Assembly: GCF_000204055.1 (NCBI RefSeq)
Contig: NW_006768787.1
Span: 248,001 to 312,000, forward strand
Direction: 5' to 3'
DNA from: Melampsora larici-populina 98AG31
Lineage: Eukaryota > Basidiomycota > Pucciniomycetes > Pucciniales > Melampsoraceae
DNA length: 64,000 nt
This document shows, piece by piece, positions 1 to 64,000 of this stretch. A program made the position numbers and the translations under genes. The stretch's first letter is position 1; every line of letters starts with the position of its first letter. A model generated the notes under the pieces. It saw only the letters and a program-made list of their open reading frames with translations, was not told the origin of the DNA and ran no database searches.

Positions 1-1387
1 CTGAAGCTGGTTTACCCTATTCCTTTTTGGCAGAACAATCCCCCAAATGATTGCACAAAGTTTTGGGGTTAGTTTTCATAAAAATTCCACTATATGATCA
101 ACCCTAAATGGATTTAGATTACCTGTCTCTTCTTTTTAGTTTGATACTTCTTGTTGCAATGATAGGTGTCCCACCAAGAAGAATCATCTTACTAAGCTTA
201 ATGTTGGGAATTGTGGTGGTACCAACAATTTGTGAAGTGTTAAAGGATCCAGAGGAACTTGAAGTTATGGGATTCACTGACACTAGAAGATTACACACAA
301 GTCTTGAGTAAGATGATAAGGGGACAAGGTCTGAAAAGATCTCCTGCTCAGATATAGGATGTACCTCTGAAACAGCATGCAAGACAAAATCATGCATGTT
401 TGGTTGTGATTGTAAAATAGGTTTTTGTAACATCACTTGAAATTTTATTGGAGGTTCTGGGTAGAAATGTGGATCTTTGACTTGCCTTGTGCCTACTGTC
501 TGGTTGTGAGAGCAGACATTTTAACATAATATGAAGAATTCACATGATGAGTCACTTTGGATGAAAGAATTCTGATGATGAACCAATCTTGACATTTGTT
601 TTTAAACATATGTGATTAATACACTGTGAAGTTTGAACCAAATGAATGAGCTACACGACTTCTGCTTGTGTACCTTTTTACTACCTCAAAAGTTCCTCAC
701 AACCTCTAAATGCCCATTTGATTGGTGAATTTAGCCTTTCATATGTGCTAACATTATATTAACGGAATGATTCTCAAGGCTCAAACATCGAGATATGGTT
801 AGCCACAGGAGATAAGTTATTGTTGTGTCTTGTACTATTCCCTGGCTTAAGGTCATCCATTTTTCTATACCGCCTGCCAACAGAGATGTGAGTTGATGTC
901 TGGGTTCTCAGCATGGTTTACAAGAAGAATGCTGAGATGAAAACTCTATGACACAAAGATCTGAAGGTCAAAATTTTAAAAAGTATCCTCATACCATCTA
1001 ATCATCATCCCTCCTCTGTGGGATCCAGGATATACCAAGCCTCTTTCAGAAATTTGAAAATGTAATGACAAGAAGAAAATAATACTGATGGATTGACTGG
1101 TCATTAAATTCAAACTCTCTCAACTATTTTTTTCAAAGAATACTCTCTAATCCATCACCTTTCATACACAGTCAGAAGTTGAATCTGAAAAACAAGACAA
1201 GCTTCTCAGTGCCTGTCTGCTAAAATTTGGTTTTCCTTCATACTTAGCTGACAACATAAGGATGGATTGTTGACAGTCAAATGTGGAAGACCAAGACCAT
1301 TGTCAAAAAAACATTGAATTTCATGTCTCTTATCTACATACAAATAGGTTAAAAGTTGGAGTGTTCAGGTGGATCTATATGAAAGAA
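1..1387. other. AT-rich intergenic DNA, no supported gene
   Basis: Only short open frames occur here and none shows a family motif, a splice pattern or biased codon use. I see no transposon ends in this stretch. Confidence 0.5.
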
Positions 1388-1551
1388 TAGTGGCTCTCAA
1401 ACCTGACCCAGTTACAAAAAACCTGGTTGCCCCAGTAGAATTTTTGGCTGGGAGCTGTCAACAAATGTCAACTTGATACACAAAGTTACTGCCAAAAAAC
1501 AACTGGGTCAACTGGGTTTTAAGAAAACCGGGGCAGGTTTGAGAGCCACTA
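1388..1551. mobile_element. 160-bp MITE with TA duplication
   Basis: The ends GTGGCTCTCAAACCTG and its reverse complement face inward and are flanked on both sides by TA (1388-1389 and 1550-1551). The interior is too short to code. The TA duplication fits a Tc1/mariner-type non-autonomous element. The inverted repeat is imperfect further inside, for example at the CCC/GGGG stretch. Confidence 0.7.
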
Positions 1552-4500
1552 ATGATGCCATATATCCCTGGAATAATCTGCACTACCCTCTAATCACATG
1601 TTTTCATGCAATAACATGTATAGGATATCTCCAATAGCAAAAGGTTTTTTTAATGTTCACAACAGCGGTAAATTCCAAGACTTGGTACTTACAAAGCTGC
1701 TACAACCCATCTCCAAGACAATCTAGCTCATATCATTTAGATATCTACGCACCTTTTATGCTCAGAGGAATTGATTTTGTAAGAAAGGCAGATGAGAGAC
1801 AAAGATTGAAATTCAGCAGGACAACTAGAACTGTGTTGGGATCATCTTCATCGTGGTACAGAGCATGAATTTTCTTCAAAGGACTCATGTATTGAATATA
1901 TGCTGTGGTTTGCTATTTTTTTAGGTGACATGTGAGGTATTTTGAGAGTGAGGCTCAAAGTCTCCAAGGACATATGTAAGAATTGAAGGACTCAATGGAT
2001 GATCTTGCATTTCTTCAATCACCTAATTTATGCACATGCTGGGCAATTTTACTTGGGTATGAATTGTTGTTTGATGGTGGTAGACAATTTCAAAAAAAAT
2101 TGTTCTTTATCATTAAGTCAGACAACTTCGGAAACATATATGATTTTGGTGGCAAACCTGGAGCAACTTTGCGGGAAATTGGCAAGAAAATTTAGTGAAC
2201 CTGCGGTATCAAGGAAGCTTCAGGAGCGGTAGATCTCAAGTCTCGGACCCCCGTCTTGGTGATCATTTAGTACCTTATTTTGAGGAATTTTCTACCTCCT
2301 AGGCAAGGCGAAGAGAGCTGTGATCATAGCCCTGAATATGCAATTGTGCACTCTGATCCGCGCGGGGGACACCCCGAAAAATGTCAAAAGCACGGATCAC
2401 CCCCCCGCTGAATATTTGGATGTACAACAAAAGTTCGGTCGCAAAAACATTTGCCCTTGAGCTATAATATCGCCGCTTCCGGAGAAGATCCCGTCTTTCT
2501 TTCACCAAGCAATGGATGAGGTTTACATATTCGAAAATTCGTGCGAATTGCTCAATCGATTTTAGAAAAAAATTGTTCTTGAAACACGTCGATCATTTTG
2601 ACGCATCTACCGATCTTCTGGATTACGACTGATTATGATCTAAGACGTGAAGCATCGTATAATTCCTCATATCCTGAAGATCTCTTTACACTATATAAAA
2701 AAACTCAGTCTACTCTTTAATTTTCATCCTTAGCCTTCTTTTGTTTGCGATATGTTAGGATCGCGTTTCTTTCAAAGTGTACAATCGCCGTTTAGGATGA
2801 CGATTTTTTTATATCATCAACCATTTTTGCCTACTTGATCATACGTGAGCGGGGAATCAAGAACAAATATCGTCATTAGTCAAACCTGACCAGCCTCGCT
2901 TCAAGACTGGCATGCAAATCGGATCAACTCACACAAACTTCTCCGCTCTCTATATTTGTCTTGTGTGTCAGATTTCACCTGGGATTTGTGATGTACTACT
3001 TATCCGATTTCATTTCAGACATCTTCGAAGGTGGTTTGTTCCATCGTTGGAATTCACGTAACAGAAAGCTGAGTAATATCTGTTAGGTAAATCAATGGTG
3101 GGCGACGTGTCCAAATGTCTCGTTTCATCCACTCGGCTCTAATCCCGCCTGTTCTTTCAAGACTGCCAGGCAAGGATCTCGTCTTCCTTGACATAATTTT
3201 TGATTATGGGCCATTCCACCCTTCTCCCGGTGAAAAATTACGTATATATGCTTGATGATATCAACATAATACAAAGTTCCTGAGAGTTGCGCCTTGGGAT
3301 CTTCCACCCCATGAGCTGTTTGTAAGCGTATCTATGTAGGGGACATCCGTCAAGAAGAATAGTGAGAGCGAAGTAGAGCGAAGGTATCCAAAAAAGTCCG
3401 AAAAGTTTCACATCACATCCGAGGTATGTACTCAGTCTCCACATCATATGTTTTCCTTATAAGCCGATGAAGCTCACAGGCCATTTTTCACCGGGGGTTG
3501 TGAGATGAACAGATTATCAAGACACTCGAACCCAGCTTCATGGACTATATTTTGAGTCTTAAATTAGTCTTATCGCATTTAAATTCTTAAAATATTTGAA
3601 ACGGTCGATTTAAAGAAATACTAAATGTTATGGAAAGGTCACATCGTGGTACGGTCGTGATATGTCGTCAACTATATATATATATGTAGTAGAATTTATA
3701 AATTCCTTGAAGTGGTTCTTTTCGTCATTGACAGATCAATCTACTCATCCAACCTGCACTTCTCAAGCCGGGAAACCTTCTTGATCTCTATTCTACCACG
3801 CCTTCCGTTCTTTTTTTTGGATCTCGAGAGTGTAAAAGGTCAACGTGAATTCAGATAAAAGCTAACTCCAAGACTTCTCTTAGAGTAAAACCAACCAACC
3901 AACCACCTTTGTTATCAAATTTCTTCTTCCAAAATCGAGAATGAAATATTCATATCTTGAGTTGGTCATATCATGCTTGTAAGCCTCGAAGTATTAAACT
4001 CTTCATTACACATTTTATCAATCCTAAATAGTTTTGAGTCTGATTCTTCATATTTTCTTTTCAAGTATTACAAAATGTAACATATGTGGAAGATATACAT
4101 GGGGCGGGTGTGGCTTACATGTCGAGGACGTTATGAACTCAGTGAGTATTACTTTTCCGCTTAATAATTCATCTCAAAATCCTTCTTGTACCAGACTTGG
4201 AAATAATGATGAGTTTTTTGTCGCCACATTCCTATCAATAACAGATACCATGTCACCAGCGTTGCAAATGTCGATAAAAGCCATTTTATGAAGAATATTA
4301 GATTCTGTCCATCCTTTCTTATCAGTTTCACTTGATGGAATTTTGTCCTCCATCACGTCGGTGTTTCTTTTTCATACCTACACTTTCTGCATCTTTTCTC
4401 TCATCCCAATACAGTTAGATTTGTGAATAACTCATACCATAGAAATTAGACCAAAAGGCTCATTTTGTGATAGAAGATGAAGTATTGATATGATTGGATC

Positions 4501-5740
4501 TGTGTGCTGATTTGAAATTGTATCCAACGAGAATGTCCAGAAGAATTGATCTTAGAGTTCATATCACGTGATGGATTGGTCAAGGATATAGTCAAAGGGA
4601 CATGTGAAGAACCCTGCGCGTACAAAAGATTGTCTTCCATCAGTTTCTCCCCTTGAACGAAATTTCTCCCCTTGCGTTTCTCTTTTCTGAATCCTCTGCA
4701 TCGTTTTCCTCACCAAAGTACCGTAGGCTCGTTGATAGTCCATACCCAGATATTTAACGGGAAGGTATATGTTGTTATAGAATATGATATTTTCATATCA
4801 ATGGCTCTGCACATGCGTCCCAACTCATATTTGATGAAACGGAGCGGAAGAATTGATCCTGACGAATATATCACAAAATGGGTTGGAACCCAAGAAACAT
4901 AGATAGTGATAGACAATTCAATTAACTTGAAGATATCATTATACCAAATCAAAATCATCTTTCGAAGAAATCGTCAGCCATGTTGTTTCTCCAAATTACA
5001 ATCATGTGATGTTAAGAAGAAACATGAGTTAACTGAGAAATCTTGCCAGAATTACTACATTCTTTGAACGTCTTTCTCAGAAATTCAAAGATCTTTCAGC
5101 ACAATGAGTGAAGTCAAAACTTTCCTTCACTGAGCTTGGTGGCGTGTTGCTCAGGAGACAATATTGGAGCTTCAAATACCAAGGTCAAGATCACCAATTT
5201 ACCATGACCTTTCATCACTTTCCTCTAATCAAACCAATCCCTTAAAAAATCAACTTAAAACATAAACCAAAAGATCATCATGACTCTAGGACCTCAATCT
5301 AAAATAAACGTGTAAACCCCCCAAAAAAGAGACCACAAAAGATCAAGTAAAAAAAAGAGATCCCAATGTATAGATAGCAATATGTTAAATACTTGACAAA
5401 GATAAGGGTATGACTCAACCCAACCCAAACTCCAAACCAAACCTAATAAAGAGAGACAAAAGAAGACTAAACTTTCAAATACAAAACGAAAACCTGAAAA
5501 ATAAACAACATCTTCATTCAAAAACCTAAACTTGATTGTATTTTGGGTGACGTGTGTGTGCAAATTGATTGATGGGTTGATCGATTGAAAAAAAAAATTG
5601 AAGATTTTCAGAAAATAAGATAAGTTTAAGGAACCCAGACTGATCATGTACGGATCATCTTCTGAGTTCGAAATACAGGTGATAGATCTCAAAAAGTTTA
5701 TGAATTGTATTTAGAACAACACATTGAAGATCTTAAAGGT
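1552..5740. other. Long intergenic region, no supported gene
   Basis: About 4 kb without a convincing gene. Around 2230-3500 the DNA is more GC-rich than its flanks and may be an old transposon relic, but I found no terminal repeats or coding motif. A short TA microsatellite lies near 3676-3690. The 5' side of 5741 is the 3' flank of the dynein light chain gene on the minus strand. Confidence 0.45.
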
Positions 5741-6531
5741 TTAGTTACCACTCTTGAATAATAGCTAACCCAAAAATAATGAGGTTAGAAAAAGAAAACC
5801 AAGAGTTTAACAACAATACGCGTGGATGATGTGGAATGGAGTCCAAGAAAGATCTGATGAATAACTTACGATGGCTATCTGACCCATGTAGAAATAAATG
5901 AAATGTCCGGTTTCTTTGAAAAGATATATAAAGGGACCATGGGTTAGGTCAGTATCAAACACCAAACGTATCATATGGTCCATTCCACCTGAATCTAAGA
6001 ATCAATTCGAATTTAATAAGATCAACAAACCATGTGTGACATAACTACCAAAGTTGCGTCCAACGACCACTTGATAAAAAAAGGTAAATCAAAATCAAAA
6101 TCAAACATCTATTGAAACATAATGATTGAGCTTACCATGCCAAGTTCCAGGATGCCGTTGATCGAATTCTTTTTTAATATGAGCAGCAATCTATATATTG
6201 AATGTAAAAACCCAAGTTTTCAAAAGTCATCATCTTGCTTTTTTGAGAAACTTTTCTGAATTCTGCATTAGAATGAAATTCCCTAACATCTTTTTCAACA
6301 TTCCATTTTGTTAAAGCTTCAGTTGCTACATCTACTGCACTCTGTTGAAGCGATTCTGACATATCTACTGATTTAATCAGTGCCTTTCAACATATAACAC
6401 ATATATTGAAATCATCCCAAATATCAATAAATCTCAAGGTTTTCGTTTGTTAAGGAAATTAGGATCTTTAAGTTTTCTTGACTCACTCTAGGAGCTTCGG
6501 TCTTTGGTGTAGCTTCAGGTGATTCAGACAT
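5741..6531 (-). CDS. Cytoplasmic dynein light chain LC8 type
   Basis: Small homodimeric hub protein that binds the dynein intermediate chain and many partners in the cytosol. I rebuilt six exons: 6531-6487, 6383-6288, 6190-6136, 6069-6031, 5913-5870 and 5764-5741. All have GT-AG ends and join in phase, giving 303 nt, 100 codons. Hallmarks in order are KSVDMSESLQQ near residues 19-29, AAHIKKEFDQRHPGTWH near 49-65, [20 protein letters not shown] near 68-87 and the end LLFKSGN. The usual LC8 length is about 90 residues; the extra residues are an N-terminal MSESPEATPKTEAPR tail. Exons are tiny and the gene is intact. Other short frames in the interval are intron read-through. Confidence 0.95.
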
Positions 6532-8072
6532 AGTTATAAAACCAAAGAAATCTCTTCTTCCTAGTAAAACCTTTTGATGATCTAAAAAGTGATTCGAAAA
6601 CAAAGAGATTCGTATCAGTTTTGTTGTTCTTTAATACTGAATCTAACTCAAAAGAATCTAGAAAAACAAAGGATAACTTACGACCCGTTCAATAACCAAA
6701 CCCTCTAATAGTTGATCAAGTTGTATTTTCGTTACTGAGTGTGTAAGAATAAGTTGCAGTCTTGAGAGAAAGAGGTTGAGTTCGAGAGTTATGATGGTTC
6801 GAGAAGTTAATGTGATTGATTGTTGATAAAAGTGTTGTGAAAGGTGAAAGGCGAATTGGTGATCAGAGTTCAACTTCCATATCCAGCGGATCGAGTTTAT
6901 CGATTGGGTATCCGTAACACCGCGGACCGTGGCGACGAGACTCCGGACGAGCATTATCGGGTATCGATATACAACTCGTTTTTAAATTTAATCAAGCCTG
7001 CTTGGATTTCGAGTCATCGCTCAAGCTTTTACAAACTTGAAAGTCTCCTAAAATTGACCTTTTAGGACACTGAAGCTTAATGTTTTTAATTCCTTCCTAT
7101 TAAAAGCTGCTTGTTCTCATCTTTTTCCTAATTCGAATAAAGGGAGATCAAAATTTATATCATTCCTTGAAGTCTTTTTTCAAAACGCTAGAAAAAAAAT
7201 CTAAACTTCAAGAAATACATTCAAGTGATTATTTTTCTTCAATTGAATTATTTTCTTCGAGTTCTAGGGTGTGTAGAAATTTGGTTATTGTAGCTTTGAG
7301 TACTACTTTTCATACTCCAGAGAGAATAAGGAGTGTTTTTTTGACGACAACTCTAAGAATGATAGATACAAGCACACCTCCAACGAATTCCACTGTTTCT
7401 CTAAATACATTCCAATGTTTGACGTCACTGATGCCTGAGTGGTCTACTACATATGGAGTTCATATAGACCAGGATAGAGAAGACTTTAGGGGTATCTCAT
7501 GGATCTTGAAGACTGGGTAAGAAGTTGAGAAATTAGAATTCCTTTAGTGAGAAGTGAGCTTGTATGAGATTGTATCCAATCGAAGAATCAGGAGTGAAGT
7601 TAACACGAAGATTATACTCATCATGGAAGGCTGACTGATCAGAACTTGAGCCAATCTTGATTTTACACCTGATCAACGTCACTCAAGATGATGACCACTC
7701 AGAAGTTCATCAGTTCTTTTACATATCTTGAAAAACCGCACATAGGGGTTAGATTTCCCAACCAGTTCTTCGTTACAACTTGTTGACATACACCACAAGT
7801 ACCTTTTTGCAATTCCGAATTCTCAAGACTAGAGAAATTGCTTGGATTCCCTTCTACCCAAGCACAGTGAGACTGATCAAGCTCGATGAACCCGAGTTCA
7901 CATTCACAGGAGAGTTTGAATAGTTTTTTGTGTTTTTATAGTTTTCACTTGGATTGGTTGATGAGAAAGTGAAAGAGTCTACTGCATGACGATTGATATG
8001 ATGATCGAATTTGATTTTCATACAAGTTTGTTAGTCAGATCGATCAAATCAAATTAACCAAGCTAAAAGACT
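6532..8072. other. Intergenic between divergent dynein light chain and carboxypeptidase genes
   Basis: Holds the promoters of two divergently transcribed genes. A 117-codon open frame at 7167-7520 has no recognisable motif and I do not call it. No repeat structure was seen. Confidence 0.45.
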
Positions 8073-8079
8073 ATATAAA
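8073..8079 (+). promoter_or_regulatory. TATA box of the carboxypeptidase gene
   Basis: TATATAA lies about 150 bp before the chosen ATG and is followed at 8084-8150 by a strongly CT-rich stretch, a common fungal core-promoter layout just before the transcription start. Inference from position only. Confidence 0.5.
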
Positions 8080-8226
8080 CCCTACTTCTCTCTTTTCCTT
8101 TTCCTTTTCTCCCCTGCTTTTCTTTATCTCCCTTTCAACTTCTATCCCTCCTGTTCCTGATCACATTACTTAAAACTCATTCTTCAATCTTGTATCCTAT
8201 CAAATCACTTGATTTCAATTCGGGTC

Positions 8227-10283
8227 ATGATAGCCTTGAAGCCTTTATTGGCTATCTTAAGCCTTTCTACTTTAACTATTACTTCATTAGCAAGTCAAGA
8301 AGCAGAACAACTTACCTTCAATCCTCCAAACCTTCAAGAAGAAACCCAAACCGAGGGTCCAGCTTTCAATGTTCAAACTGTCAAGACGGGTGGAATCGAT
8401 TGTAAGATCATCACACCACTATATCTCCATCAAATCATCATCTTCTGAACTCATCATAGATTGACTTTTTTTCTTTGAATAGATGAAAGAATCACTTTAG
8501 CAGAGTTTCCTGATTATGCTATTCGTCTTAAATCTCCTGAGGGTTTATGTGATACAACTGTTAAACAGTATAGTGGTTATTTAGATATATCCGAATCTAA
8601 ACATCTTTTCTTTTGGTTCTTTGAATCTAGAAACTCACCTGATTCAGATCCATTAGTATTATGGTTAAATGGAGGACCAGGTAAGAAAAGTTTTAAAAAC
8701 CGTGTTTGGTTTATATGATTGGATTGACTGATTTTCTTAACTTTTTGTAACAAAAAGGTTGTTCTTCTTCTACTGGACTTTTATTCGAACTCGGTCCTTG
8801 TAATGTTGCCAATGGTGGTAAAAATACCGAATCGAATCCTCATAGTTGGAACAACAATGCGAACATAATCTTTTTAGATCAACCAGTCAAAGTTGGTTAT
8901 TCATATACAGATGGAGATGATTCGATTAACAATTCATCAGATGCAGCTCAAGATGTTTATGCATTCCTACAACTGTTTTACAATCAATTTCCAAAATATT
9001 CAAAATTAAACTTTAGTGTAGCAGCTGAAAGTTATGGTGGTACTTATGCTCCTAATATCGCTTCTGTTCTATACAAAAAGAATGCAGAATTAAACCGATT
9101 GAAAACAACGAATTCATTGATGTCAACTAAAAAGTTTCATATTCCTTTGTCTACTATCTTGATTGGAAACGGTTTAACAGATCCTTTGATTCAATTCGCT
9201 AGTGTACCTGATTACGCTTGTGCTCCTTCTCCATATGCCATCTTTGATGAAGAAACCTGCTCATCGATCCGATCCAAAGTTCCGACCTGTAAAAGACTTC
9301 AAAAGTTTTGTTATGATAGTCCTTCTAGATTTACTTGTGTGCCTGCTACACTTTATTGTTGGAGTTCGATTGCCGGTCCTATTCAATCCAGTGGTTTGAA
9401 TCCTTATGATGTTAGATTGAAATGTGATCAATCAGCTAATCCGTTATGCTAGTAAGTCCCTTCTCTTTCTCTGTTTTTTTGCCAATCATTTTGAATTCTT
9501 TACTGATCTTGTTTTTGTTTTCATTATTATAGTGAAGAGATGGGTTGGATTGAAACTTACATGAATCAACCGGATGTTCGAGACGAACTTGGGGTTCCAT
9601 CTTCTCTCAAATTCGAAAGTTGTAATTACGATGTGAACCGAGCTTTCCAGGTATGATTTCATTCATATCCAATCTCATCAAGATCAGCTCATTGACATTC
9701 ATTTCCTTTTTTGTGTTCTCTCTTAGATGTCTGGTGATAATATGCATAACTCAGCTAAATTACTTCCTGAACTTCTCAGTAATGGAATCCGTCTCTTGAT
9801 CTACGCAGGTGAAGATGACTTTATGTGTAAGTTTCACGCACCATTTTCTTTTCTTTAATCCCTTCATGCATGAATCTAATCCAAATGAATTATGAACTCT
9901 TTGTAGGTAATTATCTTGGTAATGAAAGATGGATGTTAGAATTAGATACAGAATTCAGTGAAGAGTTTTCATCTAAAAGACATAAATATTTCAGTGAGAT
10001 CGTTCAAGAAAAACAAAGAAGTTTAGGATTAGATCAAGCACCTAAGAGTGAAGCTGGACATGTAGGTATGATTCGTTCAGCTGGTCTTGGAGCTGGAAAT
10101 TATACTTTTGTTTCGTTTTTCGAATCGGGTCATATGGTACGTTTATAATGAGAACCTTTTGGTAAAACAAAAGAAAGAGGCTTGTGATTGACTTGTTTTG
10201 TTTTTGATTAGGTTCCTCATGATCAACCTGAAGTTGCGAATGAATTATTTGATAAATGGTTAAGAAATGAACCATTACATTAA
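8227..10283 (+). CDS. Secreted serine carboxypeptidase (peptidase S10)
   Basis: Serine exopeptidase removing C-terminal residues, expected in the secretory path, vacuole or outside the cell. Seven exons join in phase: 8227-8401, 8483-8680, 8758-9451, 9533-9650, 9727-9826, 9907-10136, 10212-10283. The N-terminus [19 protein letters not shown] is a signal peptide. Family motifs follow: WLNGGPGCSS (oxyanion region), [10 protein letters not shown] (nucleophile Ser), [17 protein letters not shown] (catalytic Asp) and ESGHMVPHDQPE (catalytic His). The nucleophile block reads A-E-S-Y-G-G instead of the usual G-E-S-Y-A-G. Cysteine-rich middle domain is present. Length about 530 residues matches the family. 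The start was chosen because an upstream in-frame TTG would dilute the signal peptide. Vacuolar CPY versus secreted form cannot be separated here. Confidence 0.93.
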
Positions 10284-10709
10284 TCTATTAGTGATGAGCA
10301 CAACCTATCAATTATTGTTTTAGTTAGTTGTTTGTGAAAAAGGATCGCGTTTTGTTTAAGAGAAAAATCAGGTGTTCTTAAAGTCAATGAAGTATTTTTT
10401 TAAGTGATTGAATATTCATTAGAATTATGTATGAGTGCGTGTGCGTGTTAGTGTAGAATGGTTTTGGTTTGGTATTCTTTTATGAGTTTTGTATATATGT
10501 ATGTGTAAATAAATGGAAGATAAAAGGCTGATCTGATATTTGCATGTGACTGTTTAAATGTTTCCCAAAATTTCAATGCCATGGTCATTTATCATTCCCG
10601 TTAGCTCTCCAAACAGAGCCTTCACCCTTCTTAGATCCAGAGTGCTTCTCTTCTTATGCCATCTTTGGAGTCTTTGTTCTAATGATTCATTAGGTTTGTG
10701 TGGGCACAC

Positions 10710-10876
10710 AGGTATTGTGTCTTTTGTTTCATTGTTTGAAGCTGATGTCACATTTCGGCTCAGGTCTTATATCCTAAACCGGAAAATCACAGGTACATAT
10801 TGTGTCTTTTGTTGCATTGCTTGAAGCTGATGTCAAAATTGGGGTCAGATCATATACCCCAAATCGGGAGATCTCC
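10710..10876. repeat. Two tandem copies of an about 83-bp unit
   Basis: Unit 1 (10710-10790) and unit 2 (10791 to about 10876) share the core TATTGTGTCTTTTGTTGCAT (one mismatch) and GAAGCTGATGTCA. They end directly upstream of the tRNA gene. The 10284-10709 stretch before them shows no gene. Confidence 0.65.
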
Positions 10877-10881
10877 CACAG

Positions 10882-10963
10882 TCCTCGTTAGTATATCGGC
10901 TAGTATGGCCGCCTTTCATTACGAAGTGCGCGGTAGAGACGGGTTCGATTCCCGTACGGGGAA
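10882..10963 (+). tRNA. tRNA-Glu (UUC) with a 10-nt intron
   Basis: The acceptor stem TCCTCGT pairs with ACGGGGA, the T-arm ACGGG-TTCGATT-CCCGT is perfect and the D-arm is GTAT/GTAT. The anticodon stem GCCGC (10908-10912) pairs with GCGGT (10930-10934). The loop reads C-T-TTC-A, then ten extra bases (10919-10928), then C38, so the intron sits at the canonical position between 37 and 38. Discriminator A at 10963; no encoded CCA, as in eukaryotes. A-box TAGTATATCGG and B-box GGTTCGATTCC are present. Confidence 0.88.
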
Positions 10964-11974
10964 ATTCTTTTTGACTCCTGCATGGGTAGGCTTTTATCTG
11001 TAAAGAAACTCCACAGCGTCTTGAGTCGCGGAATTGTTTTGTTAATACATGATCACATCCTATAAATAGTGGCATCGCATTTCAAGTACTCGACAAGGTG
11101 TCGCATGCTGAAACGTTGAAAAATTCTCTTAATTGATTGATTGAAAGTGATAACGATTCTTTTGGCGAGAAGTGGAGATGGGTGAAGGATAATCGAGTTG
11201 AAAGTTGAAAGCTTTTATAGGGAAGGACTTCCTAATTAGGATTTGTTTGAAGACCATCAAGTAAATGTAATGCCACATCGATCAGGATTAGAAGAAGATG
11301 TTGGTGATTCAAGTACTATAGCATGACTCACTCTTTGAAATTGGATACATACTGAGCGCTCATCCTTGTGAATCTCTGTTGAGGTCTCATTGGTTTTGGC
11401 TAGAGGAATTTATCATGATTGTCAACATGTGGTGAGGTGCTATCTTTGAGTTAGGGGTGATAATTAAATTTCGACTTCTTTCCTTTTGAGATTTATTCTG
11501 TAGCTGAGTTGGGTGTAAGGGGTTTGGTTGGTTGGTATGATAGGTATTAGGTGGGTCTTGATTGTTAGTTGTTGGTAACGGGTTATTAACGGATGGGAAT
11601 GTGAATGTAATTCGGGCGGTACTTTCTGAGTGTAATAATACTAACGGGTCGGATTCTTTGTTTGTTTTATGATGTCATAGCTGATTACCGCCTTATTGAA
11701 TTTCATCGATATCCATTCCCATAGCGTTTTACTGTCGTATTCTCCGTCGTTTACCTTTCCTCTTTGGTTATTTTTCGAGCCCACCCTCCCTTTCAGTCCC
11801 TGTTCATTTTTTATTATTATTATTACTTTTTTCTTTGTTTGATAAGAAAAAGAAGAAAGAGAAGTAGCAGTTTATTTGTTTTTGAAATTTTTTAGTGTCA
11901 AGTTCTGTATTTTTTGATTTTTTATATTTTTTATGTGTACTGCTGAGTTTTCCTTTTTTCAGAAGTTTTTTGTC
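10964..11974. other. Intergenic, no supported gene
   Basis: T-rich, with a short ATT repeat near 11815-11825. No coding motif or inverted repeat recognised. Confidence 0.45.
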
Positions 11975-12414
11975 ACACCGCGGGAATCATTAAGTGTGAA
12001 ACCCGATTGAGCAAAGTCGCGGTGTCTGGGTCCGCGACTTTCTTCAATTGCGGATCTCGTTCGCCATAGGTTTGCTATAGGTTTGCTAGCTTGCATCAAG
12101 CTGCCCTCGAGTTGTCCGCCTGAGCTGCAGTACATGTTATGCATGTTTTTCCTTTCAATATCCTCAGACCACTCAAGATCATGTATGAGTCATGAGCTTT
12201 ATTACGTATATGTTACAAGAGTCTAGACATATGGTACCTCCATTAGTCCATACTACAGCCTGAGTGGATGACTATGTAGAGGGCAGCTCGAGACGAGCTT
12301 GCAAAGCTATGGCAAACCTGTGGCAAACGAGATCTGTGATTGAAGGAAGTCGCGGACCCAGACACTGCGACTTTGCTCAATCCGGTTTCACACTGAATGA
12401 TTCCCGCGGTGTCA
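11975..12414. mobile_element. Non-autonomous inverted-repeat element, about 440 bp
   Basis: The ends share ACACCGCGGGAATCATT in inverted orientation, and the repeat continues for about 130 bp into each side with some divergence. Inside each terminus AAAGTCGCGG and CCGCGACTTT form a hairpin. A short centre lacks coding capacity. I could not see a clean target duplication, so the exact tips are uncertain. Confidence 0.65.
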
Positions 12415-12460
12415 TCATGTTATCATTAGTAGGTGTTAGGACCGCTAGCCTCCCCGTAGG

Positions 12461-14944
12461 GTGTGCTACGGTGTACGTATAGACTCATACTGACATATAA
12501 ACATGACATGGATAAAACATGTAATTTTTCCATGTCATGTTTGGTCGAAATTCATCCCCGAGCCAAATACCGTACGACACGACTCATACTGACACACATC
12601 GACATGGATTTTTGTTTTCCAAATCCCGTGTCGTAACGTGAGTCATGGCGGATGGTCTGACGGCCGACAAACAACATGACACCATATCACATCTAATAGC
12701 TTTGCCCGATTCACCACCGGAGTGTTAAATCACATTGTGCTAAACAGCATTCAGCCAAACTGTAGTTCATATTTGAAATTTGAAATCCAAAAGAAAGTTC
12801 TTAAACCGAGCTCTGGTCTAAAGTACCTTTTAAATCATCAACCCTTCCCACCTACCAACTCCAACATTCCATCTTTCACTTTTGTTTCTTTGGGTAAGTA
12901 TTTCAACTCCTTCTATCTTTGCAGTACTCACAATATTCAACTTGGAACTTATTGATTTGCCATCAAAAGTACCTTTCTTTTCTGTTCAATCAATGAACTG
13001 TTCTCTTGCTCAGGTTTAGATTCCATTCCTCTTCTCAGTCCCACCCCCTTTCAATCCATTTGTTATTTCCTAAGAAACAAGTCTTCAACATTTTACTAAT
13101 GATTACTTTGACATTGGTTTAATTTTTTTAGTGATTAGGCACAAAATTGATCTTATATTCAATCGATCCTTTCCATTTGATTGAATCATAATCAATCATT
13201 TTTCCCCTCCAATTCAATCAAAATCGATCGTTTCAATCCAAATCAATCAAGATCAATCATCTCCATCTGATTCAATCAAGATCAATCATCTCCATCTGAT
13301 TCAATCAAGATCAATCTTCTTCATCTGATTCACCTGAAATCAATCATATCAACAGTTCATCATTGAATCTTTCATTTGTAATCAAAACCACCAATCTCAT
13401 CTAAGTCAACTCAAAACAAACCATTTCAACTTCTTGAAAGTAATTCAACTTGCTGATTTTTAGATTTGTCTATTTAAAACATGGTAATGATGTGAGATGA
13501 AACTTACTTTTTTTTCCATGATGGTCAGATAGCAGTCTACACAGAAGTCTCACAGGCCAATTTGATAGGGGATAGAATTGTATCTTGCATGTTCATTCTT
13601 CACTATGTGAATGCGGAACTACTTAATGTCACCAATGCTATTCCTCTATCAAATTGGTTTTGGATCATGATGATCTATGGTCCCTGCGGAGGTTCAACTG
13701 TACTTGTCCTCCCCAAGGCTGGGTTGGCTTCACGCACCAGATTCTTGTGGGTAGGGTTTGACGCAGACCTTATGCAAGCCTAGTCATCATTATCCAAGTG
13801 TGGGATGGACGCTGAAAGTGGGTTGCTGTCTGATCATAAGGAATCTTTAACTGATATTCTTTTAATTGGTTTGGTATTAGTGGTAAGAAGAAGTATAGAT
13901 CTCCATCACAGAAATGTGTTCAAAAGGAAATGTGATACGATAAAAAGTAAGAAGCAGAAGGATGGGATGGAAGCATTCAAAGCAAGATTAAAATCTTTGT
14001 CATTTGACTTAATTCATGTATTTTCCGATCTTTATAAAAATTTGGCTCCTTTTTTCAAATTATGAATCAGTATTGTTTTTTTCATATACTTCAAGGTATA
14101 CTTGTGGTTGAGATGCATACAAAATATGAGTTTTCAAATAAAAATGTGTAAGATATTGACGGTAAAGTACCAAAAACATTGAGATCTTTTCCTTCAAAGA
14201 GAATGCCATCCCAGTTGTGATCCAACAAAGCATTACACATAAAACAAAATGCAACCCATATGTTAGAGTACACATATGAGCATCTCTTCAATTGATTTGC
14301 CATCATGGAAGTGTTTGCTGATGGCATTACGTCTTTCAAGGTGATCCTTGCAAACAGGTGGCTTGGTGTTGTTGTGATCCAAATGTTTACAATGTCAATA
14401 GATTGTTCTCTCAGTCATTGTGATTCCTTCTTTCACAAGGTTATCTTGTATTTCTCGTATGGTGAGTCCGTCATTGAAACCATTTTCCAGTACTGTGTTG
14501 ATGATAGCTATGCTGTTTTGTTTTGGCATTATTTGTGGAAGAGCAAGACAGAGTAATAATAATGTAGATGGATTATTGAATAAAGATAGTTGACTGTAGA
14601 GCTAGGATTGAGTGTTTAATTTTTTTTAAAACTCTTGATTGCAGAGAAAAATACATCAAAAATTGGATAGTCCGATCCGAATGCAATATTTTGGAGAAAT
14701 TTACATTTGGTGTCATGTTGTGTCGGTATGACACTTCCCGGACGGTACGATGTACGAGATGACTCATGTTACAACACGGGATTTGGAAAACAAAAATCCA
14801 TGTCGAGGTGTGTCAGTATGAGTCATGTCGTACGGTATTTGGCTTGGGGGTGAATTTCGACCAAACATGACATGGAAAAATTACATGTTTTATCCATGTC
14901 ATGTTTATATGTCAGTATGAGTCTATACGTACACCGTAGTGTGC
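12461..14944. mobile_element. 2.47-kb element with about 220-bp inverted repeats, 6-bp duplication
   Basis: Element 12467-14938 starts TACGGTGTACGTATAGACTC and ends with its reverse complement. The flanks are GTGTGC at 12461-12466 and 14939-14944. The arms stay alignable to about 12690 and 14710. Short open frames inside (for example 13562-13783 and 13805-14065) show no transposase motif, so it is probably non-autonomous. The superfamily is not settled: a 6-bp duplication excludes the TA, TTAA and 8-bp hAT patterns if read correctly. Confidence 0.75.
13241..13345 (+). repeat. Three-copy tandem repeat, about 33-bp unit
   Basis: The unit, with TCAATCAAGATCAATCATCT as its core, repeats about three times with drift in the last copy. 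Surrounding DNA (13140-13400) is a looser run of related AATCA motifs. It lies inside the 2.47-kb inverted-repeat element. Spacing and drift fit a minisatellite, not a CRISPR array. Confidence 0.65.
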
Positions 14945-15491
14945 TTTATGTTTTGTTTTAGCAATTTATTCACCCTCGGCAATCTGCCTTGGGTTTCGCC
15001 CAAACCAACGCCTGTTTTAGTATTTTTTAATACTAAGTTCACATTTCCTCTTTGAAATTGAGACTCAGTTTCTAGTCAGACTCCAGAGTGTCTCGCCGGG
15101 CCCGGCTTCTATATAGTAACCGAGTAGGGTTTATCCACACCTGCATGATGCATACCTGCCCTCGGGAATTTGGGGTTATCATCCAGACTTGAGGGTCTGG
15201 TGTGAAAGTATTTTTTTTGCTTATAACTCCATTTCAACCTACTTCAACCCCCTAATCTGCAGTGCCAGGTGATGCTTTTCCAATCGAACATCGCTGAGCT
15301 GTCACTGAGTCTGTGAAGCTTGTTGTCGATCAGGAGGACTACATGTCACATCTATGTGACACCTCAAGATGATCATCATATCATGCTGTGAAATCCGCTT
15401 GATATCAAATGTCAAGTGGGGTGTCATCAGCTGGAAATTGAAATGCATGAAAGTTTAGAGATCGTCTCAGGATTGGTTGGTTGATTTTGTT
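14945..15491. other. Intergenic, possible repeat relic
   Basis: Contains a short palindrome TAGTATTTTTTAATACTA near 15020 and a GC-rich patch around 15090-15110. No gene or matching second end seen. Confidence 0.35.
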
Positions 15492-16402
15492 TACTACCTT
15501 TGCTAAAAAGGTTGACCGGGTCGACCGCGAAGGAGAAGAGAAGAGATGCCAAATTTGGCCGCAGCGCCTGCTGCGCAGCGCATCCAAATTCAAATTTCGC
15601 TCGATCCAAAAAACAATCGGGTTGTCAGAACACTCAACGTGACCTGGTGGTTATGATAGATACCAAGATTGGTCACGACCGATATTCAGTTGATTTAGAT
15701 TATGACAAAGTCGCGCCAACAGCTGGCTTATGCGACTTGTTCCGATTTCATCTATATCTTGCTGATTTGAGGAAATGAAAAGCACTGTGGACTAGCAGTA
15801 TACAGTAGTAGGTGGCGCATTGCTCAATATCAACAATGGTTGTAGTTGCTTGTGGGTTCAATCCCCAGGGTGTAGCATTTTTGCTGAAATTTGGAACAAA
15901 ATTGAGAAGTACATCTCAGAGATGTGTCAGTGCCATCATTGTTCCATAATGACCCTCTTTGAGCTTTTGGTGGGTAAGGCAAAAAAAAGTTTTTAAAGAC
16001 TTCTGCTTTCTTTGTATCATGAGGTCAACCCACACAAGTTCAAAAATATCAAGGCGACTCGAACACGCGCCGAGCTGTGCACCGCGATGACAAGGTTCTC
16101 ACACCTTACCGTTGCACCAAGAAAGCTTAGATAAGGGGTCCAACGATGAGTTCACGATCATCAAAGATGAGTCGCAGGTCGGCTGTTTGAACGATCTCAA
16201 TGTATTCAGCTAAATACTGATTGTAACTAATCTCATTAGTTGCCGTAAGACGGTCACAATGAGTGTTTTGACAACTCGATCATTTTTTGGATCGAGCGAA
16301 ATTTGAATTTGGATGCGCTGCGCAGCAGGCTGCGGCCAAATTTGGCATCTCTTCACTTCTCCTTCGCGGTCGACCCGGTCAACCTTTTTAGCAAAGGTAG
16401 TA
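15492..16402. mobile_element. 907-bp element with 124-bp inverted repeats and TA duplication
   Basis: Element 15494-16400 begins CTACCTTTGCTAAAAAGG and ends with its reverse complement, flanked by TA at 15492-15493 and 16401-16402. The two arms are about 124 nt and nearly identical, differing at only a few positions, so the insertion is fairly recent. The interior has no transposase. It does hold tRNA-like promoter boxes on each strand (a B-box GGTTCAATCCC near 15850, and on the minus strand TGGTGCAACGG with GTTCGAGTC between 16053 and 16120). Confidence 0.8.
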
Positions 16403-16579
16403 TTTATTTAAAAATGAATGGGAATGACCCCTGAATGCTGCAGCTGAACTCAATCAACTAACTTTACCCCAAACCATTAATCTTGTAGCTTGAAAACCGA
16501 GTGAGTTGGATCAAACTGACCAATCGAATATCAAATCGAACATCAAAATCAAACATCAAAATCACAATCAAACCAAGTC

Positions 16580-18295
16580 ATGACTATCGCCAAAACTTCA
16601 TCAGGAACTTCTTACTTTGTGATCGGTGGTGAAGGTTTCCTAGGTCATAATTTAATTTCAGAATTAGTTAAATCTTATCCAGATTCGATCATCACTTCAT
16701 TAGATCTAGTCCAACGTTACTTCACATCAAGACCGATTGATCTTCCAAATGAATCAGACCTCAATCCAACCAACTCGATGCAACATTCTTTTATCAAATC
16801 AGATTTAACTTCTTTAAATGATTTAATCAATTCATTCGATCAAATCAAACCTGATGTTGTTTTTCATACTGCGTCTCCTTGGATAGGTAGTGGTCGAGAA
16901 GTTTGTGAAAAGGTTAATATTCAAGGTACTGAGAATGTGATTGAAGCTTGTAAGAAATTTGGAGTTCAAAAATTGGTTTATACTTCTAGTGCTGGTGTGG
17001 TTTATAATGGTGAAGATTTAATAAATGTGGATGAAAGATTGCCTATACCTGAAAATGCTTTGGATCATTATAATATTACTAAAGTAGGTATCGGAATTGA
17101 TATTTTAACCACTTCAAGTTTTGTTATCATTTGACAATTTTCAAAAGTTGTTCTTTTAAAGAAGATCATTAAACTGATTTTTGATTGAAATAAAATATGT
17201 AGGCAAAAGCTGAAGCGATCGTCTTAAAGGCCAATGATAATGATAAACTATTAACATGCGCATTACGACCAGCTGGGATTTTCGGGTGGGGAAATTTGAT
17301 AGGATTCATTTCAATTGAAGATGATTTTGCTGATCCAAAGGGTTTGATTGTAGACCAGGTGATAGGCAGGCTATTCCGGGTATCATCCAAGTTTTAAAGA
17401 ATGGACAACATCGAATCCAAATTGGTAGTAACAAGAATCTGTTCGATTGGACATACGTCGATAACGTAGTACATGCTCATCTACTAGCTGCCACAAGACT
17501 AGGTGAATCAGTTCCCTTATCGGCCTTTTCGACTTACCTAAAACCGATTTGTAAATCAAATCCTCGAAGAAGAATCCCCACTAGCCGGACGATCGTGACT
17601 GAAGAGGATGGTGTACTAGATGATGTAGAGTTACTGGAATTTTCTAGTTCAAGTATCAGGAGTGAATCGTCTCCTAAAGAACCTAATGCAAGTTGGATCT
17701 CAGAATTGAAAGGTGAACTTGACACACCATTACCTGCTAAACGAACCAAATGGGATCAATGGGCAAGTATCTCAACTTCGTTTATGTATCCAGAAGGGAT
17801 CGTACCAGTAGCAGGTGAAGCGTTTTTCATCACAGGTGGAGAACCGGTTTATTTTTGGGATTTTACAAGATCAGTTTGGAAAGCATATGCCACATCCGAA
17901 CATCTTCAAGAGACGAAAGATTACCAACCAATACCTTCATTTCTTTGGATCATACCTAAATTTCTTGGAGTCCTTTTAGCTTTATTAGCCGAACTTTGGT
18001 GTAAGGTTTTACAAAAACCTGCAGGATTTACCACTAGTTCGGTGAGATATGCATGTGCTACTAGGTTTTATAATATTGAAAAGGCTAGAGTTGTTTTAGG
18101 TTATGAACCTGTGGTTGGAGTCGAAGAAGGAATTTCAAGAGCTGTGGAGGTAAAGATCTCTTTCTTGCTTTTGTTTTTGTGATGATGTGCTGTTGGTCTC
18201 TTTTTGGGTTTGATTGATATTGATTTGTTTGTTTTGGAATTGGATTTTAGTGGTATGCGAAAAATGAGGCGAGTCAACTTCAAGCAAAAAAATGA
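16580..18295 (+). CDS. erg26: Sterol-4-alpha-carboxylate 3-dehydrogenase (decarboxylating)
   Basis: ER enzyme of ergosterol synthesis that oxidises the C3 hydroxyl and decarboxylates C4, working with the C-4 oxidase and the 3-keto reductase. Four exons join in phase: 16580-17083, 17203-17285, 17354-18149, 18251-18295. The Rossmann motif GGEGFLG lies near residues 17-23, and the catalytic pair is in YNITK just before intron 1. The junction across 17286-17353 restores GIFGPGDRQ, the family hallmark, followed by FDWTYVDNVVHAHLLAA. A hydrophobic stretch PSFLWIIPKFLGVLLALLAE near the C-terminus is the usual membrane anchor. An insert of about 70 residues after the VHAH block (TEEDGVLDD and onward) is acidic and Ser-rich and looks lineage-specific. 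The gene is intact. Confidence 0.92.
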
Positions 18296-19712
18296 GCTGG
18301 GCCAACTACAAGAGAAGGAATCAAACATATATTGTTATAATGAAGAAGAAAATAACAAAAGTTGAAATACTTGATATATTCAAGAACAATGGATTTTTGA
18401 ATCTTCCAGTGAAGCAGATTAAATCACTAGGTCTTTTTGAACCGGTCTTGAATTTTTTTGATTCAAGGTTTTATATCCAATCAGACTTGAAGTATCAAAT
18501 TTCTATCAATAACATAAAAAACAAATCAACTTTTTTTTGATAAGGTCTTGATCAGTTTTTCTTATTACAAAAGTATTCTTTAGTTTTATCAGTTTAATTT
18601 AATGGGACTTTTTTAGTTGGAAGATGTTTTGGATGTTGATACAATACCTTGATTGGTCCAGAAAGATTTGAACAAAACAAATGGTATTGAAGGTTCAAGT
18701 TTGATTAGGTATGTAGGTAATTTTTTTGAGAAGAAAGAAGATAATTGTTGAATTGATTGAAAGTTAAAAAGGTTTGAAACTTGGTTCTAAAGGCTTGAAA
18801 ATTTACAAGGTTGAAATTTACTTGAAGTCTACAATTTGATTCCATACTTTGTAATTTTAACTTGAATTGGGAAATAGCTTTTACTTTGTTCCAAACAAAT
18901 TAGCAAACCTTTTTTGTCAAATTATCTTCATAAACAACTTCGGCTCAACTTCATAAGAATTGAGTCTGATTAATTCTTGAGGTAATTTAGGAAGGGTTTA
19001 AGTTGAAAGAACACTAAAACACAATTTGTTTTTTTACAGAAAATTTAGTGCTTGGAGGTTTTGAAGGTCTTGGAAATTCTTCAGAAAGCTTCACCTGAAG
19101 GAACACCACATCTTTGGATCATCATCCAGTGCTAGGATGTTGAAGTATTGACGAAGTGAAGGAAACATAAAACCTGGGGCTTGAAATTTTTTTGGCCAGT
19201 AGGTGGAGAGAGCCTGAGGGTCTGATTTTTGATAGATTTCCTTACAACCACTTCAAACTTCTTGATAGAATCACTGCTTCCTGTGGCAAGCTCCATTGCA
19301 CTTACATACATGCTGGATTCAAAAAGAAGATTCACCTGAGTAAACCTGAACAGGCATATTTAATTGAACACAGAAACACTGAGGCAAGGTCTTTACAAAT
19401 AGGTCTCTAGTTAGATGACATAGCAGGGTTAGGAAAGTTTGAGTTGATTTGAGGATTTGTTTAACATTTTGATTTACTGTAATGCTTTGTCCAATCACAC
19501 ACATCAACTCAGATGTTGACCATAAAGATGTCAAACTAGATGGCTTTGTTTCATAGAAAGATGTCATAGAAAGTGGAAACAAAGAACAAACTCTTTATTC
19601 AAAGAAAAATCACAACAGAATTGATCATAAAAATCCTGAAATAAGTGTAAATCAAATCAAGTTACAAAATTAAACTTGAAGGGAAAGAAAAAAACAAGGA
19701 CTGAAAAGAAAC
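18296..19712. other. AT-rich intergenic between convergent genes
   Basis: Lies between the 3' ends of the Erg26 and Nip7 genes. Open frames are short and featureless. Confidence 0.5.
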
Positions 19713-20751
19713 TTAAAATAATGTTCCCTAGTGAGATATCAAGATAATTAGTAATAGACCAAGAGATTGACAATCAAAGAATCACACTCACTTCATCTCT
19801 AAGATATTCTCCTACATCTGCTTGATGAAAGACAATAATTGAAGTAGGGTCCAGTTTTTTTGTATCAGTTGTACTTCTAGCTGTCACACCAAATCCCTTC
19901 AAAAAATAAAAGCATGTATTAAAGATTAAACTTGATGGTAGATATTCAAAGGATGTTTCAAGATATCAAGATTCGAACTTACTAATGGTACATCACTCAT
20001 TGAGAAAACAACTACACCTTGATGTTCAGGTGTATCTTCAGTAATTCGTCCTAAATGAGCTTTCACTACATGATTACCATATAAGAATGGCATTTCTCCA
20101 TTCGGTTTGATCCAAACCTAAAAGAACCAAACAAATAAACGAATGAGTTTTTGATAAGTAGACTTTGAGATGAATGAAAATAAGAGATGCTGACTTTGTA
20201 TTGAGCAAATCTTGCTAACCAATCTAATGCAGTGACATGTAATCGAAACTTTCCAGTCTTGGAAAATTTACCTAAACAAGTACCTAATGAAATTAAATGA
20301 TCTCTAGAAATCGAAGTAGCATGTTTAACTAAATTTTCAGATACGTAGAATACTAAAAATGTTGAATTCATCCAAGAAAAAAAAACCGAAGTAGTGATTA
20401 GTTTTGGTTTTTGGTTTTGTAAATTCATCATGAAGATATCAAAAGTAAATACCTTTATCTTTATGTAATCTAAAGCAAAATTCTTCGTCTTGACGTTCAA
20501 TCAAATGTACTAAATTCTTTCCTAGATAATTATGAAGTTTTGAAAAAAGAGTCTATGGGTAAGATTGAAAGAAGAAGAAGAAAAAAAGATAACGCATGAG
20601 TAAGTTTTGTTGTATGTTTGTACAGAAGTGTGGAAAAGAGGACTTACTTTCACTTCAGTCTGTAAGAAAGAATGGTTTGAAAATGATTATTAGCCGAGGT
20701 TTTTTGGTAGGTTCAAAGAATTAGTAGACTGACATCTGTTAATGGTCTCAT
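19713..20751 (-). CDS. nip7: 60S ribosomal subunit biogenesis protein Nip7
   Basis: Nucleolar pre-60S assembly factor with a C-terminal PUA RNA-binding domain. Seven exons rebuild in phase: 20751-20734, 20659-20648, 20552-20453, 20352-20195, 20117-19983, 19896-19792, 19727-19713. The start MRPLTDTEVKTLFSKL and the internal [20 protein letters not shown] and [20 protein letters not shown] match the family, as does [16 protein letters not shown] near the end. Exon 2 is only 12 nt and the last exon encodes GTLF plus stop, yet both junctions restore the conserved ends. Length about 180 residues is normal. A TTATATA motif about 70 bp upstream could be its TATA box. Confidence 0.95.
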
Positions 20752-20818
20752 TATTACTTCAGATTATCGAAAATTTGAGTGATTAAATGAAAGTGAGTGT
20801 TCGATTCGATCAGGTTTC

Positions 20819-20825
20819 TATATAA
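20819..20825 (-). promoter_or_regulatory. Possible TATA box of nip7
   Basis: TTATATA on the minus strand, about 70 bp before the Nip7 start codon. Position is suitable; no other support. Confidence 0.35.
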
Positions 20826-21795
20826 GATGTCGTCTTCTTAAACTGATTGGAATGGGCTTTGAAGATGTTAATCGAAGTTGGTATATTGAGGTCGTCGTAT
20901 GGAATGGTTGATTGTCGTGTCAGTCAACTCTTTTTGAAAAATTTATGGTCTGAAGAAATTGACTCTGATCACGTGACGCGGGAGTTAATGCGTATATCGA
21001 GTGTCCAGAATACATGTATGTGTGTATCGAGAATGTGTCGACTTAAACCCATACATGGTCCTCGCGAGTCGCCAAACTGGGAGCCGTTCTTTGTCCTTGC
21101 CTTTCCTCTAAGATCGACACCGAGGAATAAATTTCGGTAAACATCGACCTTGATCTTATTTGATAATCATAAGTGACACGATGTTATACCACCGGCGTGA
21201 CAAGAGTTATTCATGGTGCTTATCCTATGATGCACTCAATCGAAATCAACATATCTCTTGACAGTCCAGACATATCTGCAACCCAAACATAACACACAAA
21301 GTTAACGAGAGAGAAGGAAAGATAGAAGAAGGAAATAAAAGCATGATGATAAAATTTATTGAAAGAGATTAAATGTGTATGTGTGTGTATTTATATGATG
21401 ACTGAGGAAGTTTGATGATTTATAGAAACTTTCTTGTACTTAACAAGAACTCGAAAGGAGAGAGAGAGGGCAGGGTAGATAGAAATGGACTTTATGATTC
21501 TAAATCATATCCATCTTTATCATGCTCATTTCAACCACTTCCCTATCGTTCCATTTATGCATGAGACATGAGCCATCAAATTGAATGTAGAGTTTTGGAG
21601 AAATCCAGTAATCAAACTTTGATGGGTTACTTGATTCTTGTGACTGAATCCTTTTCTCGGTGACGAATAAGTACTTCCAATTCGTATCTCGAGTAGATTT
21701 TTCAAAACGTCATCCTGTAGTCTCTTTACATAGCTTTCTTTTCGCTTGACTCGTCATTTGATCCTTTGAATTTGAAAATTCAAGATTAAAAGAAG
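20826..21795. other. Intergenic, divergent promoter region
   Basis: Between nip7 and the membrane protein gene, which point away from each other. A 97-codon frame at 20847-21140 has no recognisable feature. A TG-rich short repeat occurs near 21370. Confidence 0.45.
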
Positions 21796-23861
21796 ATGCT
21801 GAAAGGTGAAAAGGATTGGACATTACCCATCATAATAGACCTGATCAAAAAGTTACCTAAAAATCAAAACCCTTATGACTATCTATTGAATTTAATTGAT
21901 CGTTTCTTTTGGCCTTTACCAGAGAAAATCTTTTTAATAATCTTGTTAGGTTTTGGTTTGATTTATTTTTCGATTTTGATTTGTTCCTTAATAGTTCTCA
22001 AATTGAGTTTAAAGTCTAATAAATCAGTTTCTAAAAGAAAGCAAAATCAACATTGGTGGTGGTATAGAAAGATTTATATCTCTGGTGAACACGACTTTTT
22101 TGACTTTTTTTTGACTTTATATCGTTATACTGATGGGTGGATTCACGTTTAAATCATGAAAGTTGATCTTTTGTCGTTTGCATTGTTTCGATTGTTTTAG
22201 GATCTTCCAATCCATATATCCTCATCAATGGTTCAATAACTGTGGCTTTAGCTGAAGCAATGACTTCTATTTGTTTTTTAATTTATATTTTTATCACATT
22301 CTTTACTTTTCGTTCTACTTCTGTTAGTAGAACTTCTTACGCTTTTGTTTGGTAGGTCTTTTTATATTTTGATTATTATCATCCTGGGTTCTTTGTGAAA
22401 AAGTCTAACATGTTTTGATGCTTGTCAGGTATGAGATCGCTTGGCTACCGGGTACCTTAGGAATTTGGTTCACCGGGTGGAATAGTCTTTTGACGTGGTA
22501 AGGTTCATTTCTTTGCACTCATCTCTAGTTTTTCATCTTTCATTTTGATATGTTAGATGACAATATCTGATTTTACGTTGTTGCATTTGTAGGTTGTCGA
22601 ATTCAGATATTGAACCTGCGAAATCAAAACGGTCAACAAATCGTTCAATCTATTTGAACCTTGGGTTTATAGTATTTCCATTAATATTTATCCTTCAAAC
22701 CATCGTCTTTGGAACTCTGATTGGTATTTCACTGCATAATGTGAATGATGCATATGATGATTTAAAAATTCAACTTCAGTTGGATTCATTTGATTGGGGA
22801 CATCAACAATTTAATCAGATTGATATAAACAATTCATGGGATTTATTTCAAGGTCTAGTTAAAGATCTCGAAGGATTATTGAAAATCATTCATGGTTCTA
22901 CTGCATCTTGGGCATGTACTGGACTTTTAACTTTTTTGGTAAATGAGATGTTTTCTAAAATCTTCTTTTCTATCGAGGTTTGAGGTTCTTTGCTGAACAT
23001 CTTCATCTATTTTTTTGTGATATGTTTCATAAACAGTTTTATATCTTTGCTCTATATGAAGTCACTAATCTTACAAGAAAAAAGGTATTAAAATCAAATG
23101 GTTAAGTTTCATCACGATCAATTTGCATCACTTTTGTTTTTTTTTCTATCCTGTTCTATTCAAAGCTGACATTGGATCATTTTCATTTGGCAAAAATAGC
23201 TGATAATTCATCAAATTATAAAAATCAATTACGTGAAAGATATTGTAAGTTTTTTCTAGTTTGAGTTTTTGAGACAATTGAAACTGATGTTTGATATCTC
23301 TATGTTTGTGATCCCCTTTTGGAGTAGATGGATTCTTGATTTATTGTTCGATGATGTTGATCGTTTTAATCTATGATATAGGAGTTGGTATTTTCTTATA
23401 CGTGGAAAGCGAAAATCTAACCAAGTTGAGTCAAAAAGATTTCTATGAATTTCAATTTGATTTTTTTAGATCTAATGAGATAATTCAAACATATGTTCAA
23501 AACAGTGCAACGATGAGAGGAATAGAAGGAATTATTGGGCTAGGAGGTGGGGCTCTTGTTGCACCAGCTATGCTCTTTCAAGTTGTAAGTGATCATTCTC
23601 ATTTTGGTTACATTGAATCACCAAAGTTAATGATCTGATCTGTATGGGTGTCTTGATTTGTTCAATTTATCATAGTGGAGAGTTATGAAAGATGATGAAG
23701 ATCAATTGGAATTTGATCAAATTACTAAGATAGAAAGTAATCTTAACATCATGAAAGTAGAAATTCAAAAGAACTTTAACAAAGCTGATTTTGATAATGA
23801 TAAAAGTGTAACAGAAAGCGATAAGAATTCAACAATAGGAACCAAGAATAATATCAAGTAG
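21796..23861 (+). CDS. Multi-pass membrane protein, unrecognised
   Basis: Eight exons join in phase: 21796-22084, 22201-22351, 22429-22497, 22593-22938, 23037-23084, 23166-23244, 23328-23584, 23676-23861, giving about 474 codons. There are about seven hydrophobic segments, for example IFLIILLGFGLIYFSILICS, AMTSICFLIYIFITFFTF, GFIVFPLIFILQTIVFGTLI, STASWACTGLLTFLFYIFAL and GFLIYCSMMLIVLIYDIGVG. The C-terminal tail from about residue 420 is hydrophilic and rich in Asp, Lys and Asn. The layout recalls seven-helix orphan proteins of basidiomycetes, but no motif lets me name a function. Every splice site restores an open frame, so the gene is probably real and intact. Confidence 0.8.
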
Positions 23862-24086
23862 AGTAGATAGATATATTGGAGGAAGATGTTACAGTTTTTG
23901 TTCATGAAACTAGTCACAGACCGCATTATACCAAGAGATATCGATGAGATGGGTGTTTTCTTTCTTACTCTCTGAATTATTCCACGATGTAGACTATCTG
24001 AATTGTCACTGTAAGTGTTTTCTGACCACATGAATGCAAAAGAAGTTGTCTGCTTTCAATATTTTGGGCAGCATACATACATTCTT

Positions 24087-26520
24087 TTACTGATCTCGAC
24101 ACTGGTAGCTATGATGAGAGTTTGAATCGCCGCTCCCGTCATACCTTGCAACCTATGAAAAGATATATGTGCCGAGATAGATGAGCCACGGTTCTGGAGA
24201 GTGAATTAAAGGATGAAAACTCACCAATGGCCATGGACACAATTTCCGTTGAAATTGAATCCCTTTATCCTTTTGACCATCGACAAACTTAGTTGCGATC
24301 ATGTGATCCGGAGCTTTCCCATTTTCCGTCCACTCGATTAACGCCAATACCATGTCGTGCTTGCGATCAAATGAAGATGACTGGAACGTTTCATTGAGAG
24401 GTAGCTCGCTTTGTCCAGCTGCACCTATGTTTGTAGGACCCGGTCCACCCCCACAGTGACCCATTCCTAATCAAACAAAGCAAATTGATATAGTGTTCGC
24501 AAAATGAAGGATGAGAAGACGTACCAGGAACTGGAAATAATCTGTAGGACTCTCTGGGATCTCTTCCCAATGTCTTCTTAACTTGATCGTGGTACCATAT
24601 AGACTTGTGGGTTTCGGAAATGGCCAGTCACCCAAAAGCAAAAATGTCAACATAAGGAGGAAATCTCATTCTCGAGGTTTCACATTTCGCAGATGTAAAA
24701 TGATTGTCTGCCAGAGTGACTTACAGAGCGGCTGGGAATGAGAGGATCTGCAAGGAGGGGAAAACCTGTGATCAGCCGTGAGAGGTTCAGAAGAGTGTCT
24801 AGATTCGTCTGTACAATACTGACCGGCCATTCCAGTATAAGTCATCAATTTTCCTCCGCGTTGGATGAAAGGTAAAATGTTACCATCGATTGCATTGGCC
24901 TGACCCGGGTTTGTATGATCTGCAACAGCGAGCATCTCAAGGAGGGATTTCGAAGTGAATTTATACTCCGTATTGATCCGAGTGAAATTCTTGATCACGA
25001 AGCCCAGAAAATTTTAAAAACCGGCGAAATACTATTTCATCAAAAAAACCCGGGACTCTTAATTAAGCCTGACTCACCAATACTTGGTATTTGTAGAAAT
25101 CTGTGGATGGTGGGAATGGTGCTGCAGGCATGAACATTCCGATGCTTGCGAATGATTCGGCACCATGAGCGTAAGCAGGAAATAGGAGGGATCCGTTCTC
25201 ATCGACCCAATCTTCAAATGCAGATCGCGCTACCGATATCTGTGGTGAGGTTAAGCAGAGTGTTGTAGCATCACTGCTACTAGCGTTTTGCGATTGGTCT
25301 GGGGAACATCGTAGCGAGTCGAATGTTGGCTGGCAGACCAGAGGATTATCAATGATTCCATCCTGTACGCCGTCTAACAAATCACACTCATCCATGGTGT
25401 GCTCATGGACGAGCGCCCAATCGCTCGCACTCATGAACCCTTCCTTTGTTGGTAAATTGCGCAAATGAGATTCGATCATCCAGCCATTTCTGAACAGATT
25501 GACACCAGATTCAGATGACACTATTAAATAACTTTAAGGCGAAGTGGAGAAACAAAATTTACAGATGAGTCCACCACTGCGCTGCTGCACCTGCCAGTAC
25601 ACCATCAAAGTCTTCGGGAAACGCTTGTACTTCTTTCAGACCTTGTTTGCCTCCTGAAGAACAGCCTATATACAAGACATTTCTTAGCTCAAGAGCGCTG
25701 AGGATATCAGCGTAGAATGAAGCAGACTGTGTAAGGACGAACCGAGCCAATAATTCGTTTTGGATGCTTCGGTATAGAAGCTCTTGACGACCACCTTGGA
25801 GAACACGGTACTAAGGTGAACTGCGCGGTATCCAAAGTCGATTTGTGTTTCTCCATTTGAGATAGCAAAGGTACCGTCAAACCCTGTGCCATTGTGACCA
25901 GTGTTGGTCGATGCGACAGCGAACTTGTATTTTGAGAGGGGGACTCCCTACATCGTGACGTCAATGGGAGGAATCAGGTAAGAGGGTAGGAGATTCACGA
26001 GCCTGGGGCAGTTTCACTTGAGTTACGACTTACCATGCTATCATTGAAGCAGTCATTCAAGAGTAAAACATCACAGGTGATTAATTTTTTCGTACACGAT
26101 TTTCGTCTAAGAAAAAGGGCTCACTCAGGATAGTTGACTTTTCCAGAATCTAGTTTTGCAACGAATCATATGATTCGATGTTCAGGTTTGGGTCTCGAGC
26201 CAGTAATATCAAATGATCAAATCACTAACCTCCGCCATTACCTACAAATGCGAATCTACCACTCCAATCTTCCAAAGGTAACCAAACCTCGAATTGGACC
26301 TGACTGGTGCTCGAGGTATTGAAATTGGCTCCTGGAAGGTTTACATATATAAAAATCAGCGTCGTAGATCAGCAAGACGAAACGTGTCTATTGACTTGAA
26401 ATGTGGCTCACCAAATCTGCAGAACTTTGGTAAGTTAATGACCACTTGTCGGGATGATGTAGATCCCAAATACGGATCGGAAAAGTGCCCGGATGCTGTT
26501 ATATCACCAAGAGATTGAAA
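24087..26520 (-). CDS. Tannase / feruloyl esterase family protein, 5' end unclear
   Basis: Serine esterase of the tannase family, normally secreted and cleaving phenolic esters of plant cell walls. Visible in order: INLPKFCRFGANFNTSST (junction 26412/26331), EVWLPLEDWSGRFAFVGNGG, KFAVASTNTGHNGTGFDG, NYWLGCSSGGKQGLKEVQ (nucleophile Ser), GGKLMTYTGMADPLIPSRS (acid Asp), YRLFPVPGMGHCGGGPG (His) and APDHMIATKFVDGQ; the last exon 24152-24087 ends CQCRDQ-like with a TAA stop. Cysteines next to the nucleophile Ser and the His match the vicinal disulfide of the family. Two problems remain: the junction near 25510-25562 does not close in frame with an intron of normal length, and no signal peptide is found before 26520, where an imperfect direct repeat begins. 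It may be damaged. Confidence 0.75.
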
Positions 26521-26712
26521 TCACGCCCATCAGAAATCAGTTTCAAATGAGGGGCGCGCACATGGACCTAAGTGAAATGGCTCAACAAGGTAATTCAAAG
26601 TCACCGGATGCTATTTTTTGAAGAAATTTTGATAAGACCAATAAAACGTCAGTATCCGATGAGTGGCGCGCTCGATAATCTAGGTATGTAGAGTGGCTTC
26701 ACTGTGTAATTC
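26489..26712. repeat. Imperfect direct repeat, about 115-bp units
   Basis: CGGATGCT starts both units (about 26489 and 26607), and both contain a GCGCGC core and end GTAATTC or GTGTAATTC. Divergence is high. The repeat covers the region where the tannase gene should begin. Confidence 0.4.
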
Positions 26713-26783
26713 TGAGACGTAAACTTCGATTACAGTCGTCTTGATGGCGGCTGGGACCAAATGCCGTAGATTCGCGCAGCGAC

Positions 26784-26910
26784 TAAGCTTAACTAAGCCC
26801 CTCTTCCGCGGCCACGTCCGCGACCTCGAAGAGGGGCTTATCGCGGACTCGCGATTTTTGGCGGAGGACTTCCAAGAATTAAGTACCGTTATGTACTTTC
26901 TTCAACTTCA
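26784..26910 (+). repeat. Left inverted terminus with hairpin
   Basis: The terminal block matches the right end (38776 down to about 38650) in inverted orientation, including CCGCGGCCACGTCCGCGACC in the hairpin loop. The only early difference is TTATCGCGG against TTACCGCGG. Confidence 0.9.
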
Positions 26911-27112
26911 CCTCAAAACCTCTCCACAAAAATTTCCATGTTTCTCGTGTCTTGTTCTCTACATTTGTCTACATAAGTTGGTACTACTTTCATCAGAAAC
27001 ACACTTGTTTTGCATATTTGGGAGGCATGACTAAATATGGTCCCTATGTCTTCCTGTAACAGCCTAAGAACGGGTGTACAGGCCATCAATCTGATTTGAC
27101 CGATTTGACCTC

Positions 27113-27703
27113 GGGCGAATCCAAACTTAACAAAGTCCCTCGCCAAAGGCCCGAGCCCCAGCGAGGGACTTACCCCATAAACTGGAATCCTGGCGTGAGA
27201 AGTGAGCTGTATTTGCTCCAAATTCTCTACATCTGTTTGTTTTTTTTCTCTCTCAACAAACATGTCTTGCAACAAAGAAAGAAGAAAAAGGCAAGGGACC
27301 ATTACATATGTACCAATTGCAAACTCCTTTCTATCTTTTTGGGAAGTTATCTTTTTGAGTAGTTGAAGATCAATTATTTTGACCGCTTTCTGAGAAATAC
27401 AGGCTTTGAGCCGGCTCGCCGCTGCTGAAAATTGAAAACAGACCCATTTTTGATTCCCCAGTAGCCCAAGTTCCAGACCAGATTTGGGGAAGCTTGCAAT
27501 TGGCTCATATGTAATGAATATTTGCCATCATCCTTTTATTTACCTCCAAGACCTGTTTATTTAGGAACAAATCAAAGAATTCAAAGTAGCGTTTTTTGAG
27601 CCAATACAGGCTACTTCTCACGCCAGGATTCCAGTTTATGGGGTAAGTCCCTCGCTGGGGCTCGGGCCTTTGGCGAGGGACTTTGTTAAGTTTGGGGCGA
27701 ATC
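27113..27703. mobile_element. 573-bp non-autonomous relative with 9-bp duplication
   Basis: Element 27122-27694 starts CAAACTTAACAAAGTCCCTC and ends with its reverse complement. The duplication GGGCGAATC flanks it at 27113-27121 and 27695-27703. The first 81 bases of the two arms are identical, and each arm contains a hairpin of GTCCCTCGC against GCGAGGGAC. There is no coding capacity. The tip CTTAACAAAG is close to CTTAACTAAG of the surrounding transposon, which suggests that the same or a related enzyme moves it. Confidence 0.88.
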
Positions 27704-27877
27704 CGGACAAATCCTTATCCTGGGTGGAAACTGTCATAAGACATAAAAGTATTATGACCTAATGGCAGTAATCCTTAGCAGTAAGGGTTAGGGGGGTGAC
27801 GCGTCTGCTGTACATAACTTATAAGATGCCACCGTGATCATCGATGCACATTCACTTGCACTCCAACTAACTACGTC

Positions 27878-30412
27878 ATGCTTACTCGCTCTCGGAGTGC
27901 TATTATTCCGCCTTTGCCTGATGTTTGCAGAACCCCAAGAACCCCAGCCGCAGCACCAGCAGCCACCAAAACTGACCCTCAAGAGTTCCGGCCAACAATC
28001 TCAAAGTCATTGCTCAAGGATGACGATGAAGAACAACGAAAAGTGATACGAGACTTATTTTACAACATATTCAAAATGATTGCTCGAGCCTTGCAAGTTG
28101 ACTCGACTATGAGTCTCGTTCGAAAAAAGGATGTTTTTCTCATCGCGAGTACCGGGTATGGCAAGTCTCGAATACCGGAATTATTCTATCTAATGTTCAC
28201 CAAAGCATGTGCGCCTATCATCTTGACTTTGAATCCTTTAGACGCGCTTGGAGATAATCAAGTAAGTTTCTCAAATGTGTCTCTGTTTGATGTTCTATAA
28301 TCATTTTCACTCACTATTTATCGGGCATTTGGACAGGTTGAAGAAAAGGCTAGAAATGGTCTGAGTGCTATCAACCTGACACGGGCGTCTTTCACGAAAG
28401 CTGTGTATAAAGAGATTCTTGCAGGAAAATACCAATTTATTTATGTGGTAAGCCCTGAAATTGATCTCGATTGTTTTTGAATCATTCCTGAGCTGACCGG
28501 ACATGTGCTTAACATAGTCGCCAGAAATTTTCTTGAATAACTCTCAATTCGAACGTCTCTATTTTTCCAAGGGATTCCGTAACCGTTTGGTGCTCAAGGT
28601 CGTAGATGAGGCTCACCTCATCTACTGTTGGGGCCTTGCCTTGTCGGGCAGAATCAAAAATTACCGATGTTTTCAGATCCCGCAAGATCGCACCGCTTTT
28701 TAGCCTTCATACGGGAACCTAGTGGAGCGGTTTCTAGCCACAGAAGCAGTACCAACTCTACTTATGTCAGCAACTTGTCCTCCTCGCAACTTCGACCAAA
28801 TTGTTGCAAGTCTCAAAATCACCAGAGATAGCATTGACATTCATCGAAGCGAACTAGTACAACCAGAGATCCGTTTCATCCGGGTCACCCTCAGACACGG
28901 ATGTTCTTCAATGGACTTGCTCAAGAAATTCTTTGCACCTAAAACCAACGTGACTGATTCCGAGCTTGTACCCACTCTTGTGTACTGTCATACACAAAAC
29001 GACACCTACTTAGCCCTTAAGGCAATTAATTCAGCCCGCCAAAACCAAATCGATTCGAGCAATGGCTTGAGTACCTCAGTTTGCCGTTATCACGCCTCAA
29101 CCTGTCCCATTGATAAGATTCGCCGAGCGCAGGATTTTGGAAAGGGGGTTTTCTCAGTAATGACCTGTACTAACGCTCTTGGCCTTGGCCAAAACTGGAC
29201 ACGTGTGAGAAGGGTGATTATTATGGGCCAGCTGGATCCGCTCGAGGTGCTGCAAATGACCGGTCGAGGCGGTCGAGACGGGCGACCAGCTGTGGCTTTT
29301 TTGATACTCAATCAATTGTCGCAGACTGACAAGGATTCGCTTTCGGTTTTGCCACATCAGAGTCTGCAAGACCACGATCATCATATGCTTGCTATGTCTA
29401 CCACTGAGGTATGCTTACGGGTGGCTTTTGAGGTCCTACTACGGTGAGTGATATGCTTTTCACATTCGGTTTATCAGGTCCGTGCTGATGCTGACTCCTT
29501 TCGTCAAATAACTTGATGAGTTGTAGGTATAACTACATACCGGTATCGAAAAATGACCAAGCCGTGACGAGTGAAACTCGACGGCAGGCCGAGGCCAATA
29601 TGGCACCGTGCCGCTGCTCGAACTGTGATTCAAATGCTGTAAATTTTTTCCTGGCTCAACAGAAAATCTTGACTCAATCGAATTTCACCGAGTTGGTCCT
29701 CCAGCAGGACGTGCCACCTGGACAACCCGACTTCAAAGTTGACTCAGAAGATCTCGTTTGTCAGGACAGTGGGATTCAAACCACATTGAGACCCATAGGC
29801 GATGACCATCCTCTACGTCAAGATATACGCTGGATTCGATTATTCCTGCGAATTCAAGCAAATCTGATGTCAATTTTTAATTTAGAATATCCTAAGGGTT
29901 CATTCTACACTCTCGATGACCTGTTCTCACCCAACAAAATTTGGAGCCTGTGCATCAACTACGACCTTGTTTTAGACAGACTGCATTTGGATGATGTGTT
30001 TGGTAGTGAACCTCTTCCAAATACATACACATCAATACATCAAGACATTCGCAAATGGAAGGCAAGCACGGATTCGATTGCAGTTTTGCACCCTTCGGAA
30101 GAAGAGATGATCATGTACAACGAAGCAAAGACCAAAGCGAAGCAAAAAAGTGCCTCCAATTTCACTAAGGCAAAAGATGCGAGCGAAAAGGACAAAGTGG
30201 TATGGTTTCATTACTTTATCTTCTAATTATCATATATGTCTTTTGTAACACTTTGGTTCATGCAATCTAACCCTGTCATGAAATTAACTACTTTATTGCA
30301 GGTAGACCCTACGACTTCAGGAATCACTGGTCCTAAGTTGACCGAGAGAAAACCACCCCCATATGTCGGTAAGAAGGGCAAATCAGCCAAACGAAGGAAC
30401 ACCGCAGTTTAG
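27878..30412 (+). pseudogene. RecQ-like superfamily 2 helicase of the transposon, one in-frame stop
   Basis: Expected to be an ATP-driven DNA-unwinding enzyme helping the element move. Exons: 27878-28261, 28337-28447, 28518-29443, 29527-30199, 30302-30412. Helicase motifs appear in order: Walker A ASTGYGKSR, VVDEAH (motif II, DEAH), LLMSATCPP (III), TLVYCHTQND (IV), CRYHASTCPIDK and QMTGRGGRDGR (VI). A Cys pair CRCSNCD (near 29610) and a basic C-terminal tail with KKGKSAKRRN follow. In exon 3 a TAG codon at 28701-28703 interrupts an otherwise open frame between the DEAH box and motif III; sequence on both sides is collinear with the family. The copy is therefore probably dead, unless the stop is read through or is a sequencing error. 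Confidence 0.85.
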
Positions 30413-33400
30413 CTCAACCTGACTTTCGGGGTGGATGTCTTCACGATTGCCTTCGGCATCAACCACCGTGTCACCCAAACAACCCCATCGATACCGAGAT
30501 ACTTCATTCTTTTTCCGGTCTTTCAAAAAGTTGTCTTGTAATACATTTGTTCCGGTCAAGACCGTATCGGTAAATTGACTTTTGACAGTCGAGTTTTTGG
30601 AAGTGACATATTGATAATTCCAAGAGCGGATAAAGTTAGCGAGGGTTTGTTCTGAAAGGTTATGGTAGTGGTTTTGAAACACAGGTTTCAGTCCGCTCCG
30701 GATTTTTAATTGTTGAATCAGTTGTCGTAGCTAGGAACAAGTTTCAATGTTTCATTAATCAATTTGAATCAAGATGTTTATTAAAAATCTCTTGCACACA
30801 CAAATGTAATGTTAATTGAAATAGCGATCAGCTTTTCAATATCCGTTCCGTTACTCTACATAATCACATGATTAATCGATGTGTTAATCAAAACCCCGAA
30901 AAAAAAAGACTAACCGTTTGATTGAAATGGTGTTTGAGCCAAAAGTTTTGGTGTTCAAGCCAGAGATCATTTCCTACAAAATGACCTGGGCGTTGACCTG
31001 ATGGAATAAGCAAACTATGCAGTATTAGTTTGGCCAAATTAGGAGGTAGGTCCTGCTCCACAAGCACAAGAAAGCGAGTCAGATGCAATGCATATCGAGG
31101 CAAGCCCTTTAACCCATGAGCCATTATTGACCATCGTTTCCACATCAGCATTAGCCTGCCAATATCACCTGCGTGTGTCGCATCATCAGCTTCCACCACA
31201 GTCGCAAAATCACGTATCCGAAGCCTTAAATTATAGCCGACATTGACCCCTATCTTATGACACGCTCTCAAAGAATCCGAGGTGCAAAATTCTTTGTAAC
31301 ATCTATCTATTAGGTCTTGGGCCGCACCCTCCTTGCCTAGGTCCGGAGGAGTCTCGTATTTTGACATAGTGTGCCTAGATCATGTTTAAAAACATGTCGT
31401 AAGATCAGGTTCTAACTTGGGATCGGGATGCAATCAAGGTGGACTCACCTTAAACACGACACCAAAGTTGTGCAGTGAACCGAGTGGAGCGCTTTCATAA
31501 CAGTTCCAAAATCCATGCTCGACGGCAGTTTAGCATTAGCTCCTTGTAATCCGCCCAAAGACTGCCATGCCTTCCACGCGCCAGTGTCCTTAGAGTCACG
31601 TGTATCACCCCAATGATGCGATAGGATCCCTTGTGCCAGGTTCCACATAATATGGGAAACCCCAGGGATAGTAAGCACACTGGTAAGGCCTCCTACGTCA
31701 GTTCCGGCGGGAGTACGCTTCTTTCGAAGACTTTCGATATTCTGACAAGTGCCAAGGTCACCTTGAACGATCCTGATCCATTTTGACATTTCTTTGAGCG
31801 TCAGCCCGCATTGAGAAGCGATTTCGTCAAAAACTTGTGCAACCCCATCTGCTGAGTTGTCGGCCGCGTCCATTAGGCTCATCAGAAACAAATGGCGATC
31901 ATCTACAGGAATCTGGTCTACCGGAGGTGGCCTTGTAGCAATTTTGGGTGAGGGAGTCGTTCCAGCTTTGAGAATGTATTTGTACATGACCGTGGCTAGC
32001 TGACTTTTTAAAGTCGCCTCCCACTGGTTCATATCACTTGCCTTTTCCCTGAAAGTGTCCAACCGGACCGGGGAATTCCGAGCTTCAGCCAAGGATTGAT
32101 GGTAGTTTCGAAGGTGAGTGCTCGGACTTTCTTTCAAGATATCTTTATCTAGGTATTTAGGTAAAAACTGAATATAACCCCATGTGCCATGAAAGAGATG
32201 CGACACAGTCTCTACTCGGGTATTGTGAACTCTTTGTAAGATATCAAAGTTATCGATGCAGATTATTGGGCATATACTATAAGGCTGGGCCATAAGTGCT
32301 CGCAGTGAGGCTTCTCGCTCGCTTTTGAGATGATTTAAAGTTTGTAAAGCTGTATCTCGAGAACTTGACAGGCCTAAAGTATTCAAATATTGAAAAACTC
32401 TATCAGACACTCCAGTTGCAATGAAAGTCAACGCGTTGTGCGACTGAAGCGCATTATCTCTATAATTAGACATGTACGAGACCATGCCACATATGGTGGT
32501 TGCAACCTAAAACAGTTATATCAAGTCAGTTGAGTAACCGCAATCTTTGTAAAGCAAGTAAGTGTGGTACTTGCCAGATTTGCTCGGTCTCTTTCTGCCT
32601 TAGTTTGGTCTTCTGGAAGATAAAGCATTTCCTCGTCATGTCGGGCTTCCCTCTCGCCAACAGTTTCAGTCGCCAGGCCGGTTTCAGCATCTGGATCATG
32701 TTCTGAATGTTCGTCTTCCAACGTGTCCCAAACGTTGCTGCGGTGAGCAGGCGTCATAAGAGCCGCACGATTATTTGATCTAAGCGATAGCTGATGATAC
32801 ATCAGATTCCACAAAAATGGCATTGAGGCCTTTAATTTATCTTCACGCGCGTGTAATTGACCTAGCTCAAAGAACTCGTTTGTGATTTTTTGTGAACTAT
32901 AAAAACATCGAGGTTTGGACATAATTTCTTGTTGAATTTCTTCTTGCGCCTATGAGAACCATTATCATTAAAGAGATTCAGGGATGGTTCTTTATCTGAA
33001 TAGATTAAGGATCTAGTATCAGTCTTATGTTTGACTGGTGCTTGATCGAAAGAAACCACAATACCTGAATAGATTAAGGATCTAGTATCAGTCTTATGTT
33101 TGACTGGTGCTTGATCGAAAGAAACCACAATCTAAGAAAAGAGATTGAGAAAGGTTTCTGATAATGAGTTCGATAAGGAAAAGAACAACTAGATGTGTAC
33201 AACACTTGTTCTAATATATTACTGACTCGAACTCAATGATTACATAAGATGTTAGAAAAGAGAAACTCTTCTATAATGCATATGACAGTATGCGCGTCCT
33301 GCTCCTCAGCATGACGTCACTACGTGACGTTCAATTCCCCCCCATCTTGATAACATCATGTAAATTTAATGCCTTACAAAAGTTGAGATGTTTTGCCGGT

Positions 33401-36400
33401 GATAAAGCCTTTGTCATAACATCAGCTATCATGTCTACTGTTGGCACATATTCCACCGTCAATTGCTTCGTCTTGACCAATTCGCGTAACCAATGGTACT
33501 TTACGTCTACATGCTTGGTCCTTCTCTTGAACTTTTCATTCTTCGACAAAGCAATGGCACCTTGATTATCTAGTTTAAAAATTGGTGAACTTCTTTGACC
33601 AATACCCATACCTTTCATCACATTTGTAACCCAAACTACATCTTGTCCTCCTTCGTAAGCAGACCTGTACTCCGCCTCCGTCGTTGATGTTGCCACATTT
33701 TCTTGTTTCCTACTTGTCCAATTTACCGTACTTTCACCAAGCCTTGTCACATATCCCCCTGTTGAGCGTCGCGTTCTTGGACATGCTGCGAAATCAGCAT
33801 CTGCAAACGCATTCAACTCCAAATCACTACCTCCTAGTACTAAACCTAAATCCTGCGTTCCTTTCAAAAACATTAAGACCCTCTTGAATGCTGTCCAATG
33901 TACGATTGACGGTTTGTTGAGGTGTTGAGATAGTTGAGACACAACAAAAGACAGATCTGGGCGTGTTGCGTTGTTTAGATACATCAGCTTTCCGACTGCT
34001 CGACGATAACTTATACCTAAGTCCAGAAATTGTTGATTTTCTTCGTCTGTTCCCGGTACAAGATAGGTGTTGAGGATCATTGGTGAACCAACAGGCTTAC
34101 AGTCGGTCATAGAATAATCTTCAAGTAGATCACGAATATACTGACCTTGTGAGAGTGTAATCGTCTTGGCTTGTCGATCACGAGTCACCTTCATGCCTAA
34201 AATGTACTTGAAGTCCACATTCTCGTCCATTTGAAACTTCTTCGTAATGGCAGAGTGAAAGCGTTTGAAATCATTAGTCGCGATGACCATGTCATCAACG
34301 TGTACATGTACGATGCACTTCCACTTCGGATCATGAGAGATGAAGACGCTTGGATCTTGAGCCGACGGTAAGAGAAGAATAGTTTTGAAGAAAGCTTTCA
34401 GCGTATCGTACCACACTTTTGGAGCCTGTTTTAAACCATAAAGTGCTTGTTTGAGCTCTAGCACAGTGTTTTCTGTCGCATCCTCAATGTTGAGTCCTTT
34501 GGGAATTTTCATATAAATTCGTTCTTCAGGTGAAGCGTTCAAGAAAGCAGCCACTGCGTCCATTTGATAGACGTCCAAGTCTTCAGCCGCCGCTACAGCA
34601 CAGAGAATTCGAAGAGAGACTAGTCGAGCTGTCGGAGCAAAGGTTTCATTGTAATCTTCGCCGAATTCTTGAGAAAAGCCTTGAGCACACGGTCGCGCTT
34701 TGTACTTCAGCAGTTCACCGTCACCACCTAGCTTCTTCTTAAACACCCAAGTCGTGCCGATTGCGCGACGACCCTTAGGTAAGATTACGACATCCCAGAC
34801 TTTTCTAGTATCCATGTCGTTCAATTCAGCAGTAATCACACGTTGCCAATCTGTTTTGTCCGTGCCCATCAAAGCCTGTCGATAAGTTTTGGGTGAAGTG
34901 TTGGTTAATTTAACGGTGTTCGCTCTCCGCGAGGATCCTTCAGGCAAGATGTTGAAGGTGTCGATGTCACTACAGATGTCATTTGGCGCTTTCGACCACA
35001 CATGATACTCCCAACCTGGCCTTGCCTTCTCAGTAAGCTGCTTCATCACCTCATCTTCGTCATCCTCATCTTCAGCAAAAGGATTTTCATTTGAAGTGTC
35101 AGCTGGTAAAGCCGGTTTGTTAGGTGATGTCGGCGCGATCGCAATTTGTTGAGGAGATGAAGCTGGTGAAGTTGGAAGAGGTTGTTCCGGTTCAGTTGGT
35201 GAATCAGGAACTTCAACAATTGGTGCGGCATCTGAAGGAGCATCGTTCAAAACAGAGACAGTATCTTGAATCGATAGATGAGTGTCCTCATGAAAAAGAC
35301 CGTCCAAATCAGTCTCAGTTACCTGATCTCCATTTTCAACACCCGGAAAACAGGCAGTGTCAAAAGTCACATCGTGAGAATAAACAACACGACCGTCATC
35401 AAGTCGAACACGATAATTTTTCATACCCACTTGATATCCCAGCAGTATACCACTCATCGAGGTGCTGTCGAATTTTCGTCGGAACTGCTTAGGGATTAAC
35501 ACAAAAGCACGACACCCAAAAGGTTTGAGTCTGGAATAGTCAAAGCTCCTACCAAACCACAACTCATATGCTGATTTATTGTTCGTGATCTTAGCCGGAG
35601 TGATATTCTCTAAGAACACTGCCGTCATCACAGCCTCAGCCCAAAAGCGATAAGGTAATTTTGATTGCCTCAGTAAAGTCCTTGCTTTTTCAGTCGTGGT
35701 TCGATTGCCTCTTTCCGAGACAGGATTTTGTTGAGGGGTGTAAGGAGCACTTAAGTGAGAAGTCGTCCCATTTTCCTTCAGCAATTTTTGAAATTCCTTC
35801 GACAGATATTCTCCACCTTGATCATTAACAAGACTCACGATCTTTTTGTTGTGCAGAGTCTCAACATTTGATTTGTAGTTTAAAAAGCACGAAAATGTTT
35901 CTGATTTTAATTTCATTATGTAAACATATTTATAGTTTGTACAAAAGTCTGTGAGTTTGAAATAGTATTGACCTCCACCTTCAGATGGTACAGAGATTTT
36001 ACCACTGAGATCACTGTGAACCATATCTAAGGGAGATTTAGAGGAAGGGAAATGTCCAGAATAGGGAAGCCTGTGACCTTTAGACAGTTTGCAAATATCA
36101 CAACTCCAGCCTGAGGGTTCCGACACATCATACATTATCTTAAGGCGCTCGGATCCGGGATGACCTCCCTGTCTGTGTAAGACGTCGTAGTCAGAGATTG
36201 AGATATTGACACGAGGAGAGGGAGCGGAACTTGACGTGCCTAAAGTAATGTCGAGTTCTATGACATGATTAACGACATGACCAATAAAACCACCAGCACC
36301 TTTCTTCGTCATGATAATGTCATCAACATAGCTTGAGATTGAGTAACCGTCCATGATCAAAGCACCCATGCTTATCAAACAGCAGCCGAGTTCTGGTACA

Positions 36401-38566
36401 TGTAGGGCCTGAAGGATGACCTCATCGTCAGCTGAATTGCACCGGATGTTGCCTTTACCAATGATCTCAATCTTCTTGCCGTTAGCCAACGCGACCGTAG
36501 ACGAGACAGATTCGTAGTGTTCAAATAGATCCCGATCTGGAACCATGTGATGAGAACATCCACTATCCAACAAGATTGAATCGTGATCAGAGGAAACCAC
36601 AACAAAAGCTTTCGCCTCAAAGAAAGTGTTATCTACGGCAACAGCTGCGGCGCGAGGTCGAGTAGTACGAGGAGGTCGAAGAGCAGGATTAACTTGATAG
36701 CATTCTGTGGAGGTGTGACTCTTGACGTCATTGTTATGACGTCCGTTAGAGCAATAAGCGAAGCCCGGTCGGTTAAGATTAAGAGGGCGTTGAGTGACAG
36801 ATCGTTGAAGAGATCTAGGTTGGTGAACAGCCAGAGCAATAGCAGTTGCATGCTCTTCCTCGTCCTTGATGGCCGAGAGCTGATCCTCTAAATAGTTTAA
36901 GACTTTTCAGGAGTCAAAGGACGTTCTTTTCGGAGTAACGTCTTGGTGATGTCCATCGAGACAGGAAGCTTGGTGACAATCGTTTCCCCGAGATATTTCA
37001 GGGCAATGTGTTGAATGCCATCGACAGCGAGCATACCAGCAAGGGCATGTTGAGTGTCAGTTATGTAGGATTCGAGGTTCGTGAACGTGAGGTCAGTGAA
37101 CTTGAGATAGGCTCTCGCCTGATTTTCGTCAGAAGACGACTGAAAGTGCTCCTTGAGTATCTTCCAGATTTGAATAGGATCCGAGACAGCGTCTTTTGAA
37201 GTGATTCGGACGCGGTTGTCTTGATCGATACAACCATACAGAATTCCAGCAGCTTTCTTTCTCTTGGCGTTGTATACGGCAATTTGCACAGAAGCATCGT
37301 TCAATTCGGTTTTGGTTGGAATGACAGGTGGACTGTCGATGTTGGTGAACTCCTCCAAGTTGACAGTCATCAAGTGAGCGATGACGTCACCTGACCATTC
37401 GACGTAATTCGTCTTGGCCAGCTTGGGAAAATGAGTTCTAGCTGAGCTCGCGTTATCGTTCATGATTGAGATGAGAGTAAATTGAAGATGAAAAATGTTT
37501 TCGAAAAATCGACGACAGTCGATCGAAAAATTTTGATTGATAAGCGCTTATTGGAGCGCTGGGCTCATAACCAAAGAGATTCAGGGATGGTTCTTTATCT
37601 GAATAGATTAAGGATCTAGTATCAGTCTTATGTTTGACTGGTGCTTGATCGAAAGAAACCACAATCTAAGAAAAGAGATTGAGAAAGGTTTCTGATAATG
37701 AGTTCGATAAGGAAAAGAACAACTAGATGTGTACAACACTTGTTCTAATATATTACTGACTCGAACTCAATGATTACATAAGATGTTAGAAAAGAGAAAC
37801 TCTTCTATAATGCATATGACAGTATGCACGTCCTGCTCCTCAGCATGACGTCACTACGTGACGTTCAATTTCATTAACTTGTATACCACCGTTAAGAAAG
37901 AAGAACACTCACCTCGCTCAAAATAAACTTGCACCATGCAGCCCGGCCTTCCTCACTATTTTGAGTCAGGTCCTTGATCGCACGCACAATTTGGAAAGTG
38001 GAGTTCAAACCTCTTTCGATACCCCAATAACGTCGACTTTCTTTTAAAACGGGGTTATCCGCACATAAAAAAGAGTAAAATACCTCTTTAGCAAAGGTCT
38101 GCTGACTTTTTGCAGTAGAACATAACTGCACAGCAATGGACTCGATGAAGGGACGCTGGCGGATTTTGGTTTCTTGCTCCATGGGAGGTCGCTGGCTCTT
38201 TGTGATTTCTTGAGGCTGCAATTTTTGATAGCGGTCACTCTGTAGTTTTGGGAATGGCCGCGCGCCAGAATCCCTTCCCAAATTTTGAACAAAATTTTTG
38301 TGTCCATTTTGTGGTTCAAAATTTTTGTGTACCACAAAAGCGCGTAACCACAAGAACGCGTACTTAACCTCACCGTGCTCAGCCATCCCATACAAAACCG
38401 AGCTAAAACCAAGGACAAAACGCAAGGAGGTTTTGCCCACAAATTTGGGGTTTTGTTCCAAAAAATCATTCCGGGGTATTTTCCGGGGTATTTGACTGGA
38501 ACATACACAAGCACATCCAATGATGCTTACCACCCAACATGGAAACCGTTCCGCCGAGTAAAGCAC
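30383..38566 (-). CDS. DUF6589-family protein, candidate transposase, intron holds a retrotransposon
   Basis: Minus-strand gene of the same transposon. Main exons: about 38566-37913, 32949 to about 32570, about 32500-31446, about 31371-30916 and 30730-30383. Removing the intron 37912-32950 joins LSE to AQEEIQQE in frame; the copia element lies wholly inside that intron. A candidate acidic triad is visible: Asp in ICIDNFDIL (32252-32254), Asp in VQGDLGT (31757-31759) and Glu in WLEHQNFWLK (30954-30956), in the order and context of DUF6589 proteins. The junction near 32500-32570 is not resolved in frame and the start at 38566 is tentative. The 3' end overlaps the helicase gene by 30 bp. That DUF6589 is a DDE enzyme is inference. 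Confidence 0.72.
32970..33336 (-). repeat. 3' LTR, 367 bp, with internal 69-bp duplication
   Basis: Same sequence as the other LTR except for one base (G against A, in TATGCGCGTCC/TATGCACGTCC) and a tandem 69-bp duplication starting near CTGAATAGATTAAGG. Confidence 0.92.
33331..36900 (-). CDS. Copia pol: protease, integrase, reverse transcriptase, RNase H
   Basis: An open frame of about 1,190 codons continuous with the end of gag-like sequence. Visible in order: zinc-knuckle-like YCSNGRHNNDVKSHTSTEC; protease ILLDSGCSHHM; integrase HHCC (HRQGGHPG and CDICK); integrase triad in HSDLSGK, VNDQGGEY and VSERGNRTTTEKAR; reverse transcriptase QMDAVAAFLNA and HVDDMVIA; RNase H NAFADADFAA, TEAEYRSAYEG and KHVDVKYHWLRE. 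The stop codon lies inside the 3' LTR after the purine tract, which itself is translated. All catalytic acids are present. The frame of the first 90 codons (36900-36600) has no own start and follows gag in the -1 frame. Confidence 0.93.
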   Translation of the reverse strand, partial: LNYLEDQLSAIKDEEEHATAIALAVHQPRSLQRSVTQRPLNLNRPGFAYCSNGRHNNDVKSHTSTECYQVNPALRPPRTTRPRAAAVAVDNTFFEAKAFVVVSSDHDSILLDSGCSHHMVPDRDLFEHYESVSSTVALANGKKIEIIGKGNIRCNSADDEVILQALHVPELGCCLISMGALIMDGYSISSYVDDIIMTKKGAGGFIGHVVNHVIELDITLGTSSSAPSPRVNISISDYDVLHRQGGHPGSERLKIMYDVSEPSGWSCDICKLSKGHRLPYSGHFPSSKSPLDMVHSDLSGKISVPSEGGGQYYFKLTDFCTNYKYVYIMKLKSETFSCFLNYKSNVETLHNKKIVSLVNDQGGEYLSKEFQKLLKENGTTSHLSAPYTPQQNPVSERGNRTTTEKARTLLRQSKLPYRFWAEAVMTAVFLENITPAKITNNKSAYELWFGRSFDYSRLKPFGCRAFVLIPKQFRRKFDSTSMSGILLGYQVGMKNYRVRLDDGRVVYSHDVTFDTACFPGVENGDQVTETDLDGLFHEDTHLSIQDTVSVLNDAPSDAAPIVEVPDSPTEPEQPLPTSPASSPQQIAIAPTSPNKPALPADTSNENPFAEDEDDEDEVMKQLTEKARPGWEYHVWSKAPNDICSDIDTFNILPEGSSRRANTVKLTNTSPKTYRQALMGTDKTDWQRVITAELNDMDTRKVWDVVILPKGRRAIGTTWVFKKKLGGDGELLKYKARPCAQGFSQEFGEDYNETFAPTARLVSLRILCAVAAAEDLDVYQMDAVAAFLNASPEERIYMKIPKGLNIEDATENTVLELKQALYGLKQAPKVWYDTLKAFFKTILLLPSAQDPSVFISHDPKWKCIVHVHVDDMVIATNDFKRFHSAITKKFQMDENVDFKYILGMKVTRDRQAKTITLSQGQYIRDLLEDYSMTDCKPVGSPMILNTYLVPGTDEENQQFLDLGISYRRAVGKLMYLNNATRPDLSFVVSQLSQHLNKPSIVHWTAFKRVLMFLKGTQDLGLVLGGSDLELNAFADADFAACPRTRRSTGGYVTRLGESTVNWTSRKQENVATSTTEAEYRSAYEGGQDVVWVTNVMKGMGIGQRSSPIFKLDNQGAIALSKNEKFKRRTKHVDVKYHWLRELVKTKQLTVEYVPTVDMIADVMTKALSPAKHLNFCKALNLHDVIKMGGN
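36897..37463 (-). CDS. Copia gag
   Basis: 188 codons starting about 90 bp after the primer site. The sequence has the copia gag helical core, for example YVEWSGDVIAHL near the start and WKILKEHFQSSSDENQARAY in the middle. It stops at TAA 36897-36899, directly after RPLTPEKS. The pol frame resumes at this point in the -1 frame through an A-run, which points to loss of a single base or to a frameshift. Confidence 0.85.
   Translation of the reverse strand: MNDNASSARTHFPKLAKTNYVEWSGDVIAHLMTVNLEEFTNIDSPPVIPTKTELNDASVQIAVYNAKRKKAAGILYGCIDQDNRVRITSKDAVSDPIQIWKILKEHFQSSSDENQARAYLKFTDLTFTNLESYITDTQHALAGMLAVDGIQHIALKYLGETIVTKLPVSMDITKTLLRKERPLTPEKS
37554..37572 (-). other. Primer binding site for half-tRNA initiator Met
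   Basis: The plus strand reads GAGCGCTGGGCTCATAACC, the anticodon-arm sequence of initiator tRNA-Met with CAT in the loop; the element strand is its complement, touching the 5' LTR. This matches priming by a tRNA cut in the anticodon loop, as known for Drosophila copia and Ty5. Confidence 0.85.
37573..37870 (-). repeat. 5' LTR, 298 bp
   Basis: Pairs with 32970-33336. A single substitution outside the extra 69-bp unit marks a recent insertion. Confidence 0.93.
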
Positions 38567-38649
38567 AAGTGTGGGGTATCAAAATATGTACAAAAGCTTT
38601 GAGAACAACATATCAGAAGGCTGGCACTTTCTGGCCAGAGGTGTTGAGG

Positions 38650-38776
38650 GAAAGTTGAAAGAAGTACATAACAGTACTTAATTCTTGGAAGTCCTCCGCG
38701 AAAAATCGCGAGTCCGCGGTAAGCCCCTCTTCGAGGTCGCGGACGTGGCCGCGGAAGAGGGGCTTAGTTAAGCTTA
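38650..38776 (-). repeat. Right inverted terminus with hairpin
   Basis: Inverted partner of 26784-26910, ending AGTTAAGCTTA next to the 9-bp duplication at 38777-38785. Confidence 0.9.
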
Positions 38777-38785
38777 CGCAGCGAC

Positions 38786-39771
38786 TAGCTAGGTGGTTCA
38801 CGTGCCTCTCGACACCATAAGCAGTCGAAGCTGAAGGGCTCAGGTGCCGACTTTGCAAAGGCAGAGATGAAGAGCAAGCTAAGAGATGATTTCCAACGAC
38901 AATCTCGCCGAGCAGAAATGAGAGCGAACGGATGGAATACCTCATGGTGTAAAAAGTATGGGACAATGAGCGTGTAGATTTTGCTCATTTGAGTCAACCT
39001 TATGAAGTGTTCAGGATTCTACGGCACGGGCCAAGGTCGCAAAGCTATTCCAATCTTCTACACTCACATTTTGATCAAGTGCCAACTGGATCTTAGATTG
39101 ATTAATGGATGACCAGCTAGACTAGGTTGATTTATGTGTAGATTCAAGGTGAGGAGAGATGGTAGAGATTCAGATTGACCATTAAGATCCCAGTGAGTAC
39201 GTGTTACGTCTTCAAGCTTTCTTCATTCTTCTTGTGTTTTTCTTCACGGTACAACCATTGGTTTTGAATGACAGCCTTATATTGTAGATCATGGAGTGAA
39301 ATACGATTTCAGACTAACATTGATGAAATCTAGCACAGGCTTGGCTCTGTACATAGTAGGGATTGACATCCCAAACAGTAAACTACAAGCTCAGCAGGAT
39401 GAAAAAACGATCCATGAACGAAATTCGAGATGAAGACGACATCCCTTACTTCAAACTAGCCCTTTTGGAAGGGCTCGTGACCAGCGAGACTGATGGAATG
39501 TAGTCGAGTCTGCAAAGCTTGCGTGATGTTTCAAACAGAACTCGAACAAATTGGCGTTTAACTTGAAGTCAAGTATCGAGAAATGTCAAAAGACGCCTTT
39601 GAGGTTAGCTTAACAAAGCCCTCTCTGCGCGGCCGAAATTTGAACTTTTTCATTTTTTCTCGATGTCCAACATATGACAAAATAGCTGGGGCCAAGCGAG
39701 GTTGGTTTGTGAGGGAAGCGTAAAAATTCGAAAAACTCCTTAGAGACACTTAAGGAGTGTAGTGCTCAAGC
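38786..39771. other. Flank of the transposon, no supported gene
   Basis: Before insertion this DNA was joined to the tannase upstream region at 26774. On the minus strand near 38880-38960 a hydrophobic stretch SSLSLLFISAFAKSA resembles a signal peptide, but no start codon or splice path to the tannase gene could be proven. At 39603 a fragment TTAGCTTAACAAAGCCCTCT resembles a transposon tip. Confidence 0.4.
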
Positions 39772-40000
39772 TAAGCTTAACTAAGCCCCTCTCGCGCGGC
39801 TGCGTCCGCGCCCCTCGAAGAGGGGCTTACAACGGACTCGTACTTTTACTTTTTGGCAGGAGAGCTCCAAGAATTAAGGTGCCTTAAGTAGTTTTTTGGG
39901 CTTCTGCTCGAGCCCTCACCGTAGAATTTCTCAAGTTTCTCGTATGTTGTTCTTCACACTTTTGTACATGATCTGGTACCTCATACACCACGGACCCACC
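39772..40000 (+). mobile_element. Solitary related transposon terminus
   Basis: TAAGCTTAACTAAGCCCCTC is identical to the first 20 bases of the large transposon, followed by a diverged hairpin (loop rich in GCG) and by about 170 bp of weakly similar subterminal DNA ending near a TGGTAC motif. No inverted partner end is visible downstream in the window. Confidence 0.65.
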
Positions 40001-40407
40001 GAAACGGTTTTTCAACCGGTGCTCAGAATCCGTTGGGAAACCGACTTTCTTTGGTGACGGACAAACCGGTGGTCAACTTGACTCCGCCGATCAGGTTTGA
40101 AACCGATGTTTCAGACTTGGTTTGAAAACAGTTTTTTGCTGGTTGAAATACGCTTAAGGATCCCCGATTTTGCTGCTCCTGTTTTGCTCTGAATTGTTCT
40201 CGCGCTTGCTCTGGGTCTCGCTTTTGGCTGTGATGTGGAATAAACAATAAATAACGGCGCTAGGCCGTTCATTGCATACAAAACATAAGATAACAAATAC
40301 AAACAACATGAGATAACAAAAGAAATATGTTACAATAGCGCCAGGCTGTTTTAAATGAAAAAGACCAAATAAACAAATAAAAGAATGACTTTGCCAAAGA
40401 GAACTAC

Positions 40408-42834
40408 TCATTCATGTAGGGCTTCTAGTTCTGGAACATCATCGCCCCAGGTTTCATCAAGTTCACTCATGACCTTGCGAATCCATTCGTCGTCGGGAAC
40501 TGGGAAGGAGGTGAGGGGTCGGAGTTCTGCTAAAGTCTTCTTACCCTTGAACAAATCATAATCTTCCGCCAGACAAATGATAGCAAACCTATCACATATG
40601 TTGGAAGTTTGTTAGTAACAGTAAGATCAACATGTTAGGATAAGAACCTACGCATATCGATATCTTCTCGATTGTTTTCGTAAGACCTCCAATTGGTCAT
40701 CCACCACGCACCAAAAACTCTTATCACTGTACTCCGATTTGTAAAAGCCCCAATGACAGGCTTGCATGCGCTGATGGAAGTAAAACACCACTGATCAGTT
40801 TCAACAAGGAAAGGAAAACGTGGTGCATAATCGTACCAGGTAAGCTAATCGAGCCTCTTCTTGATGCTTAAAGTTGGCCACGATCTCTTCACGAACAACT
40901 ACTCGACCTACTTTGCTTTCGGCTTCTTTTTCCTTGAGTTTGACATAAAGTGATTCAATGGTGGGGACCGCTTCTTCGTCAGTAGGGCCGGTTCGATTGG
41001 GAAGGTGAATGTTTTCGAGTAGCTGCAAATTGAGTTGAATTCAATTCAATTCAGTTTGATTCAACCCGATTCGATTCAATCAATCAGAAAAATGAAATAG
41101 AACGCACACTTCCTTCGAATTCTTTTCGTACTTCTTTCAACACCACATTGACCAAAGAGCCGAAAGCTTTGGTGTGGGATTGTTTGGGATTTTTGCCATA
41201 TCCAGGAGGCAGCAACCGTTTCTTCCAGGGAGTGGGATTCGCAAGTATCGCATTCTACAGTATGGCCCTTGTAAGCCTCTTTCTTGATAGGGTGAGTGTT
41301 GGACAGAAGAAGAAGAAGAAGAATTGCTTACCATAACTACCGCGTGAAGGCATGCCGGCAATTTGTTCTTCTGTCCGGTTTTGTCGGCAGTCGCTGTATA
41401 TGCCTGTATGTCACCTCGGTGGATTTGCTTGAAGGCAGTATTGCGGAGACATGACTGAATCAAGGAGGTCAGTTGCCAAAAAGATGTGGATGATGAGTTC
41501 TGAACTTACCCGAAGTTCAGCAGCGTCCTCTTTATTGAGCCAAGGCGCCTTAACAGCACTATCAGCTGCCGAGGTGGCCGCATGATCACGGAGCTCGCTG
41601 ATCTGACTGGTTATGTCGTTGTGGATGGCAGTCATGTGCTGGCGATTGGAAAGCCCAAGAGCCATCGTCGCCATAAATCGCTCTTCAGTTGTTGCAGCCT
41701 GGAAAACTCGAAATGTGATCATTGGTTAGCAAAAGTGTCACAAGAGAGAAATCGCGAACACTTACATTGCAGAGTCGCCTGCCCATGGCAGCGTGATGGT
41801 CATCGAGCTCGGCACGCCAAGTGAACTCGTTGAAGGTTTGTAATCTCGATCCAGACAGGTGGATTGGGACATGATTACGGGGTAGATCGGGAAGTTGAGA
41901 TGAGATGCGTTGACGGTTGTTGGTGTTGTTGTTGGTGTTGTTGCCTTCATCATCATCATCCTCACCATCGCCACCTCCGCCAACAGCTCCGCCAAAGTCG
42001 TCATCGCCACCTCCGCCGACATCTCCGCCAAAGTCGTCATCATCACCATCGCCGACATCTCCTCCCAAGTCATCATCATCACCATCGCCACCTCCACCGA
42101 CATCTCCTCCAAAGTCGTTGGTGTTGTTGTTTTGTTCAAGGTTCTCGTCATCGTCGTCCTCGAAGCCGTTGTCGTCGTTGTCGTCCGCAAAATTTCGCGC
42201 TGCTTGATTGTCAGTTCAACTTATTAATTCCAGAAACAGTTGAGATAATAAACTTACACAATTTGATCGGTTTAAGGAAATGCCCCTCAAATAGAGGAGA
42301 AGACTGGTGACGAGAAGAGTCGGGAGAGTCAGGAAGGGGGGGTGTTCGTTCTTTTGGTGCTGGTTCTTCGATGCGTTGCTTGTTACGCGAGCCAGTGGCC
42401 ACCGCAGCAATTGGACGCTTGTTGTTGCTGTTTCTGTTGCTGTTGTTATGGTCGCTGGCTGGAGCTCCTTCATCCGAAGCAGACTCTGGTGGAGCAGCGT
42501 CTTTGAATACTTGCTGCTGGTTACGCAAGCTACTTCGGATGGTTGGGGCAGCCCGTTTTGACGAGGCCTTCGAGTCGTTCCTTTCGCGCAAACCCACACG
42601 GCGGGCAGGTGGTTGGGTTTTTGATTGAGAATCAGTGTTCTTGCTCTTGCTCTTGCTCTTGTTGTTATTGTTGGGCTGAGATTGAGATCTTGAAGTTGCA
42701 CTCGGATGTGAAGTCGATTGGGATTGGGATTTCCCACGGGACGCCGAGGAAGCGCCTGCGATGGCAGTGGTAGCTTGTAATTCTTGGTTGTTCTTGGGTG
42801 TTGGTTTGGTGGGGAAAAAGCGTCGATGAGACAT
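40408..42834 (-). CDS. Unrecognised multi-exon protein with acidic Gly/Asp repeats
   Basis: Starts MSHRRFFPTKPTPKNN at 42834 and ends DDVPELEALHE at 40408. About eight exons; most join in phase, for example after PIKL into RNFADDNDDNGFED, and YRYA into FAIICLAEDYDLF. The N-terminal 170 residues are Ser/Gln/Asn/Lys-rich and disordered. Next comes a low-complexity block of FGGDVGGGGD-type repeats (about 42190-41935). The rest is folded-looking, with MATMALGLSNRQHMTAIHND, NPTPWKKRLLPPGYGKNPKQ and HWGFYKSEYSDKSFWCVVDD. One junction near 41040-41110 is unresolved. I know no function. It lies next to a transposon terminus and may be cargo or a repeated gene family. Long open frames on the opposite strand here are shadows of the repeats. 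Confidence 0.65.
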
Positions 42835-42973
42835 GGTGGCGATGAAGAGTGGAAGAAAGTGGAAGATGATCGGAATGAAGAAGACCGCTGATCGATCGGG
42901 AAGTCAGACGAACAGCAAGTGAATTGTTGATGTGTCACTCAGCGGGCTTGTGACAGGTTGTCTGTGACACCTG

Positions 42974-43060
42974 AAAATTGCCGAAACGCGCTGGAAATTC
43001 ACATCAAAAGATCACATTGCCGAAACGCGCTGGAAATTCACATCAAAAGATCACAAAACT
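42974..43060 (+). repeat. Tandem duplication, about 43-bp unit
   Basis: ATTGCCGAAACGCGCTGGAA and the following bases to AAAAGATCAC occur twice in a row. A GAAA microsatellite follows at 43076-43098. The remainder of 42835-43511 shows no gene. Confidence 0.8.
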
Positions 43061-43511
43061 CAATAACAAAAGATAAGAAAGAAAGAAAGAAAGAAAGAAA
43101 GGCAATGGAACAGAATGAAAGGAAGAATGTGAATATGAAAGATGAGATATGAGAAGTCTCAAAAGAGACTTTGTGAAGTGAATGCAACTTGGTCCCCTCT
43201 CAAAGGAAGAGGGGATATCGAACGACTTCAATTTATTTAAAGATATTTTATTTATCATCAAAGGTAAATCTTGAGGGAATAAAAAAGATATCCTTGTTCA
43301 AAGGAGAGAACAAAATGATATCATTTTTCATGAAGAAAGGAGAATGATGTCAAGTCAAGACTGACTCAACATCTTGAAATTTCGAAAAGAACATGACCTT
43401 TTCGAAATTTCCTTAACATAAAAAGGTGGGGTCTTTGACAATCTTCTCTCTCAAAACATTCCTCGCTCAAAACATTCCCAATATTCACCTTGTCTAAAAT
43501 CAATTTACAAT

Positions 43512-44211
43512 ATGCCTCCAAAAACTGGAGAATCTATAAAGAAAGATGATCAACCCCTGGAACAAAAAAAGGGTATGATTTGTTTTCAAATCCTCTCTTT
43601 ATTAATTGATTTTCTTTGGCTAATTCCTTTGTCACCGCATCCAGCCACCCCAGATCCTGAGGAACTGGAAGCTTATCAGGAGTATTTAGCTTCCAAAGAA
43701 GAAAACACACCTGGTAAGAATTCATTTTCAGATTCTTTCTTTATTAATTCAAGGCTAATTCCTTTTTCACCGCATCCAGCCAGTCCAGATCCTGAGGAAC
43801 TGGAAGCCTATCAGGCGTACTTAGATTCCCAAGTGCAAGACGTGCCAGGTACGTCTTATTTTCAAATTCTCTTTTTGGAAAATCATTCCTGACCTTGATG
43901 AACTTTTTTATAAAACAGAAAGACGCTTCTGTAGCGCTGAACCTGAGGAGGTGGAGGCAGTCATTGACTACCTCAAGTCCGAGATGGGTCCTTCGTTGGA
44001 CGAGCACATATCTGAAAGCGGCAGCTATGACTCTGTTAAAAACCCAGAAGGACGTCTCTTCTATACCCTTGGTGATTACTGCAGGGGCGATGTGCCTGAG
44101 GATAGATTGCGGGAAAGATTGCTCTGGGTTCAGGAGGAAAGGAAGAGAATCCGCGAAAGAATGCGCAGGGTTGAGAAGGAAAGGGATCCTGAGGGAACTG
44201 AAGCGCAATGA
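43512..44211 (+). CDS. Small acidic protein with a tandemly duplicated exon
   Basis: Four exons, all introns in phase 1: 43512-43572, 43645-43713, 43780-43848, 43919-44211, about 163 codons. Exons 2 and 3 are both exactly 69 nt and encode near copies, TPDPEELEAYQEYLASKEEN and SPDPEELEAYQAYLDSQ. Their upstream introns are also alike (shared GCTAATTCCTTT and CACCGCATCCAG). The last exon starts with a third, more distant version (EPEEVEAVIDYLKSEMG) and ends in a charged coiled-coil-like helix rich in RER repeats. No family recognised. It faces the transposase gene at 44325 tail to tail, so it may be an accessory gene of that element. Confidence 0.7.
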
Positions 44212-44324
44212 AATATATGTTCATCTATTTTCTTTTATACATCTGACAGTTATTCTTATTTACAATATGATCATGAAAAGGAAATAGAAACAAACATAAA
44301 TAGAATATTACAACACAGAGGCCC

Positions 44325-47300
44325 TTATGTTCTTGACGGACCAGCCACTGGTGTATCCCCTTGCGTATTTCTTCGAGTATACTTTCGTTTTTTGTTTGTT
44401 TGGCCACTCTCCTTTGCTGTCTCTCTCTCTTTTGCTTTTTGATTGTTCTTTTCTTTTTTTTCCTTAGCTTGTTTCAACGTGGCTTCCCATTTCGTGATTC
44501 CAGTCTGCAAGGCGGTTTTCCACTCTTCAGGGGTTACTTCAGGAAAATCAAGATGTGCCCAAGTTCGATGGAGCTCCGCCGAATGAAATGCGGCTGAGTT
44601 GAGGACAAATGACGAGGTTTCTTCATGAACAACCATATGGTCCTTTTTCGTTGAAACTCGCCTTTCGATCATGATTGGCCGGCACTTTCGAACAACACAG
44701 CCGCTTTTGTGGCAGTTGTGTTGTACATTGAGTAAACCCTCGACTTCCTGATGAACGGTTTGCGTAAGAGAGATCATCAGAGAAGAACGATTCTGAGAGT
44801 ACCATCATATCGAAAACCAAGCGTACCACTGGATTGATCCAGACAACATGGGTTGTCTCTTCAATTTCACGCATACCGTATAACTCACTGACTTGTCCAG
44901 TCTTGCACCTGGTTACTTCGATCTTGCATTGCTGAGGTCCACATCCATCTGCTTTCCAGATTCTCTTGACCCGTCCAATGATTTTGCCTGTTGTAGAAAT
45001 GTTGACGAAATATCTCGATTCAACCTGTGCAAATCAGAAAATCATTAATGAAAAGCCTATTGCCACAAAGGAAACAATTGCTCACCGAGAGGAAGTCATC
45101 TGGCTTGATGATTTCGCCATTCTTGAGGGTAAAAGAGTCTAAAACCTTCCATTTCTTTGATGTGTAGGCATCCATGATCTCATTCGGAATGAGGGTTTCC
45201 GGATTTGACGGCTGCACTTCATTCGATTCTATAGGATTGGGAGTAACATCAGCTTGCATACAAAAAACTTATTGTGTGTGAGAGTACTCACTTCCCGGTT
45301 TGAAATCCCCTTGCGTGTTCCAAGACGAATTATACCCTAGAGCCTTCTGAAGTAAGACATTTGTTCTGAATAATTCGGTGACTTTGGGGCTTGCTTTGAT
45401 ATAAGTGTGGAGATGGCTGTCGTAATTGCGGCATCCCGCCAATATTGATCGGATGAGGCGGTGGTTATTGAAAGAGTTTGCTATATCTCTTCCAGGACTC
45501 AGATGATTCGAATGAATGGAAGAATTACGAGTATTTCCATTAAATGCTTCAAAGTTTTCAGTGGCGAAAAGACAAGCTGGCCCAAATCGCCGAATAGCGT
45601 CGCAAATATGTATCAGCATGTGAAATTTGGGTTTATTGCACCATTGTGCAGAAAGCTGTACTATTGATCGCAGAAATAAAAAAACGTGAATCTGCAGTTG
45701 CTTGAGATAAGATTCCATGTTTGTGATTTCGGTCTGGAAGATGTAGGGCGCCAGATGAGCAAGACAAGTCCATGCCTCGCGTTCGTGATCTGATAAAGAG
45801 CACTGAAAGAAGATAAAAGGTGCTGCTTGGAGCACAGTTCGAAATTCCTTCCCAGTTAGACTAAGAAAATGATTAATCATTGACTTAGGTTGAATGGGAG
45901 GTATCTTCAAACCAGAAGTGTTGAAGGATCGCCACCGACCCCATATATCATTTTTCTCACGAGCAGAAGAATTTTGCATTTGGTGGCGCATTAGGTATTT
46001 TGCAATACCTAACAACAGAACGTGTAAGATCTCCACCGGAGTATCTCGATGTCCATCGAAGCCTGGAAGGATTCAACCCAAGTCTGTCAGTACGAACAAG
46101 AAAGATTGAGAAGAATAGAAGGTGTTCAACTCACCTTTCAAGCGTAAAAAGGGATTGAAAAGGCGCTCTCCAAATTTTCTGTTGAGCTCATTGCACATCT
46201 CAACCACTTCATCACTTGCCAGCTCTGGATCTCGGTGGAAATCTTGTACCTCTTTGACAAAAGGTCCATTTACTGCATCCCGCAGACCCAGACGTGACGA
46301 CTCAGTCTCGAATGCCCGAAAAGTTCCTGGACGCTGAGCTAGATCCCAAAGGTCCTTTGTGCCCGATTGGGTTGTTGCCCAGTTGCGCGTAGGAAGGGAG
46401 AACTTCCGTCCGTTTTCGTCCACACCAACGAAGTTACTGACGTACTTTGCCTTTTTCTTTTCGGCTAGATTTTGGACTTTGAGGTCACAGACACGGCACG
46501 GAGACAGCGATACGGTTGGGTTCATTGTGTTGGACACCTCTGCATGCATCGGCGAGTCACCTAAATGACAAAGTACCGCCGTCATCACCAAAACCTCTTT
46601 TTCGGTCCGGTGATCGTAGGCCACAAAGCCATTGGTGGCTAGCTCATTGATTTCGTCAATCAATGGGTCAGCTAACTCTAAAGCACCGGCGGTGTTCGAT
46701 GTTGTCAAAAAATGGCAGTTGTATTCCTGATTTGAGAGTTTGGGAGGTAATCCGGCTAACGTGAAGTAAAAGGCCATATGTTTATTCCACCTCTTTGATA
46801 TGTTTCCTGAGAGGTCGTCGCAATACAACACGAGTGGCATGTGTCGAATGAGCTTTCCATTTGCCTTTTGACGCCAAGGATTCTGTAAAGGCAATGCCAA
46901 GTAATTTTCGCCACTGACTTTCTCGTATATTGAATCACCACATAAGCTCTTCATTAATAAATTATCGCGTAACTCAATGGTGTCAAATGTTTTCCAAAAT
47001 TCCTTGACATTGAACGACCTTAAGGCTGGAGAATTAAAGTCCGAGACAGACTCGAAATGTACTCGACATCGCACACGACCTTCAGCATCCTTGGAGTAAG
47101 TTTGATTGGAAGCGACACATCGGGCGAAGGTCTCATCTCCTTCTTGATAAAAAAAAATTGGAATGACAAGCCGCTTGGAGTTTAATTGAACCGGTTCATA
47201 TAGATAAAAATGACCGCGGGGTGAATCAACCATCTGAACACGTAGATCTCGGTCCAGCTCCTCTCTCCACTTTCTGGACTGTGCTAAGCGATTGATTTTT

Positions 47301-48156
47301 GTGGTCGAGCTTGGTAATTCGGGCATAAAATGAAGGTGATCGGCGACGTAAGGGTTACTGAGTTCTTGGGATAGTATTTGTTGAACTTTAAGCGAAAAGC
47401 AAGGTTTATTCAATGGACTCATAGCCTCGGAGACGTCGAAGCCGTAAAGTTTCTTCAGCTTGTTGCGGCAGTTCCGAAGAGATTTGTATCCAGGGAGTTT
47501 GACGCCCAAGAGACCAACAAAAGAACGGATCCGTTCATATTGACATACTGATGAGGTCGTCCTACTCGTTCCCAGAATCAATAGTCCAACAAGTTGCTCC
47601 AAGCTGGTGAAAGGGGCCCAGGTTGATCCATCACCGTCTGTGTCATTCAAATCCAATTCTTCTTCTTCTTCTTCGTCCATATCAGCTTCATCACCTTGTC
47701 AGAACGATTGGCTGAGAGATCATCGTCGTCGACACTGTTGAGGCTGATGATTTCTGGATCAAACGCAGCGGTGTGGTTTCGAGTCCACAGATCAAGGAGA
47801 GTTTGTGGACGACGTAGATCCTCATCGTTGGTGTCGGAGTCTATGATGGGAGTTGTGATCATTGTATCATCGACTTCTTGGACTTCGTCACTTTCATCAC
47901 CTGATTCGGGTGGATGTTGGTCTGAGTCGGGTGGGGGCGGTGTTAAATTAATTCGAACAGGTTCGATGGGTGCAGGGATGTTTCTTTGAGCTTCTTCCCA
48001 TCGTGCGAGATGGGTCAAATGTGATTGGTTTTGACAGTGTCGTCGAATAGAGCCAACTTTCAATGACCGCAGTCCATCACAAGCAAGACACGAATAATCT
48101 TTGCCGGAACCCGATTGATGGTCTGCCTCCTTGAAGCCTGATGTAACGCACAGCAC
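44325..48156 (-). CDS. Tnp2/CACTA-like transposase
   Basis: Large transposase of a type abundant in basidiomycetes. The N-terminus has a zinc-finger-like CLACDGLRSLKVGSIRRHCQ. The central exon (about 47680-46135) includes MPLVLYCDDLSGNISKRWNK, SNTAGALELADPL and SPCRVCDLKVQN. Splicing 46134-46063 joins LKG to FDGHRDTPVEILHVLLLG, a strong family hallmark, and this exon runs to 45292. Later exons carry ESRYFVNISTTGKIIGRV and, after a probable very short intron near 44810, VQHNCHKSGC. The tail is Lys/Glu-rich and basic (KKRKYTRR). At about 47650-47690 the frame changes beside a GAA run: a short intron or a frameshift. I could not find the element's inverted tips, so activity is uncertain. A KDZ transposase was considered and rejected. 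Confidence 0.8.
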
Positions 48157-50913
48157 ATGATCAGCTCAGCTTGGATCGACTTTCATTCAAAAGGATGAAG
48201 AATCACAATCGGGTACGCCCGGTGGGTTGACCATGTTATCAAGCCGGTTCTTGAGGAAGTAGATGACGATGAGATGGAAGACGATGAGATGGAACAACAT
48301 TGAGATCGACCAATGTTTCTCCTTTGAACAATCAAAGGGTGTTCATTGGGATCAAGAGTCAAAAATCGTAAGGTTGAAAAATTACAAGGTTGGCTTGTGT
48401 TCCTCCTTTGATTAAAGGGTAACGAGACACTTCCTTCATTAAGGGCAAGTCTCGCGGTGTGTAATCCGTTTGAAGGGAAGGCAATCGCAACAACCGTTCT
48501 TTTGACATCGGTTTTGCTGTTGTTAAACTGAATGCAGCTGTGCAACCACTTGATCAGCTGTCAAACAACCGCATTCAGTCAAACGACGGCGAAGCCGATG
48601 TAAGCCCCGAGCCCCAACCCTCAGCCAACTGGGCTTCAACGGTGAATTCTCACAACCCCCCAAAAACGGTTTGTCAACTTTTACAGGGCTCGTGGTGTAC
48701 ACTAAAGGGCCAAAGATCTTGTAGCACTGGGACACTGTGTAGTATATCTGAAAGTGGACTATGTAGAAAGAAGACTGGCTGTAGAGTAACATGGTGTTTT
48801 TCATGGACAAGAATTTATGACATTGTGTAATGAGAGGCCTTGGTCAACAAGGTACATGAGAGTTATAGAATATCTGGTGGGTTCAATATCAAGATTGTGT
48901 TTCAGTCATTCTATGGAAATGGAGACTTTTTGCTTGCTTCTAGGAAAAACATGGTGGATGCTACTGCTTCTGGGAATCTTGATCTTCAACTTCCTTGTAG
49001 ATGAGCTCTTGTTTTGTGGTGCATGATAGTCTTGATATAGAACCTGGAAAGCCCCTAATTCAATACAAACCACATCAATTAGGGGTTGAGATTTTGGCTA
49101 TATTACAAAAAATGGTATCAAAGGCAACAAACAGCATGTCACTGATGGAATAGGTTTTGAAACTGCCCAAATAAACTTCCACACCATTCTATATTATCAA
49201 GAAGATTAGTATCAAAGGGCTCAAAAAGTTTGTCTTTGTGGTATGAATCAATGGACTTTTGCTGGAATTACATCAGATGTTTGGGGCTTTGTGGGGTTCT
49301 GTCTTGATGTACATTATCAACCAGTGTGTGAAGCATCATTAAACTGCATGAAACTAAAATTGAAAAAGGTTTGATTGAGGGGCTGTGGTGAAGGGGTAGC
49401 AGTGTTGTGTTGCATTGAACCTCCATTTGATGTACATAGGTGGCTTGCGCATGGTGGTTATATTGAGCTGAATTCTTTGTCAAGGACAATCTCAAGCCTA
49501 GCTGCCTTACTAAATTTTTACCACCAAACTCATAAGTCAAAGGGTTGAGTAAATTGAATTAGGTGTAATGTTTGTTCACTATAGTAATAATCCTTCTAAG
49601 CCATTGAAATGACATACCTACTTGCACAAAATGCCCCAAGCCCTGAATGATTTTCACCAAGCATTGAAGGGTGATTGCTTAAAAGCATACTTTGATGTCA
49701 ATTCCTCGTCAATGGATACTGAACAAGATATCTCTGCAAACATAGTACTAGCAGCATGCAGTCACCAGAACCTAAACTTTTGCCTTTGATATTGCTGGAG
49801 GTTGAGTCAGAGTTCAGTATGAGCTAAAGACAACTAGCATTGATTGTGATTGATACCTCTCTGCACTACTCCGCCCATTTTTTGATTACCTTAGTCAGCA
49901 GGGTTTTCAGATGCTGCATGACCAGAGAAGAGATAGCTGTATGGAGAGAAAATGTACATGTAGGAGCCCCACACCTGAAGGTGTTGGCCTTGATTAGTAA
50001 AGGATTTCAGTGTGACTCCTGAGTATATTTGAACCATGGATTCTCCTTTACTCTTGGTGTACTCTTGCATGAGGAAATGTAGTGGTTTTACAAACCAGGG
50101 CTTGAGACAACATCAAACTGCAAAAGGGTTCTGTGAGTTTGTGTCGGGTTTCAACTTCCCAGACTTTAGCGTAGAAACTTGTAAAATCTGAATATTTACA
50201 CATACGCGCATCCTTTGGATAAATCAATCAATGGACTTCGCCAATAGTGTTTGACCAGGTCAATCATGATCTCTGCTCGGCCGTGACGGAGATTACTTGG
50301 AGTTAGTGGTCTTGTTTGCAATTTTGATGGCTGATTACGTACCAAACCTAGGTTTCAGGCGAACGCTGAAAATGACAGAAGACCCCCAGGTTGAGACAGG
50401 CAAAAGTTCAATGTAATAGTACTCATAAATCAAACAATGTGGCCTCTCAAGGAAAAAGGTCATTCATCAGTTTCGGATGGGGACAAGAACGGAAAGGGAG
50501 AGACGCGGGTTTCCCCTTGAAACCCACCTGCTGCTTGAGGCAAAACTGATGAGCAATCAAGGAATGTACCTAATTATAATTTGATCTCACGGAAGAGAAA
50601 CGGGGTAGAGCTAAATGATGCAAAGCAAAGACACACAATGACAACAGTGAAAAGGTAAAAGACAATGTATCATCAGATCAAGTAAATCTGTTTTAAGGAG
50701 CACACAATGTAGACGACAAGGATAATATTGATACGTTTAAAGTCGAGTGAAAAATATGAAAGATTCGATTAGAATATACATCTCACTGAGTAGAAATTAG
50801 ACCTGTGTGTCAGTATTTTAGTCTCATCCCTTTATTTTTTTGTTGACCGAGAGATAAAAAAAAGTTCGAAGCCAATTCATACAAACAAGTTGAAACATAA
50901 AAGGAAATGAAAA
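48157..50913. other. Intergenic, no supported gene
   Basis: Includes the 5' flank of the transposase (48157-48560, with a repeated GAGATGGAA motif near 48265-48290) and AT-rich DNA with only short open frames. No terminal repeats recognised. Confidence 0.45.
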
Positions 50914-53404
50914 CTAGTAACCTGTTCCTTCGTCGTCAATTTTAAGAGTGAAATAGCTGTGTTTCAAGGCTTCTCTGACAGTGATTCGCTTGTGCGGCTC
51001 CCACTCTAATAATTTACTAAGCAAATCCTTGAAACGTGCATTGACGATGGATGTTTGCGGGATGATATCCTGTAAGGAACACGCAGGGAGTGAGCAAATA
51101 TGACGCGAAAGAAACGCAATGCCTGTTGGATGAAGAGGCCCGACGAACCTCCAGACGCTTCATCGCACGGACAAACTTTTTACTCTGGCGCGAGGTGCTG
51201 GGCTGAGGGTAGTCCAAGCAATAGTCTTCTGTGATCCACTCAGGACGGTTCCTCCTGGGAACGATTCAACCGTTTTAGCCTCATTATTTAGAAGAAAAGG
51301 TGAGGTGACAAAAGACTTACGCTGCTTTCCTGACCAAAGAGTCAGGCATGCTCCCGAAAACAGCCTCCATCATTGCAAGATGTTCTAGGTTCTCGTGGGT
51401 TTGAAAGAGCGCTTCACCAGTGAAGAATTCTATGAGAATGCAGCCAATGGACCAGACATCGCATGGGTACGACCAGGGCATGTCTAAAACAAAAAAAGGT
51501 GGTCAGATATGTACATCTCATAACAAAACAACTAGATAGCTCACTTAAAATGATTTCAGGCGCGCGGTAGTGGCGGGTGGAGACAACAGCTGCGTGGTAC
51601 TCATCCTCAAAAGTAGCACTGCCAAAGTCGATGAGACGGATGTCCGACGAGTGCAAAACTTTCTTTGATGACTTGCCATTTCCTTTTGGATGCTGAAAGC
51701 GATACATGGATTAGCACTCTAACAGCATGCAAGAAAAAATGGTATTTGACAAACTCTGGTAGAGAGCACAGATGCTGAAGCATCAACCAAGAGGATATTT
51801 TCAGGCTTTAGGTCCGTATGCACAAGTCTCAACTCATGTAGAACTAAGAGGGGCAAAAGATGTCAATGGAAACGTCATCAAAAATGATAGAAGAGTGGAC
51901 TGACAAGCAACACTCGATAATAATTGTTTGGCAAAACTTTGGATATGACTAAGAGGAAATGGACTGTATTGATTGTCTTTCAAGAAGTCGAAGACCGATT
52001 GTGAGAGCAGCTCGGAGACGATGCATATGTGGTTTCGATGATCGAAATAGTCTAATAGGTGAATACATTTACTGAAGAATGTTACACTGCTCAGTTTGTT
52101 GCAATCATCAAGATAGAGTTTTTCATAGACAACAGAAAGACACATACTTGACATTCTCTGGATCTCGTTCCCTCAGGAGGTTGAGTACCTTAATTTCAAT
52201 CTTGCTGGCATCGCGGTCTGTACAATGATTTAAAAAAGTAAGCTAGACAGCAGGTGTGGATAGGCTGAAGGGCAAACCACTTGCATTTTTGCACGGCTCG
52301 GATTACCTTGACCGCGACTTCTCTCCTTCGACCGGAGCGATCAAGTCCAGAGTGAAGATCAATAGCCTGTACCACCTTTCCGAATGTTCCTTGGCCCAGA
52401 AGTTTCACCACTTGGTCTAGATCAAAGATACATGAGCAATGTGTCAATTTGGCTAGGGAAAAGAGAGACCCACACCGATGGTCACCAAGCACGTCGTCGG
52501 GCCGAACGATGTAGTGCCCCTCCTTGTCATCTATCGGTAGTTTCTCTTGTTCGCGACGTTTACGCTCACGCTCCTCTTCCCGCTGCTGATAAGATAAGGA
52601 GATCGTTAGACTAGGGGCATCATATGCAGATGAAAGGTTAGAAATCACTTACTTGTTGACCAGATGAGTATGAATCATATTTTCGTTTCCCTTTCGTGGG
52701 TTTGGAGTCCGGGTATCCGCTGGGCACGTAGTACGCTGAATGGGCGGGGGAATCATAGGTGGGGCGATGTGAAGAAGTGGTCTTGCTGCTCTTACTCCCC
52801 GCGATGTGAACTAACGTTTCAAAGTCAACCGAGCTGCCAAGACCTGAAATTCAATTTGCGGCTTACCATCATTCCGTGACAAACCATTGGATCTGGATGG
52901 ACCTGCATGCGGAGCTACGTAGAGTAAAGAAGTAGACAAGGTCAGTGAGCATCCGCGAGATGAGTGGGGCGAGCTGGTTGACCACAAGACGGGCCAGAGC
53001 AGACACATGGAATGGAGAACAAGTAACCCAGACAAAAAGACGCATATATAGCGCTTTTTCGTTAAGGAGTGCTTAGATATCGACCCGCTTAAGGGCATTC
53101 AAATTATGCTTTGCTTCTTCCAGAGAGACCGAGATGCAGAAAAATGGAAGAAAGCGAGATAAAGTAATAGGGAAATGAAAACCAAAAACAAGGAGACGAG
53201 CTTACCAGGACTAGGGGTATCAGCGAGAATAACGATTTCTTTCTGTTGTCCGCTTGTCTTATCGACAAAGGTGTCCAGCTTCCAATTGCCTCGAGCCGAG
53301 GCGGTCTTTGGTAAAGGTCGGTAATGACTTCGAGAAGAATAAGTAGATTGATTCATGTTTTTTGGCTGATCGCGAGGTAAATGTCGTTGGGCGATGGTAG
53401 ACAT
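50914..53404 (-). CDS. LAMMER-type dual-specificity protein kinase (CLK/Lkh1/Kns1)
   Basis: Nuclear/cytosolic kinase of the CLK family, known to phosphorylate SR splicing factors. It starts [16 protein letters not shown] at 53404 and ends [10 protein letters not shown], stop 50914-50916, with about eleven short exons. Kinase landmarks in order: [13 protein letters not shown] (P-loop), VAVKVIRAV (Lys), the [11 protein letters not shown] catalytic loop near 51800, [14 protein letters not shown] (DFG, near 51630), [22 protein letters not shown] and [10 protein letters not shown] near 51370, the signature motif (canonical EHLAMMERILG). HTD rather than HRD is normal for this family. The N-terminal 150 residues are disordered with a charged [14 protein letters not shown] stretch. 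No damage seen, although I did not place every splice site. Confidence 0.92.
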
Positions 53405-54831
53405 GTGAGAAAATCAAAAGACAAAGAGTTCAGGGGGTGCAAAAAAGACCAGCAGGAACGACTTGAATCCCCAGAAGAGGAGTCGAGGTGAAAGGCGACG
53501 ACGCTGATGATCAGGCAGGAGAGGAGTGAGAGTGAAGGTTAACTGGGCCAAGATGGAGAGAGCAGAGCTGAGGAGAGACAAGTCGAAGCTGTATGTATGT
53601 CAGTATGTTTATGTATGGCACAAAAAAGGTTGTTTTCTGACTATCGCCCCCAAAATTACAACTTAAACTGGGGATTTGATCTGTATTTCAAATTCACCTG
53701 ACTAAACGACCGAAATAAATACGTTTGCTATGTAGGTCGAATGCTGTGAAGTACTTTACCATCACAACGAACGACTTTATCTCAATCGTAGGGTGTCATC
53801 AAGGAGGGATGGACTTACTCGTCACAATTTGTCACATTAGGTCACGCAGTGAGAACTGTAAAGAATTTCAACGAGATGGCGAGCTGAAGTTTGAAGACTC
53901 AAGAGGTATGTTCGTTAGCGAGGCAATCAATCCAAGAGGGGCAAAGGGGAATCAAGGGTTTAAGGCTCCACATGACGGGCTGTTTGGACACGCAAGTCTC
54001 AAGTCATGCACAGCTGTGCATGAGGGGGATAGTATAGATGTACCACATTTTATTACAATCAAAGAATTCCCTCTGGCAGCGGCCCTTTCCATACTTTTGA
54101 CAAAACCATCATAGGATCAAACCAGCAAACCTAAAGAAATGGTACAGACTGCTGATCTTTTTGAATGAGTATAGTCAAACATGTTACCACCAATGGAAAT
54201 CCTGACATAAACCTAATCATCAGCAGAAACTAAATAGCAAAAGAGTTGAGGTCTAAAGGAGAAGTTGTTCATGAAAGGACAGATGGGAGGGATGCTCCAT
54301 CCAGGTCAAAATTTAAAGAGACAGAATGGCAGATTTCCTCAGATACATATTCTGACCTCCAGTCATGGCTTTGAAGCTGACCCTCTTCCCTTATACTCAT
54401 GCTGCTCAAAAATTAGACCCACGTCAATCTCTGAAGAAAGCCACATCACCTTCATTGTTTTATCAATCATACTATTGAATCATTCATCCCAGATACCAGA
54501 AACTTGGCCTGGCAAAGGTGTGTCTTGGGTGTCTATGTAATGTGCTGCCTCTTTGCACCCTTTGATGAACTTTTCAAACCTTGAAATAGGCATCAATCAT
54601 AGCACACATCAAGGATAAGCTTAAGGAAAGAAGTACATATCTCTGCATGGGTTTTTGAGAAACCCCCAGCACCGTCACTCTGGTGTTAATTGCATCATGG
54701 CAGCTATGACATTTTCTGATTGTTGTCCACCCTGAAGGAAATTTGTACACCCACCCACTTTCAAAAAGCCACTCAAAGCTATAGGAGCAGCAGATACCTC
54801 ATACCATGCTCGCAGACAGTATGATCACCAA
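53405..54831. other. Intergenic, no supported gene
   Basis: Kinase promoter side and AT-rich DNA. A 129-codon frame at 53725-54114 has no feature that supports it. Confidence 0.45.
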
Positions 54832-55285
54832 TTCAAAACATGTTTGATGTGTAATGCAGTCAATGGGAGGTGAGCAACACTTGTTTGATGCATGTATTCC
54901 AAAGCTTAGGCATGCTTAATAAAAGATACTTTGAAAGAGAAAGTTTTCCAGCTTTCCCTGCACCATAATTATTTTGTACACACATCCCATTTGTGGTTCC
55001 AATGCAGATTCTTCCACTTCTTCTTGTTACACTTTTTTTCCCTTTAAGACATGTTCAGGACTTGAGCTGACACAAGAAGATAAAAACAATTTCAGATACT
55101 TATCAGACATAGATCCTTGCATTGAATCTATTTCCTTTGATGATCCTGAATTTGAGGACTTGGGCAGCAATGTTTTGGACATGCACCATTACAGCCAATG
55201 GAAAATGTACATAGGAATCAATGTGGGTACAATGGTCTTGGACAACCAAGTCTTAGAGAAATGTATGATGGTCAACCATAATTGA
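54832..55285 (+). pseudogene. Decayed first copy of the secreted tandem family
   Basis: The upstream block (54832-55003) aligns with the regions before the two other copies. The coding part starts ATGCAGATTCTTCCACTTCT at 55003 but shifts by one base within the signal peptide. It then reads TCSGLELTQEDKNNFRYLSD and IDPCIESISFDDPEFEDLG in the other frame. After about 95 codons it stops at 55283-55285, and later sequence has drifted beyond recognition. Confidence 0.7.
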
Positions 55286-57409
55286 TCAAAGTCTACATAT
55301 TTCTCTACCTCATGGCCCCAAAATATAAAAACCTGAGAAAATATATAAATACCTTATGTCTAGATTTCACAGACATTTACAAATAATAACTATTATTGAA
55401 GGCAACAAGTACCCTTTAAAACCCTAAGAATAGGAATACAATACCAACAGTAAGTAAAGACTACACAGGTTTTTTTACAAATTTCAAACAGCTAGTCCCA
55501 AAAGGGCAGAGCCCTAATGATATTCCAAAGACAATCACAAAAAACACCAAAACGACAACAAGAAATGTGACTCCTCCATTACTGCTGACCCAAAAGGGAA
55601 TGGAGCCCCATGACCTAATACCAACCATAGGTGACAATCTCAAGGTACCACATCACAACCACGAGTCAGCTGCAAGACTTGCAAAGGTATAAGAGGAAGG
55701 GTATTCTCAGAAGAAACAGAGGAGGACTGACATTCTTTCAACCCCCCTTGTGAGCTTCAATTTTTTGATCCGGGAAACCTTTCTACTTTAAATATTGCCC
55801 AGCTAGTATAGTACTTCTTGTGCTTTGTTAGTTCTACTCCTTAAAAGAAAGAACCCTGCTGGATTAGTGGCCCATATTGAAGTGTCTTCCTTCTTGGGAA
55901 ATTAAACTTACCATTGTGGTCTCTTCCTCTTTAATTTCAATGCAGTAAAGATGTCATCCAGTTAAGAAACAAGATTGACTCTTATTAACTTCTCAAAGTA
56001 AACATTTAATAAATTCTGGTTAGTAAATCACCTTGGTCTAGATACCACTGTTATAACAGTGTATAGCTGATTAGATCCCTGTTGTTTTTGAACTCAGTCC
56101 TCCCTAAATACATCAGCCTTTGAGAGTAACCACCTTTTCCTAGAGCTACACCAGCTCTCAACTGTGACACCCTGCAGTAGGCTGTGGTCAGTGCTCATAG
56201 TTTGTTATTGACTTGTCAGCTCAAAATCAGCATAACCCATCCCAGTCTACCTATCCTGAGCTCATAGATTAGCCTTAGGACATACAGAATTCTTATCCCA
56301 CGTAACCAGAAGGATCTTTGTCAGAACCTCTAGGTTGGTGAAGGCTAGACCACTTACCCTCTATAATAAGCGCCACCCTGACAGTAATATGGCTTAATTT
56401 TTTTCATGATACATGCTACTGATGCCAACCATTATTCCTGTTTAATAGGCCCCTCATGATGATTTACTACCTGATACAAAATCCATCAAGACTCAGATGA
56501 CGGCCTCACATATTTTCAGAAAGGAAGGAGGACAAAGTTACTTGTGAACACCAAGGAAGAAGAAGAGGGGCCGGACTATACCCCTGTGGTAGACTATTTT
56601 GAAATACCTGAACAAACAATTAAAGATGTAGGCATTCCTTTTTTGTTTTATCCTCACTCTTGTTGTTAAAATACTGATCTCTGGATTATCACTTAATAGA
56701 AGGAACAAACTCACATCCCCCAATCACAAGTCACTGGCAGGCCAGTCCCCAGAGACTTGTTGTAGACAGAGGTAGAATTATTCATTGGAAGAGATGGATC
56801 ATCAGAGAAGTTGATGATGGGTGTTTGTGAAATCATTTCAGCACATATACTCAGCACCATGTGTGTGGGATGCAGAGGAATAGAGGGATCATTTGACTTG
56901 GTGAAACTACAAGAAATAGGATCACCTGAACCAGAACAATGAAAGTCTTGCAGTAGAAGGAGTGTGAATTTGTGTACTGGCAAAATTGGGCTTTTCATAT
57001 ATTATTAAAAGCTTGAAGTTGTGAAGCAGAAAAGCACACAGAATTTTCCAAGCAAACCAGGAACATCTAAGATCTTGGAAGTTGTGGCCAAAATGATCAA
57101 GAAATCAGTGATCTTTGTCAACTTATGAGATCAGGCTGCATCTGTGACAGCAATACATAACAAGGAACTTGAGGTGAGTTTCATAGAGACTATATGTGTC
57201 CATAACAAGTCAGGGTGCTTTGTGTTTCGATAGGGCTGTTGGTAAAAAATAAAACATACCTGTTAAAATCAGGTCTAGCATTGGGCTTTGCAGAGAATAG
57301 GTGGACGGATTGAAAAAATGGTATGTATGTTAGAGAGGATGGTATAATGACTAATGTAAAACCATGATTGAAACAATACCCCAGAACATTCTGAAACACT
57401 GAATTACAC
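55286..57409. other. Intergenic or decayed family DNA
   Basis: Probably includes remains of the first tandem unit but no open frame of note. No clear transposon ends. Confidence 0.4.
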
Positions 57410-57581
57410 ATTCAAAACATGTTTGATGTGTGATTCACTCAATATGGGAAAGATAACAGTCTTGTACCTGTGATCCATACAATAAGGCTTTCTTGATAAG
57501 AGTGGATTTGTGGGAGAAAGGTTTCCATTTTCCCCTCATCTGAACCCTAGTTATTCACATATTTACATCACATTCTTGATT
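57410..57581 (+). promoter_or_regulatory. Conserved upstream region of the secreted family
   Basis: Shared, with gaps, with 54832-55002 and 62417-62580. Anchors are CAAAACATGTTKGATRTG at the far end, CTTTCTTGAT (copies 2 and 3) and TTTACATCACATTC just before the start codon. Confidence 0.6.
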
Positions 57582-60308
57582 ATGATGCAGGTTCTTCTAC
57601 TTGATTTTCTTGGACTTTATTCCTTGGGAACATGTTCAGGATTTGAGCTGAAACACACAGATGGAAACATTTTGAAATATTTATCAGATAAGAATTCTGG
57701 TGTTGCATCAATTTCCCTTGTCAACCCTGGATCTGGAGAAATTGGTCAGCAATATCTTGGAAATATACCAGCACATTCACCAGAAAGGATTTATACAGAT
57801 TATGATTGGTACAATGATCTTGCACAACCAAATCTTGAAGACATATATGATGGTCACACACAATTATGGGATGGGCATTCAAGTTCTCAAGACCACTCAA
57901 GTTTGATGTTTCATCCACCATATCACCAAGCAATAAATACTATGCCAACAATGGATCACAGAGATATATTGACTTCAATTGAGCCCCATAGTCTCACAAG
58001 AGCCTTCAAGTCAACTTATCATGAAATACCAGAATCAAGCCAAATTGAACAGAAGATAGAGGACCAAATGTACACAAACCAAACCCCTCAACAAATCAGG
58101 TATCATTTGCCTGAATCAGAAATTGAAAATATATATGGCTTCAGTGATTCAATGCATTGTCATAATCAATTTCCCCCAGAGATAATTGGAATGGAGAACC
58201 CTTCATATACAACTAATCATTTTACAATGCCTGAGGACTACAATCCATGCAATTACATAGAACATGAACACCCAGCTTTCCACAACTTTAGTCCTGGCAC
58301 CCATGATGAGATACTTTATGGCTATTTGAATGAGTTCCCAATGCTGAGTAGTCACCCTAGCTCTTCATGCAATATACCAATTCCAAAGCACAGAACACCC
58401 ATTTCCCCAAATGCACCACTCATTGAGTGCTCTCAGAATTACAACAACATTTTTACTCAACAAAGCAGGTCACCTCCAACCCTCATTCACCCACATGAAG
58501 CAGAGGAGGAGTTACCCTTCAGACTCACCTCTGAGGGAGGGTTTCCCTTTAGCAGTTCTCAACTAGTAGATTCAATGCAAGAAAGAAGAACCCCATATAT
58601 CTCAGAAGATTTCAGCTCCACTACACAGCAACAGAGTGGTAATGGAGAGTACAATGAAAATGTTAAACAATATCAAGAGAAGTTCAACAAGGAAGGCCCA
58701 GAGACTCTAGATACATGGAGAGACTCGGTCTCCCACAAAAGGAAGGAAGTATGGGACCTCACACAGGACAAAGAAAAGGTAAAAACACTCACCAATGGGC
58801 AGTCTTCAAACATTGAGAGTAAAAATTCCAAGGAAGTTGAGAGAGATTTGAGTTATTCCTCCCAAGGAAATAATTCAGCTGCCACATTGTCACTGGTAGC
58901 AGGAAAACAAGGTCAAGACATTTCAACATCAAGGAAAGTCTCTGGACACTCTCACATTTCACACATCGGAAGCTTTGGATCTCTCAGACGTGGTGGTGGA
59001 AATAGACGAGCCCAATTTTGCAGGCTTCAAAGTGTGGGGACTCAGGCTGTGAATAGATCCCTAACACTTTCCTACAGCATTTATGAGTGGTTTATTGATT
59101 TATACCGCAAGATGGAGATGAGATTCAAAGGAGAAATTGAGGGCCAAACAATTCATTTGGCAGTGAAAAATGCAGGATGTGGAGTTGTGATGGCATTCCT
59201 TGGTATCCTCAAAGTCTTTGAGTACAATGATTCTGGTAAAGATGAATTAGAGAGACTCCTTGAGGATGGGTGGAAATACATGAAGAATTTCTATGATAAG
59301 TGGAATGATAAAGAGATACATGTGGATGGGAAACGTGATAGACACAAGGGAGGTAAATGGTCTTTAGATCCTCAATCTCAGCTCCTATACTTAAAAGGAA
59401 GGGCTCATATCAAGGAAATATCACTCAGGATGGTACATGAGATGGCAATTGAGTTTGCAAAACATAGGGAAAACTCCAAAATTCCAAAAAGATTCTTGAC
59501 CACACATTGGGAAAAATTGTTAAATGTATACAACACTGATTCTACTTCAATGGAAGGTGGTCTGTATGGAAGAGGTCAAATTCGAAATAATTCTTTCCAA
59601 GCAGCAGAAAAGTTATTAAGACTCAATCCAAAGGAGAGAAAACCATACAGCAAGACAGAAATGGCATCATTTGCTTCCAAAGCTGCTCAGTTCCATACAC
59701 CAATTGGTAGAGAGATGTGTAAGGATGTTCACATCTTCTTCGAGAACCTCAACCACAAGCTACATGTTTTGTACAACGACAAGGAGATATACCAATCTGA
59801 CCAGCTACTACAGCCGGAAGATATTAAGATATTGAAAAACAAACATGAAATGAACACTGCTCAGATCATCAAAGGAGTCAGTATGGCACAGTACAAACTC
59901 ACTGTGGTATTTATTGGTCTCATAAGGGCATTTAATGAGGATTTTTTATCAGAAGATCAAATTCGGCTTCTATTAATAAATGCATGGGATTTCCTCAAGA
60001 AAGAATTTTCTCAATGGGAGAGATTTGATTTCCAAGCTGAAAACCATTCATACTTATTCAACCATGATGAAAATTCTATGAAGTTTAATATAAATGACCT
60101 AAATCATCCTGAGGCTATGTTTAGAAAGCTATCTGGATTTTCCAACAGCTATGATGTTCCACGTTCCTGTGTTGTTCATTTACTTAAATCTTGGATTGAG
60201 CATATACAAAGAATAAAATCTGGCACAGAGCACTTCCTAGATTTCCCAGTTCAATCATTCCCTGCACGGCATTTCACTACCTGGAAATCATACCTCAACA
60301 AACTCTGA
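57582..60308 (+). CDS. Large putative secreted protein, tandem family member 2
   Basis: Intronless, 909 residues if it starts at 57582 (or 908 from the next ATG). That start is supported because the paralogue at 62581 begins with the same MQVLLL block, followed by a hydrophobic signal peptide ending near GTCSG. Residues of about 20-480 are Ser/Pro/His/Asn-rich, low in structure, with repeated short Tyr/Asp motifs. From about residue 500 (FGSLRRGGGNRRAQFCRLQS) to the end the protein is predicted helical and contains two similar units: VVMAFLGILKVFEYNDSG with GWKYMKNFYDKW, and LTVVFIGLIRAFNEDFLS with AWDFLKKEFSQW. No known domain recognised. In a rust it is a candidate secreted or host-interaction protein, by inference only. 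Confidence 0.82.
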   Translation: MMQVLLLDFLGLYSLGTCSGFELKHTDGNILKYLSDKNSGVASISLVNPGSGEIGQQYLGNIPAHSPERIYTDYDWYNDLAQPNLEDIYDGHTQLWDGHSSSQDHSSLMFHPPYHQAINTMPTMDHRDILTSIEPHSLTRAFKSTYHEIPESSQIEQKIEDQMYTNQTPQQIRYHLPESEIENIYGFSDSMHCHNQFPPEIIGMENPSYTTNHFTMPEDYNPCNYIEHEHPAFHNFSPGTHDEILYGYLNEFPMLSSHPSSSCNIPIPKHRTPISPNAPLIECSQNYNNIFTQQSRSPPTLIHPHEAEEELPFRLTSEGGFPFSSSQLVDSMQERRTPYISEDFSSTTQQQSGNGEYNENVKQYQEKFNKEGPETLDTWRDSVSHKRKEVWDLTQDKEKVKTLTNGQSSNIESKNSKEVERDLSYSSQGNNSAATLSLVAGKQGQDISTSRKVSGHSHISHIGSFGSLRRGGGNRRAQFCRLQSVGTQAVNRSLTLSYSIYEWFIDLYRKMEMRFKGEIEGQTIHLAVKNAGCGVVMAFLGILKVFEYNDSGKDELERLLEDGWKYMKNFYDKWNDKEIHVDGKRDRHKGGKWSLDPQSQLLYLKGRAHIKEISLRMVHEMAIEFAKHRENSKIPKRFLTTHWEKLLNVYNTDSTSMEGGLYGRGQIRNNSFQAAEKLLRLNPKERKPYSKTEMASFASKAAQFHTPIGREMCKDVHIFFENLNHKLHVLYNDKEIYQSDQLLQPEDIKILKNKHEMNTAQIIKGVSMAQYKLTVVFIGLIRAFNEDFLSEDQIRLLLINAWDFLKKEFSQWERFDFQAENHSYLFNHDENSMKFNINDLNHPEAMFRKLSGFSNSYDVPRSCVVHLLKSWIEHIQRIKSGTEHFLDFPVQSFPARHFTTWKSYLNKL

Positions 60309-61766
60309 GAAAAATTGTGGGTGTTTATTTCCTTATCTCAAGCAAGTTTAGTCACTTCATTTACTGAAAACTTGTTAAGGTTGATATATCAAAGGGATGT
60401 GTTTCATATTAGTGTGAAATTGGCTGGAAGTTTTTTCTGCATCTACAAGAACTGAACAAAAATTGTGCTCACTTTTTCAAATACTGTTTTTCTTATGCTA
60501 CCATTTATATCTCACCTCTGTTTCACTGATCTTATATGAATATTGGCTTTGTCTTGACACACAATATTCACTAAGGATCCTTTGACCTCATTCTGTTGTT
60601 TACAATAAAGCATGGATTTATTCCCCTGAACTGCCAACATATTGACCTCAGATTAAAAAGCCTGAAGTTTTCTTGGAATCCAAAGCTTGCACAGAAGCTT
60701 TTGGAGGGTTTGATCTGAGGTGTTTCTCAGGGCAGAAGAATATATCATTTAAAGACCTTAGACAAGATCTGTCCAAGGATTTGCCTCCAATGATGCCTTG
60801 GATTTCTTAATACTAGGCATTTATGTTAGAATTGTTGTACTTCAAGTTGGCTGGTTTATATGTTTTAACCATGTTTTTTCACTCATTCTTCACTTCAATT
60901 TCATCTAAACATTGAATTGGGTGGTATTACATAGAATGAAAATCACGGTTGAGTTTTTATCTAGGAAAAGCCCAGGTATTGGCCTCACACTAATTGTTTC
61001 TTTCAAAATAATATAACAAGCAATGTTAAAATGTATGGATTCAAATGGCTGTAGTTCCATGTGAAAGTACAATGATTGAAAAAATACCTCAGAGCATGTT
61101 AAGCTACTATCTTGTCAAGTAGTCAAAGAATTATTTTCCCTACTTTAGTAATTATTGTGAATTGAGTGGAGGTAGTAAATGATGAGCTGTGGGTAGTAGG
61201 AGTGTGTTTGGGAGTGGTAAATTGTTGGTGAATAAAGGGGTAACATCTGGAAGATTGGATCTGAGGGTAATGGAGGAACATATTTGAGGGTTATCTGTTC
61301 TCTTTGTATCTCCTTTGTATTTTTCTTTTGCACTATTTTCTGATTCTTTTTGTGTTGAAAAGAGTCAAAGTGTTCCCTCCTATTCATTTTACTTTAATTT
61401 CACACATCTATTTGTATTGATATGATTACTCTCAGCTTAGTAGAAAATTCAATTATTTTCTATTCTCAAATAGCCTCTTACATGTGCTCTCTCTTTTCTT
61501 TACAAGATCACAGGTAAATATTCCTTATAATTCATCAAGATTGCTCTTCTGATGCTCCTTTCTGTTTACTCTTTTATCTCACACTATGTCTTTTGATTCT
61601 GTTACTTTAGTCTGTTCTTGTGCTTGAAGTTGACTAGACAAAACACTTTATATAGTCTAATTTAGAGCCTGTTCCCTCAGTGTTCTTTCCATACTGTAGT
61701 GTTTTCAAGCAGACACATCATCTCAAGATTTTTGAATAATCTCCAGATCTTGGAAAAACTTTATAG
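60309..61766. other. Intergenic between tandem copies 2 and 3
   Basis: AT-rich; no supported gene. Short minus-strand frame at 61145-61387 rejected. Confidence 0.45.
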
Positions 61767-62393
61767 AACCACTGCAAACATTATTCAACTTCCCCAAGTG
61801 GGCAGGAAAAAGTGACTGGGAGTATGATTTGCCATAAAATGATCTATCACTCCACACCTGAGCCACAAGACCCACACTACATATGTGTAGCAGGCTTAGT
61901 GAATATGTGGTTATCATGTACATACCATTCTGCTCAGCTATCTGCTCATCAAGATAAGTTATTCATATGTAATAGACACTGTAACTTTTTTGAGATCAAA
62001 AAACAAGTTCAAAAGATTGACTACATACACTGACTCAATGTTTTGGTGTAATCTCATCAACTCGACTGCATGTAACACCCTTTCTGTTACTAAGAAATAG
62101 CTTCAAGAATATTGCCTGAGCAGCTACAGACTTATATGTAGTGAATTTTTGGGACAATTTTCTCAAAGTCAAAAAAGTTACATGTGGTATAACATGTGAT
62201 CTATTTATTCTGATGGGCAAAAAACGAGCAGACCTGTATGTACATGATAGACAACTATTGACTTAGCTTGCTGCACATATGTAGTGTGGGTGAAATGGCT
62301 CAGGTGTGCAGTATTAGATTCTTTTATGACAAACTGTACTATTAATCATTTTCCTCTTCCAAATTGGGGAAGTTGAATGATGTTTACAGTGAA
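61767..62393. repeat. Imperfect inverted repeat, about 630 bp, possible MITE
   Basis: Arms of about 140 bp face each other: CATTATTCAACTTCCCCAA on the left against its reverse complement at the right end (about 62372-62390), and CACACCTGAGCC at 61854 against GGCTCAGGTGTG near 62305. The centre is about 350 bp and non-coding. No clear target duplication. It lies between two family members. Confidence 0.65.
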
Positions 62394-62416
62394 CATGGTG
62401 ACACACTGCATCACTC

Positions 62417-62580
62417 ATCCAAAACATGTTGGATATGCAATTCAGTGGATATGTGAACAATACTTGTTTTGAATGTGTAATCCATAAAATAAGACTTTCT
62501 TGATGAAAGTGGATGGTGGAAGGAAGGTTTTCAATTTTCCTCCATATGAACCATATATTTACATCACATTCCTAATCCTA
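62417..62580 (+). promoter_or_regulatory. Conserved upstream region, copy 3
   Basis: Aligns with 57410-57581, with the same closing TTTACATCACATTC-type block just before the start codon. Confidence 0.55.
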
Positions 62581-64000
62581 ATGCAGGTTCTTCTACTTAG
62601 TTTTCTCAGACTTTATTCCTTAGGAATATGTTCAGGATTTGAGCTAAAACACACCGATGGAGACAGCTTAAAATATCTATCACATAGGAATGCTGGTGTT
62701 CCATCAAATTCATTTGTTGATCCTGGATCTGGAGGGCCCAGTCAGCAAGATCTTGGAAAGATGCCAGCCCATTCACCAGAAGATATTTATACAGATTATG
62801 ATTGGTACAATGATCTTGTACAACCAAAACTTGAAGACACATATGATGGTCACACTCAATCATGGGATGGGTATTTCAATTCTCAAGACCACTCAAATTT
62901 GCTTTTTTATCCACCATATCACCAAGGAATGAATACCAACCCACAAATGGGTCAGACCAATTTATTGTCTTCAAGTGAGCCCAATAGTCTCACAGGAGCC
63001 TTTGAGTCAACTTATTCTGAATTATCCATCACAGAATCGAATCAGATTAAACAGAAAACAGTTGACCAAATATACACAAACCAGACCCCTCAAATAAGTA
63101 GGGTTCATTTTCCTGAATCAGAACTTGGAAATTATGGCTTCAGTGATTCAATGCATCCTCATGGTCAACTTCCCTCAGAGATAATTGGAATGGACAACCC
63201 TTCATACAAAAATCAGTGTTTTAAAATGCCTGAGGACTACAATCCATGCAATTCCATAGAACAAGCACACCCAGCTTTCCCAAAATTGAGTCAAATTACT
63301 TATGATGAGATACTTTCTGGCTATTTGAATGGGCTCCCAATGCCAAGTAGTCACCCTAGCTCTTCATTCAGTCTACCAATTCCAAATCACAGAACACTTA
63401 TTTATCCAGATGCACCACTTCTTGAGTGCTTTGAAAATTACAACAAACTTTTTGGCCCAAAAACCTGGACAAATCCAACCCTCATTCACCCACACAGAGC
63501 AGAAGAGGGGTTACCCTTCAGACTTACCTTGCAGGAAAGGCTTTCTTCAAGCAGTTCTCAGCTAGTGGATTCAATGCAAGAACGAAGAACTCCATATATC
63601 TCAGAAGATTTAAGCTCCAATACACATCAACAGAGTGGCAATAGAGAGTACAATGGAAATTTTGAAGGATATCAAGAGACTTTGAATGAGGTAGGTACAG
63701 AGAATCTAGATCCTGGGAAAAACCCAGTCTTCCACAAAAGGAAAGAAGTATGGGATCTTACATCAGACAAAACCAAGATAATAAAGCTCACAAATGACCA
63801 GTTTCCAAATATCAGGAGTAAAAAGTACAAGGAAGTGCAAAGAGATTCAAATTCTTTGTCTCAAATAAATGATGCAGCTGTCACTGCAGTACAAAAAAAC
63901 TATGCCCATGACATTCCAATTGGTCATGCTCAAGTTTCACACATTGGAAGCCTTGAATATGTAGAATGTGGTGGTGGAAATAAAAGAGCTCAATTTTGCA
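62581..64000 (+). CDS. Large putative secreted protein, tandem family member 3 (partial, runs off the window)
   Basis: I read the frame codon by codon from ATG 62581 to the last base and found no stop, so at least 473 residues are open. It begins MQVLLLSFLRLYSLGICSG, the same signal peptide as member 2, and stays collinear with it: FELKHTDGDSLKYLS, PAHSPEDIYTDYDWYNDL, SMQERRTPYISEDLSS and HKRKEVWDLT. Near the edge it reaches HIGSLEYVECGGGNKRAQFC, the start of the helical half. Identity to member 2 is clearly high but with many substitutions, so the duplication is not recent. The end of the gene lies beyond the window. Confidence 0.82.
   Translation, partial: MQVLLLSFLRLYSLGICSGFELKHTDGDSLKYLSHRNAGVPSNSFVDPGSGGPSQQDLGKMPAHSPEDIYTDYDWYNDLVQPKLEDTYDGHTQSWDGYFNSQDHSNLLFYPPYHQGMNTNPQMGQTNLLSSSEPNSLTGAFESTYSELSITESNQIKQKTVDQIYTNQTPQISRVHFPESELGNYGFSDSMHPHGQLPSEIIGMDNPSYKNQCFKMPEDYNPCNSIEQAHPAFPKLSQITYDEILSGYLNGLPMPSSHPSSSFSLPIPNHRTLIYPDAPLLECFENYNKLFGPKTWTNPTLIHPHRAEEGLPFRLTLQERLSSSSSQLVDSMQERRTPYISEDLSSNTHQQSGNREYNGNFEGYQETLNEVGTENLDPGKNPVFHKRKEVWDLTSDKTKIIKLTNDQFPNIRSKKYKEVQRDSNSLSQINDAAVTAVQKNYAHDIPIGHAQVSHIGSLEYVECGGGNKRAQFC

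Follow-up and report, generated by a model that had tools for sequence, protein, structure and literature searches.

A probable new AcademH-type DNA transposon family pairing a DUF6589 protein with a RecQ-like helicase in Melampsora larici-populina, and its hairpin-like derivatives

The window analysed here, a stretch of 64,000 nucleotides of the Melampsora larici-populina 98AG31 genome, carries between positions 26784 and 38776 one inserted unit of 11,993 bp, which is flanked by two copies of a 9-bp sequence, terminated by long inverted repeats and occupied by two convergent genes, one for a RecQ-like helicase and one for a protein with the DUF6589 domain. The features of the locus are the following (coordinates in the window, strand where one applies):

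26775..26783, left target duplication CGCAGCGAC, from the 9-mer count in the window
26784..26984, plus strand, left terminal inverted repeat, with a 10-nt tip TAAGCTTAAC followed by a hairpin from nt 11 to 57
27122..27694, nested 573-bp MITE of the tip-plus-hairpin design, with its duplication GGGCGAATC at 27113-27121 and 27695-27703
27818..30226, plus strand, RecQ-like SF2 helicase gene, with stop-to-stop ORFs 27818-28300, 28704-29447 and 29495-30226
30383..38578, minus strand, DUF6589 (PF20231) gene for a putative DDE transposase, split by the Copia insertion, with stop-to-stop ORFs 37892-38578 (holding exon 1), 32521-32949, 31445-32506, 30888-31379 and 30383-30730
32971..37871, minus strand, Copia retrotransposon, a later insertion that does not belong to the transposon proper, with a 5-bp duplication CATTA
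38576..38776, minus strand, right terminal inverted repeat, with tip and hairpin arms identical to the left
38777..38785, right target duplication CGCAGCGAC, from the 9-mer count in the window
39772..39985, plus strand, separate truncated copy of a 607-bp MITE family of the same group, 96% identical over 216 nt to the family member L053

The window contains exactly two occurrences of the 9-mer CGCAGCGAC, one at each edge of the unit, and none of 100 shuffles contained two. Just inside, the inverted arms measure 201 nt each and are 85% complementary, and the end of the unit folds as a hairpin (z of -6.55) whose stability was equalled in none of 200 shuffles. Pfam searches identified Helicase_C, passing the cut-off, in the plus-strand ORF 28704-29447 and DUF6589 in the minus-strand ORFs 31445-32506 and 30888-31379. 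The perfect 9-bp target duplication, the long hairpin-bearing ends and the convergent helicase and DUF6589 genes of the original prediction were thus all recovered. Its complete mobile unit of about 12 kb was upheld with one refinement: the segment is one inserted unit once later insertions are removed, complete at its ends, but its genes are interrupted and this copy is therefore not intact.

Uninterrupted related copies measure about 6.5 kb, and the length of the window unit results from the two later insertions that it contains, the Copia element and the 573-bp MITE. The former has two near-identical 275-nt repeats and RVT_2 among other Pol-type domains (Pfam), and the 9-bp target GGGCGAATC of the latter is present once at the empty corresponding site of the related copy L010. 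Three pieces of the window unit, 99.2-100% identical to L010, jointly cover all 6505 bases of that copy, in which a helicase ORF of 309 aa corresponds to one shortened to 247 aa in the window. The window copy itself gave no empty site when this assembly was searched with the joined flanks. In the Copia element, the left LTR contains a perfect 69-bp tandem duplication (window 32996-33131), of which the right LTR has one copy. Outside the unit, the MITE copy at 39772-39985 lies 1 kb to the right, with a decayed tip-like sequence at about 39606, and a 541-aa ORF at 46073-47698 on the minus strand gave a weak match to Transposase_21, below the cut-off, so that another DNA transposon may lie there.

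Further copies are present in the genome (98.3 Mb, 243 contigs). Among eight places examined, six copies have both ends, each with its own perfect 9-bp duplication (L010-L013, 6502-6505 bp; L009, 6761 bp; L014, 7293 bp); the stretches read for the two others held one end (L015) or none (L016), and these were excluded from the duplication count. A convergent helicase gene was also found in all of four distant loci (L047-L050), which had been picked among those already showing a nearby helicase match and are not an unbiased sample; in two of them (L047 and L049) both ends are present with a perfect 9-bp duplication, while the stretch of L048 is short at one end and that of L050 holds no long inverted repeat. 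Five more tip pairs enclosing DUF6589 matches were obtained by motif search, four of them with a perfect 9-bp duplication. The remaining pair belongs to the L048 element (L070/L071, C7:2005960-2012960), which has well-matched tips and long inverted repeats and no duplication, and is perhaps the product of recombination between copies. Counting the window copy, both ends were read in 14 large elements, and 13 of these are bordered by perfect 9-bp duplications, all of different sequence. The condition set for refuting the original prediction (no further copies with these ends, or copies lacking a 9-bp duplication) did not overturn it. Paralogous empty sites are available for two of these copies. 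L011 is inserted in another repeat, uninterrupted copies of which (L078 and L079, the two read letter by letter among ten matches spanning the junction) hold the target GCAGAAGGC once, and the target of L010 is matched by an empty site (L080) with one mismatch beside the target.

Both genes were read spliced, at predicted introns, from the related copy L013, where they are convergent with stop codons overlapping by 4 bp. After predicted splicing, each remains open over five exons, for 748 aa in the helicase gene and 838 aa in the DUF6589 gene. The second intron of the latter is of the GC-AG type with a GCAAGT donor (element reverse strand 1266-1330). The spliced helicase matches DEAD at 6.4e-10 and Helicase_C at 22.5 bits for a cut-off of 23.5, and the spliced DUF6589 protein matches its Pfam family at 4.9e-59; apart from a sub-threshold CARD match, these were the only families found in the two L013 proteins, neither of which matched an XPG nuclease. 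By sequence, the solved proteins nearest to the helicase are WRN, RECQ4, RECQ5 and bacterial RecQ. Five families were compared, with 26-80% identity to L013 over the aligned pieces, and all five have helicase motifs I, II, III and V as well as a CxCSxCD cluster; motif VI has Q in place of R in L013 and L049. Comparing L013 with L009, L010 and L014, with codons containing gaps or stops excluded, dN/dS was 0.10-0.11 for DUF6589 and 0.14 for the helicase, values that are rough because dS is about 0.9-1.3 (and saturated against L047). Between these subfamilies, such ratios point to purifying selection on both genes and argue that both proteins have been kept. The near-identical copies L011-L013 gave dN/dS of 1.0-1.4, as expected from few recent changes.

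With the PF20231 profile, this genome yielded 104 matches at E up to 0.001, and 14 control genomes yielded none. Within 1.5 kb of 30 listed DUF6589 loci, a helicase match was found in 14 and none in 16, and the latter may reflect the short 1.5-kb flanks or helicase-free elements. We aligned the open pieces of these loci with L013, leaving out near-duplicates and broken pieces, so that 18 of the 30 loci contributed to a first block and 22 to a second. In L013 numbering, D311 is present in 18 of 19 rows (the remaining piece begins downstream of it), D476 in 18 of 19 (N in one) and E719 in all 23, and from this conservation we infer that D311, D476 and E719 are the best candidates for a DDE triad. 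At 508-511 the motif reads GxxH, its G and H being found in 19/19 rows. Searches of the DUF6589 profile against PDB sequences returned chance-level matches only, none of the 15 DUF6589 sequences scanned convincingly matched another Pfam family, and neither a single sequence nor a 15-row alignment found relatives in viral contigs. Structure prediction for one window ORF, run without relatives, reached a pLDDT of 38, too low for a fold to be recognised.

The ends of these elements share a common design. In all nine ends folded, from six families, a tip of 10 or 11 nt is followed by a hairpin, the first base of its main stem being nt 11 or 12, with fold z-scores of -2.3 to -6.6; for four of the nine (both ends of L047, and those of L064 and L057), 1 to 5 of 200 shuffles folded equally well, and the L060 end has four additional outer pairs. 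As read from the sequences, one stem pair is changed on both sides between families, from C-G to T-A. The same pair is changed on a single side in L049 and L068, the latter folding with a mismatch there, and the stem pairing is thus not strictly kept. The genome contains 178 occurrences of the tip motif TTAACTAAGCCCCTC and 0 of its reversed control; for TTAACTAAGYCCCNTC the counts are 33 and 1. Derivatives of 603, 607, 680, 801 and 2616 bp share these tips, and seven of the eight examined (L053-L060) have a perfect 9-bp duplication, the exception being the 2.6-kb L060, which has none.

In L047 and in the 801-bp MITEs L055 and L056, the two ends share tips and stems and differ in their hairpin loops, a difference common to the 6.5-kb element and to these MITEs. 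This difference raised the possibility that the end hairpins flip-flop, as happens in hairpin-transfer replication; the idea was dropped, the loops being by eye different sequences and not reverse complements. A hairpin about 10 nt from the 3' terminus and an encoded helicase are also features of Helitrons, from which the present elements differ by their inverted repeats and target duplication; moreover, no HUH nuclease match was found in the two proteins.

Terminal inverted repeats are a trait of the AcademH group of DNA transposons, and an XPG nuclease is a trait of AcademX. The elements described here have terminal inverted repeats, an SF II RecQ-like helicase and a 9-bp duplication (13 of 14), with no XPG nuclease match. 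AcademH (Kojima 2020, Mob DNA 11:15), compared here as described in PMC10045372 and PMC10799480, likewise combines a helicase with a transposase and a 9 or 10 bp duplication in fungi. AcademX, the other lineage of the Academ superfamily, has a nuclease for the helicase, and the accessible part of the source relates its duplications of 3 or 4 bp, versus the 9 or 10 bp of AcademH, to this difference (PMC10045372). Excerpts of other reports mention a RecQ helicase in Academ (PMC3627910) and AcademH at low copy in Basidiomycota, Ascomycota and Mucoromycota (PMC10799480). Because the helicase and the 9-bp duplication fit AcademH, we class these elements among the AcademH-type DNA transposons, as a new family with DUF6589 as its putative transposase, and it appears very probable that they are such a family and move by a mechanism relying on a DUF6589 transposase and a RecQ-like helicase. 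The AcademH lead given by the original prediction is in this way supported, by description and as putative with regard to the transposase.

It seems improbable that these elements instead form a new superfamily merely sharing with AcademH the helicase-plus-transposase plan and the 9-bp duplication. Such a reading would accord with a match made by description rather than by transposase alignment, with a domain that Pfam calls unknown and with the word DUF6589 not being found in the literature searched. It is countered by the two published AcademH traits present here, the helicase and a duplication within the 9 or 10 bp described, and by the fact that, in the part of the survey at hand, AcademH is already known from the fungal groups listed above, Basidiomycota included (PMC10799480).

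A KolobokH or otherwise Kolobok-like element is still less probable, to the point of being hardly tenable, and is already largely refuted by the 9-bp duplications. The target duplication of Kolobok is TTAA, whereas those observed here are 9 bp long and varied. In the portions of the Kolobok study available, KolobokH does encode a RecQ helicase and is restricted to fungi, and in Kolobok-1_CCri, from a red alga, the helicase is on the complementary strand, as in the window unit; however, the helicase of fungal KolobokH is placed downstream of the transposase domain, whereas here it is a separate convergent gene, and a C/DxxH signature is common to Kolobok and MuDR between the second D and the E, where all 19 rows of our alignment have GxxH (PMC9587614). 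This last difference applies equally to a Mutator-like element (MULE), which the 9-bp duplication and the 201-nt inverted repeats would recall and to which we likewise attach very little probability, since no Pfam MULE match was found in 15 DUF6589 sequences at E up to 1, nor in the spliced protein. Mutator-like elements have long inverted repeats and duplications of about 9 bp, and to our knowledge a RecQ helicase partner is not one of their features.

For the AcademH-type family that we favour, the observations are the 9-bp duplication and the tips held in common, and the enzyme roles that we infer would be distributed as follows. The DUF6589 protein, as a putative DDE transposase, would cut at the tips and join the 3' ends to target DNA with a stagger of 9 bp. 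The element-encoded RecQ-like helicase would unwind the hairpin-bearing ends or the strand-transfer intermediate, an activity that would let excision and gap repair finish. Non-autonomous copies, MITEs and short hairpins would be moved in trans by both proteins.

The short hairpins constitute the part of these results that may be new. Searching for two opposed tips revealed 39 hairpin-like units of 50-101 bp in the genome (L061-L063, L081-L116). By spacing between tips, the search found 19 places at 10-40 nt, 20 at 41-71 nt and one at 72-102 nt, in which the two tips look unrelated by eye, versus 0 for the reversed controls in each of the three bins. Among 100 listed of the 178 TTAACTAAGCCCCTC tips, 27 opposed pairs lie within 15 kb, with sizes of 50 and 61 bp and then at least 603 bp; sizes of about 135-570 bp were covered solely by these 100 listed tips of one motif. 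All 39 units have arms of at least 19 nt pairing with up to two mismatches, the outermost four bases being uncounted and about 12 positions being fixed by the search pattern, and self-complementarity over the whole length is at least 70% in 33 units and 56-69% in the rest. At the predicted edge, the 9-bp duplication is perfect in 26 of the 39 units and has at most one mismatch in 30, the other nine showing two to eight mismatches; pairing the flanks of different units as a control gave 2 perfect matches in 1482. About 35 of the 39 units are independent, since the loci of two pairs (L104/L106, 76 bp each, and L111/L112) are duplicated and two further pairs (L099/L114 and L103/L113) have the look of oppositely oriented duplicates.

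In some units, the match to one end of a known family extends over 40-45 nt and that to the other end over 23-33 nt (L061 with the L055 family, L063 with the family at 39772, and L093 with the window MITE). Such sequences fit a joining of two ends inside their hairpins with the loss of everything in between, and the units of 50-101 bp look like minimal mobile hairpins. We found no description of short hairpin units of this group in a limited literature search, which included the shortest and palindromic MITEs. The palindromic MITE-like repeats M1 and M2 of pithoviruses, as presented in the available part of their description, are comparable in being short palindromic units with inverted arms (54 and 47 bp), a short middle (37 bp) and a putative target duplication (TA); they differ in that no element is linked to them, whereas the units described here measure 50-101 bp, have a 9-bp duplication and carry the tips of a known autonomous group (PMC10664404).

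More tentatively, and with low probability in our estimation, the 50-101 bp units might form a class of mobile DNA of their own, that of minimal hairpin transposons, whose whole content would be two AcademH-type tips in one hairpin. The transposase may then act on an extruded hairpin or cruciform, because double-stranded DNA this short bends poorly to join its ends, which a hairpin already places next to each other; the opening of that hairpin may be the work of the RecQ-like helicase. Such a hairpin substrate would explain the upper limit of 101 bp, the single match in the next spacing bin and the sizes of at least 573 bp seen for MITEs.

These results provide a mobile-element context for a Pfam family of unknown function, together with a testable candidate catalytic triad. 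Should the hairpin-only units have moved as such, a total of about 50 bp would suffice as the ends of an element of this kind, and these units would offer a natural substrate series for the element's own helicase, of relevance to AcademH and KolobokH alike.
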